A stretch of DNA of 49,739 bases from Candidatus Methylomirabilota bacterium. GTDB lineage: Bacteria > Methylomirabilota > Methylomirabilia > Methylomirabilales > 2-02-FULL-66-22. The notes under the pieces were generated by a model. That model did not search any database. It was not told the DNA's origin and was given only the letters and a program-made list of their open reading frames with translations. The stretch spans positions 7,154 to 56,892 of the forward strand of contig JAPLLC010000028.1 of the NCBI GenBank assembly GCA_026387775.1. The letters are read 5' to 3'. How positions within the stretch are numbered: the stretch's first letter is position 1; the number at the start of each line of letters is the position of its first letter. The translations under genes and the position numbers were made by a program. Shown here in pieces: positions 1-49,739 of the stretch.

Positions 1-865
1 GGCGGAGGACCCCCGCGGCCGCCTGCTCAGCCGCATCGACGGCCCGGGAGAAACACTCCGCGAACCATAGGAGCCGCTCCGTAACATTGAGGTCGCCCTT
101 CTGTGTCCGCTCCAACGAGGCGTAGTACTCCGGTCGCTCCCGGCGAATCTGGCTGGAGAGACTGTAGAAGCGCACGGGAGAGTTCTCGGAGCGCGCCAAG
201 GTCATATCGGCAAGCGCGCGCGCGATCCGTCCGTTGCCGTCCTCGAACGGATGGATGGTCGCGAACCACAGATGCGCCAGCGCGGCGCACACAAGACCAT
301 CCAGCTTCGGCGGCGTGTTGAACCAGTTCAGGAATGCCGCCATCTCCGCCTCGACGCGATCGGCGGGTGGGGCGTGGTAGTGCACGCGTTCTCGCTCGGC
401 GGGGCCCGAGCGAACCTGCATCGGGCCCTCAGCATCGTCCCGCCACACACCCACTTTGATCCGGCGCAGTCCCGAGTACTCCGCGGGAAACAAAGCTGCG
501 TGCCAGCCGAACAGACGCTCACGTGTCAATGGCGCCTCGAAATTCTTGGTGGCATCGAGCGTCATCTTGACAAGCCCTTCGGCCCGCCAGTCCTCGGGGC
601 CAAGCGCTGCATTTGGCACCCCCAGGCGGCGCGCCACCGACGAGTACACGCTGTCGCGTCGCAGGATCTCGCCTTCTATTTCTGCGTTCTTTAGGGCTTC
701 TTCTGTTACTGCGTCCAACTCAGCCTGGCACCGAAGCTCGGACCCGAGTCGCTCCATTCGCCCAAGGAACCGCCCCTGCTTTAAGTGAGCGGCTTCCAAG
801 GGCGCAGCGAGTGCGCTTGCGTCCCATCGGAATCGGGGCCAATCTGGCCGTTCCCAAATATACAT
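1..865 (-). CDS. Fic family protein with DUF4172-like N-terminus (3' end outside window)
   Basis: The reading frame starts at an ATG at 865 (protein begins MYIWERPDWP) and runs off the left edge, so about 288 residues are visible and the C-terminus is missing. The N-terminal opening is typical of the Fic subgroup carrying a DUF4172 domain. An inhibitory-helix motif (NAEIEGE) lies about 50 residues in, and the catalytic Fic loop HPFEDGNGRIAR is complete near residue 205, with the histidine that activates the target hydroxyl. Known Fic enzymes usually transfer AMP from ATP to proteins; the target here is unknown. An N-terminal IEG motif implies autoinhibition. It is the first of three different Fic genes in 10.5 kb. 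The start codon lies directly beside a perfect inverted repeat, which suggests tight repression. Confidence 0.88.
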   Translation of the reverse strand, partial: MYIWERPDWPRFRWDASALAAPLEAAHLKQGRFLGRMERLGSELRCQAELDAVTEEALKNAEIEGEILRRDSVYSSVARRLGVPNAALGPEDWRAEGLVKMTLDATKNFEAPLTRERLFGWHAALFPAEYSGLRRIKVGVWRDDAEGPMQVRSGPAERERVHYHAPPADRVEAEMAAFLNWFNTPPKLDGLVCAALAHLWFATIHPFEDGNGRIARALADMTLARSENSPVRFYSLSSQIRRERPEYYASLERTQKGDLNVTERLLWFAECFSRAVDAAEQAAAGVLR

Positions 866-890
866 ATTCACCTCATAGAGTGAGGTGAAT
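866..890. promoter_or_regulatory. Perfect inverted repeat at the Fic start codon
   Basis: ATTCACCTCA (866-875) and TGAGGTGAAT (881-890) form a perfect 10-bp inverted repeat around a 5-bp spacer. It abuts the ATG of the leftward Fic gene and looks like an operator. No linked regulator gene is seen. Confidence 0.6.
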
Positions 891-898
891 ATAGGCGG

Positions 899-963
899 AT
901 TCGCATCAAAACGCAAGTATTTTTGCATCAGTATGTGATGCGAATAGGACAAGATTCACCTCA
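899..963. promoter_or_regulatory. Second inverted repeat plus extra half-site
   Basis: ATTCGCATCA (899-908) is mirrored by TGATGCGAAT (936-945), a perfect 10-bp arm pair 27 bp apart. A third copy of ATTCACCTCA, the half-site of the repeat at 866, follows at 954-963. Together with 866-890 this makes a compound operator-like region of about 100 bp upstream of the Fic gene. Confidence 0.5.
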
Positions 964-1026
964 CGGCCGGAGGACAGACGTGTAGGATAGGAGGTCGGGA
1001 GACTGATTACGGAAGCCACCTTGGCT

Positions 1027-1063
1027 GCCTGTCAAACAGGCACACTTGGCACAATTAGCCAAG
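1027..1063. other. Two adjacent short hairpins; intergenic stretch to 1380
   Basis: GCCTGT-CAA-ACAGGC (1027-1041) and CTTGGC-N7-GCCAAG (1045-1063) are consecutive small inverted repeats. The remaining sequence to 1380 holds no gene that I can support; the long rightward frame there has no recognisable protein. Confidence 0.35.
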
Positions 1064-1380
1064 TTGTGGCGATCCTGCACACAAATGGTGGGAGCGCTGG
1101 AGGTGTACGCTCACAGGTGTAGACTTCTCAGCGGAACACCAGTCGGGCAAACGCAATGTGTACCAATGCACGTACCCGAAAACCCAACGCCCCCTCCTTC
1201 GGTCCGGAGGCTCCCCCGGATTTGGCATCCTCGCCGGGGTTCAACCGATCCGCTCGTTACTTTCCCGGCACCTGTGGTAGGATCGTTCTTGCCCTGGGGT
1301 GATCGCATGCCACTCTTGCCAGTCCACACCGTCTCGGACACCCACATGTCTCGGGTCCACGACGGAAGGACCAACGAGCA

Positions 1381-2487
1381 ATGGCTGACGCCGACACGAA
1401 TCCTCCACAGGATGAACTGGCCCGTGCGGAAGCTGCGCTCGCGGAGCTGGAGCGGAAGACCCGCGAGGCGCGTGCCCGCGTGCAGGCGTTGCGGGCACGG
1501 AAGCCGGTTGTCCGCGAGTCCCCGCCGCCGTATGTCAAGCCGCCAGCTCCCCCGACAGCGCAGACCGGCCTCACGCCGGACCGGATCCGCCTCTTCCGCC
1601 AGCTCTTCCGCGGCCGAGAGGATGTCTTCGCGCGTTTGTGGACCAATCCGAAGAAGCGGACTGCGGGATATGCGCCTGCCTGCGCCAACGAATGGGTCCG
1701 AGGCGTCTGCGAGAAGCCGCGGGTCAAATGTGGCGAGTGTCCGAACCAGGCGTTTCTCCCGGTGGACGACAAGGCCATTCAAGGACATCTCCAGGGTCAG
1801 CATGTCCTCGGGGTCTATCCTCTCCTGCGCGATGAGACCTGCTGGTTCCTGGCGGTCGACTTCGATGGAACGGGGTGGCGCGACGATGTGGCGGCCTTCG
1901 TCGAGACGTGCGTCAGCAGGGGGTGTCCGCCCGCCGTGGAGCGGTCGCGTTCCGGCGATGGGGCACATACTTGGTTCTTTTTCACCGCACCCGTGGCCGC
2001 CAGTCTCGCGCGAAATTTCGGCTCCTTCCTGCTCACCGAGACCATGGCCCGGCGGCATCAACTCAGCATGCGGTCCTACGACCGCCTCTTCCCCAACCAG
2101 GATACCTTGCCTCGCGGCGGGTTCGGGAACCTGATCGCCCTGCCTCTTCAGCCCGCGGCCACCGTGAAAGGCAACGCGCTCTTTGTCGACGCGACCTGGA
2201 CTCCATACCCCGATCAGTGGGCCACGCTGGCCTCGGTGCGCCGTCTGGAGCCGGCGTACGTGGAGTCGCTGGTCAAGGACGCCGCGCGACGGGATCAGAT
2301 CGTGGGCGTCCGGTCCGCCGGGCTCGACGACGAGGCAGAACACGCCGCCCCGTGGACCCGTCCGCCGTCCGGGACGCGCAAGACCTCAGTGATTCCTGGC
2401 CCGCTCCCTCCGGAGGTCCGGGCCGTCCTGGCACAGCGCCTCTTCGTCGCAAAGGCCGGCCTCCCCTCCCCGCTGCTCCCGCTCTGA
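1381..2487 (+). CDS. TOTE-type archaeo-eukaryotic primase domain protein, front half of a frameshifted gene
   Basis: The 368-residue product begins with a coiled-coil segment (residues 10-42). A four-cysteine cluster follows (C101, C110, C117, C120), then a primase-like core with the catalytic pair D160-F-D162 in LAVDFDG, a histidine motif GDGAHTWFFF (H196) and FGNLIALPLQ. This layout is that of the archaeo-eukaryotic primase domain found in proteins annotated as TOTE conflict systems, where it is fused to a superfamily 2 helicase. Here the frame stops at 2485-2487 just after residues AKAGLPSPLL. The helicase continues in the -1 frame from the same point, so the gene is split. From the family I infer that a short linker between primase and helicase was lost in a deletion. 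Assembly error or programmed frameshifting cannot be excluded. Confidence 0.8.
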   Translation: MADADTNPPQDELARAEAALAELERKTREARARVQALRARKPVVRESPPPYVKPPAPPTAQTGLTPDRIRLFRQLFRGREDVFARLWTNPKKRTAGYAPACANEWVRGVCEKPRVKCGECPNQAFLPVDDKAIQGHLQGQHVLGVYPLLRDETCWFLAVDFDGTGWRDDVAAFVETCVSRGCPPAVERSRSGDGAHTWFFFTAPVAASLARNFGSFLLTETMARRHQLSMRSYDRLFPNQDTLPRGGFGNLIALPLQPAATVKGNALFVDATWTPYPDQWATLASVRRLEPAYVESLVKDAARRDQIVGVRSAGLDDEAEHAAPWTRPPSGTRKTSVIPGPLPPEVRAVLAQRLFVAKAGLPSPLLPL

Positions 2488-2495
2488 CTCCCCGC

Positions 2496-3812
2496 GTGAT
2501 CGCCTGCGCCGAGGAGTTCCCCGAGCACCTCGCGTTGCCCCGAGGGTGTCGCCCCGATCTCGAGGCCCTCCTCCACCAGCATGGGGTGCGTCTCGCCATC
2601 GACGATCAGCGCACGGACGGCGACCCCCTCGACGTCCATTTCCGCGGAGAGCTGACCCCCCTCCAGGAAAACGCAGCCCAGGCCCTCCTCAAGCATGACA
2701 CCGGCGTGTTTGTCGGACCCCCCGGCATGGGGAAGACCGTGCTCGGTGTCTACCTGGCGGCCCAACGCCGATGCAGTACCCTGGTGCTCGTCCACCGGCG
2801 GCCCCTCCTGGATCAATGGAAAGTGCAGCTCGCCATGTTCCTCGGGATCGAGGATGCAGAGATCGGAGAGATCGGCCGCGGGAAGCAGAAGGCGACCGGG
2901 CGGCTCGACGTGGCCATGCTCCAGAGCGTCACCCGCAAGGACAGCGTGGACGATCGGGTGGCAGCCTACGGCCAAGTGATCGTCGACGAGTGTCACCATA
3001 TGCCCGCGGTGTCCTTCGAACGTGTGCTTTCCGAGGTGCGAGCCCGCTACATCGTCGGCCTCACGGCGACCCCTCAGCGGCGCGACGGGCATCATCCGAT
3101 CACCGAGATGCAACTCGGTCCGGTCCGGTACACGGCGAGGCAGACTGGGCCACGGTCCGGGAGACCGTTTGACACCCAGCTTATCATCCGGGAGACGCGG
3201 TTCCGGCTCGCTTCCGAGCAGAATATCCTCCCCATCCAGACCCTCTATCGGGAACTGGCGGCCGATCCAGCCCGCAACGACCTGATCCTCACCGATGTCA
3301 TCACCGCCATTGCCGAGGGCCGCTCTCCGATCCTCCTCACGGAGCGGAAAGACCACCTCACCTTCTTCGCTGATCACCTTCGCGGCTTCGTGAAGCACCT
3401 CGTCGTCCTCCAAGGCGGAAAGACCGAGAAGGAACGCCGGGCAAGCGGGACCACTCTCGCGGCAATTCCGGACGGCGAGGAACGACTGGTCCTCGCCACT
3501 GGACGTTACATCGGCGAGGGCTTCGACGACGCCCGCCTGGACACGCTCTTCCTGGCACTGCCCATCTCCTGGAAGGGGACGCTCGTTCAGTACACCGGCC
3601 GCCTGCACCGCCCGCATCCTCGGAAGTCGGTCGTCCGCATCTTCGATTACGTGGACCGTGCAGTGCCGATGCTTCTGAAGATGTTCGAGCGGCGCCTCCG
3701 CGCGTACCGCGCCATCGGGTATGAACAGGAGGTGATGGGCAAGTCCACTGGGGCACGGCGTGATGTCCGTCCCGATTCAGCGCCGCGGTTGTCCTTCCTG
3801 CAGGAGGACTAG
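2496..3812 (+). CDS. Superfamily 2 helicase, back half of the frameshifted TOTE-type gene
   Basis: The frame carries a complete helicase: Walker A GPPGMGKT, Walker B with DEAH-like box VIVDECHHMP, motif III GLTATPQRR, and motifs V/VI ending QYTGRLHRPHP. The protein ends SFLQED. The first usable start is GTG at 2496; a CTG at 2484 overlaps the stop of the primase half. The reading frame is open further upstream but is then a shadow of the primase gene. In intact relatives, primase and helicase are one polypeptide, so this piece is either translated by coupling or frameshifting, or is part of a pseudogene. The next gene starts 2 bp after its stop. The motifs are intact, which argues for recent breakage. 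Confidence 0.8.
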   Translation: MIACAEEFPEHLALPRGCRPDLEALLHQHGVRLAIDDQRTDGDPLDVHFRGELTPLQENAAQALLKHDTGVFVGPPGMGKTVLGVYLAAQRRCSTLVLVHRRPLLDQWKVQLAMFLGIEDAEIGEIGRGKQKATGRLDVAMLQSVTRKDSVDDRVAAYGQVIVDECHHMPAVSFERVLSEVRARYIVGLTATPQRRDGHHPITEMQLGPVRYTARQTGPRSGRPFDTQLIIRETRFRLASEQNILPIQTLYRELAADPARNDLILTDVITAIAEGRSPILLTERKDHLTFFADHLRGFVKHLVVLQGGKTEKERRASGTTLAAIPDGEERLVLATGRYIGEGFDDARLDTLFLALPISWKGTLVQYTGRLHRPHPRKSVVRIFDYVDRAVPMLLKMFERRLRAYRAIGYEQEVMGKSTGARRDVRPDSAPRLSFLQED

Positions 3813-3814
3813 GA

Positions 3815-4177
3815 ATGAGGCCTCGCAGTCCGCAGGGAAACAGAAGAGCGGGAGGGAAGACCGGTCTCTCGGCGGCCAAGCTCGATGCCCTCATCGAGGA
3901 GACGCTGGTGGATGCCTACGGCGACTCCGAGCAACGCACGGCTTTCTTCACAGTCCTGGAGGATTCGCTGGCCCTGCCCTTCACAACACAGGTTCTTGGC
4001 ATCGAGGTAACCGTCGAGCGCCTCGACCTCACCGCCGACGAACAGATTGTGGCTGTCTGCCGCCACGGCCAGGTAAGGCAACGCATCCCGATCCTGGACC
4101 TGCCGCTCCCCAGCCCACCACCGAAAGGATCTGACTGGCTCGCGGCCTACCGGCGCTGGGCGGTTGGGGCAACGTAG
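3815..4177 (+). CDS. Small CcbP-like (calcium-binding family) protein
   Basis: The gene encodes 120 residues and starts 2 bp after the helicase stop, so it is in the same operon. The core, with LEDSLALPFTTQVLG then a beta-rich stretch and PILDLPLPSPPP, resembles small proteins annotated as calcium-binding (CcbP-like) in bacteria. The first 20 residues are basic and probably flexible; the remainder is acidic. No membrane segment or signal peptide is present. Its position suggests it belongs functionally to the primase-helicase, but no role is established. Assignment rests on recalled sequence similarity only. Confidence 0.55.
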   Translation: MRPRSPQGNRRAGGKTGLSAAKLDALIEETLVDAYGDSEQRTAFFTVLEDSLALPFTTQVLGIEVTVERLDLTADEQIVAVCRHGQVRQRIPILDLPLPSPPPKGSDWLAAYRRWAVGAT

Positions 4178-4588
4178 GACACAACGATCACCGCTTTCCA
4201 CCTCCCACACCGCTGCTTGCGGGGGAATGCTCATGATCCACTCGCGCGACATTCCCGCCTTGCAAATCCCTCTGATTCGGTCCCTGTCCGAGTCCTTATC
4301 GATGGTCTCTCTTTCAACCGGTCAATACGCGCGGGTCGCAACCGTTCGGCGCGCCCCATTCTGGTCGACGGCAACGTTTGGCCAATGAAATCGCAGAAAC
4401 CGTACCGAAGAATAAGTACCGGAGACCTATTGGAAGTTACCCGTTGATATACCGAAAGGACGATGCCAATTCCTGGCGGTCGGTCCATCAGGTGGGAGAG
4501 GCCTGAAGTCGTCGTCGCCGTCGGGGCATCACGTGCGGATCATACTCCGGGTGCCCATGCAGATAGCCCCCGTCCTTGGGTTATGGCC
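4178..4588. other. Gene-free stretch
   Basis: No supportable coding region is seen on either strand. Short open frames here lack recognisable composition or start signals. The stretch ends at the IS-associated repeat at 4589. Confidence 0.4.
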
Positions 4589-4655
4589 CAGAAGTGAAAT
4601 CGGCCCCTCGCAGAATCCGGCACTTGCGGGCTAGGAGGTGTCCGGTACCTTCTTT
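4589..4655. repeat. 67-bp IS-associated direct repeat, copy 1
   Basis: This segment, beginning CAGAAGTGAAATCGGCC and ending GGTACCTTCTTT, recurs with a few mismatches at 6759-6825. There it is immediately followed by an IS3-family transposase fragment. The two copies are in the same orientation and bracket the split Fic gene and a miniature element. Confidence 0.8.
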
Positions 4656-4821
4656 ATGGAAGAAGCAACTTCCTCCATTAGAATGCTAAACGTGGCAACA
4701 CCCCCAATACACCCTATGGGACCCGCTCCTGGTGCAGGAGGCGAAACGCACAAGGAAATGAAAGAAGCAACGTATACATTAAGAGTATAGAAGCCGTCAG
4801 ATGTCTCTCGAATCAAGCATG

Positions 4822-4867
4822 GTGATAATAATTCACATATATTTATATGTGTGATAGAATATATCAC
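4822..4867. promoter_or_regulatory. Cluster of AT-rich palindromes upstream of the split Fic gene
   Basis: Three overlapping inverted repeats are visible: GTGA-N7-TCAC (4822-4836), CACATATA-TT-TATATGTG (4834-4851) and GTGATA-N5-TATCAC (4851-4867). The region is much more AT-rich than its surroundings and ends 65 bp before the Fic start, as expected for a repressor-controlled promoter. Confidence 0.5.
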
Positions 4868-4931
4868 GTGGTGAGTGTTTTTCACGATTGTTAGACTTAT
4901 TACCTGTGAACGTTTTTCTCGAATAAGTAAG

Positions 4932-5870
4932 ATGAGTGAATACTATTCGAAAAAGGTGAATGAATTTCGCGGAAAGAGTTTACCGGAATCTGCACAGCTC
5001 GCCGGCTATGCCGCACTCATCGAGAGATTTGACCTCCAGGTCCTGCTGCCCTCTAGGCTTAGCGCGATTGCCGAACGGCATCACCCGCAGTCGACAGAAG
5101 ACTGGCAGTTGTTCACGCCGCGGCACGCGCCCAAGAACACCCTGGCGGGGCAGATCCAATTTGCGCTGAAATGGGAGGGCGTGCAGCTTGGTGTGCTCAC
5201 CGCGCTCTTCCGCGCCGTGGCGGCCGAAGACATCGCCGCCATCATCCGCACGACGCCGACCGGCGCATACGCGCGACGCCTCTGGTTCCTCTACGAGTGG
5301 CTGACTGGTCAGGCTCTCCCCCTGCCTGCTCTTGGAAAAGTGCGCGCCGTGCCCGTGGTCGATCCGGAGCTCCAGTTTGCGTTGGCCGACGGCACAATGG
5401 TCACACGGCAGAAGGTCATCGACAATCTGCCCGGGACGGTCGCCTTCTGTCCGATGGTGCGCCGTACCGAGAAGCTGGACGATTATGCCAGGCGAGATCT
5501 CAGCCAGCGCGCCCGGGACATCGCCGGCACCACACATTCAGACGTCATCGCGAGGGCGGCCGCCTTCTTACTGATGAGCGATAGCAAGGCATCGTTCACC
5601 ATCGAGGGGGAACGCGCCCCAGCGCAACGCGTGGCCCGGTGGGGACAGGCCATCGGCGAGGCAGGATCGATCACCTTGACCCTGGCGGAGCTCGAGCGCC
5701 TGCAGAAGATCGTTGTGGGCGATGCGCGATTCGTTCGTCTCGGCTTGCGCGTCGAGGATGGTTTTGTTGGGACGCACGATCGTGCGACCCAGGAGCCGCT
5801 TCCTGAGCATATCAGTGCTCGCGCTCAAGACCTTCCCAACCTACTCGATGGCGTGATCATCCGGTGGTAG
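4932..5870 (+). CDS. Fic family protein, N-terminal part of a frameshifted gene
   Basis: Start is taken as the ATG at 4932 (MSEYYSKK), after a run of unlikely residues from further upstream; the product is 312 residues. It holds the N-terminal domain of a large Fic subgroup, including LYEWLTG and the inhibitory-helix motif KASFTIEGE near residue 225. The frame ends at 5868-5870, shortly after LPNLLDG, just before the catalytic Fic loop, which continues in another frame. I infer a small internal deletion of a few tens of bases, because relatives carry a linker between LLDG and the VAAAAVAFGF segment. Consequently the inhibitory segment and the catalytic loop are on separate reading frames. Confidence 0.78.
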   Translation: MSEYYSKKVNEFRGKSLPESAQLAGYAALIERFDLQVLLPSRLSAIAERHHPQSTEDWQLFTPRHAPKNTLAGQIQFALKWEGVQLGVLTALFRAVAAEDIAAIIRTTPTGAYARRLWFLYEWLTGQALPLPALGKVRAVPVVDPELQFALADGTMVTRQKVIDNLPGTVAFCPMVRRTEKLDDYARRDLSQRARDIAGTTHSDVIARAAAFLLMSDSKASFTIEGERAPAQRVARWGQAIGEAGSITLTLAELERLQKIVVGDARFVRLGLRVEDGFVGTHDRATQEPLPEHISARAQDLPNLLDGVIIRW

Positions 5871-6439
5871 CGGCGGCGGCCGTTGCCTTTGGCTTCGTCT
5901 ACATCCACCCGTTTGAAGACGGCAACGGGCGCTTGCATCGTTGGCTCATTCACCATGTGCTGGCACGCGCCGGCTTCAATCCTGCTGGATTGGTATTCCC
6001 GGTCAGCGCAGCGATCCTGCGGCAAGTGGAAGAGTATCGGCGAGTACTGGAGTCCTATTCTCGGCCGCTGTTGAATCTGATCGAGTGGCGTCCGACCACC
6101 GCAGGGAATGTGGAAGTTCTGAACGAGACCGCGGACTTCTACCGGTATTTCGACGCGACGAGGCACGCCGAGTATCTCTACGAATGTGTCGATCAGACGG
6201 TGCAGCACGACCTCGTGGAAGAGGTGCGGTTCCTCCGCGCCTATGATGCCTTTACCGCACGAGTTGAAACGCTGGTGGATATGCCGCAGGCGAAGGTCGA
6301 ACTGCTCTGGCGGTTCTTGCACCTGAACCAGGGGAAGCTCTCGACGAGGGCCAGGACAGGGGAGTTCGCCGCTCTTAATGAGACGGAGGTCGGGCAAGTC
6401 GAACAGTTCTACAGACAGGCCTGGGAGGGGTTGATCTGA
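5864..6439 (+). CDS. Fic family protein, catalytic C-terminal part of a frameshifted gene
   Basis: The frame opens with GTG at 5864, overlapping the stop of the N-terminal part by 7 bp, so coupled translation is conceivable. Residues 1-30 contain the Fic loop HPFEDGNGRLHR with intact catalytic histidine, followed by WLIHHVLA. The C-terminal 150 residues are helical and match the tail of the same Fic subgroup. Total of the two parts is about 500 residues, normal for the family less the lost linker. If translated alone, this fragment would carry the Fic loop without the inhibitory helix. More likely the gene is decaying. Confidence 0.75.
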   Translation: MVAAAAVAFGFVYIHPFEDGNGRLHRWLIHHVLARAGFNPAGLVFPVSAAILRQVEEYRRVLESYSRPLLNLIEWRPTTAGNVEVLNETADFYRYFDATRHAEYLYECVDQTVQHDLVEEVRFLRAYDAFTARVETLVDMPQAKVELLWRFLHLNQGKLSTRARTGEFAALNETEVGQVEQFYRQAWEGLI

Positions 6440-6498
6440 GGGGGGCCTTATAAGTGTTGGGCGATTTCACCAAGCCGGGAACATACCTGACTGCGTCA

Positions 6499-6756
6499 TT
6501 GGGGACCCGGCCAAGCAATTCACCTTACGGCTTTGGGGAGCCGTGCCCAGGCATCCACGGTGAGGGCGCCCTGCTTCCCCGGGCCGCGATGCGGGGGAGG
6601 ACGTCGGCGCGATCCCCATCCTCCTGGAAGATCAGCGACCGCACGATCCCCCGCACCATCACCTGCGGGAGAGTCTCTGGCGCATCGTGACGGGGCGGGC
6701 GGAGTATAGCGGAGTCGCGGAGAGCGCCACTTGCTTTACTTGGCAACGTCCCCCAT
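6499..6756. mobile_element. RAYT-derived miniature inverted-repeat element, copy 1
   Basis: About 258 bp, closely similar to 9008-9266. The right end reads CTTGGCAACGTCCCCCAT; the left end is slightly decayed (ATTGGGGACCCGGCCAAG). On the minus strand the interior reads VMVRGIVRSLIFQEDGDRAD, which matches the N-terminal region of REP-associated tyrosine (Y1) transposases. It therefore looks like a deletion derivative of such an element that kept both ends. Confidence 0.75.
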
Positions 6757-6758
6757 CA

Positions 6759-6825
6759 CAGAAGTGAAATCGGCCTCTCGCAGAATCCGGCACTTATGGG
6801 CTAAGAGGTGTCCGGTACCTTCTTT
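6759..6825. repeat. 67-bp IS-associated direct repeat, copy 2
   Basis: Second copy of the repeat at 4589-4655. It starts 2 bp after the miniature element and runs directly into the IS3 transposase fragment, so it probably derives from the left part of the same insertion sequence. Confidence 0.78.
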
Positions 6826-7097
6826 TGTTCAACCAGTATTGATCGAGCGCCTCTGGAAGAGCGTCAAGTATGAAGAAGTGTATCTGCATGGCTATGGCGC
6901 GATGGCTGAGGCCCAGCGCGGCCTGACCTGCTATTTTCCTTTCTATCGCCAGGGCCGCCCGCACACGGCGCTTGACGGCCAGACGCCGGACATGGACTAC
7001 TTTGCTCGGCGGCCCCAGCGTGAGACAGCGTAACGTGAACCCCGCAGAGCTTCACTTGGAGCGCCTCGCTCTCTGTCCAACTCCTTGGGGCCACCGC
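6826..7097 (+). pseudogene. IS3-family transposase OrfB C-terminal fragment and right end
   Basis: From about 6826 the plus frame reads IERLWKSVKYEEVYL, then PHTALDGQTPDMDYF, ending at the stop at 7031-7033. This is the end of the DDE integrase domain of IS3-family OrfB, including the last conserved glutamate region. The catalytic front part is absent. The sequence to about 7097 (TGTCCAACTCCTTGGGGCCA) looks like the right terminus of such an element. The insertion has replaced the 3' end of the leftward nuclease-like gene. Confidence 0.75.
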
Positions 7098-7909
7098 CCC
7101 TTTTGAATTGCACGTGCCTTTGGGTGTGGTTCGCCGCTTAACACGACGACCGTTGCATTCAATGGGACTCCCGATTCTCTCATGAGTTGATTCCAGTCGC
7201 TTTCTGTTTTAAAGCGATTGGTCTCATAAACAACGTACAAAAAGCGCTCCCAATCTTTGGAAGTGTACCCTCTGGTATCCGCAAGAAGCTGATCAGCAAT
7301 CACTCCAACATCTGCTTTTCGTGACAGGAATTTGTATTCGATTAGGGTCCTGAGAGACGGTATTCCTGTGTCAGGCTCAAAGTTCTTAATCTGCTTCGAA
7401 AGTGACGGCTTGTGCTTCAAATCAGGAAACACGCACTTCAGTATTGCTTCGATCCTGGAATGGACCTCCTTTTCATTCTGAGGCACTTCGGGGAAGACCG
7501 CCTTGTCAGTGATGACGTAGTGAACGTTCCTAATTATGTCGAGAAGGTCTTTAGTAACGGTCGTGCGCTTGTCGCTTGGCAACAGTCCTCTAAGTGCACT
7601 TGTATAGAGACGAATCCCTCCGAGTACTGGAGAATAGGGCTCGTCATTCGGATCTCGACCGGACTTGGAGAAGCCCTCGGATGATGTTTTTATCTCTGCA
7701 TACTTTGCATATACACCGTTCCGCAACTCGGGCATGCCCAGTGCCTCTAGCGCTGCTAGCAGTTGGATAAAGCACGCCTCGATATTCCAAGAGGGTTCAT
7801 CCCACGGGTCGCCTGTCATTGACCAGTCGATAAACTTGCTAACCGCGCGGGAGACCTGCTCCTCTAGGTTGGTGAGAACGGAGTCTATATCTACTGTTCG
7901 AGTTGGCAT
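7052..7909 (-). CDS. PD-(D/E)XK nuclease-like protein with IS-derived tail
   Basis: The 285-residue protein starts MPTRTVDIDS. The N-terminal half is helical and does not match a family I can name. The C-terminal half contains SLRTLIEYKFLSRKADVG (E-x-K core), then ADQLLADTRGYTSKDW and FLYVVYETNRF, the pattern of a restriction-endonuclease-like fold similar to DpnII/MboI-type defence nucleases. After about residue 272 the sequence WPQGVGQRARRSK is encoded by the end of the IS3 fragment, so the natural C-terminus has been replaced. Nucleic acid cleavage is inferred from the fold only. Its lower GC content and position between insertion scars point to horizontal acquisition. Confidence 0.6.
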   Translation of the reverse strand: MPTRTVDIDSVLTNLEEQVSRAVSKFIDWSMTGDPWDEPSWNIEACFIQLLAALEALGMPELRNGVYAKYAEIKTSSEGFSKSGRDPNDEPYSPVLGGIRLYTSALRGLLPSDKRTTVTKDLLDIIRNVHYVITDKAVFPEVPQNEKEVHSRIEAILKCVFPDLKHKPSLSKQIKNFEPDTGIPSLRTLIEYKFLSRKADVGVIADQLLADTRGYTSKDWERFLYVVYETNRFKTESDWNQLMRESGVPLNATVVVLSGEPHPKARAIQKGRWPQGVGQRARRSK

Positions 7910-8404
7910 GGCGTAGTGGATCTCGATTCCGGACAGAGGTGAAGACTAGGGGATTGGTGACATCCTTGTGGCCGAGGCGTTCCCAGGGGTCGCGAAAGCG
8001 GCGTGGGGGTGACAACGGTAGGGAAAGGATGAGCACAGGGACGTGGTGAATGCAGACGAGCTAGGCCGCGCGCACAAGCCTGATGTGGAGCACGATCACG
8101 AGCCGTCCCCATGTAGCCTCCTGCATTGGTCGTACTGGGGAGGTGCAATGAACTGGAGGCTACGCTACGCTTGACCAGGCATCGCTGTCAAGGGCGGGTT
8201 GATGCGGGAGGGAAGGGAACGGCGAGGAAGACAATAACGGCCAGCCAAACGCGCTGGTCGAGTTGGTCGAGATCGAGCGCTCGCTGATCCACTTGCAGCC
8301 ACCTCCACTAGCATGGCGAGCGGGTCGATCAGGATGCGAGTCATCGCCTTCGCGTCGCCTACTGGCTCAGATAAGAAATCGCCTTGCAACGCAAGGACCT
8401 CCAC
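7910..8404. other. Gene-free stretch of about 500 bp
   Basis: No gene can be supported. A minus-strand frame at 8165-8404 gives a 79-residue alanine/arginine-rich product with no recognised domain and no clear ribosome site; I leave it out. The region may hold the remains of genes lost during element insertion. Confidence 0.35.
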
Positions 8405-8974
8405 CTACCACGGCAGTGCTATGCACTTCGAGGGCGGACAGATAGCGAATGCAGCCGCGAATAATACCGCAAGGGCGAAAAAGACGAAGGGTAGATGTTC
8501 AAACCGTCCTATCCAACAAGCAGTCCTTTCCCCCATCTTCTTCTGTGCAGACAACTCAGGTTCTTGGTCGAGCAAGATCCTGTGCGCATCTTTGAGCAGT
8601 CCCATTAGCCCTTCCTCATTTTCTGGGTATTTGAACCTCAGTGCCCCCCATCCAATGACCTTCATTTGTGCGTGGAGCATCTCTGCCTGCATCAGCTTCG
8701 ATAACAGCAACCGCACGCCAATCCCAAAGAAGACGGCAAGTACAAAGAATCCGATTGGAATACCCAGCACCCATCCCGGTGCGTTCTTTAGATCCAGGAT
8801 ATAGTTGTACATCGGTGGCAAGCCGACAACCGCAGCGGCTGCCAAACCAACTATCCAAACGACCATGCTGTCTCGGTGTTGTTGTTGATTTCCTGTTGCC
8901 TTCTGCCCTTCCGTTACACCCCTCGCCATACTATCTATCATGTCTAGCGCTCTCTTGATCCTTGCCTCATCCAT
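8405..8974 (-). CDS. Hypothetical three-helix membrane protein
   Basis: Start is taken at the ATG at 8974 (MDEARIKRALD); the longer frame runs into the miniature element at 9008. The product has 189 residues. Hydrophobic segments are at about residues 37-57 (VVWIVGLAAAAVVGL), 68-92 (WVLGIPIGFFVLAVFF) and 162-182 (FVFFALAVLFAAAFAI), with a soluble segment of about 70 residues between the second and third. The first 35 residues are charged and glutamine-rich. I do not recognise a family. As a small membrane protein inside a toxin/defence-like cluster it could be an effector, but nothing in the sequence proves this. Confidence 0.55.
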   Translation of the reverse strand: MDEARIKRALDMIDSMARGVTEGQKATGNQQQHRDSMVVWIVGLAAAAVVGLPPMYNYILDLKNAPGWVLGIPIGFFVLAVFFGIGVRLLLSKLMQAEMLHAQMKVIGWGALRFKYPENEEGLMGLLKDAHRILLDQEPELSAQKKMGERTACWIGRFEHLPFVFFALAVLFAAAFAICPPSKCIALPW

Positions 8975-9007
8975 GACGTTGCCTCCGCTTTCCGGGTTCA
9001 GCCTTTT

Positions 9008-9266
9008 ATGGGGGACGTTGCCAAGCAATTCACGTTACGGCTTTGGGGAGCCGTGCCCAGGCATCCACGGTGAGGGCGCCCTGCTTCACCGGGCCGCGAG
9101 GCGGGGGAGGACGTCGGCGCGATCCCCATCCTCCTGGAAGATCAGCGACCGCACGATCCCCCGCACCATCCCCTGCGAGAGAGTCTCTGGCTCATCGCGG
9201 CGGGGCGGGCGGAGTATAGCGGAGTCGAGGAGAGCGTCACTTGTTTTACTTGGCAACGTCCCCCAT
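9008..9266. mobile_element. RAYT-derived miniature inverted-repeat element, copy 2
   Basis: 259 bp with perfect 18-bp terminal inverted repeats: ATGGGGGACGTTGCCAAG (9008-9025) and CTTGGCAACGTCCCCCAT (9249-9266). The minus strand retains transposase-like GMVRGIVRSLIFQEDGDRAD. It lies 4 bp downstream of the Fic gene at 9271 and just upstream of the membrane protein gene, so it occupies a narrow intergenic gap. Confidence 0.82.
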
Positions 9267-9270
9267 CATT

Positions 9271-10509
9271 CTAATATGCCCGGTCTCCCAGCGGATCGCC
9301 CCGCTCAGAGCCCCTTTCGCTCACACTGTTTTGTTCACGCCCTAGATCAGCTCTCACTGTTGGAGGCAGGAAACCAAGAATGATTTCCTTGCGTGCACGA
9401 TAACCTTTTGATGCCCTCTCGATTAACCCGGCTTCGCGCATTGCATTGAGGTCCCTGACGAGCGATTTTTGTGTGCGTCTCGCATACGCCTGGGACAGTC
9501 GAGGGCTTATGCCCGGGATGTCAGCTATAGACGTAGATCCAGTTCGTAGGGAAAGATCGAGCACAAGGTGTCGCCTTCGTACCTGGCTCGGGGACGTTTT
9601 GTTCTGGAACAATTCGTGGACGTAGTTCCGCCATGCGAGGTCCCACTGTTGCGCCCAAATCACATCAATTTGTTGCTTCAGTCCGTCGAGGAACCCACGT
9701 ACGGCATAGGAAACGAAGGAAACAACATCTCCCCCCTTTGCGCTGGCTCGGTCTAATTGCCGATAATATTCAGATCGGGTCAGGTTGTAGTGATTACTCA
9801 AGAGATGGGCGGAGGCGGCGGGAACCCCCGCTCCTATGAGAATCTGAAACTCCAGAAGCCGGGCTACCCGGCCATTGCCGTCGCCAAATGGGTGAATCCA
9901 GGCCAGGTACAGGTGGGCAATAATCGCCTTCAGGATGGCATAGACGATTCTCTTGTCTTCCGTGGGGGTGAAGTCACTTCCGTTCAACCATCTGACGAGT
10001 TCGTCCAGTAGGAACTCGCAGTCTTCGGCTGGTGCACCTCGGTAGCGCCCGACAACAACGGAGTGATGTCGCACTTCGCCGGGAATAACACCGTCTTCAA
10101 GAGCTAGGTCCTTCAAGACCGTGCGGTTCAACTCCCGAATGCTCTCCGAGGCAATGGAAGGCGTGCCTCCATGAGCCACGACCTGCAGGGTCACGTTGCA
10201 TCCTGCGATGACGTTGTCGATTTCCTTCGCCAGGTATTCGCGTGAGGGGGGGAGCTTAAGTTTTCCGTCCAGGTGATCGCGTACCTCCTGCTCTGAGAGC
10301 GTATTACCCTCGATCGCGGTGGTGGCAAGAGCCCCTTTCGCCAGGTAGATCTTGTACAGTCCCTCGGCAGTGGCTGGGCGAAGAGGCACCAGGGAAACAT
10401 GCTCACACTTGGACTGGCATTCCCCCAACATGAGCCACAAGTCCGGTGGGGAGTCTTTGAGATCGACCGAGAACTTTATCCACGGATGTGTCTGTTCGTA
10501 TGTCCTCAT
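9271..10509 (-). CDS. Fic family protein, intact
   Basis: The 412-residue protein is complete. The inhibitory-helix motif TTAIEGNTL is near residue 63, and the Fic loop HPFGDGNGRVAR is near residue 225, with H, the phosphate-binding G-x-G-N-G and R present. The C-terminal 120 residues (TSIADIPGISP, SLVRDLNAMREAGLIE) form a winged-helix-like domain that could bind DNA and mediate autoregulation, as in other class II Fic proteins. Expected activity is AMP transfer to protein hydroxyls, relieved from autoinhibition by oligomer change or autoAMPylation. An AT-rich upstream region with a good promoter lies at 10585-10613. It is unlike the two other Fic genes outside the catalytic motif. Confidence 0.9.
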   Translation of the reverse strand: MRTYEQTHPWIKFSVDLKDSPPDLWLMLGECQSKCEHVSLVPLRPATAEGLYKIYLAKGALATTAIEGNTLSEQEVRDHLDGKLKLPPSREYLAKEIDNVIAGCNVTLQVVAHGGTPSIASESIRELNRTVLKDLALEDGVIPGEVRHHSVVVGRYRGAPAEDCEFLLDELVRWLNGSDFTPTEDKRIVYAILKAIIAHLYLAWIHPFGDGNGRVARLLEFQILIGAGVPAASAHLLSNHYNLTRSEYYRQLDRASAKGGDVVSFVSYAVRGFLDGLKQQIDVIWAQQWDLAWRNYVHELFQNKTSPSQVRRRHLVLDLSLRTGSTSIADIPGISPRLSQAYARRTQKSLVRDLNAMREAGLIERASKGYRARKEIILGFLPPTVRADLGREQNSVSERGSERGDPLGDRAY

Positions 10510-10584
10510 GTATGTCCCTCATAACTAACTAATTTATAATAATATATGGCAAGTATAGTCTATATAAATGTCCAGAGCAATATA

Positions 10585-10613
10585 ACAATATAAGGTTAAT
10601 TATGGCCTGTCAA
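10585..10613 (-). promoter_or_regulatory. Sigma-70-like promoter for the intact Fic gene
   Basis: On the minus strand TTGACA (10613-10608), a 17-bp spacer and TATTGT (10590-10585) lie about 75 bp upstream of the Fic start, within a strongly AT-rich stretch (10510-10605). Confidence 0.5.
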
Positions 10614-10647
10614 TAGCCCACGCGTTCCTCTTCATCCATTGCCTGTG

Positions 10648-10987
10648 GTGGGGGACGTTGCCACGCTCGTCGCTTTCAACAGAATTCGTCCTGCCCGTTC
10701 CCGCGGGCTCGTTTCTGCTGGACGTTCGACTCGGTAAGCCGGTCACGCTTCCTCGATCCGGATCTCTCTCGACAGAGCCCGCGACGTGACCGATGGACCG
10801 CCGGGCTCTTGCTGCCCGAGCCATGAGTGGCCGATCCTTCCGGTTCCGAGGTGCACACTTCATCCAGAACGAAAACGCCGACCCTCAGCCGAGAATCGGC
10901 GCTCAATCTCTTCCAGGTTCCCCCGCGATCATCCGCCAAGCGGAACTCCTGTCCCCGACGGCCCCTTCTTGTTTCCGAATGCTTGTA
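10648..10987. repeat. About 340-bp dispersed repeat with RAYT-type end, copy 1
   Basis: Begins GTGGGGGACGTTGCCACG and ends CTTGTTTCCGAATGCTTGTA. A diverged copy in the same orientation lies at 24383-24734. The first 13 bp match the ends of the RAYT-derived elements. No protein can be recognised inside, though a GCCGA/TCGGC hairpin near the middle is conserved in both copies. Confidence 0.72.
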
Positions 10988-11151
10988 ATAGGGGACGTTG
11001 CATCTTTCGTCTCCTGGCGTTCTCGGGCGAGGAGCCGCTGCCAGGTGAGGGCCTGCGCGGCCCCCCCGGCGGGCCACCTTGCGGGGCTATGGCCCGCCTC
11101 ACGCGAGGCGATGCAACGGGTGATGTTTACCAAGCGCCGAACTCCAAGCAT

Positions 11152-11183
11152 GAAGGCCCGAGGGGTTTCTTCCTCGGGCCTTC
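11152..11183. terminator. Strong hairpin downstream of tRNA-like sequence, copy 1
   Basis: GAAGGCCCGAGG and CCTCGGGCCTTC pair perfectly over 12 bp around an 8-base loop. On the minus strand it follows the tRNA 3' end, as a tRNA terminator would. The T-tract is weak. Confidence 0.5.
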
Positions 11184-11201
11184 ATTTCCGACAGGTCATG
11201 A

Positions 11202-11246
11202 TGGTGGGCGAAGGTGGTTTCGAATCACCGACCCCCTGCTTGTAAG
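11202..11246 (-). pseudogene. tRNA-Val 3' half (attachment-site-like)
   Basis: Reading leftward from 11246 the sequence is CTTACAAGCAGGGGGTCGG followed by a T-arm-like stretch and TTCGCCCACCA. This is the valine tRNA from the anticodon loop (TAC) to the CCA end. The 5' half is absent; unrelated sequence joins in the anticodon loop. Integrases commonly recombine in tRNA anticodon or T loops, so this may be a leftover att site. Confidence 0.55.
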
Positions 11247-11336
11247 CTATGGCCCGGGCTTATCATTCATTTCAGCCTTTTCCAGAATGTCTTGTCCTGT
11301 CAGATAGAGAACCTTCCTGGGATCCTCCGCGCTGGA

Positions 11337-11591
11337 CTAGGATGCTTTCTTAATTTCTTCTCGAACCACTCGGCGGAGAAGTTTCTCAAGAGACTGATCC
11401 TGGTGCTCGGTGTAAGTCCGGAGGGCGTCATTGAGCATGGTCTGGTAGTTGCCGCCGCCCTGCTTCTCGACCTTTGCGCGAAACCAATTCACGAGGTCAC
11501 GATCCAGACGGATTGTGATTCGGACTTTCCTGTCCGAAGTTGGCACAACGGCGCCACGTCGAGCTCTGCTAAAATCATAATTCGCTTTCAT
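11337..11591 (-). CDS. brnA: BrnA-type antitoxin
   Basis: The 84-residue protein begins MKANYDFSRARRGAVV; the ATG at 11591 lies inside the end of the toxin gene, giving a 17-bp overlap. VRITIRLDRDLVNWFRAKVE and NYQTMLNDALRTY form the ribbon-helix-helix-like DNA-binding region typical of BrnA. The tail is helical and basic. In known systems BrnA neutralises the BrnT ribonuclease and the complex represses its own promoter. The pair sits between two copies of a tRNA-associated repeat, consistent with acquisition as a mobile cassette. Confidence 0.85.
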   Translation of the reverse strand: MKANYDFSRARRGAVVPTSDRKVRITIRLDRDLVNWFRAKVEKQGGGNYQTMLNDALRTYTEHQDQSLEKLLRRVVREEIKKAS

Positions 11592-11841
11592 ACTGTCGCA
11601 CCTCCGACTGCGTTGCTTTGCGTGCTGAGATAATGCGGATTTTCTCACCTCGCCACGTGTACGCCACCACGAGGACTCGGCCAAATCCGTCTATGCCAAC
11701 GGATACGTGTCTCTGTTCCCCCTCGGTCGCTTGGTCGAGGGTCAGGGCATTCGGGTCTTCAAACACAGCAAAGGTGTCAGCAAATGCCACCCCGTGTTTG
11801 ATTTCGTTCACTTTGGCTTTAGCCTGATCCCATTCGTACAT
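11575..11841 (-). CDS. brnT: BrnT-type ribonuclease toxin
   Basis: Start is taken at the ATG at 11841 (MYEWDQAKAKVNEIKHGVAF). The 88-residue product has the BrnT signature: EWD...N..KHGV..F at the N-terminus, a central DP...E..R..G region, and RIISARKA near the end carrying the conserved arginine. BrnT toxins cleave RNA and inhibit translation. Gene order toxin-antitoxin with a short overlap is the usual one for this family. A promoter ends almost at the start codon, so the mRNA may have little or no leader. Confidence 0.85.
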   Translation of the reverse strand: MYEWDQAKAKVNEIKHGVAFADTFAVFEDPNALTLDQATEGEQRHVSVGIDGFGRVLVVAYTWRGEKIRIISARKATQSEVRQYESEL

Positions 11842-11848
11842 GTCGCTA

Positions 11849-11877
11849 TGATATGCATATGTGTATGTACACGTCAA
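11849..11877 (-). promoter_or_regulatory. BrnT/BrnA promoter and operator-like palindromes
   Basis: On the minus strand TTGACG (11877-11872), a 17-bp spacer and ATATCA (11854-11849). The spacer holds GTGTA-CA-TACAC and ATATGCATAT, both palindromes, as expected for a self-repressed toxin-antitoxin operon. Confidence 0.5.
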
Positions 11878-11937
11878 TTATCTTTTCTGGGGTATGCACT
11901 TTACTTCAGTCTGTTCCAGAATAGCTCGTCATATCAC

Positions 11938-11998
11938 AATAGGGGACGCTGCATCTTGTGTCTCCTGTAATAGGGGACGCTGCATCTTGTGTCTCCTG
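11938..11998. repeat. 31-bp tandem repeat, two units
   Basis: AATAGGGGACGCTGCATCTT plus TGTGTCTCCTG occurs at 11938-11967 and again at 11969-11998. The unit is the terminal segment of the compound repeat that follows, so it reflects a partial duplication of the element end. Confidence 0.8.
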
Positions 11999-12275
11999 GC
12001 GTTCTCGGGCGAGGAGCCGCTGCCAGGTGAGGGCCTGCGCGGCCCCCCCGGCGGGCCACCTTGCGGCTATGGCCCGCCTCACGCGAGGCGATGCAACGGG
12101 TGCAGTCGCCAGCGGCTCGCATTACTTCTCGCCTGTTCTCGTGTCTACCAGATGTTTACCAAGAGCCGAAATCCAAGCACGAAGGCCCGAGGGGCTTCTT
12201 CCTCGGGCCTTCATTTCCGACAGGTCATGATGGTGGGCGAAGGTGGTTTCGAATCACCGACACCCCGCTTGTAGG
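11969..12275. repeat. Compound repeat ending in a tRNA-Val 3' half, copy 2
   Basis: Second copy of 10988-11246, including the hairpin at 12181-12212 and the tRNA 3' half. It differs mainly by about 47 extra bases near 12102-12150. Confidence 0.75.
12181..12212. terminator. Strong hairpin downstream of tRNA-like sequence, copy 2
   Basis: Same 12-bp perfect stem as at 11152-11183, with loop GGCTTCTT. On the minus strand it follows the tRNA-Val-like gene. Confidence 0.5.
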
Positions 12276-12304
12276 CAAGTGCTCTCCCTCTGGGCGATTC
12301 GCCT
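12231..12304 (-). pseudogene. Degenerate tRNA-Val (TAC)
   Basis: Reading leftward, AGGCGAATCGCCCAGAGGGA, then GAGCACTTGCCTACAAGCGG, a T arm and TTCGCCCACCA resemble a full tRNA-Val. The acceptor stem pairs over 6 of 7 positions, but the anticodon loop has only six bases, the D stem has a C-A mismatch, and the conserved G53-C61 pair is replaced by A and C. I judge it non-functional. A near-perfect hairpin (12292-12323) overlaps its 5' end. Confidence 0.5.
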
Positions 12305-12349
12305 TGTCAAGGCGAAATCGCCCGCCGCCCTTGACGCAGAATCCCCCGT

Positions 12350-13417
12350 CTACCTGCCGTAGAAGAGCCGGGGCGGATGGAGGGTGTGCCAGACCTCGTC
12401 GCAGGCATCCAGCTCCTCCTGGGAGAGGCGCACGCCGACCGCCCCCAGGTTCTGTTCGAGCTGCTCGACGGAGGTTGTGCCGCAGACGATCGCCGTGATG
12501 CCGGGCTTGTTCAGGACCCAGGCGAGGGCGAACTGGCCCAGACTCTTCCCGTGATCGGCGGCGATCTTCTTGAGCCGCTCCACCGCGGCGCGGTCCAGAT
12601 CCGTCCAGTACTTCTCGTTGTACTTGAATCCCCGGGCGCCCAGGCCGAATCGATGCTCGGCGCTCGGCGGCTTCCCCTGCTCGTACTTGCCCGACAGCAG
12701 GCCCGCCGCGAGCGGGCTGAACACCGCAACGCCGACCCCCTCCTCGAGGCAGAGCGGCAGCAGCTCGTACTCGATGTCGCGGGTCAGGAGATTGAAGGGG
12801 GGCTGGACGATGTCCCAGCGGGCCAGGTTGTGCTTGTCGCTCAGCCAGAGGGCCTTGCCGACCTGGAAGGCGCGGTAGTTGGAGCAGCCCAGATACCGCA
12901 CCTTGCCCTGGCGCACGAGGTCGTCCATCGCCCGCAGCGTCTCGTCCAGGGGCGTGTCGTAGTCCGGCATGTGAGCGTAGAAGATATCGAGGTAGTCGGT
13001 ACCGAGACGGCGCAGGATTGCCTCCACGGCCTGCAAGAGGTGCTTCCGGGAGAGCCCCGTGTCGTTGGGACCCACATGGTCGCCGACATTGGCGGGCGGG
13101 AACGACTGGGGCCGCGCCAGATCCAGCGGCCCGCCGATCGTCTGCTCCCCGTACTTGGGCCCCCAGCGGCGCAGATGCCCCGCCTTGGAGGCGAGGACGA
13201 GCGTATCGCGCTTCCCCTTGATGGCCTTGCTGAGAATCTCCTCGGTCACGCCGTTGGCGTAGATGTCCGCGAGATCAATGAAGGTGACCCCGCCATCGAT
13301 CGCACGCTGGACGATCTGCAGCGACTTCTGCTCATCTATCTGTTTGCCAAACGTCATCGTGCCGAGACAGAACGCCGACACCTTCAGTCCGGTGCGTCCA
13401 ACCTTCCGATACTCCAT
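12350..13417 (-). CDS. Aldo/keto reductase
   Basis: Start at ATG 13417 (MEYRKVGRTGLKVS), preceded by AGGAGG. The 355-residue TIM-barrel protein shows FIDLADIYANG (catalytic Asp and Tyr), the lysine in LVLASKAGH and the histidine in DIFYAHMPD, completing the D-Y-K-H tetrad. GKVRYLGCSNY and VCGTTSVEQLEQNL are family signatures for the substrate and NADPH sites. It should reduce carbonyl groups with NADPH; the substrate is unknown. About 140 bp of non-coding sequence separates it from the next gene, so the two may be separate transcripts. It marks the end of the accessory island. Confidence 0.9.
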   Translation of the reverse strand: MEYRKVGRTGLKVSAFCLGTMTFGKQIDEQKSLQIVQRAIDGGVTFIDLADIYANGVTEEILSKAIKGKRDTLVLASKAGHLRRWGPKYGEQTIGGPLDLARPQSFPPANVGDHVGPNDTGLSRKHLLQAVEAILRRLGTDYLDIFYAHMPDYDTPLDETLRAMDDLVRQGKVRYLGCSNYRAFQVGKALWLSDKHNLARWDIVQPPFNLLTRDIEYELLPLCLEEGVGVAVFSPLAAGLLSGKYEQGKPPSAEHRFGLGARGFKYNEKYWTDLDRAAVERLKKIAADHGKSLGQFALAWVLNKPGITAIVCGTTSVEQLEQNLGAVGVRLSQEELDACDEVWHTLHPPRLFYGR

Positions 13418-13559
13418 TTGAAGCCTCCTTCTCCTCTGGCTTGCGTTTTCCCCCGCCCAGGGGATCGGGCGGTCTCGCAAGTTACCAGCCGCGGCGCGGC
13501 AGGTCAAGCCTCTCCTGCCCAGGAAGGCGAACCCTCCCGTTTCGGTCCCGGGACAGCCG

Positions 13560-15092
13560 CTATGGTCCGATGATCACCCGGCGCCCATCGTACACAGGGC
13601 GGACGAGGCCCTGTTTCCGGAGGTACTCGGCCACGACATCTCGTCGCAGCCTGCCACTGTCCACGAGGTCGACTCCCGGCAGGGCGAGGGCTCGCGGGCC
13701 AAAAAAGGAATTGGTGGCCCCGGTATACACGCGGGCCTCGTCCACGGGCTGCCCGGCCACGGTGAGCTCCGTGAGCTGCCCCTCTTCTATTCGGTAGCGC
13801 ACCCCGGAGACGGCGGGTCGGTGCTTCTGGAGGAGCGCCTTGAGCTGCTGCCCCGTGATGCGGAACGTCACGACCCGATTATCGAACGGATCAAGCTCGG
13901 CGAGATTACCCTGCGTGATGGGGCCCTTGAGGAGCGGGGCTCGGACACCGCCCAGATTCTCGACCTCGATCTCCGTGCCGACTGCGGCTCGCACCGCATC
14001 GGCGACGAGATTATAGGGGGTGAGGTCGTCCCCGCGGTCGCTGAAGTCCCCTGCGGCTTGGGCCAGCACCTCGGTGTACCGTGGGGCGATCGGAGCCCAG
14101 TAGCGGGCGATCACGGCGGCGACCGCCGGCTCCTCGGGGAGGGCGGCGGTCACCGGAAGCAGGCGGGCGCGATGGCGGACCACGTGCCAGACGCCACGCG
14201 CATCCTTCTCGATCAGCAGATCGAGCCGGCCGAGCTCCCCGCCCCATTGGTGGGCCTGCACGATGATGGTCCCGTTCACGTCCATGGGCTTGAGGGCGTC
14301 GGAGTGCCAGACGAAGGCGCCCACCGGGAGCCGCGTGTGCGAGTGCCCGCCCACGATGACATCGATCCCCGGGACGGCCGCCGCAATCTGTTCGTCCATC
14401 CGCTCTCCGGCATGCGAGAGCAGGATCACGAAATCGGCCTCTTGCCGGAGCTTCGCCACGACCGCCCGCGCGGTTTCGATCTCCCCCGCGAGGGTCAGCC
14501 CCTCCGTGATCGCCTGGTACCCGTCCGTCTCTTTGGTGACCAGACCGAAGACACCGATCGTGATGGGGCCGACTTTCCGAAGCAGGGTCGCAGGAATGAG
14601 GAGTTTCCCCGTGGCCGTCTCGGTCACGTTGGCGCAGAGGATCGGGTAGCGGGCCTGGGCGAGCAGCCGCTTGAGCGTGGCCAGGGGCCGGCCGAACTCG
14701 TGGTTGCCGAGCGTCGCAAGGTCATACCCCGCCGCATTCATCGCCGCGATATCCGCCTCCCCCTGATACTCGGCCGAGAAGGCGGAGCCGTCGGTGAAAT
14801 CCCCCGCATCGACCAGCCACACGGGCGTCCCCCGGGGCTCCAGCTCGGCGCGGATCTGCCGGACCAGCGTGGCTCGACGGGCGATGCCGCCGATGTCGCT
14901 CCGGACCGGCACCGTGGCTTCGTCCGTGCCCGCCTGGGCGACGGCCGGGTAACTGAACGGCAGCAAGTGACCGTGGGTGTCGTTGGTGTGCAGGAGGGTC
15001 AGCGACACCTCTTGCGCAGCCGCGAGGATCGGCAGCCACACCAGGACGAAAAGCCAGGCAAGGATCCGCGTGGCCTTCTTCCCCTGCTGCAT
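13560..15092 (-). CDS. Secreted 5'-nucleotidase / metallophosphoesterase
   Basis: Start at the ATG at 15092 (MQQGKKATRILAW), because GGAGG lies just upstream; an in-frame ATG at 15104 is less well placed. An N-terminal hydrophobic segment ending near LPILAAAQ is a signal peptide. The metallophosphoesterase domain has LLHTNDTHGH, DAGDFTDGS, TLGNHEFGRP, LLSHAGE and VGGHSHTRL, the residues for a dinuclear metal site. The C-terminal 5'-nucleotidase domain includes NLVADAVRA, the ENLGGVRAPL stretch, and FDNRVVTFRITG. It probably removes phosphate from nucleotides in the periplasm to supply phosphate and nucleosides. Length (510) is normal. Confidence 0.9.
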   Translation of the reverse strand: MQQGKKATRILAWLFVLVWLPILAAAQEVSLTLLHTNDTHGHLLPFSYPAVAQAGTDEATVPVRSDIGGIARRATLVRQIRAELEPRGTPVWLVDAGDFTDGSAFSAEYQGEADIAAMNAAGYDLATLGNHEFGRPLATLKRLLAQARYPILCANVTETATGKLLIPATLLRKVGPITIGVFGLVTKETDGYQAITEGLTLAGEIETARAVVAKLRQEADFVILLSHAGERMDEQIAAAVPGIDVIVGGHSHTRLPVGAFVWHSDALKPMDVNGTIIVQAHQWGGELGRLDLLIEKDARGVWHVVRHRARLLPVTAALPEEPAVAAVIARYWAPIAPRYTEVLAQAAGDFSDRGDDLTPYNLVADAVRAAVGTEIEVENLGGVRAPLLKGPITQGNLAELDPFDNRVVTFRITGQQLKALLQKHRPAVSGVRYRIEEGQLTELTVAGQPVDEARVYTGATNSFFGPRALALPGVDLVDSGRLRRDVVAEYLRKQGLVRPVYDGRRVIIGP

Positions 15093-15129
15093 ATCGACCT
15101 CCATGTGCGCCGGATGCGCCCAATCGTGT

Positions 15130-15287
15130 AACAGACTGCTGAAAAAGACCCATCTGCGGCGTTGGCACGCTGGGGCACTCGCTGCGGCGTACCTGGAGTA
15201 CGCCTCACTCGGCCCTGCGCGTGCCGCCTAGCATCTGGGCCTTTTTGAGCAGCCTGAGCGAAGCCGGGTTTTTCAGCATCCTGCTAA
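15130..15287. repeat. Palindromic dispersed repeat, copy A (reverse orientation)
   Basis: Ends AACAGACTGCTGAAAAAG and CAGCATCCTGCTAA. The interior has CATCTGCGGCGTTGGC, GCGGCGTACC and TGGGCCTTTTTGAGCAGCC. It is the reverse complement arrangement of copies B-F and is the only copy next to a gene start rather than a gene end. Confidence 0.85.
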
Positions 15288-15382
15288 AGAAGCAGATGAC
15301 TGGCAGACGGTAACGCGCGCCGCAGGAGCCGTCAAGTCTTTAACCCGCATCATTCACGAACAGTGCCGTGAATTCTGCGAAT

Positions 15383-15502
15383 CCAATGACCAATGACCAA
15401 ATTCCAATGACCAAGGGTGGTACGCGCGCCTGGCGCGCTGTCAGGGTCACGAATGGAGGCCCGGTTCGTTGTTGGTCATTGATCATTGGGAATTGGTCAT
15501 TC
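15383..15502. repeat. GGTCATT-type inverted repeat element, copy 1
   Basis: Ends CCAATGACCAATGACC and GGGAATTGGTCATT; the middle holds GGTGGTACGCGCGC and GGCGCGCTG. A second copy is at 43708-43820. It is AT-rich at the ends and forms a long imperfect hairpin, so it is probably a miniature non-coding element. The stretch from here to 15678 has no gene; TTGACA at 15558 with CGATAC 17 bp on is a weak promoter candidate for the next gene. Confidence 0.75.
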
Positions 15503-15678
15503 TCTCCTGGTGGCTGGGCGGCCTGCCGCAGGCCAGAGAAGCCGGAGGGCTTTCCGCTTGACACCGTCTGCGAGGCGGCCCGATACTCGGTCGCCGCCGC
15601 GCCGTCGGGGCGCGGAGCGGGTGGGGCGAAACGGGAACTTCGGGCCGATGGCGGCGCCATCGGCCGCGGGGAGGCGTC

Positions 15679-16668
15679 ATGAAGACACGACTGCTGTCGC
15701 GCAAGGACATCGAGGGCTTCTTCACCATGCGTCTGTGCATGGAGGCGGTGGAGAAGGCGTTCGCGGACCTGGCCACGGGAAACGCCACCATGCCCCAGCG
15801 GACTCCGATCGCCGTCCCCGACCAGCATGGGATCGCGCTCTTCATGCCCGCGCACATCAAGAGCCTGGGGGCTCTCGGGGCCAAGGTGGTGACGGTCTAC
15901 AAGGACAACGTCGCCAGACATGATCTGCCGACGGTGCTCGGGACCATCATCCTGCTGGATGAGGCGACGGGGTTCCCCATCGCCTTGATGGAAGGCGGGT
16001 ATCTGACCGCCATGCGGACCGGGGCCGTCAGCGGCGTGGCGACCAAGTACATGGCCCGTCCCGAGGCCAAGGTGGCGGCGCTCTTCGGCACCGGGGTGCA
16101 GGCGTTCACCCAGGTGCTCGGGGTCCACGAGGCCCGACCGCTGACGAAGCTGCTCGCCTACTCGATCGACCCCCCGGAGACACGCACGCGCTTCGCCCGG
16201 AAGATCACCGAACAGATCGGCGTCCCGGTGGAGCTGGCCGACGATCCGGCCGCGGCCGCATCCGCAGCCGATATCATCATCCTGGCCACGACCGCGGCCA
16301 CGCCGATCGTGGACGGCCGGTGGTTCACACCCGGGACCCACATCAACGGCGTCGGCTCTCATGCGCCCAAGGCGCGGGAGCTGGACAGCCTCACGGTCCA
16401 GAAGAGCCGCGTGGTGTGCGATCTCACCGGCGCCTGCAGGGCGGAGGCAGGCGACCTCATCATCCCCGCCGATGCCGGCGAGTGGGGGTGGGACAAGGTC
16501 GCGGGCGACCTGGGTGACGTGGTCACCGGCAAGGTTCCCGGCCGGACGTCGCGGGACCAGATCACCCTGTTCAAATCCGTGGGGCTGGCCATCCAGGACA
16601 TGTCCGCGGCGCGCGTGGTCTTCGACGAGGCGGTCAAGCGGGGGATCGGGACGGAGTTTCAGTTCTGA
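15679..16668 (+). CDS. Ornithine cyclodeaminase / mu-crystallin family protein
   Basis: The 329-residue protein starts at ATG 15679 with GGGAGG upstream. Family motifs are present in order: GALGAKVVTVY, LLDEATGFPIALMEG, TAMRTGAVSGVATKYMA, the NAD(P)-binding LFGTGVQA, ADIIILATTAATPIV, HINGVGSHAPKARELD and TLFKSVGLAIQD. Members include ornithine cyclodeaminase, alanine dehydrogenase and ketimine reductases; sequence alone does not separate them. It is followed 23 bp later by a flavoprotein gene, so they may be cotranscribed and act on a shared amino-acid-derived compound, though this is inference. Confidence 0.9.
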   Translation: MKTRLLSRKDIEGFFTMRLCMEAVEKAFADLATGNATMPQRTPIAVPDQHGIALFMPAHIKSLGALGAKVVTVYKDNVARHDLPTVLGTIILLDEATGFPIALMEGGYLTAMRTGAVSGVATKYMARPEAKVAALFGTGVQAFTQVLGVHEARPLTKLLAYSIDPPETRTRFARKITEQIGVPVELADDPAAAASAADIIILATTAATPIVDGRWFTPGTHINGVGSHAPKARELDSLTVQKSRVVCDLTGACRAEAGDLIIPADAGEWGWDKVAGDLGDVVTGKVPGRTSRDQITLFKSVGLAIQDMSAARVVFDEAVKRGIGTEFQF

Positions 16669-16691
16669 CCGCCCGATCGAGGAGATCGACC

Positions 16692-17360
16692 ATGAGAGTC
16701 CTGGCGTTCAATGGCAGCCCCAGAAAGCAGTGGAACACGGCGACTCTGCTGGGGAAGGCGCTCGAAGGGGCCGCATCGCAGGGAGCGGAGACCGATCTCG
16801 TCCATCTGTATGATCTCAGCTATACCGGGTGCAGGAGCTGTTTCGCCTGCAAGACACGGGACGGCAAGAGCCATGGCCGGTGTGCGGCGCAGGACGACCT
16901 CACGCCGGTCCTGCGCAAGGTCGAGGATGCCGATGCCGTCATCCTGGGCTCCCCGATCTACTTTGGCACCGTATCTGGAATGACCAAGTCGATCATGGAG
17001 CGATTGACGTTCCCATACGTGACCTATACCGATCCGCCGCAGTCGCTGTTTCCCAAGAAGATCCAGACGGCGTTCATCTACACCATGAATGTCAGCGAAG
17101 CGCAGATGAAAGAGTATGGTTACGAGGTCCACGTCGCCCTCAACGAGAGGGTGCTGCGGACCGTCTTTGGGGCCTCGGAGTGGCTCTGCAGTTGCGACAC
17201 CTATCAGTTCGAGGATTACTCGAAGATGGCGGCGCCCCGCTTCGACGCAGAGAAGAAGGCCAAGCGACGCGCGGAGATCTTCCCCGAGGATTGTCAGAAA
17301 GCCTTTGCGCTGGGCGCGCGAATCGCCACTGTCGACACGAATCGATCACAGACTTCTTGA
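16692..17360 (+). CDS. Flavodoxin-fold NAD(P)H-dependent oxidoreductase with cysteine cluster
   Basis: The 222-residue product begins MRVLAFNGSPRKQWNTATLL, the phosphate loop of NADPH-dependent FMN reductases. A GCRSCFACK motif gives C47-x2-C50-x2-C53, with another Cys at 64; archaeal iron-sulfur flavoproteins have cysteines in nearly the same spacing, so a cluster is possible but not proven. ADAVILGSPIYFGTVSG is the flavin-binding loop. It likely passes electrons from NAD(P)H through FMN. Bases 16890-17297, covering roughly residues 67-202, are duplicated at 19237-19635, where the copy is broken. Confidence 0.85.
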   Translation: MRVLAFNGSPRKQWNTATLLGKALEGAASQGAETDLVHLYDLSYTGCRSCFACKTRDGKSHGRCAAQDDLTPVLRKVEDADAVILGSPIYFGTVSGMTKSIMERLTFPYVTYTDPPQSLFPKKIQTAFIYTMNVSEAQMKEYGYEVHVALNERVLRTVFGASEWLCSCDTYQFEDYSKMAAPRFDAEKKAKRRAEIFPEDCQKAFALGARIATVDTNRSQTS

Positions 17361-17482
17361 TCTTTCCGGCCTGATTCCCGGCTGTTCTGACAGGCTGCCG
17401 AAGACGGCCCGGCGTACCGGGAATACGCCTGGTCGCGCCTGTGGTGGGTACCCTGCTCTGCTCTCTCCGCCTGTATTCGCTC

Positions 17483-17512
17483 GAAAGTGACTAACGTGGC
17501 AACGGCCCCCGT
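17483..17512. repeat. Solo RAYT-element end
   Basis: CGAAAGTGACTAACGTGGCAACGGCCCCC matches, with few changes, the reverse complement of the start of the repeats at 10648 and 24383. Only this end is present, lying between the flavoprotein and the next module. Confidence 0.6.
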
Positions 17513-17523
17513 ACGGTAGGGTA

Positions 17524-17575
17524 TTGACAAATCGTAATCACCATAATAGTATTTCTTACACACTATAATAGTATG
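17524..17575 (+). promoter_or_regulatory. AT-rich promoter region with 22-bp-spaced direct repeats
   Basis: TTGACA occurs at 17524-17529, and ATAATAGTAT is repeated exactly at 17544-17553 and 17566-17575, two helical turns apart. TATAAT lies at 17564-17569. The region contrasts sharply in base composition with its surroundings and directly precedes the nucleotidyltransferase gene. Repeats on one face of the helix suggest binding of a cooperative repressor, possibly the winged-helix partner. Confidence 0.5.
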
Positions 17576-17592
17576 TTACAAAAGAGGGAAAC

Positions 17593-18186
17593 ATGCCGGA
17601 TAGACCAATTGCCGCCATCGAGCGGGGGCTGGCGTCGGTCGGGGAGCTGCTTGCGATCGACGGGGTCGAGGTGGGGATCGCCGTCGTAGGCGGAACAGCT
17701 CTGAACCTGCTCGGCATCGTGCAACGGACGACGAGCGACGTGGATGTGCTGGCCGTCCTCCGGACCGGGAGCGATCCTCCAGGGGGGACGTTGGTTCCAC
17801 CTGACCCTCTCCCAGAGCCGCTTCAGCGGGCCATTGCCCGAGTCGCCAGGGACTTCCAGCTTCCACCGGATTGGATGAACACCGTCGTGGGGCTCCAATG
17901 GCAAACAGGGCTTCCGCCGGGCCTGGCCGGACGACTGCACTGGCGGCGCTATGGCGGGCTTCGGGTGGGGCTCGTGGATCGCTATGACCTCATCTTCTTG
18001 AAGCTCTACGCATCGGCGGATAGCGGGGGCCCGACCAGCGTGCATGTCCAGGATCTTCTCGCCTTGCACCCGTCCGAACGCGACCTGGAGACTGCGGCGG
18101 CATGGGTCCGGGAACAGGACCCGACGCCCGCGTTTGCCGGCATCCTTACCGAGGTGACGACCTATGTCCGTCAGCGGCTTGGGTAA
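17593..18186 (+). CDS. Nucleotidyltransferase-fold protein (AbiEii/DUF6036-like), putative toxin
   Basis: The 197-residue protein starts at ATG 17593 after GAGGGAAAC. It has the nucleotidyltransferase hallmark: VVGGTALNLLG (G33-G34) followed by TTSDVDVLAVL with the D49-x-D51 metal-binding pair. YDLIFLKLYASADSGG and the VQDLLALHPSERDL segment are typical of the DUF6036/AbiEii-like branch. Such enzymes can act as toxins that transfer nucleotides to tRNA or protein, but many remain untested. The next gene overlaps by 23 bp and encodes a winged-helix protein, giving a toxin-antitoxin-like arrangement. The module is flanked by a duplicated fragment of the neighbouring flavoprotein gene. Confidence 0.78.
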   Translation: MPDRPIAAIERGLASVGELLAIDGVEVGIAVVGGTALNLLGIVQRTTSDVDVLAVLRTGSDPPGGTLVPPDPLPEPLQRAIARVARDFQLPPDWMNTVVGLQWQTGLPPGLAGRLHWRRYGGLRVGLVDRYDLIFLKLYASADSGGPTSVHVQDLLALHPSERDLETAAAWVREQDPTPAFAGILTEVTTYVRQRLG

Positions 18187-19099
18187 TGCCACACGCCACT
18201 TACAGGAGCGGACGCTCGGTGTCCTGTGGCGCCAGTGGGGAACGCTTGGCGCATCGACCGCCAGCCATCCTGCGCGGAGCCTGATAGACCCCGAGGCGCT
18301 GGTGCTGGCCTCGCTGGCGTTTCAGGACGAGGAGCGCCGCCTGGCGGACGTGCTGCGCTGGTGGGCCACGACCGGAGCGCCCCTCCTGAGTGTCACCCGG
18401 ATTCGCAACCTGGCGCGTCGGTTCCCCGATCCGGTCCGCGATCGTCTGGGAGAATTCGCGGCCTGCGCGCTCGGCGAGGGCCGGGACTTCCGCTGGCGGC
18501 CGCTCGCCCGCCCCTCCGGCAGGCCGGCGGGACGGCGGGGGAAAACGCTGGGCAGGGAGCCGAGAGTCCTCGCCCCGCCCGCCCTCCTGCTCCGGCTCCG
18601 CCTCGGCTTCGGTGTTGCCGTCAAGGCCGATCTCCTCGCGATGCTCCTGGGATCGCCCGGGGGCTGGCTTTCAGTGCGGGAGATCGCGGCGCCGCTCGGC
18701 TACACGACGCAGTCGATCCGGCGCGCCGCGGACGATCTGGTGGCGGCCCGGCTGGTCCAGGCGACGCGCGAAGCGCCGACCGGATACCGGCTAGACCCAA
18801 AACCCTGGGCCGCGCTGCTGGGCACGCGAGCGAAACTCCCGCCCTGGCGCCACTGGGTCCCGGTGTTCGCCTTCGTGACAGCGCTCGCCGCGTGGATGCA
18901 CGGCGCGGCCGACCCCAAACAGGCGAGCAACTACGTGCTGAGCTCACAAGTGCGGGACATCGTGGAAAGCCACCAGGAGGCCTTCGTGCGGAACCGGCTC
19001 GCGATCCCCCGGCCGGAGGACTACCCTGGGGAAACATACCTCGCCGCCTTTCGCGACACCCTGGCAGTGTTGGGTATCTGGCTCGACGAGAGCGCGTAG
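18164..19099 (+). CDS. Winged-helix protein, putative antitoxin/regulator partner of the nucleotidyltransferase
   Basis: The 311-residue product starts at ATG 18164, inside the upstream gene. Residues about 148-210 form a clear winged helix: LLAMLLGSPGGWLSVREIAA, PLGYTTQSIRRAADDLVAAR, then a wing with PTGYRLDP. Helical regions on both sides, including a hydrophobic FAFVTALAAWM near residue 240, are not recognised. The close overlap implies coupled translation. I infer that it represses the promoter at 17524-17575 and perhaps neutralises the enzyme. I know of no named system with exactly this pair, so it may be an uncharacterised toxin-antitoxin or defence module. Confidence 0.65.
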   Translation: MSVSGLGNATRHLQERTLGVLWRQWGTLGASTASHPARSLIDPEALVLASLAFQDEERRLADVLRWWATTGAPLLSVTRIRNLARRFPDPVRDRLGEFAACALGEGRDFRWRPLARPSGRPAGRRGKTLGREPRVLAPPALLLRLRLGFGVAVKADLLAMLLGSPGGWLSVREIAAPLGYTTQSIRRAADDLVAARLVQATREAPTGYRLDPKPWAALLGTRAKLPPWRHWVPVFAFVTALAAWMHGAADPKQASNYVLSSQVRDIVESHQEAFVRNRLAIPRPEDYPGETYLAAFRDTLAVLGIWLDESA

Positions 19100-19236
19100 G
19101 AGCGAGGAATGACGGGACGTAGGATTATCTGTCTCTATGGGTTCGTGGGGGACTCCACGTTCAACGTTACACCTTCCGTCCCTATGGGTGCGTAGGGAAT
19201 AGTCAGATATGACACATAATGCCGGTCCCCAATTAC

Positions 19237-19635
19237 AGGACGACCTCACGCCGGTCCTGCGCAAGGTCGAGGATGCCGATGCCGTCATCCTGGGCTCTCC
19301 GATCTACTTTGGCACCGTTTCTGGAATGACCAAGTCGTTCATGGAGCGATTGACGTTCCCATACGTGACCTATACCGATCCGCCGCAGTCGCTGTTTCCC
19401 GGGAAGATCCGGACGGCCGTGATCTACACCATGAATGTCAGCGAAACGCAGATGAAAGAGTATGGCTACGGGGCCCCTCAACGAGAGGGTGCTGCGGACC
19501 GTCTTCGGGGCCTCGGAGTGGCTCTGCAGTTGCGACACCTATCAGTTCGAGGATTACTCGAAGATGGTCGCACCCCGCTTCGACGCAGAGAAGAAGGCCA
19601 AGCGACGCGCGGAGATCTTCCCCGAAGATTGTCAG
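19237..19635 (+). pseudogene. Broken partial duplicate of the flavoprotein gene
   Basis: The sequence from CAGGACGACCTCACGCC to GATTGTCAGA repeats 16890-17297 with only scattered substitutions. After GAAAGAGTATGGCTACG it has lost 8 bp, which shifts the frame. The start of the gene, including the flavin phosphate loop and the cysteine cluster, is absent, and the 3' end runs into unrelated sequence. It cannot encode a working enzyme. The interval to the next gene (19636-19864) has nothing I can identify. Confidence 0.88.
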
Positions 19636-19864
19636 ATGGCGCGAGGCCGGGTGATCGACCTGCTGGGCAGGCCGCCAGACCCCAGGCGCGGGCCCATGGC
19701 GGGTGGCGGGCGGGAATACTCCTTGCGGTCCACCGGCACGTCCCGTATAAAGAAACCCGTTGCGGGGCCCGGCATCCGGGCTGCAGGTCTCGGTTTTCTG
19801 AGCTATCTGATTGCCGAATTGCCTGATTGCCAGGCCGCCTTGCCGTCCCGGCACCGGAGTCTCC

Positions 19865-22690
19865 GTGGATACGATCACGCCCTTGGATCCCGCCGCCCGA
19901 GATCTCCCCCTCCGCCGCGATATCCGGCGCCTGGGCAACCTCCTGGGACAGGTCCTCCGCGAACAGGGCGGCCTCGCCCTCTTCGACACGGAAGAGGAGA
20001 TCCGGAACCTGACCAAGGATCTCCGCCAGGCCTTCTCCCTGGAGAAGGAGGCGGCCATCGCCCGCCTCACGGAGGAGCTGGATCTGCCGGTCGCCACGCA
20101 GATCATCCGGGCCTTCACCACCTTCCTGCAGCTCGCCAACGTCGCCGAGCAGATCCACGACATCCGGAAGCTCCGCCATGACCAGCCGGTGGTGGTCGGC
20201 GGCCCCCGCTCCGGATCGCTGGAGCACGCCGTCGCCCACTGCAAGGCCGCCGGCGTGTCGCCCGGGGAGCTCCAGACACTGCTCCGTGAGCTGGACATCA
20301 CGCTGGTCCTCACCGCCCACCCCACCGAGGCCAAGCGCCGGAGCATCCTGGAGAAGACGCGGCGGATCTCGCAACACCTCGCCGACCTGGATCACCCCTG
20401 GCTCACGCCCCGGGACCAGGCTGCCCTGGAGGAGGACCTCCTGGCGGAGATCACGGCCCTCTGGCAGAGCGACGAGGTCCGGCTCCGGCCCCCCACGGTG
20501 CAGGACGAGGTCCGGAACGGCCTCTTCTATTTCGACGAGGTCCTCTGGGAAGTGCTGCCGCAGCTCTGCCGCGACCTGCGGCGGGCACTGGCCGCGCACT
20601 ATCCCGACGCCCCCTTCGTCGTGCCCCCCTTCCTGCGTTTCGGCTCCTGGATCGGCGGCGATCGGGACGGCAACCCCCACGTCACCCTCGAGACCACCTG
20701 GGAGACCCTGCGCCAGCACAAGGACCTCGCCCTGCGCAAGTACCGCGAGGGGCTGGAGCGCCTGGGGGGCGCCCTGAGCCAGTCCACGGCCCAGGTGGAG
20801 GTGAGCGAGGAGCTGCGGGCCTCGCTGCACGCGGACGAGGCGCGCCTGGGCTCCTCGGCGGAGGCGGCGGCCCGGCGCCACGAGCGCGAGCTGTACCGGC
20901 GCAAGCTCGCCTGCATGCGCCTGCGCCTGGACGCGACGCGGGCCGGCGACCTGCCGACCGATGGTGCCGGGCCCGCGCCGGAGGCGGCCTGGCCCTATTC
21001 CCGGGCGGCAGACCTGCTGGCGGACCTGGCCCTCGTGCAGCGGAGCCTGACGGCGCATCGGGGGAGCCGGCTGGCCAGGGGCGCCGTCCAGACGCTGATG
21101 GACCAGGTCGGCCTCTTCGGCTTCCACCTGGCGCCGCTCGACATCCGGCAGGACGCCGCCGTGTTGCGCGCGGCATTGGCGGAGATCGCGCAGGCCGTCC
21201 GCCTCACGGAGCGGGATCTCCGCGACATCCCGGAGGCGGAGCGCCAGGCGCTCCTCACCCGGGAGCTTCAAGGGCTGCGGCCCCTCATTCCCCCCTTCGC
21301 CCGCTGGAGCCCCGAGACCGCGGACACCATCGCGCTCTTCCGGCTCATCCGGCGCGCGCAGGCGGAGGTGGCGCCGGAGGCCATCAGCACCTTCATTCTC
21401 AGCATGACGGAGCAGCCCAGCGACGTCCTGGCGGCCCTGCTGCTGGCCAGGGAGGCTGGGCTGCTGCGGCGCGAGGCGGACGGGCTGGCGAGCCAGCTCG
21501 ACCTGGTCCCCCTGTTTGAGAAGATCCATGTGCTGCGGGCCGCGCCGGGCATCATGCAGACCCTGTATTCGAACGGCGCCTACCGGGCCCACCTGGCGGC
21601 CCGGGGGAATGTCCAGGAAGTCATGCTGGGCTATTCCGACAGCAGCAAGGACGGCGGCTACCTCACCTCGAACTGGGAGCTGTACGTGGCGCAGGACGGG
21701 CTGGCCGGCGGCGCCCGGACCCACGGGCTGACGCTTCGCCTCTTCCACGGGCGAGGCGGCACGGTGGGGCGAGGCGGCGGGCCCATGCACGAGGCGATCC
21801 ACGCCCAACCCCAGGGCACGGTGCGCGGGAAGATCAAGATCACCGAGCAGGGCGAGATGATCCATTACAAGTACGGGAATCCCGCCGTGGCGGCGCGCAA
21901 CCTGGAGCTGGTGGCCTCGGCGGTCCTGGAGACCAGCACCGGCACCTACGAGGCCTCCGCGGTCGATCCGTCCTGGCCCGCCGTGATGGCCGACGCGTCC
22001 GAGCGGGCCTATCGCGCCTACCGAGCGCTGGTGGCGGAGGACGCCGATCTCTTCCGCTACTTCGAGGAGGCCACGCCGGTCCAGGAGATCAGCCGCCTGA
22101 ATATCGCCTCGCGGCCCGCCTGGCGGCGCGGGGCCAGCGCGTTCGAGGACCTGCGCGTGATCCCCTGGGTCTTCGCCTGGGTGCAGAGCCGGCACTACCT
22201 TCCCGGCTGGTACGGCCTGGGAGCGGGCATCACGAGCTATTTGCAGGAGGACCCGTCAGGGCGCCTGGCCCTGTTGCAGACGATGTACCGGGGGTGGGCC
22301 TTCTTCAGCCGGGTCATCGAGAATGCGCAGATGACGATGTGCAAGGCGGACATGGGCGTCGCCCACCGGTACGCCTCCTTGGTGCGGGACGTCGCGGCGC
22401 GGGAGCGGATCTTCGGGCGCATCCGGGCCGAGTACGAGACCTGTCGTGAGGTCCTCCTGCGCATCACCGGCCAGGCGGAGCTCTTGGACTGCGATCCGGC
22501 CCTGCAGCAGTCCTTGATCCTGCGCAATCCCTACGTGGATCCCCTGTCCTACATCCAGGTGAGCCTCCTCCGCCGCCTCCGCGCCCTGCAAACTCAGGAA
22601 GGAAGCGACGCGGAGGCGGAGGCCGCCCTCCGCCAGTCGCTGCACCTCACCATCAACGGCATCGCCACCGCCATGCGCTCCACCGGCTGA
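19865..22690 (+). CDS. ppc: Phosphoenolpyruvate carboxylase
   Basis: Start chosen at GTG 19865, with GGAG 6 bp upstream; the frame is open back to a TTG at 19811. The roughly 941-residue protein has all key PEPC motifs in order: VLTAHPTEAKRRS (catalytic His), GSWIGGDRDGNPHVT, VMLGYSDSSKDGGYL, RLFHGRGGTVGRGGG, ITEQGEMIHYKYG, SRPAWRR, the PWVFAWVQSRHYLPGWYGLG region, and the C-terminus TINGIATAMRSTG close to the canonical ending. It fixes bicarbonate onto PEP to give oxaloacetate, refilling the TCA cycle. It appears to be transcribed alone. Length and motifs indicate an intact enzyme. Confidence 0.97.
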   Translation: MDTITPLDPAARDLPLRRDIRRLGNLLGQVLREQGGLALFDTEEEIRNLTKDLRQAFSLEKEAAIARLTEELDLPVATQIIRAFTTFLQLANVAEQIHDIRKLRHDQPVVVGGPRSGSLEHAVAHCKAAGVSPGELQTLLRELDITLVLTAHPTEAKRRSILEKTRRISQHLADLDHPWLTPRDQAALEEDLLAEITALWQSDEVRLRPPTVQDEVRNGLFYFDEVLWEVLPQLCRDLRRALAAHYPDAPFVVPPFLRFGSWIGGDRDGNPHVTLETTWETLRQHKDLALRKYREGLERLGGALSQSTAQVEVSEELRASLHADEARLGSSAEAAARRHERELYRRKLACMRLRLDATRAGDLPTDGAGPAPEAAWPYSRAADLLADLALVQRSLTAHRGSRLARGAVQTLMDQVGLFGFHLAPLDIRQDAAVLRAALAEIAQAVRLTERDLRDIPEAERQALLTRELQGLRPLIPPFARWSPETADTIALFRLIRRAQAEVAPEAISTFILSMTEQPSDVLAALLLAREAGLLRREADGLASQLDLVPLFEKIHVLRAAPGIMQTLYSNGAYRAHLAARGNVQEVMLGYSDSSKDGGYLTSNWELYVAQDGLAGGARTHGLTLRLFHGRGGTVGRGGGPMHEAIHAQPQGTVRGKIKITEQGEMIHYKYGNPAVAARNLELVASAVLETSTGTYEASAVDPSWPAVMADASERAYRAYRALVAEDADLFRYFEEATPVQEISRLNIASRPAWRRGASAFEDLRVIPWVFAWVQSRHYLPGWYGLGAGITSYLQEDPSGRLALLQTMYRGWAFFSRVIENAQMTMCKADMGVAHRYASLVRDVAARERIFGRIRAEYETCREVLLRITGQAELLDCDPALQQSLILRNPYVDPLSYIQVSLLRRLRALQTQEGSDAEAEAALRQSLHLTINGIATAMRSTG

Positions 22691-22721
22691 GACCCGCCCC
22701 TCCCCACATCCAGGACACGGT

Positions 22722-22840
22722 GATTGGGGACCTCGCCAAGAAAGACAAGGTGGCCGCTCAGGAGCCGCTGCCACTCCAGGCGGGATCGGCGGGGCATGGT
22801 AGAGTCGAGGCCAACCCCGCTTGTCGTACCTGGCAACTCG
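22722..22840. mobile_element. Minimal RAYT-derived remnant
   Basis: Left end GATTGGGGACCTCGCCAAG and right end TACCTGGCAACTCG are decayed inverted ends. On the minus strand MPRRSRLEW matches the canonical start of Y1 transposases of REP elements, directly fused to terminal sequence. It lies immediately before palindromic repeat copy B. Confidence 0.6.
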
Positions 22841-23000
22841 TCAGCAGGCTCCTGAACAACCCGATCTCGCTCAGGCTGCTCAAAAAGGTCCAGATGCAAG
22901 GCGGCGCGCGATGGGCCGAGTGAGGCGTACACTGGGTACGCCGCAGCGAGTGCCCGAGCAAGCCAACGCAGCAGATGGGCCTTTTTCAGCAGCCTGCTAA
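22841..23000. repeat. Palindromic dispersed repeat, copy B
   Basis: Full-length form: TCAGCAGGCTCCTGAAC at the left, AGGCTGCTCAAAAAGG, CCGAGTGAGGCGTACAC, GTACGCCGCAGCGAG, then GCCTTTTTCAGCAGCCTGCTA at the right. It ends one base before the stop codon of the leftward dehydrogenase gene at 23002. Confidence 0.88.
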
Positions 23001-23001
23001 A

Positions 23002-23919
23002 TCAGGCGCCGTCGGCCCGGGGGCGCGGGACCACGAGGCGGCCGATCCGCTCCTCGTGCATCTCCATCAGCGACGCCATCAGGCGGTCGCCGTATCCCTT
23101 CTCCACCGCCTGGACATAGGTCTTCTGGACAGCCTCGACCAGCAGACTGTCGAAGCCGCAACCGGCCATCATGGCGCGGGCGTAGCTGACATCCTTCAGG
23201 GCGTTGGCGATGGCGAACTGATGGCCGGTCAGGTCCCCTTCCAGGAAGGCCGGGATCATCTTGCGCAGCGCCCCGCTGTCGGCGGCCCCCCGCGACATGA
23301 CCTGGTACATCGCCCGCAAGTCCACCCCGGCGGTGGCGCAGACGGCCATACCCTCGGCGATGAGCGCGCAATAGCCCATGCTGATGAAGTTGTTGACCAG
23401 CTTGGCGGTATGCCCGGCGCCGACGGGACCGAAGTGAAAGACGGCCTCGGAGTAGGCGTCGAGCATCGGGCGGATACGGACGAAGGTCTCGTCCGAGGCG
23501 CCCACCAGGCTGTTGAGGCGGCCGGCCTCGGCGTCCTTGGGGGCGCGGGTGACGGGGGCGTCGGCCATGGCGGCGCCCCGCGCCTCCAGCTCTGCGGCGA
23601 TCCGCCGGGTCGAGGCCGGATCACTGGTCGAACAGTCGACCAGGATGAACCCGGACCGCGCGCCGGCGAGAATGCCGTCCTCGCCATAGACCGCCGACTC
23701 GACCTGGGGCGATCCGCTGACGCAGAGAAACACGACCGCGCAGCCCTCGGCCAGTTCCCGCGCCGTCGTGGCCTCCCGGGCGCCCCGGGCGACGAGATCC
23801 TCGACCGGGCCCCGATTGCGATGGCCGAGCACCGTCAACGGGAACCCCTTCTCCAGCAGGTTACGGGCCATCCCGTGCCCCATCCTGCCCACACCGATGA
23901 AGCCTATCCGCTCGGGCAT
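23002..23919 (-). CDS. Beta-hydroxyacid dehydrogenase (3-hydroxyisobutyrate dehydrogenase family)
   Basis: Start at ATG 23919 with GGAGGAGAG upstream. The 305-residue protein begins MPERIGFIGVGRMGHGMARN, a Rossmann GxGxxG for NAD(P). FILVDCSTSDPASTR, APVTRAPKDAEAGRL, GPVGAGHTAKLVNNF with the catalytic lysine, and DVSYARAMMAGCG follow the family order. Substrates in this family include 3-hydroxyisobutyrate, tartronate semialdehyde and glyoxylate derivatives; the exact one is not evident. It is flanked by palindromic repeat B at its 3' end and a perfect inverted repeat 70 bp upstream. Confidence 0.88.
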   Translation of the reverse strand: MPERIGFIGVGRMGHGMARNLLEKGFPLTVLGHRNRGPVEDLVARGAREATTARELAEGCAVVFLCVSGSPQVESAVYGEDGILAGARSGFILVDCSTSDPASTRRIAAELEARGAAMADAPVTRAPKDAEAGRLNSLVGASDETFVRIRPMLDAYSEAVFHFGPVGAGHTAKLVNNFISMGYCALIAEGMAVCATAGVDLRAMYQVMSRGAADSGALRKMIPAFLEGDLTGHQFAIANALKDVSYARAMMAGCGFDSLLVEAVQKTYVQAVEKGYGDRLMASLMEMHEERIGRLVVPRPRADGA

Positions 23920-23988
23920 TCCTCTCTCCTCCTTGCCGGTTTTCGACACGACCCCGCCAGGTCCCCAGGCAGGGCCGGCGCACACAGC

Positions 23989-24009
23989 GGTCACGTTAGC
24001 AACGTGACC
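23989..24009. promoter_or_regulatory. Perfect 9-bp inverted repeat upstream of the dehydrogenase
   Basis: GGTCACGTT-AGC-AACGTGACC is a perfect palindrome 70-90 bp upstream of the dehydrogenase start. It may be an operator. Its AACGTG core resembles RAYT ends, so an element-derived origin is also possible. From here to 24382 no gene can be supported. Confidence 0.45.
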
Positions 24010-24382
24010 TGTCGCTCGCGCCACAGCGGGGAGTGTACAGGAGGTCGCGGAAGGATCAAAGCCATTCGCGGAGGAACCCTGTTCTGCGGCTAACGACCGG
24101 ATCGGTAGTGCAAATCCCGCGTGGACCCGCGGTCCGAAGAGGAGATCAGGGGCGGGCGGACTCTGGAGGTGGGTGCGCCAGAGCCCGAGGGGAGTGAGGA
24201 TCTTTCCGATCACCTCGGGCTGTTCGATTCAGGCGATGAACTCGGAACCTGCCCTACCTCCAGCCTCCGAGGAATTCCAGGCGGCCTATCATCTCTTCCT
24301 GAGTCAGGGAGAAGCACAACCGAGAAAGGCGCCGAAGCAGGATACCCAGCGGGAGCTGATCCGAGACAATCACCCCCGCGTA

Positions 24383-24734
24383 ATGGGGGACGTTGCCACG
24401 TTCGTCACTTTCAACAGAATTCGCCCTGCCGCTTTGCACGAAGGCTTGTTTCTCCGGACGTGTGACTCGGTCGACCGGTCACGCCTCCTTGATCCGGACG
24501 TCGCCCAACAGAACTCGCGACGTGGCCGATGAACCGCCAGGTTCTTGCAGCCCAAGCCATGAGTGGCCGATCCTTCCGTTTCCGTGGTGCATATTTCGCC
24601 CAGAACAAGAAACGCCGACCCTTTGGCGAGGATCGGCGCTCAATCTGATCGAGCTGTTCCAGGCTCCCCCGCGATCATCCGACATGCGGAACTCCACTCC
24701 CCGAGGGCACCCTTCTTGTTTCCGAATGCTTGTA
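24383..24734. repeat. About 350-bp dispersed repeat with RAYT-type end, copy 2
   Basis: Diverged copy of 10648-10987, in the same orientation, from ATGGGGGACGTTGCCACG to TTTCCGAATGCTTGTA. Conserved blocks include GAGTGGCCGATCCTTCCG and TCCCCCGCGATCATCCG. The stretch 24735-24861 contains nothing else identifiable. Confidence 0.72.
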
Positions 24735-24861
24735 CCACAAACCTCCTGCCTCGGCAACGAATTCGGCTCGCTTAGCGCTGGGTTCAGGCGTCCAAGATCA
24801 GGATCTGTCTGGCGCTCCGGTCGAGGGCGGTGCGGATAAGGCCACCGGAGCATCCGTACGG

Positions 24862-26268
24862 TTACGTCACCAGCTCGCCCTGGACAAACAGGAGCGCGTT
24901 TTCCTGCCGAGCCACGCGCCGCATCTCCGGGGTGAATCCACTCCGGCTGAAAAGCGCGAAGACCTCCCGCCGGCCGGCCTTGCCCCAGGCGACGCGGCGG
25001 GCCTTCTCCAGCAGGTTGCGGTAGATGTCCGTGCCGATCGGGCGCTCGCTCCACTTGACCTCGCCGAACAGGATCGCGTTGGCCTCCTCGTTGAGGCCCA
25101 CCACGTCGATCTCCGCTTGGTCGTCCCACCAGTGTCCGACGCGGTGCAGGGGGAACGGGAGCCCCACGCCCCGTCGCAGGGTCTCGCGGGCGATCCGCTC
25201 GTACGCCCGACCAAGGAGATGCGGCAGGAGAACCTGGACGCGACGGAGCGCGGGGCGGGTCTCGCCCAGCTCCAGGTCGCTGACGTACGGGTAGCCGCAG
25301 GCGAACCAGAAGGCGACGAATGGGTCCTGCAGGCCGTAGAGGGATCGCCGGGACTTCTGGGGCATCTTCTCCGTGATCGGCACATCCCGCTCGACCAACT
25401 GTAGGTCCTCCAAGACGTGCAGGTACTTGTGCAGGACGTTCTTGCCCGGCCCCGTGTCGTTGGCGATCTCGCCGAACTTCCGCCGACCCTGACTGATGGC
25501 CCGCAGGATGGCGAGGTAGTTGCGCGGCTCGCGCAGCTCTTCCTTCAGCAGAAAGTCTACCTCTCGGAACAGGAAGGCCCCGGGGGTGAAAATCTGCTCC
25601 CGGATATTGTCGGCCAGATTCCGGCTGTAATCAAACTGTCGCAGATAGCCCGGCATCCCGCCCAGCACCGCATACGCTTCAACAGCGTGCGCGAACGGGC
25701 GCCGTTTCGGCAGGAATTGGCGCACCCCGGCGAAGTCGAGGGGCCGGACGAGGAGGTCTCCGGTCCGTCGGCCGTAGAGCGGGGTGCGGTGCGCCAGGGT
25801 CTCCGACTCCATCATGGCCATGGAGGAGCCGCAGAGGACAAGGGTCAGCGGCAGGCGCTGTAGCGTCTCGTCCCAGCCCTTCTGGAAGAGCGAGGAGGTG
25901 GCGGGGTTGTTCTCGACCAGATAGGGGTACTCGTCGAGGATCAGCAGGAGTCGCTCCCTGGGTTTCGCGGCCGGCGGCCGAAGGCGCGTGGTCAGATACT
26001 CGAAGGCCTCGAGCCACGTATCGAAGCCCTTCCGGCCAATGAATGGATCGGTGAAGTGCCCGCTCAGGCGAGCAGCGACCTCGCGGAGCTGCTCCCGCTC
26101 CGGCCGCCGGTCCGCCAGGAAATAGATGCCCGCCTTCCCCTGCAGGAACTCCTTCAGCAGGGCGGTCTTCCCTACCCGACGCTTGCCGTAGACAATGAGG
26201 AGCTGGGCGTCCTTCGCCCGCCATCGCGCCTCCAGCCATGCCAGCTCCGCCGTCCGGTTGACGAACAT
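24862..26268 (-). CDS. ATP-binding protein of the archaeal-ATPase/DUF234 family
   Basis: Start at ATG 26268 (MFVNRTAELAWLEARW) with GGAGG 7 bp upstream. The 468-residue protein has Walker A VYGKRRVGKTALL, Walker B LLLILDEYPYL and sensor VLCGSSMAMM, then a winged helix (RRKFGEIANDTGPGKNVLHK, LEDLQLVERD). The C-terminal DUF234 part is PD-(D/E)XK-like: DDQAEIDVVG followed by ILFGEVKWSERP supplies D, E and K. These STAND-like ATPases are widespread in archaea and bacteria in accessory regions; their function is unproven, with defence or mobility suspected. It stands alone with its own palindromic operator. Confidence 0.85.
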   Translation of the reverse strand: MFVNRTAELAWLEARWRAKDAQLLIVYGKRRVGKTALLKEFLQGKAGIYFLADRRPEREQLREVAARLSGHFTDPFIGRKGFDTWLEAFEYLTTRLRPPAAKPRERLLLILDEYPYLVENNPATSSLFQKGWDETLQRLPLTLVLCGSSMAMMESETLAHRTPLYGRRTGDLLVRPLDFAGVRQFLPKRRPFAHAVEAYAVLGGMPGYLRQFDYSRNLADNIREQIFTPGAFLFREVDFLLKEELREPRNYLAILRAISQGRRKFGEIANDTGPGKNVLHKYLHVLEDLQLVERDVPITEKMPQKSRRSLYGLQDPFVAFWFACGYPYVSDLELGETRPALRRVQVLLPHLLGRAYERIARETLRRGVGLPFPLHRVGHWWDDQAEIDVVGLNEEANAILFGEVKWSERPIGTDIYRNLLEKARRVAWGKAGRREVFALFSRSGFTPEMRRVARQENALLFVQGELVT

Positions 26269-26290
26269 GCTTGCCTCCACAGGGTCTTGC

Positions 26291-26323
26291 GTCTACTCAC
26301 GAGTAGTATACTCAAGAGTAGAC
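26291..26323. promoter_or_regulatory. Nested tandem palindromes upstream of the DUF234 ATPase
   Basis: CTACTCACGAGTAG (26293-26306) and TACTCAAGAGTA (26309-26320) are two adjacent palindromes, and GTCTACTC...GAGTAGAC (26291-26323) encloses both. They lie 23 bp upstream of the start codon. The winged-helix part of the ATPase is a candidate binder. Confidence 0.6.
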
Positions 26324-26640
26324 TCGGTGCAAGCCGGAATCGGCAAGAGGCGTCGAATCCTCGCCCGAGCGGTTTGCAGCCGCTGGAGCTTGGCTCAAGG
26401 ATGCGTCAGATGCGGGACGTTGCCAAGAATGACAAGTTGCAGGGAAGGTGCGAAGCGGGACGGCTGATCTCGCGCCCCGATGCTTCGTCAGCGTGGCGAC
26501 ACAAACGACGCAATCGGCGCGGCCGCACTCACCCCCATAGATGAGGGCCCCGCAGGATCACGTGATGGAGATGGAAGTGTATGTGATCTTGACCCCACGC
26601 CGAGACCAGCTCCCGAAATGCGTCGGCTGCGGGTTGCTGC
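26324..26640. other. Gene-free stretch with a solo RAYT end
   Basis: GATGCGGGACGTTGCCAAGA near 26400-26420 resembles one RAYT-element terminus without its partner. Nothing else is recognisable before the TRAP operon. Confidence 0.4.
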
Positions 26641-27921
26641 TCATCTTGCCGGCAGCACCAGATTGGGCAGCCACATGGCCAGTCCCGGGATATAGGTGAC
26701 CAGGAACAGGGCGATCACCAAGGCGATGACGAAGGGCCAGACCTCCCGGGCGAACTCTCCGATGGAGATCCGGGCCAGGGCGCACACCACATACATGATG
26801 GTCCCGACCGGCGGGGTGATGGTCCCGATCATGATGTTGAGGACGAAGACCACGCCGAAGTGAACCAGGTCGATGCCGGCGTGCCCCAGGAGCGGCAGCA
26901 TCACCGGGACCGCCATGATCATGACGGCCAGCCCTTCCATGAAGCAGCCCAGGATCAGCAGCGCCACGTTGATCAGGAGATAGAGCTGCCACTGGACCAG
27001 GTGGGCGTTCTCAACCAGGGCCAGGATCTTCTGCGGCGCCAGCTCGTAGGTGAGCACCCAGCTAAACGGCTGGGCTGCGGACATGATGATCACGATGGAG
27101 GAGGTGCCGACGACCGACTCGGTGATGATCCCCGGGATCTGGGACAAACTGATCTCGCGATACACGAAATAGCCCAGGATGAAGGCGTAGGCGGCGCCGG
27201 CGGCCGCCGCCTCGGTGGGGGTCATGACGCCGCCGATGATCCCGCCCAGGATGATGGCGGGCATGCCCAGCGGCGGGATGGCGCGCAGCAGCGCGCTGGA
27301 GACCTCGCGCCGAGTGGCCCGCTTCTCGCTCGGGTAGTTCCGCCGCTTCGCGAGGAAGTAGATGAAGATCATCAGGACGATCCCCATGAGCACGCCGGGA
27401 ACCGCCCCTGCCAAAAGCAGCCGCCCGATGGAGGCGCTGGCGATGGAGCCGTAGATGACGAAGGGAATGCTGGGGGGGATGATGGGCCCGATGGTGCCGG
27501 CCGCGGCCACGATTGACGCCGAGAAGGGCACCCCGTATCCCACCTTCTTCATGGCCGGGATGAGGACGGTGCCGCTGCCGGCGGCATCCGCCACCCCCGA
27601 CCCCGACATCCCCGCCATGATCATGTTGGTCACCACGACCACGTGGGCCAGCCCACCCCGGATGTGGCCCACCAGCACCCTGGCGAGCTGCACGAGCCGG
27701 TCGGTGATCCCGCCCGTGTTCATGAGGTTGCCTGCCAGGATGAAGAAGGGAATGGCCAGGAGGGGGAAGGTGTCGATTCCGCCGATCATCCGCTGGACCA
27801 TCCCCTGCAGCGGAATTTGGGGCCCGAAGGCCATGTACACCGTGGCGGCGATGGCCATGGACCACGCAATCGGCGCGCTGAGGGCGAACAGGATCAGCAT
27901 GATGACGAAGAGCCAGAGCAT
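26641..27921 (-). CDS. dctM: TRAP transporter large permease (DctM)
   Basis: The 426-residue membrane protein has a dozen hydrophobic segments and DctM hallmarks: PLLAIPFFILAGNLMNTGGI, MAGMSGSGVADAAGSGTVLIP, GTIGPIIPPSIPFVIYG, and PTEAAAAGAAYAF. It forms the substrate-translocating subunit, driven by a sodium or proton gradient. It starts 5 bp after the DctQ stop and is the last gene of the DctP-DctQ-DctM operon. The start is ATG 27921. Complete and typical in length. Confidence 0.95.
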   Translation of the reverse strand: MLWLFVIMLILFALSAPIAWSMAIAATVYMAFGPQIPLQGMVQRMIGGIDTFPLLAIPFFILAGNLMNTGGITDRLVQLARVLVGHIRGGLAHVVVVTNMIMAGMSGSGVADAAGSGTVLIPAMKKVGYGVPFSASIVAAAGTIGPIIPPSIPFVIYGSIASASIGRLLLAGAVPGVLMGIVLMIFIYFLAKRRNYPSEKRATRREVSSALLRAIPPLGMPAIILGGIIGGVMTPTEAAAAGAAYAFILGYFVYREISLSQIPGIITESVVGTSSIVIIMSAAQPFSWVLTYELAPQKILALVENAHLVQWQLYLLINVALLILGCFMEGLAVMIMAVPVMLPLLGHAGIDLVHFGVVFVLNIMIGTITPPVGTIMYVVCALARISIGEFAREVWPFVIALVIALFLVTYIPGLAMWLPNLVLPAR

Positions 27922-27926
27922 TCGAC

Positions 27927-28403
27927 CTACTCCTCACCTTGCAGGGCGCCGCGCAGGTGGCGGGTGATGTCTCCGAGCGTATGCAGGAAGATCAGGGCGG
28001 CGGAGACCGGGACAACGGCGTAGATCACGTACTGGGGGACCTTCAGTGTGGCGGTGATCTGCGTCGCCGCGGCCGTGAGGATCCAGCCGTAATAGCCGAT
28101 GACGAGCATGAGGCCGAGCGTGGTCAGGTCGACGAGCACCAGGGTCCACGCACGCAGCCGCTGGGGAAGGACTGTCAAAAGGCCGTCGATGGCAATGTGC
28201 CGCTTGCGCTTGGTGCAGATCACCGCCCCCGCAAAGACGACCCAGATGAAGGCGTAGCGGGCGAACTCCTCGGCCCACTGGATGGGGCTGTTGAAAATAT
28301 ACCGGCTCACCACGTTGGCGAACGTGGCCAGCGACATCAACACCATGAACAGGCCGGCTACCAGCTCTTCGAAGTACTCGACCACGAAACGAATCTGCGG
28401 CAT
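27927..28403 (-). CDS. dctQ: TRAP transporter small permease (DctQ)
   Basis: Start at ATG 28403 (MPQIRFVVEYFEELVAG) with CCGGAGG upstream. The 158-residue protein has four membrane segments, and the family motifs VVSRYIFNSPIQWAEEFAR and IWVVFAGAVICTKRKRHIAID are clear. DctQ couples the binding protein to DctM. It sits 61 bp downstream of the DctP stop and 5 bp upstream of DctM. Confidence 0.93.
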   Translation of the reverse strand: MPQIRFVVEYFEELVAGLFMVLMSLATFANVVSRYIFNSPIQWAEEFARYAFIWVVFAGAVICTKRKRHIAIDGLLTVLPQRLRAWTLVLVDLTTLGLMLVIGYYGWILTAAATQITATLKVPQYVIYAVVPVSAALIFLHTLGDITRHLRGALQGEE

Positions 28404-28464
28404 CGGGCACGACCTCCGGCCGGGGGCGGGGCAGACGCGCCCCGCCCCCGGATCTGGGACGGAT

Positions 28465-29505
28465 CTACTTGGCGGCTTCCACAACCTTCTCGTAGAAACC
28501 CTTCCCGAACACCGGCTCGAACTCTTTCCAGGCGTCCTTGGTCTTCTCGGCGAAATCGGCCTTGTTGACCACCGTGACGGTCATGCCCTTGTCCTTCAGG
28601 TCCTGGAGATTCTGCTTGTTCATCCCGATCTGCATGTCGGTCTCGTAGTCTCCGGCATCCTGCGTGCTCTTCACGAAGATCGCACGCAGCTCCGGGGAGA
28701 GGCCCTGGAAGAATTTCTCGTTGGTGACCAGAACCAGGTTCATGGCCATGTGGCCCGTGAGGGCCACGTACTTCTGGACCTCGTAGAACTTGTGGGAGTA
28801 GATCGTGTTCAGCGGATTCTCCTGTCCCTCCACCACGCCGAGCTGGAGCGCGGTGTACAGCTCCGCCACGGCCATCGGGGTCGTCGCGGCACCGAGCGTC
28901 ACCAGGGCGGCCTTCGCCATCGGGGAATCCATGGTGCGGATCTTCAGCCCCTTGACGTCCTCGGGCTTGGCCACCTGCTTGGTCTTGGTGGTCAAATGCC
29001 TCTCCCCATACCACCAGCCCATGTCCAGGATGCGGATCCCGCTCTCCTTGGCGGCCCGCTCGTTCAGCTCCGCCATGAGCGGCCCGCGCGCCACCTTGAT
29101 CAGCTTGGGGCGGATCTCGTCTTCGCTGTTCCCCTTCAGAACGTACGGCATACCCAGGACGCCGATCGGCCCCCACCCCTGGAACTGGGCCAGCATGCTT
29201 GGGCCGGTCAAGGCGATCTGGATGACCCCGTTCTTGACCTGCTCCACCATGTCCTTCTCGCTGCCCAGCTGGTTGGCGGGGAAGACGTGCACGGTGACGG
29301 CGCCGCCCGTGCGCTCCTTCATCAGCTCCGCGAACTTCAGCGATCCTTTGTGATAGGACATCTCCACGACGCCCGAGTGGCCCAGCTTGACGTTCATCTT
29401 GGGGAAGGCGGTGCCCGCCGCGGCCGGGGCCGCCCCCCACGCAAGCGAGAGCATCGCGACGAGCCCCCCCACAACCACCAGACTCTTCAGCGCTCGATTC
29501 CTCAT
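28465..29505 (-). CDS. dctP: TRAP transporter substrate-binding protein (DctP)
   Basis: Start at ATG 29505 with GAAAGGAGA upstream. The 346-residue precursor has a signal peptide ending near GAAPAAAG (residues 1-31). Motifs include FPANQLGSEKDMVEQVKNG and VKGLKIRTMDSP, where R190 is the conserved arginine that binds the substrate carboxylate in DctP proteins, then GVVEGQENPLNTIYSHKFYEVQKY. It captures an organic acid in the periplasm for DctQM. The neighbouring GntR-family gene probably regulates the operon. The ligand cannot be read from sequence. Confidence 0.95.
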   Translation of the reverse strand: MRNRALKSLVVVGGLVAMLSLAWGAAPAAAGTAFPKMNVKLGHSGVVEMSYHKGSLKFAELMKERTGGAVTVHVFPANQLGSEKDMVEQVKNGVIQIALTGPSMLAQFQGWGPIGVLGMPYVLKGNSEDEIRPKLIKVARGPLMAELNERAAKESGIRILDMGWWYGERHLTTKTKQVAKPEDVKGLKIRTMDSPMAKAALVTLGAATTPMAVAELYTALQLGVVEGQENPLNTIYSHKFYEVQKYVALTGHMAMNLVLVTNEKFFQGLSPELRAIFVKSTQDAGDYETDMQIGMNKQNLQDLKDKGMTVTVVNKADFAEKTKDAWKEFEPVFGKGFYEKVVEAAK

Positions 29506-29706
29506 CGCCCTTCTCCTTTCGTCAGAATGACATGCGCGCATGCGCCTCGGCGCGCTTTCGCGGTGCTGCCCCTCCCCCAAACCCCGCCACCTGGATCCGG
29601 CGGAATGGGCGCACGGACACGGGGGCTGCCGGCCGAGGCCTTGAGGTCGGCGGCATGGGCCCCCACAAAATCGGCGAGCTGCTTTCCGTAGCTGCGCGCA
29701 GCGGGG

Positions 29707-30408
29707 TCAGTCGGTTCCACCTTCCGTCGCGCCCTGCACCTCTCCGGATCCGAAATAGCCGCGAATCGCCTGCTGTTTGGCGAGCCGCATGTGCTCGCTC
29801 ATCAGTTGCGTGGCCGCGACGATGTCTCCCTTGAGAAGCAGATCGATGATTTGCAGATGAATCTTGAGAAAGCGACGAGGCCCGTCCGGCGTTCGATTCC
29901 CGAAGCCGGCGAATATCTGGATCTGGTCGCGGAGGTTTTCAAGCAGCGTGGTGATGCGGGCGTTGCCCGCCGCCCGGACGATCTCGGCGTGCAGCTCCAT
30001 GTCCGCGGCGACCGCGAGTCTGACTGTGCCTTTGCGCAGCGCCGCTTCCGCCGCCGTGAATTGGCGCCTGAGGCGGCGGAGGGTCGCCGCGGAGAGGTTG
30101 GCATTCGTGCGCTGCAGGGCGTAGCACTCCAGCGCCTCCCGCAGATCGAAGACCTCTTCGATCTCCTGGCGGGAGAAACGCTTGACGCGCGTTCCCACGT
30201 GGGGAATCGTCTCGACCAGGCCACTCTGTTGGAGGCGAATCAAGGCCTCGCGGATGGGGGTGTCGCTCACCTTGAGAGTCCTGCCGAGCTCCTGGATGCG
30301 CAGCCAATCGCCGGCTTCCAGCTTGCCGCTGTTGATCCAGCCCCAGATGCGTTGATGGACACGATCGACCAGCGTCAGCGGGGTGATGGGTGCGGCGGCG
30401 AGTCTCAT
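29707..30408 (-). CDS. GntR-family (FadR subfamily) transcription regulator
   Basis: Start taken at ATG 30408 (MRLAAAPITPL), 4 bp after AGGAAA; a GTG at 30423 is an alternative. The 233-residue protein has an N-terminal winged helix with GDWLRIQELGRTLKVSDTPI and REALIRLQQSGLVETIPHVG, then an all-helical FCD ligand domain with FDLREALECYALQ and MELHAEIVRAAGN. FCD regulators sense carboxylates. Its position 200 bp upstream of dctP, in the same direction, suggests that it controls the transporter in response to the transported acid. Confidence 0.9.
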   Translation of the reverse strand: MRLAAAPITPLTLVDRVHQRIWGWINSGKLEAGDWLRIQELGRTLKVSDTPIREALIRLQQSGLVETIPHVGTRVKRFSRQEIEEVFDLREALECYALQRTNANLSAATLRRLRRQFTAAEAALRKGTVRLAVAADMELHAEIVRAAGNARITTLLENLRDQIQIFAGFGNRTPDGPRRFLKIHLQIIDLLLKGDIVAATQLMSEHMRLAKQQAIRGYFGSGEVQGATEGGTD

Positions 30409-30484
30409 GGCTTTCCTGGTCACTGGATCGTTTCCCCGAGGAGAGTCGGAGGTTCCCGCTCGTGCAGAGTGGCGTCCGGGGCGG

Positions 30485-30513
30485 AAGATATTAGATATGA
30501 TATATAATGTCAA
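30485..30513 (-). promoter_or_regulatory. Promoter of the GntR-TRAP cluster
   Basis: On the minus strand TTGACA (30513-30508), 17 bp, then TATCTT (30490-30485), within an ATAT-rich stretch that could also be an FCD-regulator site. Confidence 0.5.
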
Positions 30514-30741
30514 CCCAATTTGGGTCGACAGTCAGAGTCCGGCCGGTCCGAGGGGCCGCAAGGCACAGGGGGGCGCGTCGAGAGCGACGCTGCTTCTCGT
30601 TTGGACTTACTGTAACCGCGAGGAGGCCGATCTCACGCGGACGCTTCTTGGGGAGGGAGCGTCCTTCTCACACGCCGCCCTGGCCCGCGCCACTCGTTGA
30701 GCGACGCCGGAAGACCGCCGGTCCCCCGTAGTGCCTCGCCT

Positions 30742-30935
30742 GGCAGGATACTGAAGAACTCGTTTCGCCCAGCCTGCTCAAAAAGGTCCAGATGCAAGGC
30801 GGCTCGCCGGGTACCCATCCGCAGGATGGGTGCAGGCGCGAGACGTACTTCGCGTACGTCGCAGCGCCGCGCGAGCGTGCGGGGTACCCACCAAAGGTGG
30901 GTCTCCGCAGATGGGCCTCTTTCAGCAGCCTGTTA
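30742..30935. repeat. Palindromic dispersed repeat, copy C (expanded)
   Basis: Carries the family ends (GGCAGGATACTGAAGAACTC; TTTCAGCAGCCTGTTA), but the middle is replaced by extra hairpins GGGTACCCATCC...GGATGGGT and GGGTACCCACC...GGTGGGT. Its last three bases (TTA) are the stop codon of the amidohydrolase fragment. The preceding 30540-30741 contains nothing I can identify. Confidence 0.82.
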
Positions 30936-31160
30936 GAACTCGAAGAGCTCCGCCGGGTTATCGACGAGGATCTTGCGGCGCGTCACGTCGTCCGGCGCCC
31001 ATTCCAGGAGCAGGTCGACCAGGCGCGCCTCGTCGGGCTTGGCGTCCGCGGGCTCGGACGGGTGCGGCCAGTTGCTGGCCCACAGCATGCGCTCGGGCGC
31101 GTGCCGGACGAGCGTCTTGGCCAGCGCCCCCACGTCCTCGTAGCGCGGCGGGCCGGTCCT
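30933..31160 (-). pseudogene. Amidohydrolase C-terminal fragment
   Basis: The minus frame gives PPRYEDVGALAKTLV, RMLWASNWPHPSEP and KILVDNPAELFEF, the C-terminal end of an amidohydrolase-2 type (dicarboxylate lactonase-like) TIM barrel. The metal-binding front part is absent. Upstream, the frame stays open but becomes low-complexity nonsense, so this is a truncated gene of about 75 codons. Its stop codon lies within palindromic repeat copy C. Confidence 0.75.
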
Positions 31161-31746
31161 GGATATCGCATGCCGACTTGACGTGTCAACAGGAAAGAAG
31201 AGGTGGAGGGACCCCGGCTCGGACACCGGTGCGCACCGGGTGTGGACCCCGATGCATCGGGGATGACCGCTCGCGGCGGCCGACCACGTCGGAACTGGCG
31301 AACGGATTACGCGACAAGGACCTGACCCGGGGGCACTGTCCGGAAAGAAGACTGTTCCACTTGAACCGTTCCGCCGATATATATCTTGGGTCCGCGGCGA
31401 GGTCTCCGAGGAGGTCGCCCCACCGGTGCGACTGCCGGCAGTCCGGTCAGGCCGTTCTCGGACTAGTGCATCGGGACCGCGATCCGCATCGCCGCGCTTC
31501 GGCCCGCAAAGACGGGACATCAGAGACTGGCTCTTGACAAAGCTGCGCGTGCAAGACAATACTGCGTCGCCATGTCGCAGCCTGGACGATCTTGGTGGCT
31601 CTGAGGATCGAGCATGCCGATCATCCGGAAGCATGTTATCCGTTGACGCGTTCGCTGCTCGCGGTTCCGCGTGCTCGGTCGCCGCTTTCCATCACCCATC
31701 AGGTTCGTCCGACACTCGACGCAGCCTCACACGCAAGGAGGTGGAC
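31161..31746. other. Gene-free stretch of about 590 bp
   Basis: No coding region is supportable. Short hairpins occur near 31220-31262. TTGACA at 31534-31539 followed 17 bp later by CAATAC is a possible promoter for the binding-protein/kinase pair at 31747. Confidence 0.35.
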
Positions 31747-32604
31747 ATGCACACCCGTCCTACCTCGGATGGTGCGAGCCCCTGGCTCCTTCTCTGCTGC
31801 ATGGCGATCACCTTCGCCGCCGGCCCCTCCGTTGCCGCGGCGGCACCCGCTCCTCCGGCGGCCCTGGTCTTCGCCGGCTCGGGAGCCAATCTCGCGATCA
31901 CGCGGCTCCTCGCCCAGGCTTTTGTTCGGACGTACCCTGATGTCGCGATCGAGGTGCCGGCCAGCATTGGCTCCACCGGGGGAATCCAGGCGGCGGCCGA
32001 CGGTAGTGTCGCCGTGGGTCTGGTCTCCCGCCCCCTGAAGGAGCAGGAAAAGGCCCTGGGGCTGGCGCTCCGGCCGTACGCCCGCTCTGCGATCGTCTTC
32101 GGGGCGCATCCGACCGTGGTCGACGACGGGCTCACCTTCGACGAACTGCTCGGCATCTACCGCGGAACGAAGACCCGCTGGCGCGACGGGCGCGAGATCG
32201 TCGTCCTGACCCGGCAGCCCACGGACAGCGGGATCGAGGCGCTGGAGCTTAAGATCCCCGGCTTCCGGGAGGTGTACGCAGAGAGCCAGAAGGCCAAGCG
32301 CTGGATCACCCTCTATACCGACCAGGACATGAACCAGACCCTCGTGAAAACCCCCTATGCCATCGGGCTCTTGGACCTGGGGATCATCCAGTCGGAGCAC
32401 CTGACCGTGAAGCCCCTCCGGATCAACGGAGTCGCCCCCACCGAGCAGTCGGTTCTGAACGGGACCTACCCGCTCGTCAAGAGGCTGGCGTTCGTCTATC
32501 GAGAGGCGATGCTCGCCCCGACCGCGAAGGCCTTCCTCGATTTTGTGCGCTCGAGAGCGGCTCAGCAGATCTTGCGTACGCACAACTACCAACCGGCCGA
32601 GTGA
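31747..32604 (+). CDS. PstS-like periplasmic substrate-binding protein
   Basis: Start at ATG 31747 with AAGGAGGTGG upstream. The 285-residue precursor has a signal peptide (ITFAAGPSVAAAAPA). ALVFAGSGANLAITRLLAQA and PASIGSTGGIQAAADG match the phosphate/oxyanion-binding loops of PstS-like proteins; LTFDELLGIYRG, LVKRLAFVYRE and FLDFVRSRAAQQIL are typical of the fold. No permease or ATPase gene follows. Instead a hybrid kinase starts 4 bp after the stop, so this protein likely presents a ligand to the kinase sensor rather than importing it. The ligand is not known; an oxyanion is plausible. Confidence 0.88.
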   Translation: MHTRPTSDGASPWLLLCCMAITFAAGPSVAAAAPAPPAALVFAGSGANLAITRLLAQAFVRTYPDVAIEVPASIGSTGGIQAAADGSVAVGLVSRPLKEQEKALGLALRPYARSAIVFGAHPTVVDDGLTFDELLGIYRGTKTRWRDGREIVVLTRQPTDSGIEALELKIPGFREVYAESQKAKRWITLYTDQDMNQTLVKTPYAIGLLDLGIIQSEHLTVKPLRINGVAPTEQSVLNGTYPLVKRLAFVYREAMLAPTAKAFLDFVRSRAAQQILRTHNYQPAE

Positions 32605-32607
32605 GCC

Positions 32608-35600
32608 GTGAGCACACCAAGTCCCCATCTGAGCCTCGGACGCCGGCTGGCCGCCCGTCTGTTTCCGGTCGCCGTCGGAATTGCCATGGTCATCAGCCTC
32701 GGCATTCCGATGACCTACTATGCCATCGAATCCGCCACCCTACACAGGACCGCAGTCCGCAACGCCCGAGAACTGGCCGACCAGTTGGAGTCGTTCGCGA
32801 TTCAAACCCCCACCCTCTGGAAGCATCAGGCCGCCAAGTATGTCCAGGTCGCAACCCACTTCCTTGCCGAGAAGGACGTCACCTCCATTCGTGTGTATGA
32901 CGAGACCCGGCGACCGGTGACCATGTATGGACACGAATCCGCCGAGGCCAATCGGTGGTGGAACCGCATTGCCCCCCAGGGCATCGCGCCCATTCACTAC
33001 AATAACCGCCAGATCGGCGAGGTCCGGGTGGAGATCTCTCTGGGCAGATTCCTGGGCGTCACGCTGGCGCTTTTCGCGCTCTCCTCTATGCTGGGGATCG
33101 CCCTGGCCACGATTGTGTATCGTCTCCCGGCCAAGATCATCGGCGGGATGGAAGGACAGATCGAGGACCTCGTACAGACGGTCCGGCAGGAGCGGGACGA
33201 GAGCGAGCGCTTCAAGCTGGAGGCAGAGGCGGCGGCGCGCCGCTTTCGGGAGTTGGTCCAGGGTCTGGATGCCATCGTCTGGGAGGTCGACCCCTCGACG
33301 CTCCGGTGCTCCTTCGTCAGCGAGCGGGCCGAAGCGATCCTGGGGTACCCGGCCGAGCAGTGGCTGACGGAGGCGGATTTCTGGGTCGCGCACCTCCACG
33401 CCGATGACCGAGAGCAAGCCATTGCGGTCCATCGTCAGATCGGGACCGATGGCGGGGCGTATACGTGCGAGTACCGGATGTTCGCCGCCGATGGACGTGC
33501 CGTCTGGATGTATGACGCCGGAAACCTCGTGCGGGCGCCGGGTGGGGAGGAGACCCGACTGCTCGGGGTGATGGTGGACGTCACCGTCAGGAAGCACGCA
33601 GAGGAGGCCCTCCGAACCCACACGACACAACTCGAGGCGGTGCGAGCGCTCGCCGCCGAGATCGTCCAGGAGCTGGACCTCGAACGACTGCTGGATCTGA
33701 TCACGCGCCGGGCGGCGGAGGTCGTGGGTGCGCCGGCCGGAACCATATTCTTGTGGGACGAGAGCACCCAACAGCACGTGCCCCGGGGCTGGCACGGCCC
33801 ATCCGTTGAGGGCGAGCGGGTCCCGCGGCGCGTGGGGGAGGGGCTGGTCGGTCTGGTGGCAGAGCGGCGGGAAGGGTTCCTGGTCAACGACTATCGCGCC
33901 TGGCCCGGCGCATCGCCGGTGGTCCTCGCCGTCACTCCGATCACCGCCGCCATCGCCGAGCCCCTGATCTATCGCGGCCGGCTGATCGGGACGCTCGTAT
34001 TCAACGATTTTGGCACCGGGCGCAAGTTCAGCGAGGAGGATCGCACCTTCCTGGCGTTGTTCGCCACCCAGGCCGCCATCGCCATCGAGAATGCGCGCCT
34101 GCACGAGCGACTGACGATCCGCCTCAAGAGCCAGCAGGCGCTCACCCGCCTCAGCCAGATCATCTCCGCGTCGCTCGACATGGATGCGGTGCTGCGCGAG
34201 ATCGCGCATGCGGCCCAAGAGCTCGTGGGCGGCTCCCTGGTGACCTTCTGGACGGTGGACGAGACCAGCCGGACGCTCACGCCCCGGGCATACTCGGACA
34301 CAGCGATTCTCGACTACCCTCAAGAATCCCTGCGCTTCGGCGAGGGGGGCGTGGGGTGGGTCGCGGAGCATCGGCAGCCGCTCATCGTCTCGGACCGTTA
34401 CGCCGACCCGCGGTTTTTCGCCCAGGCGTGGGCCAGGAAGAATGGGTTTGTGAGCTTCCTCGGGATCCCCGTGATCCTCGGGGAGACGCTCCTCGCCGTC
34501 CTGGCGCTCAACGCGCGACAGCCTTTCCATCTCACTCCCGACGAGCAGAGCCTCCTGGACAGTTTCGTTGCCCAGGTGGCCATCGCCCTGGAGAACGCCC
34601 GATTGTACGATGCCGCCCAGCGCGAGCTTGCCGACCGCACGCGGGCGGAGGCGGCGCTGCGGGAGAGCGAGCGACAGCTCGCCCTGGCCATCGCCGGCTC
34701 GGGCATCGGCCTGTGGGACTGGCGCGTCCAGACCGGCGAGGTGCTCTTCAACGACCGCTGGGCCGAGATTCTCGGGTACACGCTGGCGGAGTTGGCGCCC
34801 ATCAGCGTCCAGACCCGGATCACCCTGTGCCACCCCGAGGATCTCGCGAAATCGAACGCACTCCTTCAGAAGCATTTTGTGGGGGAGAGCGCGGCCTATG
34901 AATGCGAAGCCCGCATGCGCCATAAGGACGGACACTGGGTCTGGGTGCTCGATCGCGGGACGGTGACCGAGCGGGATCGGGAGGGCAAGCCCCTGCGCAT
35001 GACCGGCACCCACCTCGACATCACGACCCGCAAACAACTGGAGGAGGAGCGTCTCGTCCGGAGCAAGCTGGAGGCGACGGGAATCCTGGCGGGGGGAATC
35101 GCCCACGACTTCAACAACCTCCTGAGTGTCATCCTCGGAAGCCTCGAGCTGATGAAGCTGCCCGTGGGGGACATCGCGCCACACCTCGAGGCGGCAGAGC
35201 AGGCGACCATGGCGGCTCATGAGCTCACCCAGCAATTCCTCACATTCGCCCGCGGCGGGGGATCGGTCCGCCGGAAGGTCGCCTTGGGCGGAGTGCTCCG
35301 GGACGCGGTCGCGCTGGCCCTGCGGGGGTCTCCGGTAGAGTGCGATCTGGCGCTTCCCCCCGACCTGTGGCCCATCGAGGGGGACGTGGGACAGCTGGGG
35401 CAGGCCATCCGAAACCTCGTCCTGAATGCGCGCGAGGCCCTTCCGGCGGGCGGGCGGGTCGTCCTCCGGGCGGAAAACCTGTCGGGCCCTACCCCGGCCG
35501 TGCGGGTGACGGTCGCCGACCGGGGGTGTGGAATTCCGGCGGACATCCTTCCCCGCATCTTTGATCCCTACTTCTCCACCAAGCAACGGGGAGAGCAGCG

Positions 35601-36147
35601 GGGAATGGGCCTAGGCCTGACCGTTGCCCGGGCCGTCGTGGAAAAGCACGGGGGCACGATCGCGGTGGACTCCGCCGCGGGAGCAGGAACGACCGTCCGG
35701 ATCGAGTTCCCCGCGGCCCAGCCGGCCGCTTCGGTCTCGCCCCCTCCAGCCCCCGAGCCTCGGCCCACATCGGCCCGCTTGCTGCTGATGGACGACGAGC
35801 CGGCGCTTCGGAACACGGCCGGCGCACTCCTCCAGCACCTGGGCTATGCGGTGGAGATGGCAGAGCACGGCGAGCGGGCCATTGGCATGTATCGGGAGGC
35901 GCAACGGCACGGCCACCCCTTCGACGTGGTGATTCTGGACTTGACAGTGCGGGGCGGGATGGGAGGCGTGGAGACCCTCCGGGCCCTGCGGCAGCTTTCC
36001 CCTGCGGTCAAGGCGATCGCCTCCAGCGGTTACGCCGACGATCCGGTGCTCTTGGATCCGGTCCGGCATGGATTCTGCGGCGCTCTGGCCAAGCCCTACC
36101 GATTGACCGAGCTGCAAATGAGCCTCGCCAAGGTCCTGGAACCCTGA
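32608..36147 (+). CDS. Hybrid sensor histidine kinase (TM-PAS-GAF-GAF-PAS-HisKA-HATPase-REC)
   Basis: GTG start 4 bp after the binding-protein gene; 1179 residues. Membrane segments are at about 18-40 and 147-171, enclosing a periplasmic domain of about 105 residues. A coiled coil (185-210) leads to PAS (215-328), GAF (350-497), GAF (515-665) and PAS (690-808). The DHp helix has the phosphorylatable H833 in GGIAHDFNNLLS. The ATPase domain shows NLVLNAREAL (N box), DRGCGIP (G1) and GLGLTVARAVVEKHGG. The C-terminal receiver has D1062-D1063, acceptor D1111 and K1162. No DNA-binding output is attached, so signal leaves through a phosphorelay partner elsewhere. The pairing with a binding protein suggests extracellular oxyanion or nutrient sensing. 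Confidence 0.92.
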   Translation: MSTPSPHLSLGRRLAARLFPVAVGIAMVISLGIPMTYYAIESATLHRTAVRNARELADQLESFAIQTPTLWKHQAAKYVQVATHFLAEKDVTSIRVYDETRRPVTMYGHESAEANRWWNRIAPQGIAPIHYNNRQIGEVRVEISLGRFLGVTLALFALSSMLGIALATIVYRLPAKIIGGMEGQIEDLVQTVRQERDESERFKLEAEAAARRFRELVQGLDAIVWEVDPSTLRCSFVSERAEAILGYPAEQWLTEADFWVAHLHADDREQAIAVHRQIGTDGGAYTCEYRMFAADGRAVWMYDAGNLVRAPGGEETRLLGVMVDVTVRKHAEEALRTHTTQLEAVRALAAEIVQELDLERLLDLITRRAAEVVGAPAGTIFLWDESTQQHVPRGWHGPSVEGERVPRRVGEGLVGLVAERREGFLVNDYRAWPGASPVVLAVTPITAAIAEPLIYRGRLIGTLVFNDFGTGRKFSEEDRTFLALFATQAAIAIENARLHERLTIRLKSQQALTRLSQIISASLDMDAVLREIAHAAQELVGGSLVTFWTVDETSRTLTPRAYSDTAILDYPQESLRFGEGGVGWVAEHRQPLIVSDRYADPRFFAQAWARKNGFVSFLGIPVILGETLLAVLALNARQPFHLTPDEQSLLDSFVAQVAIALENARLYDAAQRELADRTRAEAALRESERQLALAIAGSGIGLWDWRVQTGEVLFNDRWAEILGYTLAELAPISVQTRITLCHPEDLAKSNALLQKHFVGESAAYECEARMRHKDGHWVWVLDRGTVTERDREGKPLRMTGTHLDITTRKQLEEERLVRSKLEATGILAGGIAHDFNNLLSVILGSLELMKLPVGDIAPHLEAAEQATMAAHELTQQFLTFARGGGSVRRKVALGGVLRDAVALALRGSPVECDLALPPDLWPIEGDVGQLGQAIRNLVLNAREALPAGGRVVLRAENLSGPTPAVRVTVADRGCGIPADILPRIFDPYFSTKQRGEQRGMGLGLTVARAVVEKHGGTIAVDSAAGAGTTVRIEFPAAQPAASVSPPPAPEPRPTSARLLLMDDEPALRNTAGALLQHLGYAVEMAEHGERAIGMYREAQRHGHPFDVVILDLTVRGGMGGVETLRALRQLSPAVKAIASSGYADDPVLLDPVRHGFCGALAKPYRLTELQMSLAKVLEP

Positions 36148-36203
36148 CCCACCCGCGGCAGCGGACCGGCCTCGCGAGCGGCTGTCGGTTATGCGGAGGA
36201 TCA

Positions 36204-36365
36204 ATGGCAGACGTGATCCGCTTCCTTCTGCAGAATTTCACGGTGACGCTGCTGGTGCTTGGGCTCGTCGCATCGACGGCCTCGCTACTGCGAATGCCCC
36301 GCCCGTTGACGTCCCGCATGATCGTTTCTGAATCCATTCGGCAGCAGTTGGCTCCTATACGGTAG
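36204..36365 (+). pseudogene. DUF6790-like membrane protein, N-terminal fragment
   Basis: A 53-codon frame begins MADVIRFLLQNFTVTLLVLG and continues with LLRMPRPLTS, the start of small DUF6790-type membrane proteins (usually about 160 residues). After one hydrophobic segment the sequence becomes unrelated and stops at 36363-36365. It is a truncated remnant; the break point is near 36317. Confidence 0.55.
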
Positions 36366-36461
36366 GGCAACGGTGACTCGCGCAGTGCCTGTTGCACCGC
36401 TGGCGAGGCCGCATTGGCACGATCGAGGGACGGTCAACCGTCCGGAAACGAGGAGGGTAGC

Positions 36462-37226
36462 ATGAAGAGGATACTGGGATGGGCGCTGGGGTTGGGATTG
36501 CTCCTGGCGGCCATCGTCCCGGCTCACGCGCAGGTCGCGATCCGGGCCTACGGCCCGGGCGGGCCGCTCCCCGCCATGCGCGAGGCGGCCGAGGTGTTCA
36601 GCAAGGCGAACGGGGTGACCGTGGAGGTGACGGCGGGGCCCACCCCGCAATGGCTGGAGAAGGCCAAGGCCGACGCGGACGTCATCTTCAGCGGCGCCGA
36701 GTACATGATGACGGATTTCATCAAGGCGATGGAGGGGCGGATCGACGAGGCCACGGTGGCCTCGCTCTATCTCCGCCCCGCGGCGATCCTCGTGCGCCCC
36801 GGCAACCCGAAAGGCATCAAAGGCTTCGAAGACCTGCTGCTGCCCGGTATGAAGATCCTCGTGGTACAGGGAGCCGGGCAGGCCGGCCTCTGGGAGGACG
36901 TGGCAGGGCGGAAGGGGAATATTCAAACGGTTCGAACCTTCCGGAAGAACATCGCGGTCTTCGCGGCGAATAGCGCCGAGGCAAAGAAAGCCTGGATCGA
37001 GAAGCTGGACCTCGACGCCTGGCTGATCTGGAACATCTGGCAAGTCGCCAACAAGGACCTGGCCGACCTCGTCCCGATCAAGGAGGAGTATCAGATTTAC
37101 CGGGATGCGGGAATTGCGCTGACCCAGCAAGGGAAGGCGAAGGAGGCCGCGCGGAAGTTCGTGGAGTTCGTCCAGAGTCCGGAGGGCGCGAAGGTCTTTG
37201 CCAAGTGGGGCTGGATGGCCCAGTAG
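36462..37226 (+). CDS. AcfC-like periplasmic substrate-binding protein
   Basis: Start at ATG 36462 with GAGGAGGG upstream. The 254-residue precursor has a signal peptide (LLLAAIVPAHAQ). IRAYGPGGPLPAMREAAEVF, DVIFSGAEYMMTDF, PAAILVRPGNPKGI and KILVVQGAGQAGLWEDVAGR follow the AcfC/molybdate-binding-like fold used for oxyanions. W-rich DAWLIWNIWQVAN and FVEFVQSPEGAKVFAKWGW complete it. There is no transporter gene nearby. It is the second orphan binding protein within 5 kb, and it ends just before a strong terminator facing the NtrC-type regulator gene. Confidence 0.88.
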   Translation: MKRILGWALGLGLLLAAIVPAHAQVAIRAYGPGGPLPAMREAAEVFSKANGVTVEVTAGPTPQWLEKAKADADVIFSGAEYMMTDFIKAMEGRIDEATVASLYLRPAAILVRPGNPKGIKGFEDLLLPGMKILVVQGAGQAGLWEDVAGRKGNIQTVRTFRKNIAVFAANSAEAKKAWIEKLDLDAWLIWNIWQVANKDLADLVPIKEEYQIYRDAGIALTQQGKAKEAARKFVEFVQSPEGAKVFAKWGWMAQ

Positions 37227-37268
37227 CCACGGATTCTCTGCAGAAACACAAGCTCGCCTCTGTGCACG

Positions 37269-37301
37269 AACGGCCCGGCGAATGCGTCTCGCCGGGCCGT
37301 T
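37269..37301. terminator. Strong hairpin between convergent genes
   Basis: AACGGCCCGGCGA (37269-37281) pairs perfectly with TCGCCGGGCCGTT (37289-37301) around a 7-base loop. It lies between the AcfC-like gene and the convergent NtrC-type gene and can serve both. The T-tract is short. Confidence 0.75.
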
Positions 37302-37359
37302 CCGTATTCTATCCGGAATTGCAGGTCGCTGCGTGGGCGGATAGGGAGGTGGGTGTGGG

Positions 37360-38751
<1,392 letters not shown>

Positions 38752-38797
38752 TTCGCGTTCCTGCGTCTTGTTTTTCCCATCTCGCCAATCCACATCT

Positions 38798-38830
38798 TCA
38801 CCGCTTCACCAATTCACCGCTTCACCAATT
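38798..38830. repeat. 16-bp tandem duplication at the kinase stop codon
   Basis: TCACCGCTTCACCAATT occurs at 38798-38814 and again at 38814-38830. The right unit encodes the kinase C-terminus (ELVKR) and its stop; the left unit repeats it beyond the stop. This looks like replication slippage and fills the kinase-regulator gap. Confidence 0.8.
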
Positions 38831-40616
38831 CACTGTTCCCTGATTCCCCCAAGGGCAACCGCACCGTCACAGAGAAGCCCTTCCCCGCCCCCGCGCTCTC
38901 GACCCGGATCGTCCCGCCGTGCTGCTCCACGATGCTCTGGGAGATGGCCAGCCCCAGGCCCGTCCCTTTCCCCACTTCTTTCGTGGTGAAGAAGGGGTCG
39001 AAAATCTTGCCTATGTGCTCCGGCGCGATGCCGATCCCGGTATCCGAGACGATCGCTTCCACCCAACCCGACGGATGGGGGGCAGGGGAGATCGGGGGCA
39101 GGGGAGATCGGGAGCGGCGGATCTGGACGTGGACCTCACCGCCTCCCTCGACGGCGTCCAGGGCGTTGGTGAGGAGGTTGAGGAACACCTGCTGGAGCAT
39201 CTGGGCGTCGCCCAGGACCTCGAAGCGCTCGGACGCCGACTCCACCAGGATCTGGCGGTTGTCCAGGCTGGCCTGCCGCTCCACGAACGAGACCGCGTCC
39301 CGCACCGCCTGGCAGAGGTCCACGGGGCCGAAGCTCGGCTCCCGCTGCCGGGCGAAATCCAGCAGCCGCCGCACGATTCCAGCCGCCCGCCCCACCTCGG
39401 TCTGGATCATCGTGAGATATTCGTGGCAGTCCCCGAAGCGCGATTCCCCCACGCACTCGCCGCAGGTGACGTGGCGCTCCAGCGCCTCGGCGAATCCGGC
39501 CACAGCGGAGAGCGGGTTGTTCAGCTCGTGGGCCACCCCGGCCGCCATGCGGCCGAGGGAGGCCAGCTTCTCCTGCCGCACCAGCAGATCTTGCGACTGC
39601 TTCAGCTCCTCGTAGGAGCGGCGCAGCTCTTCGTACAGGTTGGCGTTCTCGATGGCGATGGCCGCCTGCGCGGCCAGGGTCACCGCGAGCTGCTCGTCCT
39701 CCTTGCTGAACTCCTCCGCATCGCGCTTCTCGGTCACATAGAGGTTCCCGAAGAGCCGCCCCTTCGAGATGATAGGCACCCCCAGGAAAGAGCGCATGGG
39801 CGGGTGTCCCGGCGGGAAGCCGATCGCCCGGGGATCTTGGCCAAGGTCCTTCAGACGGACCGGCCGCCGCTCGCGCGCCACCAGGCCGATGACCCCCAGC
39901 CCCGTGGGGAGACTGCCGATCCGCCCGCGCTCCGCCTCGTCCAGGCCGGTCGTGACGAACCGATCGAGTCGCCCCGCGGCATCCTGCGTCCCCAGCGCCC
40001 CGTAGCGCGCCTGCAGCAGCCGACAGGCCACCTCCACGATTTGCTGCAGGACCGCATCCAGCGACCGTTCGGCCGCCAGCACCATCCCGGCCTCCACGAG
40101 GGCGCCGAGCTGCTCGCGCCCCTTGCCCACGGCCCGCTCCCGCTCCTGCAGGAAGGCCATGGTCACGATGGTGAGCATGCGGTTGATGACCGGCTCGTAG
40201 ACGTCCAGCGTGCACACCTTGGCCGTCTCGCGCGCCCGACACCCCTTGCAGATGAGCCGGGCGCAGACGTCCCGGAGGACCAGGAGCCGGCCGATGACCT
40301 GCTTGGCCCCGATCCCGCGGAACACGTCCCGCTCGGCCATCTCCTGGGCGTAGGCCTGGGCGCTGTGGTACCGGCCGGTCTCCAGGCACTCGATCAGTGC
40401 GTCGTAGATCCGGGCGGACTCGGCGTCGGCCTCCTCCGGCGTGAGCAGCCTTGCGAGGCCGCGCCGGGCCATCTCGGACACCCAGGCGTGCCGGATCTCA
40501 TCCCGGCCGGACTTGAGGTGCTCGACCAGGCTCTTGAGCAGCTCGTCGCGGCCGGCCGCCGGCCGATCCGCGGACCCGGCTTCCAGCTTGCCCTTGACTG
40601 TTCGCGATCGTGGCAT
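38814..40616 (-). CDS. Sensor histidine kinase with RsbRD-like N-terminus, GAF domain and two cysteine motifs
   Basis: The 600-residue cytoplasmic kinase starts MPRSRTVKGK. Residues 25-160 resemble the RsbRD/RsbU helical sensor and contain C118-x4-C123-x2-C126-x8-C135. A GAF domain covers 175-330. The DHp helix has H363 in GVAHELNNPLSA. Between the two DHp helices is an insertion with C385-x2-C388-x8-C397. The ATPase domain has NLLTNALDAV, SDTGIGI and GTGLGLAIS. The cysteine sets share the C-x2-C-x8-C spacing, so a metal or iron-sulfur centre, or redox disulfides, could control phosphorylation. That is inference. It is the partner of the NtrC-type regulator immediately downstream. Confidence 0.92.
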   Translation of the reverse strand: MPRSRTVKGKLEAGSADRPAAGRDELLKSLVEHLKSGRDEIRHAWVSEMARRGLARLLTPEEADAESARIYDALIECLETGRYHSAQAYAQEMAERDVFRGIGAKQVIGRLLVLRDVCARLICKGCRARETAKVCTLDVYEPVINRMLTIVTMAFLQERERAVGKGREQLGALVEAGMVLAAERSLDAVLQQIVEVACRLLQARYGALGTQDAAGRLDRFVTTGLDEAERGRIGSLPTGLGVIGLVARERRPVRLKDLGQDPRAIGFPPGHPPMRSFLGVPIISKGRLFGNLYVTEKRDAEEFSKEDEQLAVTLAAQAAIAIENANLYEELRRSYEELKQSQDLLVRQEKLASLGRMAAGVAHELNNPLSAVAGFAEALERHVTCGECVGESRFGDCHEYLTMIQTEVGRAAGIVRRLLDFARQREPSFGPVDLCQAVRDAVSFVERQASLDNRQILVESASERFEVLGDAQMLQQVFLNLLTNALDAVEGGGEVHVQIRRSRSPLPPISPAPHPSGWVEAIVSDTGIGIAPEHIGKIFDPFFTTKEVGKGTGLGLAISQSIVEQHGGTIRVESAGAGKGFSVTVRLPLGESGNSELVKR

Positions 40617-40655
40617 TCTTTAGATGGTGGATTGGTTGATTGGTAAATTGGTGAA

Positions 40656-41447
40656 TCAGTTTCCCAGATGCGTCACCAGAAACTCGCGCACGCGGCGGAC
40701 GCTGTCCTCGGCGGCGGCAGGGTCGTACTGGGTCGTGGCCCCGCGGCCGCCCAGCGCCTCCGCGATCCGGTGCGGGTTCGGCCCCAGCAGGGGATTGTCG
40801 AAGCCGTGACGGGCGCCGGGGTATGTGACCTGCGTGACGTCCAGCCCCGCCTGTCGCTCCCGTTCGACCAACGCCTGACAGGGCCCGGCGGCCGTCCAGT
40901 CATCGGCCCCGCCCAAGAGAAGCTGGATCGGCGTCCGGGTCTGCCACCCTCGGACGTGCCGGCAGCCCGGATAGTACGCGATCGCCGCGCGAAAACCCTC
41001 CGACGGATCCGCCGGAGCGGCTGTGAGAGTGGACAGGGTCGCGCCTCCGCCGTGCGACCAGCCCATCAGGCCAATCCGTCGAGGATCCACCTCGGGAAGT
41101 GTCCGCAAGAAGGCCAGCGCCGCCAGTGCGTCCGGCGCTCGGGCGGCCATGTCGAGCTTCCCGCCGCCGCAGACCTGCTTGAAGCCGCGCGCCGCGAAAC
41201 TGTTGACCCGCAACGCCAGGTAGCCCCAGCCGCGCAGCCGCTCCGCCCACATCTGGTCGCGCCTGCCCAGACCGCCGCAGCCGTGCAGCATGATCACGGC
41301 GGGAAAGGGCCCGGATCCGTCGGGCCGCACGATCAGATCGGACTTCCGGATCTCCGTCTGCAGCTCGTCCCCGCCCGCCCACGCCCCGGTCGCGGCGCAC
41401 CCGGAGGTCGCCAGCACGAGACAACAGAGAACCAAGAAAACGCGCAC
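40656..41447 (-). CDS. Dienelactone hydrolase family lipoprotein
   Basis: Start chosen at GTG 41447, 6 bp after GGAGG. The 263-residue precursor has a lipobox LATSGC, so the mature protein is probably lipid-anchored in the periplasm. The alpha/beta-hydrolase core shows VIMLHGCGGLG (oxyanion hole), the nucleophile serine in GWSHGGGATLS, an acid residue in LLLGGADDWTA, and the catalytic histidine in PGARHGFDNP. Family members hydrolyse lactones and esters; substrate unknown. It follows a single promoterless gap upstream of the kinase gene in the same direction. Confidence 0.88.
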   Translation of the reverse strand: MRVFLVLCCLVLATSGCAATGAWAGGDELQTEIRKSDLIVRPDGSGPFPAVIMLHGCGGLGRRDQMWAERLRGWGYLALRVNSFAARGFKQVCGGGKLDMAARAPDALAALAFLRTLPEVDPRRIGLMGWSHGGGATLSTLTAAPADPSEGFRAAIAYYPGCRHVRGWQTRTPIQLLLGGADDWTAAGPCQALVERERQAGLDVTQVTYPGARHGFDNPLLGPNPHRIAEALGGRGATTQYDPAAAEDSVRRVREFLVTHLGN

Positions 41448-41546
41448 CCCCAGCCTCCAGGCCGCCAAGAAGTCAGGTCACGCTCTCTGCTGGATACCAT
41501 GACGGAAAATGCAGAACAAGGGGATTCTAACCTTTGCCGATGCCGC

Positions 41547-42632
41547 CTAGGCGCTGACGAATGGGAGGACCGTCACCTCTGCGTCAAGGCGCCGGCCATC
41601 GATATCCACCTGGACCTTCGTGCCAGAATCCCAGCACTCGCGCCGCAACACGCCGAGGGCAATCACCCTGCCCATGGCGAGCGAGCGGACGGCGCTGGTC
41701 ACGACGCCGACCTTCCGGTCACCCGAAATAATCGTGGCCCCGCGCGTCGGGACTGTCTCCCCCGTCACGAAGAGCCCGCAGAGCCGCTTGTTCAGATGCC
41801 CCTGGTGCTCGGCGCGGGTCACGACCTCCTGGCCGATGTAGCAGCCCTTGGTGAAGCTCACATGGTCTCGCGCGAGCGACTCGAGCAGGAGGCTCTGCTC
41901 GTCGAAGTCCACGCCGAACCAGGGCCGTCCCGCCTCGACGCGGAGCCATTCCAGGGCCGTCGTTCCGACGGGACGAATCCCCGCGGCTCGGCCCGAGTCG
42001 AGGAGCGCCCGCCATGTCTGCCCCGCCGCCTCCGCCGGGGCCACTACTTCGAAGCCCGGAAGGCTGAGCCACGTGCTGGCAATGACCCGGACCGGGACAC
42101 CCCCGATCCGCGCCTCTCTGTGATGCCAGGCCGGCAGATCGGCCACCTCCGACCCCGCCGTCTCCGCGAGGAGGCGCGCCGCCTCGGGCCCCGCCACCAT
42201 CAGGCGCGCATACCGATCGCTCACGTCCGCCACCGCCACATCGTCGGCGATGATGTGGCGCTCGAATGCGGCCTGCACCGCCGGAGCCCGATCCCGGTTG
42301 AGATCGATCCACACCGAAGCCTCCAGGCCGTACACCGCCAGGTCCGACAGGATGTGTCCCTTGGCCGTCAGGGCCGCCGCCAGGACCCCTTCCCCCGCCC
42401 GGAGCGTCTTCGCGTCGTTCGTGATCTGGCCGTTCAGCCAGCGCAGTCGCTCTCCGCCGCGAAGTTCGAGGAGGCCGCGAAAGGAGAGATCGATCAGGCC
42501 GACGCCGCCCCGGACCGCCCGGTACTCGCGGACGGGGTCGCCGTAGTCCGTCGGCAGCCGCACGCCGAGATACTCGGCCGTCGTCGCCCCCGCTCCTTTC
42601 TCTTGCATCCCAAATGGACTCGTCGTCTCCAT
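41547..42632 (-). CDS. ygfZ: YgfZ/GcvT-domain folate-binding protein
   Basis: The 361-residue protein starts METTSPFGMQ at ATG 42632. GLIDLSFRGLLELRGGERLRWLNGQITND and SFTKGCYIGQEVVTRAEHQG carry the YgfZ signature K-G-C-Y-x-G-Q-E, with the functional cysteine. YgfZ proteins use tetrahydrofolate to support assembly or repair of certain iron-sulfur enzymes. Glycine-cleavage T proteins share the fold but lack this motif. It appears to be a single-gene unit. Length is typical. Confidence 0.92.
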   Translation of the reverse strand: METTSPFGMQEKGAGATTAEYLGVRLPTDYGDPVREYRAVRGGVGLIDLSFRGLLELRGGERLRWLNGQITNDAKTLRAGEGVLAAALTAKGHILSDLAVYGLEASVWIDLNRDRAPAVQAAFERHIIADDVAVADVSDRYARLMVAGPEAARLLAETAGSEVADLPAWHHREARIGGVPVRVIASTWLSLPGFEVVAPAEAAGQTWRALLDSGRAAGIRPVGTTALEWLRVEAGRPWFGVDFDEQSLLLESLARDHVSFTKGCYIGQEVVTRAEHQGHLNKRLCGLFVTGETVPTRGATIISGDRKVGVVTSAVRSLAMGRVIALGVLRRECWDSGTKVQVDIDGRRLDAEVTVLPFVSA

Positions 42633-42649
42633 GAGAAGCCTTCATTCGC

Positions 42650-42698
42650 CAGTGGTCAGTAGGCAGTGGTCGGTGGTCAGTGGTCAGTGGTCAGTCGG
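42650..42698. repeat. Low-complexity GTGGTCA tandem tract
   Basis: The stretch consists of imperfect repeats of CAGTGGTC (CAGTGGTCAGTAGGCAGTGG and so on). It lies just upstream of ygfZ and could vary in copy number by slippage. Confidence 0.75.
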
Positions 42699-42728
42699 GT
42701 GTCCCCATCTCCCTGTGGACTCCATGCT

Positions 42729-42857
42729 AACAGGCTGCTCAAAAGGGCCCAGATGCAAGGCGGCGCGCGTAAGGCCGAGTGAGGCGTACTGGGGTACGCC
42801 GCAACGAGTGCCTAAGCAAGCCAACGCAGCAGATGGGCCTTTTTCAGCAGCCTGCTA
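42729..42857. repeat. Palindromic dispersed repeat, copy D (short form)
   Basis: Begins AACAGGCTGCTCAAAAGGGC, lacking the first arm of the long form, and ends TTTTTCAGCAGCCTGCTA. Its final CTA is the TAG stop of the leftward SDR gene. Its core is nearly identical to copy E, so the two may be recent copies. Confidence 0.88.
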
Positions 42858-43655
42858 CGACATCACCTGGCCGCCGCAGATATTGATCGCCTGTCCCGTC
42901 ATCCCTGCCGCGGCGTCCGAGGCCAGATAGACGACCAGGTCGGCAATCTCCTTCGGCTCCAGGATCCGCTGGATCGGCACCGCGGCCAGGGCTTGCCGGC
43001 GGAACTCCTCCGGGCTGATCCCCATCGTCTCTGCCGTCTCCCGCATCCCGAGGGCGGCCATGTCCGTCTCGACCCAGCCCGGGCAGACGGCATTCACCGT
43101 GATCCCACGGCCGGCCACCTCCAGCGCCAGGGCCCGGGTGAAACCGATGATCCCATGCTTGGCCGTGCAGTAGGCCGTGTAGGCCGGAACCCCGAACTTC
43201 CCCAGGATGGAAGAGAGGTTGATAACGCGGCCGCCGGAGACCAAGCCGTCTGTTTGGGTGTGGCTCGGCATGCTGCGCAGCACTTCGCGCGTAGCGTAGT
43301 AAGTCCCGAGCAGCGCGGAGTCCAGCACGGCTCGCCAGCGGTCGTCGTCCTCCGACTCGATCGGGATGCGGGCATTGATCCCGGCGTTGTTGACCAGAAT
43401 CTGGATCGGGCCCCAGCGGGCCACGACGGTCTGTACGAGATTGCGGACGTCGGCCTTGTCCGTCACGTCCGCCCGGAACCCCAAGACACGCCCGCCGCCG
43501 GGGGAGATCTCGTCGGCGGCCTTCCGGACCGCCTCGGCGTTCCGCGCACAGAGCGCCACCTTGGCTCCCTCATGGGCCAGCGCCTGGGCGATGGCCTTGC
43601 CGATCCCCCGACTGGCCCCCGTGACCAGCGCCACCCGATCCTGCAGGATGCCCAT
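42855..43655 (-). CDS. Short-chain dehydrogenase/reductase
   Basis: Start at ATG 43655 (MGILQDRVALVTGASRGIGK) with GAAGGAGG upstream. The 266-residue protein has the NAD(P)-binding TGASRGIG, LVNNAGIN, the catalytic serine in INLSSILGKFG and the Y-x-x-x-K in AYTAYCTAKHG, then VNAVCPGWVETDM. It is a classical SDR such as 3-oxoacyl-ACP reductase-like enzymes; the substrate is not evident. The stop codon is supplied by palindromic repeat copy D, so the extreme C-terminus (GGQVMS) may differ from relatives. Confidence 0.92.
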   Translation of the reverse strand: MGILQDRVALVTGASRGIGKAIAQALAHEGAKVALCARNAEAVRKAADEISPGGGRVLGFRADVTDKADVRNLVQTVVARWGPIQILVNNAGINARIPIESEDDDRWRAVLDSALLGTYYATREVLRSMPSHTQTDGLVSGGRVINLSSILGKFGVPAYTAYCTAKHGIIGFTRALALEVAGRGITVNAVCPGWVETDMAALGMRETAETMGISPEEFRRQALAAVPIQRILEPKEIADLVVYLASDAAAGMTGQAINICGGQVMS

Positions 43656-43707
43656 GTTGCCTCCTTCACTCGGGTTATTCGCGGACAATAGCGCGAGTCC
43701 TCCTCAT

Positions 43708-43820
43708 CCAATGACCAATCCCCAATGACCAATGGTGGTACGCGCGCACGGCGCGCTGGCAAGATCAGGAGGTGACCCGCGTCCGCCCTTGGTCATTCTC
43801 CAATTGGAAATTGGTCATTC
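43708..43820. repeat. GGTCATT-type inverted repeat element, copy 2
   Basis: Ends CCAATGACCAATCCCC and GGAAATTGGTCATTC; internal GGTGGTACGCGCGC and GGCGCGCTGG match 15383-15502. It lies between the SDR and adenosyltransferase genes. Confidence 0.75.
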
Positions 43821-43826
43821 CGCCGC

Positions 43827-44369
43827 TCACCACGGGATCTCCGAGTGGCCCGCGCGATGATTCGCGAGCCGCGCCAGGACGAAGAGGAGATCGGACAGCC
43901 GGTTGAGGTAGGCCAGGAACACGGACAAGACCGGCTCCTGCTCCGCCAGGGCCACCAGTCGGCGCTCCGCCCGTCGGCACACCGTCCGGGCGAAATGGAG
44001 TCGCGCGCCTGCCTCGCACCCCCCCTGAAGGATGAAGCTGTTCAAGGGAGGCAGGGTCGCCTCGGCCTGGTCGATGGCTCGCTCCAGCGCGGTCACTTTG
44101 GCCTGCGGAAAGGCCATCTTCTCGGGGAGCGACGTCTCGCCCCCCCGTGGGTCCGCGACTTGCGCCCCGAGGGCAAAGAGGTCCCGCTGGATCTGGACGA
44201 GGAGGTCCGCCGTCTCGGCATCCGCGAGGGCGGCGCGGGTGAGGCCAAGGCAGGCGCTCAGCTCGTCGATGGCGCCGTAGGCTTCCACCCTGAGGAGGCT
44301 CTTCCGGACGCGCTGCCCGCCCGGCAGGCTCGTCTCGCCCTGATCCCCGGTCCGCGTGTAGATTCTCAC
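43827..44369 (-). CDS. PduO-type ATP:cob(I)alamin adenosyltransferase
   Basis: Start at GTG 44369 (reads VRIYTRTGDQGETSLPGG) with GGGAGG upstream; the frame remains open into repeat E but that is unlikely to be translated. The 180-residue protein has the ATP-binding N-terminus TRTGDQGETSL, ERAIDQAEATLPPLNSFI, and RTVCRRAERRLVAL followed by YLNRLSDLLFVLAR, the PduO signature. It converts cob(I)alamin to adenosylcobalamin, the cofactor of mutases and other radical enzymes. No B12-dependent mutase is in this window. Confidence 0.93.
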   Translation of the reverse strand: MRIYTRTGDQGETSLPGGQRVRKSLLRVEAYGAIDELSACLGLTRAALADAETADLLVQIQRDLFALGAQVADPRGGETSLPEKMAFPQAKVTALERAIDQAEATLPPLNSFILQGGCEAGARLHFARTVCRRAERRLVALAEQEPVLSVFLAYLNRLSDLLFVLARLANHRAGHSEIPW

Positions 44370-44396
44370 CGACGACCTCCCGCCCCCGCGAAGACC

Positions 44397-44552
44397 AGCG
44401 GGCTGCTGGAATATCCACTTTCGCCCAGGCTGCTCAAAAAGGTCCAGATGCAAGGCGGCGCGCGTAAGGCCGAGTGAGGCGTACTGGGGTACGCCGCAAC
44501 GAGTGCCTAAGCAAGCCAACGCAGCAGATGGGCCTTTTTCAGCAGCCTGTTA
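44397..44552. repeat. Palindromic dispersed repeat, copy E
   Basis: Long form, from AGCGGGCTGCTGGAATATCC to TTTTTCAGCAGCCTGTTA. The terminal TTA is the stop codon of the SirB1-like gene. It separates that gene from the adenosyltransferase. Confidence 0.88.
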
Positions 44553-45404
44553 GTTCAGCGCCACCACCCGCTGGCGGAGGCTGCGCAGGTGCTCGCGGAT
44601 CACCCCGCTGTCTTCCGCCTCGGGAACCAGCCGCAGGTACCGTTCCAGATCGGCGCTCGCGTCGGCATAGCGCTTGAGCTGGCACGAGAGCAGCCCGCGG
44701 TCCCGGATCTCGCTCGCCGTCTGCGGCTGCAGGATCACCAGGCGCTCCACGATGGACAGCGCCTTGGCGTATTCCTGATTGTTGAAGTAGATCATCTTCA
44801 GGTTGGTGAGCATCCGGGCCAGGATCTGCCGGGTGCCGACGGTGGCGAGCATTCCCCGCTCGAAGCAGAGCTTCCCGCCGTAGATTCGATCCAGGATGCG
44901 CTGATAGTCCGGATTCGAGAGGATCCTGCCGCCGCCGAACGGATCGACCACGATCTCCTCGTCCCGCCCCTCGTATTTGACCAGGAAATGGCCGGGCATG
45001 CCGACCCCGTGCAGGGGGAACCCGATGCGCCGCGCGGCCTCCAGGTAGACCGCGGAGAGCGTGATGGGAATCCCGATGCGCCGGTCCAGCACCTCGTTCA
45101 GGAAGCTGTTCTTGGGATCGTAGTAGTTCTCCGGGTTTCCGCGGAATCCCAGCCGCTGGAACAGATGCTCGTTCAGGGCGGCGATCAGCCGATGGGGGTC
45201 CAGGCTCCCATCCGCCAGCCGCTGCACTTCCTCGCCCATGGCATCCAACCGCGCGAGATAGACCGCCACGTCCAGATCCGGGTACTCCTCCTTGGCGATG
45301 AGCAGCGCGGCCTGCGCAAGGTCGATGGCAACCTCCGGCCCCTGGACCAGTTGCGCGAAGGCCAGACGACAGGGCGGTGGCATGTCTTCCGCGTGTTTGG
45401 ACAT
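44550..45404 (-). CDS. SirB1-like transglutaminase-fold protein with TPR tail
   Basis: The 284-residue protein starts MSKHAEDMPP. The N-terminal part has LNEHLFQRLGFRGNPENYYDP, FLNEVLDRRIGIPITLSAVYLE and GVGMPGHFLVKYEG, the signature of the SirB1/TPR_9 family; the usual transglutaminase cysteine is not present in the IPITLS segment. C-terminal helices (RMLTNLKMIYFNNQEYAKAL, CQLKRYADASADLERYLRL) form TPR-like repeats. Function in bacteria is poorly known, and binding to a partner rather than catalysis is likely. Its stop lies within repeat copy E. Confidence 0.88.
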   Translation of the reverse strand: MSKHAEDMPPPCRLAFAQLVQGPEVAIDLAQAALLIAKEEYPDLDVAVYLARLDAMGEEVQRLADGSLDPHRLIAALNEHLFQRLGFRGNPENYYDPKNSFLNEVLDRRIGIPITLSAVYLEAARRIGFPLHGVGMPGHFLVKYEGRDEEIVVDPFGGGRILSNPDYQRILDRIYGGKLCFERGMLATVGTRQILARMLTNLKMIYFNNQEYAKALSIVERLVILQPQTASEIRDRGLLSCQLKRYADASADLERYLRLVPEAEDSGVIREHLRSLRQRVVALN

Positions 45405-45485
45405 GGGTGATTATCTGTCTTTCAGGACGACTGGACGCTTTGACCCTTGCCGTCCGGCGCCGGCTCTGACATCCTTACAGAAGCC

Positions 45486-46352
45486 ATGAGGATGCCCATG
45501 GTTGGGACGATGCTCTGGCGTGTCCCCCTGCTCGCGAGCGTCTCGCTGGCAGGGATCCTGGGGGCGATCATGATCCTAGGGTTGGAGAAGTTCGCGCTCT
45601 ACTTTCCCGAGCGCCAGCTCGATGCGACGCCGCAGTCCGTGGGGCTCGTCTACGAGGACGTGTGGTTTGCGGCCGCGGATGGCGTCAAGCTCCACGGCTG
45701 GCTGGTGCCCGCGCCCGGGGCGCGCTTCACCGTCGTGTGGTTTCACGGCAATGCTGGCAACATCAGCCATCGCGTGAGCAACATCGGCTACCTGCATCGC
45801 CTGCTCCGGACAAACGTCTTCATCTTCGACTACCGCGGTTACGGGCAGAGCCAGGGCGGCCGCTTCAGCCTGTCGGAGGAGGCCACCTACCGGGATGCCG
45901 AGGGGGCCGTGGCCTACCTGCGCTCCCGGCGGGACCTGGCGGGCACCCGCTTCGTCTACTTCGGCCGCTCGCTGGGAGCCGCCGTCGCCGTCGAACTGAC
46001 GCGCCACGACCCGCCGGCCGGGCTGATCTTGGAGACGACGTTCAGCACGCTCAAGGACGTCGCCCGGGTGCACTATCCCTTCGTGCCCCTATTCTTCCTG
46101 CAGACCAAGTACGAGACGGTGCACAAGCTCCCGGAGATCCGGGTCCCCATCCTCATCCTGCACGGCGATCAGGACGAAGTGGTTCCGCTGGAGCAGGCCG
46201 AGCGGCTCTACGCCGCCGCCAACGAGCCCAAGACACTCCACGTCATCCACGGCGCCCGCCACAACGACACCTACGTGGTTGGGGGGACCAAGTACTTCGA
46301 CGTCTGGGCGCAGTTCCTGCAATCGCTGGATCGGTTGCCCAATGATTTATAA
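45486..46352 (+). CDS. Alpha/beta hydrolase, membrane-anchored (BEM46-like)
   Basis: Start taken at ATG 45486 (MRMPMVGTML); a nearby ATG five codons on is possible. The 288-residue protein has one N-terminal hydrophobic anchor (VPLLASVSLAGILGAIMILG). VVWFHGNAGNISHR supplies the oxyanion hole, GRSLGAAVAVE the nucleophile serine, LILHGDQDEVVP the acid and HGARHNDTY the histidine. This is the ABHD13/BEM46-type hydrolase layout, whose bacterial substrates are generally unknown. It is divergently placed from the SirB1-like gene, with an 80-bp shared upstream region. Confidence 0.9.
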   Translation: MRMPMVGTMLWRVPLLASVSLAGILGAIMILGLEKFALYFPERQLDATPQSVGLVYEDVWFAAADGVKLHGWLVPAPGARFTVVWFHGNAGNISHRVSNIGYLHRLLRTNVFIFDYRGYGQSQGGRFSLSEEATYRDAEGAVAYLRSRRDLAGTRFVYFGRSLGAAVAVELTRHDPPAGLILETTFSTLKDVARVHYPFVPLFFLQTKYETVHKLPEIRVPILILHGDQDEVVPLEQAERLYAAANEPKTLHVIHGARHNDTYVVGGTKYFDVWAQFLQSLDRLPNDL

Positions 46353-46469
46353 CATGCTAAGAGGGGCGTGCAAAGGTCGCCGTCGGAGAACTGACCCACC
46401 GCGACCCGCGGCGGGACGGCCCGGACAGGAGAAGCTACGGGACCCAGGCCGAGGCTGGCGGGAGCCGGT

Positions 46470-46694
46470 ATGAAGCTCGAGTTCACCAACAACGCGCAGG
46501 CGCGCATGCTCGATCGGGAGATCCGCAAGGCCGACATCCTGGCCGCGATCGAGTCCCCGGAGCAGCTCGCTCCCTGCATGGAGAAGTGCTGGCACGCGCG
46601 CAAATCCTTTGGAGCGCGCACCCTGGAGGTCATCTTTACCCGGGACCCCCTCCAGGCGCAGATCATCACCGCCTACTGGCAGGAGTCCAAATGA
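46470..46694 (+). CDS. DUF4258 domain protein
   Basis: The 74-residue protein starts MKLEFTNNAQARMLDREIRK. The opening segment and the strand TLEVIFTRDP followed by QIITAYW match the DUF4258 fold, which is related to RelE/BrnT-like small proteins. The downstream gene overlaps by 4 bp (ATGA), a strong sign of coupled translation. Such DUF4258/DUF2283 pairs are common and are predicted, but not generally proven, to be toxin-antitoxin systems. Confidence 0.82.
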   Translation: MKLEFTNNAQARMLDREIRKADILAAIESPEQLAPCMEKCWHARKSFGARTLEVIFTRDPLQAQIITAYWQESK

Positions 46695-46918
46695 AGATCA
46701 GCTACGATCCAAAAGCGGATGCGCTCTACATCAAGTTCCAGGAGGGCACCGCCAACCGGACCCGCAAGGTGGAAGAGGGGATGCTGGTGGACATGGACGA
46801 GAACGGCCGCCTCTATGGCATCGAGATCATCGGCATGAGGGGCCGCATCCCCATCCCCGAGCTGGGCCGGATCATCCTCGACCTGCCGCTCGCCGGCACC
46901 GAGCCCGCCCGCGCCTGA
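46691..46918 (+). CDS. DUF2283 domain protein, putative antitoxin partner
   Basis: The 75-residue protein begins MKISYDPKADALYIKFQEG, the DUF2283 signature, and continues MLVDMDENGRLYGIEIIGM. The ATG overlaps the TGA of the DUF4258 gene. The C-terminal PIPELGRIILDLPLAG is short and proline-containing. In pairs of this type the DUF2283 member is taken as the antitoxin; this rests on gene context only. Confidence 0.82.
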   Translation: MKISYDPKADALYIKFQEGTANRTRKVEEGMLVDMDENGRLYGIEIIGMRGRIPIPELGRIILDLPLAGTEPARA

Positions 46919-46927
46919 GGCGGCCTT

Positions 46928-46976
46928 CCACGTTGAACGTTCAACGTTAAACGTTCAACGCCCCCGTTCAACGCCG
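46928..46976. repeat. Tandem AACGTT palindromes between convergent genes
   Basis: CGTTGAACGTTCAACG (46931-46946) is a perfect 16-bp palindrome, overlapped by TTAAACGTTCAACG and followed by GTTCAACGCC. It lies between the DUF2283 gene and the convergent methyltransferase, whose stop is inside it. A related TCCACGTTCAACGTT occurs near 19155. Confidence 0.65.
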
Positions 46977-47888
46977 ATCCTTCCGGCCGCGCACGACCGC
47001 GGCGATGGCGCGGATGTGCTCCGGCGTGCTTCCGCAGCAGGCCCCCACGACCCGCGCGCCGGCATCCAGGATGGCCGGATAGGCGGCCGCCATGGCCTCG
47101 GGGGTGAGATCGTAGACGGTCTTGTCTCCCACCATCTTGGGAATCCCCGCGTTCGGATACGCCGCCAGAAACGCCCCGGTGGCCGTGCGCATCTCGGCGA
47201 GGCTCGCCGGCACCCGCCCCGGCCCCCCATCCCCGCAGTTGCACCCGACGATGTCGGCGCCCGCCGCCATGAGCTGTTCCGCCGCGTCGGCCGGGCTCGT
47301 CCCCCACATCGTCCGATCGACCCCCTTGGCCTGGTTGAACTGGAAGGTCATGCTGCACAACACCGGCAGGCCGGTGGCCTCTTTGACGGCCTTGATGGCG
47401 AGCAGCGCCTCGTCCGGGATCATCATCGTCTCGACGGCGAAGAGGTCCACGCCCCCCTCCGCCAGGGCCAGCGCCTGTTCTCGGAAGCTCTCGTAGAACA
47501 GCTCCGCCGGGGTGTCGCCCAGGGGCTCGAAGGTGTCGGGCAGGTGGCCGGTCGGGCCAATCGACCCCGCCACGTACCCGCCGGACGGGCAGACGGAGCG
47601 CGCCAGGCGGGCCGCCTTCTCGTTCAGTTCGCGGCAGCGCTCTTCGAGCCCGAAGGCCTTGAGCTTCAGCCGCGTCCCGCCGAAGCTGTTCGTCTCCACC
47701 AGATCGCTGCCCGCGTCGAAGTAGGCCCGGTGGACCCCCTGGAGGACCTCCGGGCGTGTGTCGTTCCACAACTCCGGACAGGAGCCGGGCGCGAGCCCGG
47801 CCTGGAAGAGCATCGTCCCCATGGCCCCGTCGAGGATCAGTACGTCGGATTGCAGTCGCGCCAGAAATTCCTTCCCATGAGATCCCAT
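46968..47888 (-). CDS. Homocysteine S-methyltransferase family protein
   Basis: Start at ATG 47888 (MGSHGKEFLARLQSDVLILD) with AGGAGGG upstream. The 306-residue protein has the family core DGAMGTMLFQAG, DLVETNSFGGTR, GSIGPTG, and the zinc ligands in VGCNCGDGG and ARVVGACCGSTPEHIRA. It matches the homocysteine-binding domain found at the start of MetH and in stand-alone BHMT-like enzymes. It should transfer a methyl group to homocysteine; the donor may be a methylated amine, betaine or a corrinoid protein. No corrinoid-binding domain is attached. Confidence 0.9.
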   Translation of the reverse strand: MGSHGKEFLARLQSDVLILDGAMGTMLFQAGLAPGSCPELWNDTRPEVLQGVHRAYFDAGSDLVETNSFGGTRLKLKAFGLEERCRELNEKAARLARSVCPSGGYVAGSIGPTGHLPDTFEPLGDTPAELFYESFREQALALAEGGVDLFAVETMMIPDEALLAIKAVKEATGLPVLCSMTFQFNQAKGVDRTMWGTSPADAAEQLMAAGADIVGCNCGDGGPGRVPASLAEMRTATGAFLAAYPNAGIPKMVGDKTVYDLTPEAMAAAYPAILDAGARVVGACCGSTPEHIRAIAAVVRGRKDRR

Positions 47889-47971
47889 GCCGGTGTCCCT
47901 CCTGTAGATCGTCCGATCCCCGCGTGAGAGTGTTCCGTTCTTGTATCGCAAAGGGCATGGGGGTGACAAGA

Positions 47972-48106
47972 GGAAATCGGTCCGACCGGACGACGCAAAG
48001 ATTTGCCTTGCATGTCCCGACAGCAGGTCATAAAAGTGGGGAAATCGGGCCGACCGGACGACGCAAAGATTTGCCTTGCATGTCCCGGCAGCAGGTCATA
48101 AAAGTG
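47972..48106. repeat. 68-bp tandem repeat, two units
   Basis: GGAAATCGGTCCGACCGGAC through CAGGTCATAAAAGTG occurs at 47972-48039 and at 48040-48106 with about three differences. It lies in the divergent intergenic region between the methyltransferase and the dehydrogenase. Both units contain CCGACCGG and CATGTCCCG. It may be a duplicated regulatory site. Confidence 0.85.
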
Positions 48107-48192
48107 AGCCTGCCGCTGGGGCGGGCGGCGGAGCGCCGTCGCGCCAGGTTGGATCTCTCAACCGATTCACCCACATCCTTCGGAGGGCTCTC

Positions 48193-49161
48193 ATGGGATT
48201 CGTCGTCATCCACACCGATCCGCTCCATTCGGATTTCAGCGCCGAACACGAGGAACTCTCCGCGATCGGGGCCGAGTTTCGCACCGTCCGGTGTCACACC
48301 GAGGAAGAAGTGGCCGCCGCCTGCAAGGACGCCGACGGCCTCATCGTCACCTACGCCAAGGTGGGCCGCACGGCCTTGGCGGGCATGCCGCGGCTGCGCA
48401 TCATCGTGCGGACCGGCGTGGGGTACGACACGCTGGACGTGCCGGCGGCCACAGAGCGCAAGGTCATGGTCGCCAACGTGCCCGACTACTGCATGAGCGA
48501 GGTGGCCGACCACACCCTGGCGCTCCTGCTCGCCTGGTGGCGGCGGATCGGAGAGCTGGACCGGCAGGTGCGGACCCAGGGCTGGGGCCTGCCCGTGAAG
48601 CCGGTGCTCCGGCTGGAGGGCCGGACCCTGGGGATCCTGGGGTTGGGGCGGATGGGGCAGGCCGTGGCCGTCCGCGCAAAAGGCTTCGGGGTGCGGCTGC
48701 TGGGCTATGACCCCTTCGTGTCGAAGGACGGCTTCGCCGCGCTGGGGGTCGAGCCGGCGAGTCTCGAGGAGCTGTTCCGCGCCTCCGACATCCTGACCCT
48801 CCACTCGCCGCTCACGGCCGAGACGCGCTGGGTCGTCTGCGAGAAGTCGCTCCGCCTCATGAAGCCCACGGCGGTCGTGGTGAACACCTCCCGCGGGGGG
48901 CTGATCAACACCGACGACCTCGCGCGCGCCATCCGCGAGGGGCGGATCGCGGGGGCGGCACTGGACGTGCTCGAGGTCGAGCCGCTGCCCATGGACCACG
49001 CGATCCGCAGCCTCCCCCGGGTGCTGCTCACGCCCCACGCCGCCTGGTACTCGGAGGCGTCGGAGCCGGAGCTGCGCCGGCGGGCGGCCCGCATCGTGGT
49101 GCAGGCCCTCAAGGGCGAGCGCCCGGCTTCCCTGCTCAATCCGGAGGTGCTGGGGAAGTGA
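48193..49161 (+). CDS. D-isomer-specific 2-hydroxyacid dehydrogenase (CtBP-like)
   Basis: Start at ATG 48193 (MGFVVIHTDPLHSDF) with CGGAGGG upstream; upstream codons fall in the tandem repeat. The 322-residue protein has VRTGVGYDTLDV, the NAD-binding LGILGLGRMGQAVAVRA, HSPLTAETRW, NTSRGGLINTDDL with the catalytic arginine, the glutamate in LDVLEVEP, and the histidine in LLTPHAAWYSEASEPE. This is the C-terminal-binding-protein-like branch; it reduces 2-keto acids or oxidises 2-hydroxy acids. The exact substrate is unknown. Confidence 0.92.
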   Translation: MGFVVIHTDPLHSDFSAEHEELSAIGAEFRTVRCHTEEEVAAACKDADGLIVTYAKVGRTALAGMPRLRIIVRTGVGYDTLDVPAATERKVMVANVPDYCMSEVADHTLALLLAWWRRIGELDRQVRTQGWGLPVKPVLRLEGRTLGILGLGRMGQAVAVRAKGFGVRLLGYDPFVSKDGFAALGVEPASLEELFRASDILTLHSPLTAETRWVVCEKSLRLMKPTAVVVNTSRGGLINTDDLARAIREGRIAGAALDVLEVEPLPMDHAIRSLPRVLLTPHAAWYSEASEPELRRRAARIVVQALKGERPASLLNPEVLGK

Positions 49162-49430
49162 GACCGGTGCAGCGCACTAGGTACAGACGGACACAAATTC
49201 GATGACGTATACGTTGGCCGGATAAATCCAGGTCCCCCGGGCCGACCCGAGACGCCGCGCCACACCCATCCCATGGATGGGTACCCGGCTCCCCCGTCCC
49301 CGGCACGGAGGTCCGCTCCCCGAGCGGACCGACCCGGGGTAAGGGCGAGCCGGCATCGACGAGGCGCTAGGCGTTCGAGGGGCGGTCCGGGGGACCGGCG
49401 ATACGTCACCGTAATTGCGGATAGGAGCAC
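49162..49430. other. Structured intergenic stretch
   Basis: No gene. Perfect hairpins are visible: CCCATCC-CAT-GGATGGG near 49267 and GGTCCGCT...AGCGGACC near 49312. GGGTACCC sequences resemble the extra hairpins inside repeat copies C and F. A structured RNA cannot be excluded. Confidence 0.35.
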
Positions 49431-49608
49431 TAGCAGGGTGCTGAAAAACTCACTTTTCGGCAGGCTGCTCAAAAGGGCCCAGATGCTAGGCGGCCCGCGA
49501 AGGGCCGAGTGAGGCGTACTACAGGTACGCCGCAGCGAGTGTCCGAGCGGGCGGGTACCCAGCCGCAGGCTGGGTGACCGCAGATGGGTCTTTTTCAGCA
49601 GCCTGCTA
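49431..49608. repeat. Palindromic dispersed repeat, copy F (expanded)
   Basis: From TAGCAGGGTGCTGAAAAACT to TTTTTCAGCAGCCTGCTA, both ends intact and complementary. The middle carries an extra GGGTACCCAGCC...GGCTGGGT hairpin as in copy C. Its last CTA is the stop of the leftward partial gene. Confidence 0.88.
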
Positions 49609-49739
49609 GGATGCTGCCGGGGGGGCCGCCGCTTCATACTCCTCGCGGGAGATGAAGCGTCCCCCCTGGACCTCCTGGGTCTGGATGCGGTAGGCGGCGT
49701 CGAAGGTGATCTCGGCCGGCATCAGGCGAAAGCACTTGC
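49606..49739 (-). CDS. C-terminal end of an unidentified protein (start outside window)
   Basis: The minus frame entering from the right edge reads KCFRLMPAEITFDAAYRI, then VQGGRFISREEYEAA, and stops at TAG 49608-49606, inside repeat copy F. Only 44 residues are visible; there is no recognisable domain. Codon use fits the neighbouring genes, so it is probably a real gene. Confidence 0.6.
   Translation of the reverse strand, partial: KCFRLMPAEITFDAAYRIQTQEVQGGRFISREEYEAAAPPAAS

Follow-up and report, generated by a model that had tools for sequence, protein, structure and literature searches.

The window considered in this study, i.e., the whole stretch of 49,739 nucleotides analyzed from a Candidatus Methylomirabilota bacterium, carries on its plus strand a primase and a helicase in two different reading frames, followed by a small gene, and it raises the question of whether one enzyme has been broken or two subunits are encoded, and whether the small gene is part of the same system. 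The ORF map confirmed the layout given in an earlier note on this DNA, with the two halves in separate frames and the small gene 2 bp behind. In particular, the primase half (1381 to 2487, frame 1, 368 amino acids) presents an AEP-TOTE/CAPP-like PrimPol domain and ends with a TGA at 2485 to 2487, and the helicase half (2487 to 3812, frame 3, stop at 3810 to 3812) presents an XPB/UvsW-type SF2 helicase with an incomplete N-terminal domain, its homology starting at 2487 and a candidate restart GTG occurring at 2496. The small gene (3815 to 4177, plus strand, frame 2, 120 amino acids), which recurs behind primase-helicases and is called CcbP-like for the fold of its product, starts with an ATG located 2 bp past the helicase stop, and the sequence AGGAGG (3802 to 3807), 7 nt ahead of this ATG, is its likely ribosome-binding site. 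The primase half matches the Pfam family AEP-TOTE (PF22548) with an E value of 5.8e-95 and a score of 317.7 bits, far above the cut-off of 27, over positions 2 to 229 of the 230 of the profile, and the helicase half matches ResIII (PF04851, 2.5e-22). Both the primase gene and the CcbP-like gene occur as a single copy in the genome, a draft of 312 contigs.

When species genomes of bacteria and archaea were scanned, 80 homologous loci were retrieved from many phyla, 51 to 69% identical over the helicase. In almost all the homologues with both halves on the contig, primase and helicase form one open frame, and the co-occurrence of the halves is not due to chance, since both align to that frame. 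The distance from residue 366 of the primase to residue 1 of the helicase is about 78 nt in the homologues versus 8 nt in the window, where a segment of 24 amino acids (consensus NQIKRLAAFQNPEFYKKQSMRLST), present between the halves in the homologues, is absent. The alignment with full-length homologues, which the earlier note had proposed for sizing the missing linker, gives a loss of 24 residues and of 70 bp net; at the junction (2476 to 2487, reading ...LPSPLL / cc / ALTPRVIAC...), 72 nt are missing bar 2 nt, with the breakpoints inferred from the homologues. The supposition that a deletion broke the gene is borne out by the single frame of almost all homologues and by the 70 bp gone from the window. 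The "frame change at about 2484" holds as far as the frames are concerned, but 2484 corresponds to the stop of the primase half, which is reached solely owing to the deletion, and the event is a net loss rather than a point frameshift.

The sequence between the two domains that is conserved in the single-chain enzymes (RLAAFQNPEFYKKQ.MRLST) is missing from the window, together with each of the 12 near-invariant columns that the segment holds, i.e., those conserved in at least 95% of 58 full-length homologues. Outside the segment, the window retains 177 of the 178 columns conserved to the same extent, with one substitution, the median of the other homologues being two, and neither half contains a further stop. 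Because of these retained residues, the break would be either young or tolerated, and a long-standing decay was rejected.

The predicted structure of an intact homologue (L033, mean pLDDT of 81) allowed us to locate the lost segment, which corresponds to residues 362 to 385, where the model has two helices and one strand belonging to a folded domain, with lower confidence in this region (blocks of 62 to 85). From residue 338, the model aligns with archaeal XPB (6p4o, from its first residue, Z of 25.3) and with T4 UvsW (2oca, Z of 19.8). Since the segment lies within the XPB-like fold of the model, what the deletion takes out is a piece of the XPB-type N-terminal domain rather than a spacer or a loose linker.

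As for the relationship with known enzymes, the window primase belongs to the same family as the AEP-TOTE primase-helicases (PF22548, "TOTE conflict system"), and its locus has the same architecture of a primase with an XPB-like helicase as the single-chain homologues; the window copy differs in its two frames and in the absence of the 24 conserved residues. Residues 60 to 301 of the L033 model align with the Prim-Pol domain of the CRISPR-associated PrimPol (CAPP; 7nqd to 7nqf) with a Z of 24.6 (7nqf), which indicates a common fold; however, the primase is fused to a helicase in the homologues considered here, and the window primase scores 97.7 bits against the CAPP equivalog NF040561, whose cut-off is 200. 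Similarly, different from archaeal XPB, which has no primase ahead, the module features the small CcbP-like partner in the place of the Bax1 nuclease, and the window helicase reaches 70.8 bits (8.7e-20) against the XPB equivalog NF045503, far from its cut-off of 610. On these scores, the helicase half is best described as XPB-like and not as XPB.

The earlier note had also proposed that the two halves may now work as separate subunits. Such a functional fission, in which primase and helicase would reassemble, perhaps via the CcbP-like protein, with translation of the helicase starting at the GTG (2496) or reinitiating downstream of the TGA, agrees with the conserved positions kept, the lack of other stops, the intact CcbP-like gene, and the occurrence of that GTG in the helicase frame 8 nt past the TGA; moreover, the otherwise undamaged state of both halves is equally expected of a working split gene and is a counterpoint to decay. 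Nevertheless, the loss covers a near-invariant part of a folded domain, which is more than a joint, the GTG is not preceded in the sequence by a ribosome-binding site, and none of the homologues presents a like split with both halves intact, the other broken ones lacking more or carrying stops. The Fic gene behind the module (PADLOC PDC-S24) is also broken, being split into two frames (4875 to 5870 and 5864 to 6439) and, compared to intact plasmid homologues, shortened by about 34 bp (net) immediately ahead of the HPFxDGNGR motif. In light of the lost domain piece, the broken Fic gene, and the recurrence of broken enzyme copies, the proposal of separate subunits finds no support, and we judge it improbable. 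Intact homologues of the split Fic gene are common on plasmids.

Broken primase-helicases were found in a further nine loci, one of them from the window's genus (L118; the others are L019, L034, L041, L051, L073, L117, L183, and L188), with a genuine in-frame stop in L041, and damaged CcbP-like genes occur in L026, L107, L109, and L185. Modules of this kind would then have decayed several times independently, the window being one such case, and internal deletions seem to be a common decay route for the primase-helicase genes. In L183 (about 2930 to 3575), a primase-helicase remnant lacks approximately residues 243 to 774, and its ends abut in different frames.

It might also be that the 70 bp were dropped from the draft contig and that the organism carries an unbroken gene. 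The fragmentation of the assembly into 312 contigs, with an estimated contamination of 6%, the short net loss in the adjacent Fic gene, and the origin of several broken homologues from draft metagenome bins are in line with such an error. On the other hand, assemblers do not usually produce a net loss of this size where the junction shows no evident repeat, and a generally poor assembly is disfavored because several long genes of the window match their families end to end, as with phosphoenolpyruvate carboxylase (919 of 919 positions) and DctM (413 of 413). We regard an assembly error as rather unlikely; this estimate and that for a fission are judgements. A programmed frameshift rejoining the halves was rejected as extremely improbable: beneath the primase frame, the helicase frame stays open as far back as 1875, and a -1 slip there would fuse the halves, but inspection by eye showed no canonical heptamer (X XXY YYZ) ahead of 2485, the homologues need no frameshift, and the conserved segment would stay missing. 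Taken as a whole, since the adjacent Fic gene is frame-shifted too, broken copies recur elsewhere, and several long genes of the window are complete, the gene was probably split by a small deletion, with a recent inactivation favored over functional subunits.

Concerning the surroundings, two more Fic genes lie on the minus strand of the window, at 1 to 952 (DUF4172-Fic, extending past the window start) and at 9271 to 10509, flanking the module and bringing the Fic genes within 10.5 kb to three. An integrase core (rve_3) remnant and a gene with a DpnII/MboI-type nuclease domain are found side by side at 6731 to 7033 and 7052 to 7909. The first 11 kb of the window look like a mobile or defense island.

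The small protein was only partially recognizable as CcbP from its amino acid sequence, the match to PF11535 having an E value of 0.0018 and a score of 19.2 bits, below the cut-off of 21.5, and the recognition being confined to 35 to 40 residues near the N terminus, in the VDAxxxxE region. All 17 of its aligned relatives match PF11535 (E values up to 1, the best being 5.5e-9). Its predicted model (pLDDT of 87) superimposes on the CcbP of Anabaena (Alr1010, PF11535; 3urg/2k2v) over nearly the whole length (3urg, Z of 12.5, rmsd of 2.2, 102 residues), which points to a shared fold; the identity over this fold is 17%, and, different from CcbP, the genomic partner of the small protein is a DNA enzyme. 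Ca2+ binding may be considered a candidate property of the CcbP-like protein. Apart from CcbP, the structure comparison returned just SH3- and Tudor-like barrels, whose likeness (Z of 4.8 at best, under 5) was too weak to be used.

Whether the CcbP-like gene belongs with the enzyme was addressed by surveying how often it follows the homologues, as the earlier note had suggested. With the small protein as tblastn query, a CcbP-like gene (homologues about 46 to 66% identical) was located immediately after the helicase in 15 of the 73 loci whose downstream sequence spans 450 bp or more; the gene is absent downstream in the other 58, and in a single case (L079) it lies upstream of the primase-helicase. 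Homologues followed by the gene are thus frequent, contrary to the case of none that the earlier note had named as refuting its view. Of 14 pairs measured, 11 show an overlap of 1 to 14 nt between the two genes, often as ATGA, and the pairwise distances of the enzyme and of the CcbP-like protein correlate (Mantel r of 0.50, p of 0.0004, 13 sequences). The presence of the CcbP-like gene switches at least eight times on the enzyme tree, which implies that it was often gained or lost. Furthermore, profile searches of genome samples from the window's phylum (95), the Myxococcota, to which L020 belongs (329), and the Acidobacteria, to which L041 belongs (297), yielded 17 strong CcbP-like matches (about 90 bits or more, leaving out the weak match of G634 at 89 bits), of which 11 lie beside a primase-helicase, one at a contig edge, one near a primase-helicase remnant, and four elsewhere, where the 11 of 17 is biased upward by five source genomes of the profile being among the samples (6 of 11 with known context when these are left out) and by a profile built mostly from enzyme-linked copies, which favors that subfamily. 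CcbP-like genes without the enzyme were observed in G001, G080, G162, and G712 and on Rhodococcus plasmids. The partnership is not obligatory, because most testable loci lack the downstream gene and CcbP-like genes are at times found with no enzyme; at the same time, as far as gene context can tell, the CcbP-like gene appears to be a real, recurrent partner of the primase-helicase in distant bacteria.

On the Rhodococcus megaplasmids L143 and L144 (about 7950 to 9613), the CcbP-like gene overlaps the gene of a 448-amino-acid "helicase-associated" protein with weak XPB similarity, annotated in two pieces on one of the plasmids, and in L108 (about 3294 to 6368), it is convergent with an XPB-like helicase gene, next to a neighbor resembling by eye a Bax1/DUF790 nuclease. 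Eight plasmid records contain CcbP-like genes, and the two annotated regions examined showed no primase-helicase. No CcbP-like gene was found in phages, viral contigs gave two weak matches, and the exact 24-mer of the junction was not found in viral contigs.

A further gene recurs in this context. In seven loci (L017, L020, L021, L026, L036, L040, and L084), the CcbP-like gene is followed by a gene for a protein of about 380 amino acids, here called SEYQYYEF, which begins with MSEYQYYEFQAIDRPL, gave no significant Pfam or PADLOC match, and is also present in L106 and L152; a partial copy occurs in L151, close to genes of the SNF2-helicase and SWIM zinc-finger types. As a part of the window locus it was ruled out, since none was found in the window's genome. 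It could be argued that the CcbP-like and SEYQYYEF genes make up an independent small module and that the former lies behind the enzyme only on account of shared islands, in agreement with the co-occurrence of both genes without the enzyme in G001 and G118 and with the repeated switches on the enzyme tree. We consider this unlikely, though conceivable: the CcbP-like gene stands immediately downstream of the enzyme, with codons overlapping in most pairs and correlated divergence, and many enzyme-CcbP pairs, that of the window genome included, have no SEYQYYEF gene.

In about 20 loci (L081, L027, L082, L089, and others), the genes directly upstream of the primase-helicase, often overlapping, are instead AbiEi and AbiEii, a type IV toxin-antitoxin pair identified by matches to PF13338 and PF08843 on representatives; none was seen at the window locus. 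Of the 54 loci in which both flanks are available, CcbP alone occurs in 14, AbiE alone in 18, both in one, and neither in 21 (Fisher p of 0.009, relatedness being ignored), i.e., CcbP and AbiE largely alternate around the enzyme.

The notion that the CcbP-like gene is an unrecognized component gains from its being a recurrent, usually overlapping partner, and no model of PADLOC or NCBIfam matched the CcbP-like or the SEYQYYEF proteins. A pairing of CcbP with a primase or a helicase was not found described in the open literature covered, to which the paper defining TOTE did not belong, and nothing relevant on AbiEii with a primase or XPB emerged from the literature search. The primase-helicase and the CcbP fold are already known, and their pairing can provisionally be called unrecognized.

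The explanation that we hold, on balance, to be a reasonably probable one is that of a two-gene module, made up of a primase-helicase (a CAPP-like PrimPol fused to an XPB/UvsW-type SF2 helicase) and of a CcbP-fold protein encoded right behind it, whose joined enzyme would be disabled in the window by the 70-bp deletion, through the removal of a part of the N-terminal domain and the shift of frame. The intact enzyme may open foreign or damaged DNA and prime synthesis on it, and the CcbP-like protein could act as a subunit or regulator, as an adaptor or metal-sensing part on the helicase or its N-terminal domain, with AbiE possibly serving as an alternative control module. A defense role of the module may be supposed from the Pfam family name, the AbiE neighbors, and the island-like surroundings. 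More speculatively, and with clearly less confidence, it is possible to hypothesize a widespread PrimPol-XPB conflict enzyme to which the CcbP-like protein is dedicated as a metal-responsive regulatory subunit, in place of the AbiEi/AbiEii of sister loci; such an enzyme would be the common core of alternative control modules.

The split as such adds little beyond showing that these modules decay. The family is catalogued, and no functional characterization of it was found in the literature search; the near-invariant segment flags an element of the XPB-type N-terminal domain that looks important, and the recurring, usually overlapping small partner provides a concrete candidate for a two-protein complex. 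The alternation of CcbP and AbiE, in turn, suggests that control modules can be exchanged around a common enzyme core.

Follow-up and report, generated by a model that had tools for sequence, protein, structure and literature searches.

A nucleotidyltransferase/winged-helix gene pair from an NC10 bacterium, probably a mobile cassette of toxin-antitoxin type under its own repressor

Layout of the locus

The window, i.e., the whole stretch of 49,739 nucleotides analyzed here (Candidatus Methylomirabilota bacterium, assembly GCA_026387775.1, contig JAPLLC010000028.1, positions 7,154 to 56,892), contains two overlapping genes lying between a flavoprotein gene and a second, partial copy of the same gene. 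The original prediction regarded the gene pair as a mobile toxin-antitoxin or defence cassette matching no named system. The features concerned are as follows.

16692..17360, + strand: complete flavoprotein gene (FMN-reductase-like), 222 aa (PF03358 FMN_red, E 3.3e-22)
16890..17298, + strand: left copy of the 409-bp direct repeat, inside the complete flavoprotein gene (self-alignment)
17524..17529, + strand: putative -35 hexamer TTGACA (read from the sequence)
17539..17551, + strand: putative operator site 1, CACCATAATAGTA, 22 bp before site 2, with a like layout in relatives
17561..17573, + strand: putative operator site 2, CACTATAATAGTA, a near-palindrome, with a like layout in relatives
17593..18186, + strand: nucleotidyltransferase (NTase) gene, 197 aa, DUF6036/AbiEii-like (domain models, alignment, AlphaFold, Foldseek)
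18164..18186, + strand: 23-nt overlap of the NTase and winged-helix genes (ORF coordinates)
18164..19099, + strand: predicted winged-helix (wHTH) repressor and putative antitoxin, 311 aa (PF12802 MarR_2, E 3.6e-8, residues 155-204)
19236..19636, + strand: right copy of the direct repeat, a flavoprotein gene fragment with both ends missing and an 8-bp deletion

The two repeat copies (16890-17298 and 19236-19636) align over 409 columns with 94.1% identity (E 1e-177), and both overlapping genes (17593-18186 and 18164-19099) sit between them; of 15 control windows, picked at random from the same genome set and similar in size, 0 had a comparable enclosing repeat. The enclosure of the module by direct repeats thus stands as predicted. 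The accompanying description of "duplicated halves" stands only as regards the duplication, since the left copy belongs to a complete gene and the right copy alone is a fragment, its reading frame broken by the 8-bp deletion.

Conservation and distribution of the gene pair

The two ORFs of the window share 23 nt. In all 21 relatives from NC10 and Chloroflexota whose contigs are long enough, the NTase occurs with the same winged-helix partner; the NTase gene comes first in every one of these loci, and the overlap is 11-23 nt where measured. For instance, locus L014 has an identical 23-nt overlap in an unrelated place, with a vapB-like gene adjoining (by eye). In L015 (Anaerolineales), the two members of the pair show 55% and 37% identity, and the overlap is 20 nt. 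Apart from the window and L014, all measured overlaps fall within 11-20 nt. On this comparison of gene content and order, the NTase and winged-helix genes are a real, obligate pair, and the view of the overlapping genes as one unit is upheld; the outcome named beforehand as refuting, that the genes would rarely occur together, did not arise. Both genes are under purifying selection, with dN/dS of about 0.13 for the NTase and about 0.29 for the wHTH protein between the window and L014; over the same comparison, dN is 0.35 for the wHTH protein versus 0.17 for the NTase, so the former evolves faster.

The relatives were found by several searches. Scanning GTDB contigs with the single wHTH sequence gave no relatives, whereas a scan with an NTase alignment found two; the same-genus relative in GTDB belongs to NC10 (Methylomirabilota). 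When 400 Chloroflexota genomes were searched with a profile, 11 more close NTases came up, each followed by the same winged-helix protein, and a second search (177 genomes) brought additional pair loci. The more distant DUF6036-like NTases (L029-L046) occur without the winged-helix partner. Only 2 of 95 NC10 genomes of the phylum carry the pair, and plasmid records, phage records, and viral contigs contain no relatives of the queries tried. Separately, a solitary C-terminal remnant of a winged-helix protein lies beside an AAA-type-ATPase-like gene in another genome (G001, L003:1449-1892), and was probably left behind by a further copy of the pair that has since been lost.

Active-site residues of the nucleotidyltransferase

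Across 13 NTases of the family, the GG pair (G33, G34), R45, T47, D49, D51, K137, A140, and D154 are invariant. The window protein scores 19.1 bits against DUF6036 (PF19502; gathering score 23.6) and 16.2 bits against AbiEii (PF08843; cut-off 22.5); among the family members, DUF6036 matches 13 of 13 at E<=0.1 (best 2.3e-9) and AbiEii matches 5 of 13 at E<=0.1 (best 4e-8). The AlphaFold model of the NTase has a pLDDT of 75, and Foldseek returns weak matches to Rv1045 (MenT3), MenT1, and ANT(2''), none passing E 0.001; the best prokaryotic matches are the MenT toxins, and ANT(2'')-Ia stands at E 0.86. It has been reported that MenT1 has the residues T39, D41, K137, and D152, of which T39 is the site of antitoxin-induced autophosphorylation (PMC11375011). 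T47, D49, K137, and D154 of the window protein are their counterparts, a correspondence made by motif, without significant sequence alignment.

Winged-helix partner and its putative operator

MarR_2 is found in 12 of 15 partner proteins, while the AbiEi Pfam models match none of the 15, and no HEPN or nuclease domain is found in any of them. The AlphaFold model of the wHTH protein is poor (pLDDT 49) and unfit for a structure search.

Upstream of the NTase gene, TAGTAT follows TTGACA after 17 bp and overlaps operator site 1. The core motif of the two sites is found nowhere else in the window. Both the motif and the 22-bp distance recur in L014 and L015; in other lineages the site sequence varies (AAGATTGACTCTT, GGATGTAACATCC, and others) and the distance remains constant. 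A lag of 22 ranks top in 14 of 17 loci, with a summed score of 148 against a mean of 89.4 (sd 6.5; z 9), these 17 loci being not fully independent because some of them are related. The helically phased repeats of the original prediction are therefore real and form a conserved, putative operator. In the L052 group, site 2 overlaps the TTGACT of a TTGACT-N17-TA..GT promoter (read from the sequence). In a genome-wide scan allowing three mismatches, the site pair occurs exactly once per genome in 3 of 3 genomes, at the NTase promoter, and the reversed control gives 0. Since the site pair is single in each genome and stands at the pair's own promoter, the wHTH partner is most simply explained as a dedicated autorepressor predicted to bind there. 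One operator-pattern match in a viral contig was set aside as chance, having neither an NTase nor a wHTH ORF beside it. Directly upstream of the operator region of the window, a dispersed repeat of about 63 bp (17410-17473) belongs to a set of more than 30 copies in the genome.

Integrative elements in relatives

Among 19 Chloroflexota loci, 7 have a tRNA half directly repeated on both sides of the pair. Of the first 12 Chloroflexota loci, 7 have a tRNA gene no more than 1.5 kb away from the pair, compared with 4 tRNAs in 219 kb of control stretches. In L052, L055, and L099 (the repeats of L099 contain assembly gaps), a second copy of the 5' half of tRNA-Gly(ccc) lies past the pair; the same holds for the 5' half of tRNA-Ala in L102 and for the 3' half of tRNA-Thr in L054 and L060. 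Both ends of L059 are tRNA 3'-half sequences, probably of tRNA-Arg. In L052, L055, and L099, a tyrosine recombinase gene (PF00589, E about 1e-23 in L052 and L055) stands directly upstream of the NTase, so that tRNA-half repeats and recombinase, the marks of a tRNA-targeting integrative element, are found together at these three loci. L059 has an integrase-domain ORF inside its repeats, and the repeats of L054, L060, and L102 come without an integrase. The three elements with both marks are listed below.

L052:5751-8665: integrase-NTase-wHTH element at tRNA-Gly(ccc), repeats and recombinase
L055:2315-7117: integrase-NTase-wHTH element at tRNA-Gly(ccc), repeats and recombinase
L099:6092-8958: integrase-NTase-wHTH element at tRNA-Gly(ccc), repeats and recombinase

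The complete L052 element measures 2.9 kb and consists of the integrase, NTase, and wHTH genes and nothing else, while the L060 element (1.85 kb) contains just the pair. In the class, 49 of 177 genomes have this integrase family, with about 73 copies in all, beside many different tRNAs. Of 20 copies inspected, 19 adjoin the tRNA 5' end; most copies lack this gene pair. For instance, a closely related integrase in L153 (2255-3675) and L154 (6429-8086) is accompanied by an HTH gene and then an ORF that has no Pfam match but shows, by eye, the NTase-like motif GG...R-x-T-x-D-x-D. Besides the pair, L055 bears HTH and PIN genes. The pair is thus one of several toxin-antitoxin-like cargoes.

Two candidates were left out of the count of enclosed loci: the 176-bp repeat around the pair in L051 was rejected as an att site because it consists of short palindromic intergenic repeats in an array, and in L057 the tRNA and its fragment are both on one side of the pair, leaving the pair unenclosed. 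Arrays of the palindrome TGATCGGTGCCACCGATCA flank the pair on both sides in L051 (4340-4514 and 7351-7525).

Origin of the window copy

There is no tRNA in the window, and no integrase match in the window or the upstream contig. The combination of tRNA-half repeats and tyrosine recombinase is thus absent here, the repeat being a flavoprotein fragment; the predicted mobility holds for relatives on small integrative elements, but not directly for the window copy, which has neither a tRNA att site nor an integrase. Like the tRNA elements, the window copy is flanked by a complete gene at one end and by a piece of that gene at the other. With one gene copy complete, the right copy decayed, and no tRNA att site or integrase near, the way in which the pair arrived is inferred: it may fairly be taken to have integrated at the flavoprotein gene, displacing the old 3' part. 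No empty site for the insertion was found among the other genomes of the phylum, because the flavoprotein gene has no close relative in them (no match at E<=1e-30 in 94 genomes).

Another explanation, with a probability somewhat short of even, is that the repeat has nothing to do with integration and that part of the flavoprotein gene was duplicated in situ, or that the repeat is a scar of homologous recombination or an assembly artefact of strain mixing. In favour of this, both ends are missing from the right copy, including the 3' end of the gene, which would remain after a simple integration; the assembly is a fragmented draft of 312 contigs with 6.2% contamination; and no integrase or tRNA lies near the repeat. 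Against this, several unrelated loci likewise have the pair between direct repeats, an arrangement seen in none of the 15 controls, the gene/fragment topology matches that of the tRNA elements, and the two copies differ mainly at synonymous sites (8.5/88 synonymous versus 8.5/308 nonsynonymous), as expected for alleles of two lineages.

The window also contains a second direct repeat (10649-10987 and 24384-24734; 352 columns, 83%), enclosing 13.7 kb including the pair. In addition, a dispersed intergenic repeat of about 65-150 bp is present in several copies in both orientations.

15132-15285, 22843-22996, 42731-42854, 44421-44562, 49429-49549, and 30743-30807, both orientations: copies of the dispersed intergenic repeat

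Proposed mechanism and alternative explanations

Taken together, the locus is probably an autoregulated two-gene module of toxin-antitoxin type, carried as a mobile cassette, and by analogy the pair most likely works like the NTase toxin-antitoxin systems of the AbiE/MenAT type. Toxin-antitoxin is the best reading because of the predicted autoregulation and translational coupling, the invariant residues, the mobile context, and the neighbours rich in toxin-antitoxin genes; toxicity, neutralization, and the biochemical target are what we infer from these. The NTase, the probable toxin, would be translated first and would act like MenT or AbiEii, adding nucleotides to RNA or another target. The winged-helix protein, translationally coupled to it through the gene overlap, would probably dimerize on each of the two sites, 22 bp or two helical turns apart, and shut the sole promoter that it controls. 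It would also neutralize the NTase, perhaps in a MenA-like manner by autophosphorylation of the NTase on the conserved Thr before DxD. Counted against the toxin-antitoxin cassette are the NTase scores below the AbiEii and DUF6036 cut-offs, the missing motif III arginine, a partner without AbiEi similarity and with a poor model, the lack of a nearby tRNA or integrase in the window, and, as regards a recent transfer into the source genome, the sparse distribution (2/95 NC10 genomes).

The pair could instead be a regulated enzyme without toxin-antitoxin function, in which a MarR-type repressor controls an NTase whose substrate is a small molecule or metabolite (for example, an aminoglycoside-like compound or a nucleotide pool). 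The MarR_2-like wHTH protein, the operator at its own promoter only, and the weak listing of ANT(2'')-Ia by Foldseek (E 0.86) agree with this, but obligate pairing with a short overlap, the cargo position on tRNA elements, and the neighbours (HEPN/MNT, PIN, Phd) fit toxin-antitoxin better, and the top prokaryotic structural matches are MenT toxins; we consider a regulated enzyme unlikely. A phage-defence cassette acting by abortive infection, in which infection frees the NTase from the wHTH protein, is compatible with the toxin-antitoxin mechanism and differs in the selected role. The AbiE precedent (PMC3985639), the cargo position on mobile elements, and the defence-type neighbours that some relatives have, among them the MTase/VapBC locus of L015, point in this direction; with no PADLOC system recognized at useful scores, such a role is rated at roughly one chance in eight. 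Most improbable is an exchange of roles, with the NTase as antitoxin and the winged-helix protein as toxin, as when MntA adenylylates HepT (PMC7641770). The HEPN/MNT precedent and the faster evolution of the wHTH protein (dN 0.35 versus 0.17) would suit it, but none of the 15 wHTH proteins has a nuclease or HEPN domain, and a dedicated operator argues for a repressor, the usual antitoxin role.

Building on the toxin-antitoxin reading, we tentatively suggest, as a possibility on the doubtful side, that the pair serves a very small, self-contained integrative element of 2.9 kb as cargo and as maintenance system at once, the element being made up of a tRNA-targeting recombinase and an NTase toxin with its repressor. 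The recognition sequence of the repressor would have changed repeatedly while the two sites stayed 22 bp apart, so that elements resident together are not cross-regulated. If true, the 2.9 kb element would be among the smallest self-contained integrative elements. The relatives also reveal a compact mobile element of little-studied phyla with the pair as its sole cargo. The NTase/winged-helix family has no name and is missed by the current Pfam, NCBIfam, PADLOC, and PHROGs models. The single dedicated operator per genome offers a clear experimental handle, and the operator series, in which the sequence changes while the geometry is fixed, provides ready-made material for studying how repressor specificity evolves.

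Comparison with known systems

Among the closest described systems is the type IV AbiE system, which likewise has a polymerase-beta-type NTase with hGG...R-x3-DhD, a conserved Lys, and a late Asp (PMC3985639), a winged-helix partner, and paired promoter repeats, which in AbiE are autoregulatory (PMC3985639; PMC7319586). In broad fold terms, the NTase groups with AbiEii. Motifs I and II (hGG ... R-x3-DhD) are present, with G33, G34, R45, D49, and D51 invariant in 13 sequences. For motif III (KLxAaxxR) and motif IV (Asp), K137, A140, and D154 are invariant, but the motif III Arg is absent, and 14 residues separate G34 and D49 versus x15 in the consensus (PMC3985639). In AbiE the regulator gene precedes the toxin gene, whereas here the NTase gene is first; AbiE has 23-bp inverted repeats, whereas here there are two 13-bp near-palindromes 22 bp apart. 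With the order reversed, a partner not detectably AbiEi (COG5340), and an NTase of about 197 aa below the AbiEii cut-off, the pair is, by these sequence comparisons, not AbiE by membership. The claim that no named system matches is therefore sustained at curated cut-offs, and the pair did not turn out to be a well-described AbiE system.

PADLOC matched no system at useful scores. The PADLOC system PDC-M05 pairs an NTase with a HEPN protein (PMC12988326), and its M05A models match only the HTH region of the wHTH proteins; as none of the 15 partners has HEPN, identity with PDC-M05 or HEPN-MNT was rejected. DUF6036 (PF19502) matches all 13 NTases, with the window protein under the gathering score; it is a family without described function, and no paper naming it was found in the literature search. 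MenAT of M. tuberculosis shares a small NTase, a Thr/Ser two residues before DxD, and matching Lys and Asp positions (PMC11375011), the phospho-acceptor position being occupied by T47, invariant in 13 sequences. It differs in that no MenT structure gives a significant sequence match and its partner is unrelated at the sequence level as far as compared. Similarly, PygAT is an NTase/regulator toxin-antitoxin pair in an integrase island, the tRNA-Gln island PYG1 of Pyrococcus yayanosii (PMC5126054). PYG1 is a 21-kb mosaic island bounded by 43-bp tRNA repeats, and the PygAT partner belongs to COG5340 (PMC5126054), whereas the L052 element carries its integrase, NTase, and wHTH genes alone within 2.9 kb.
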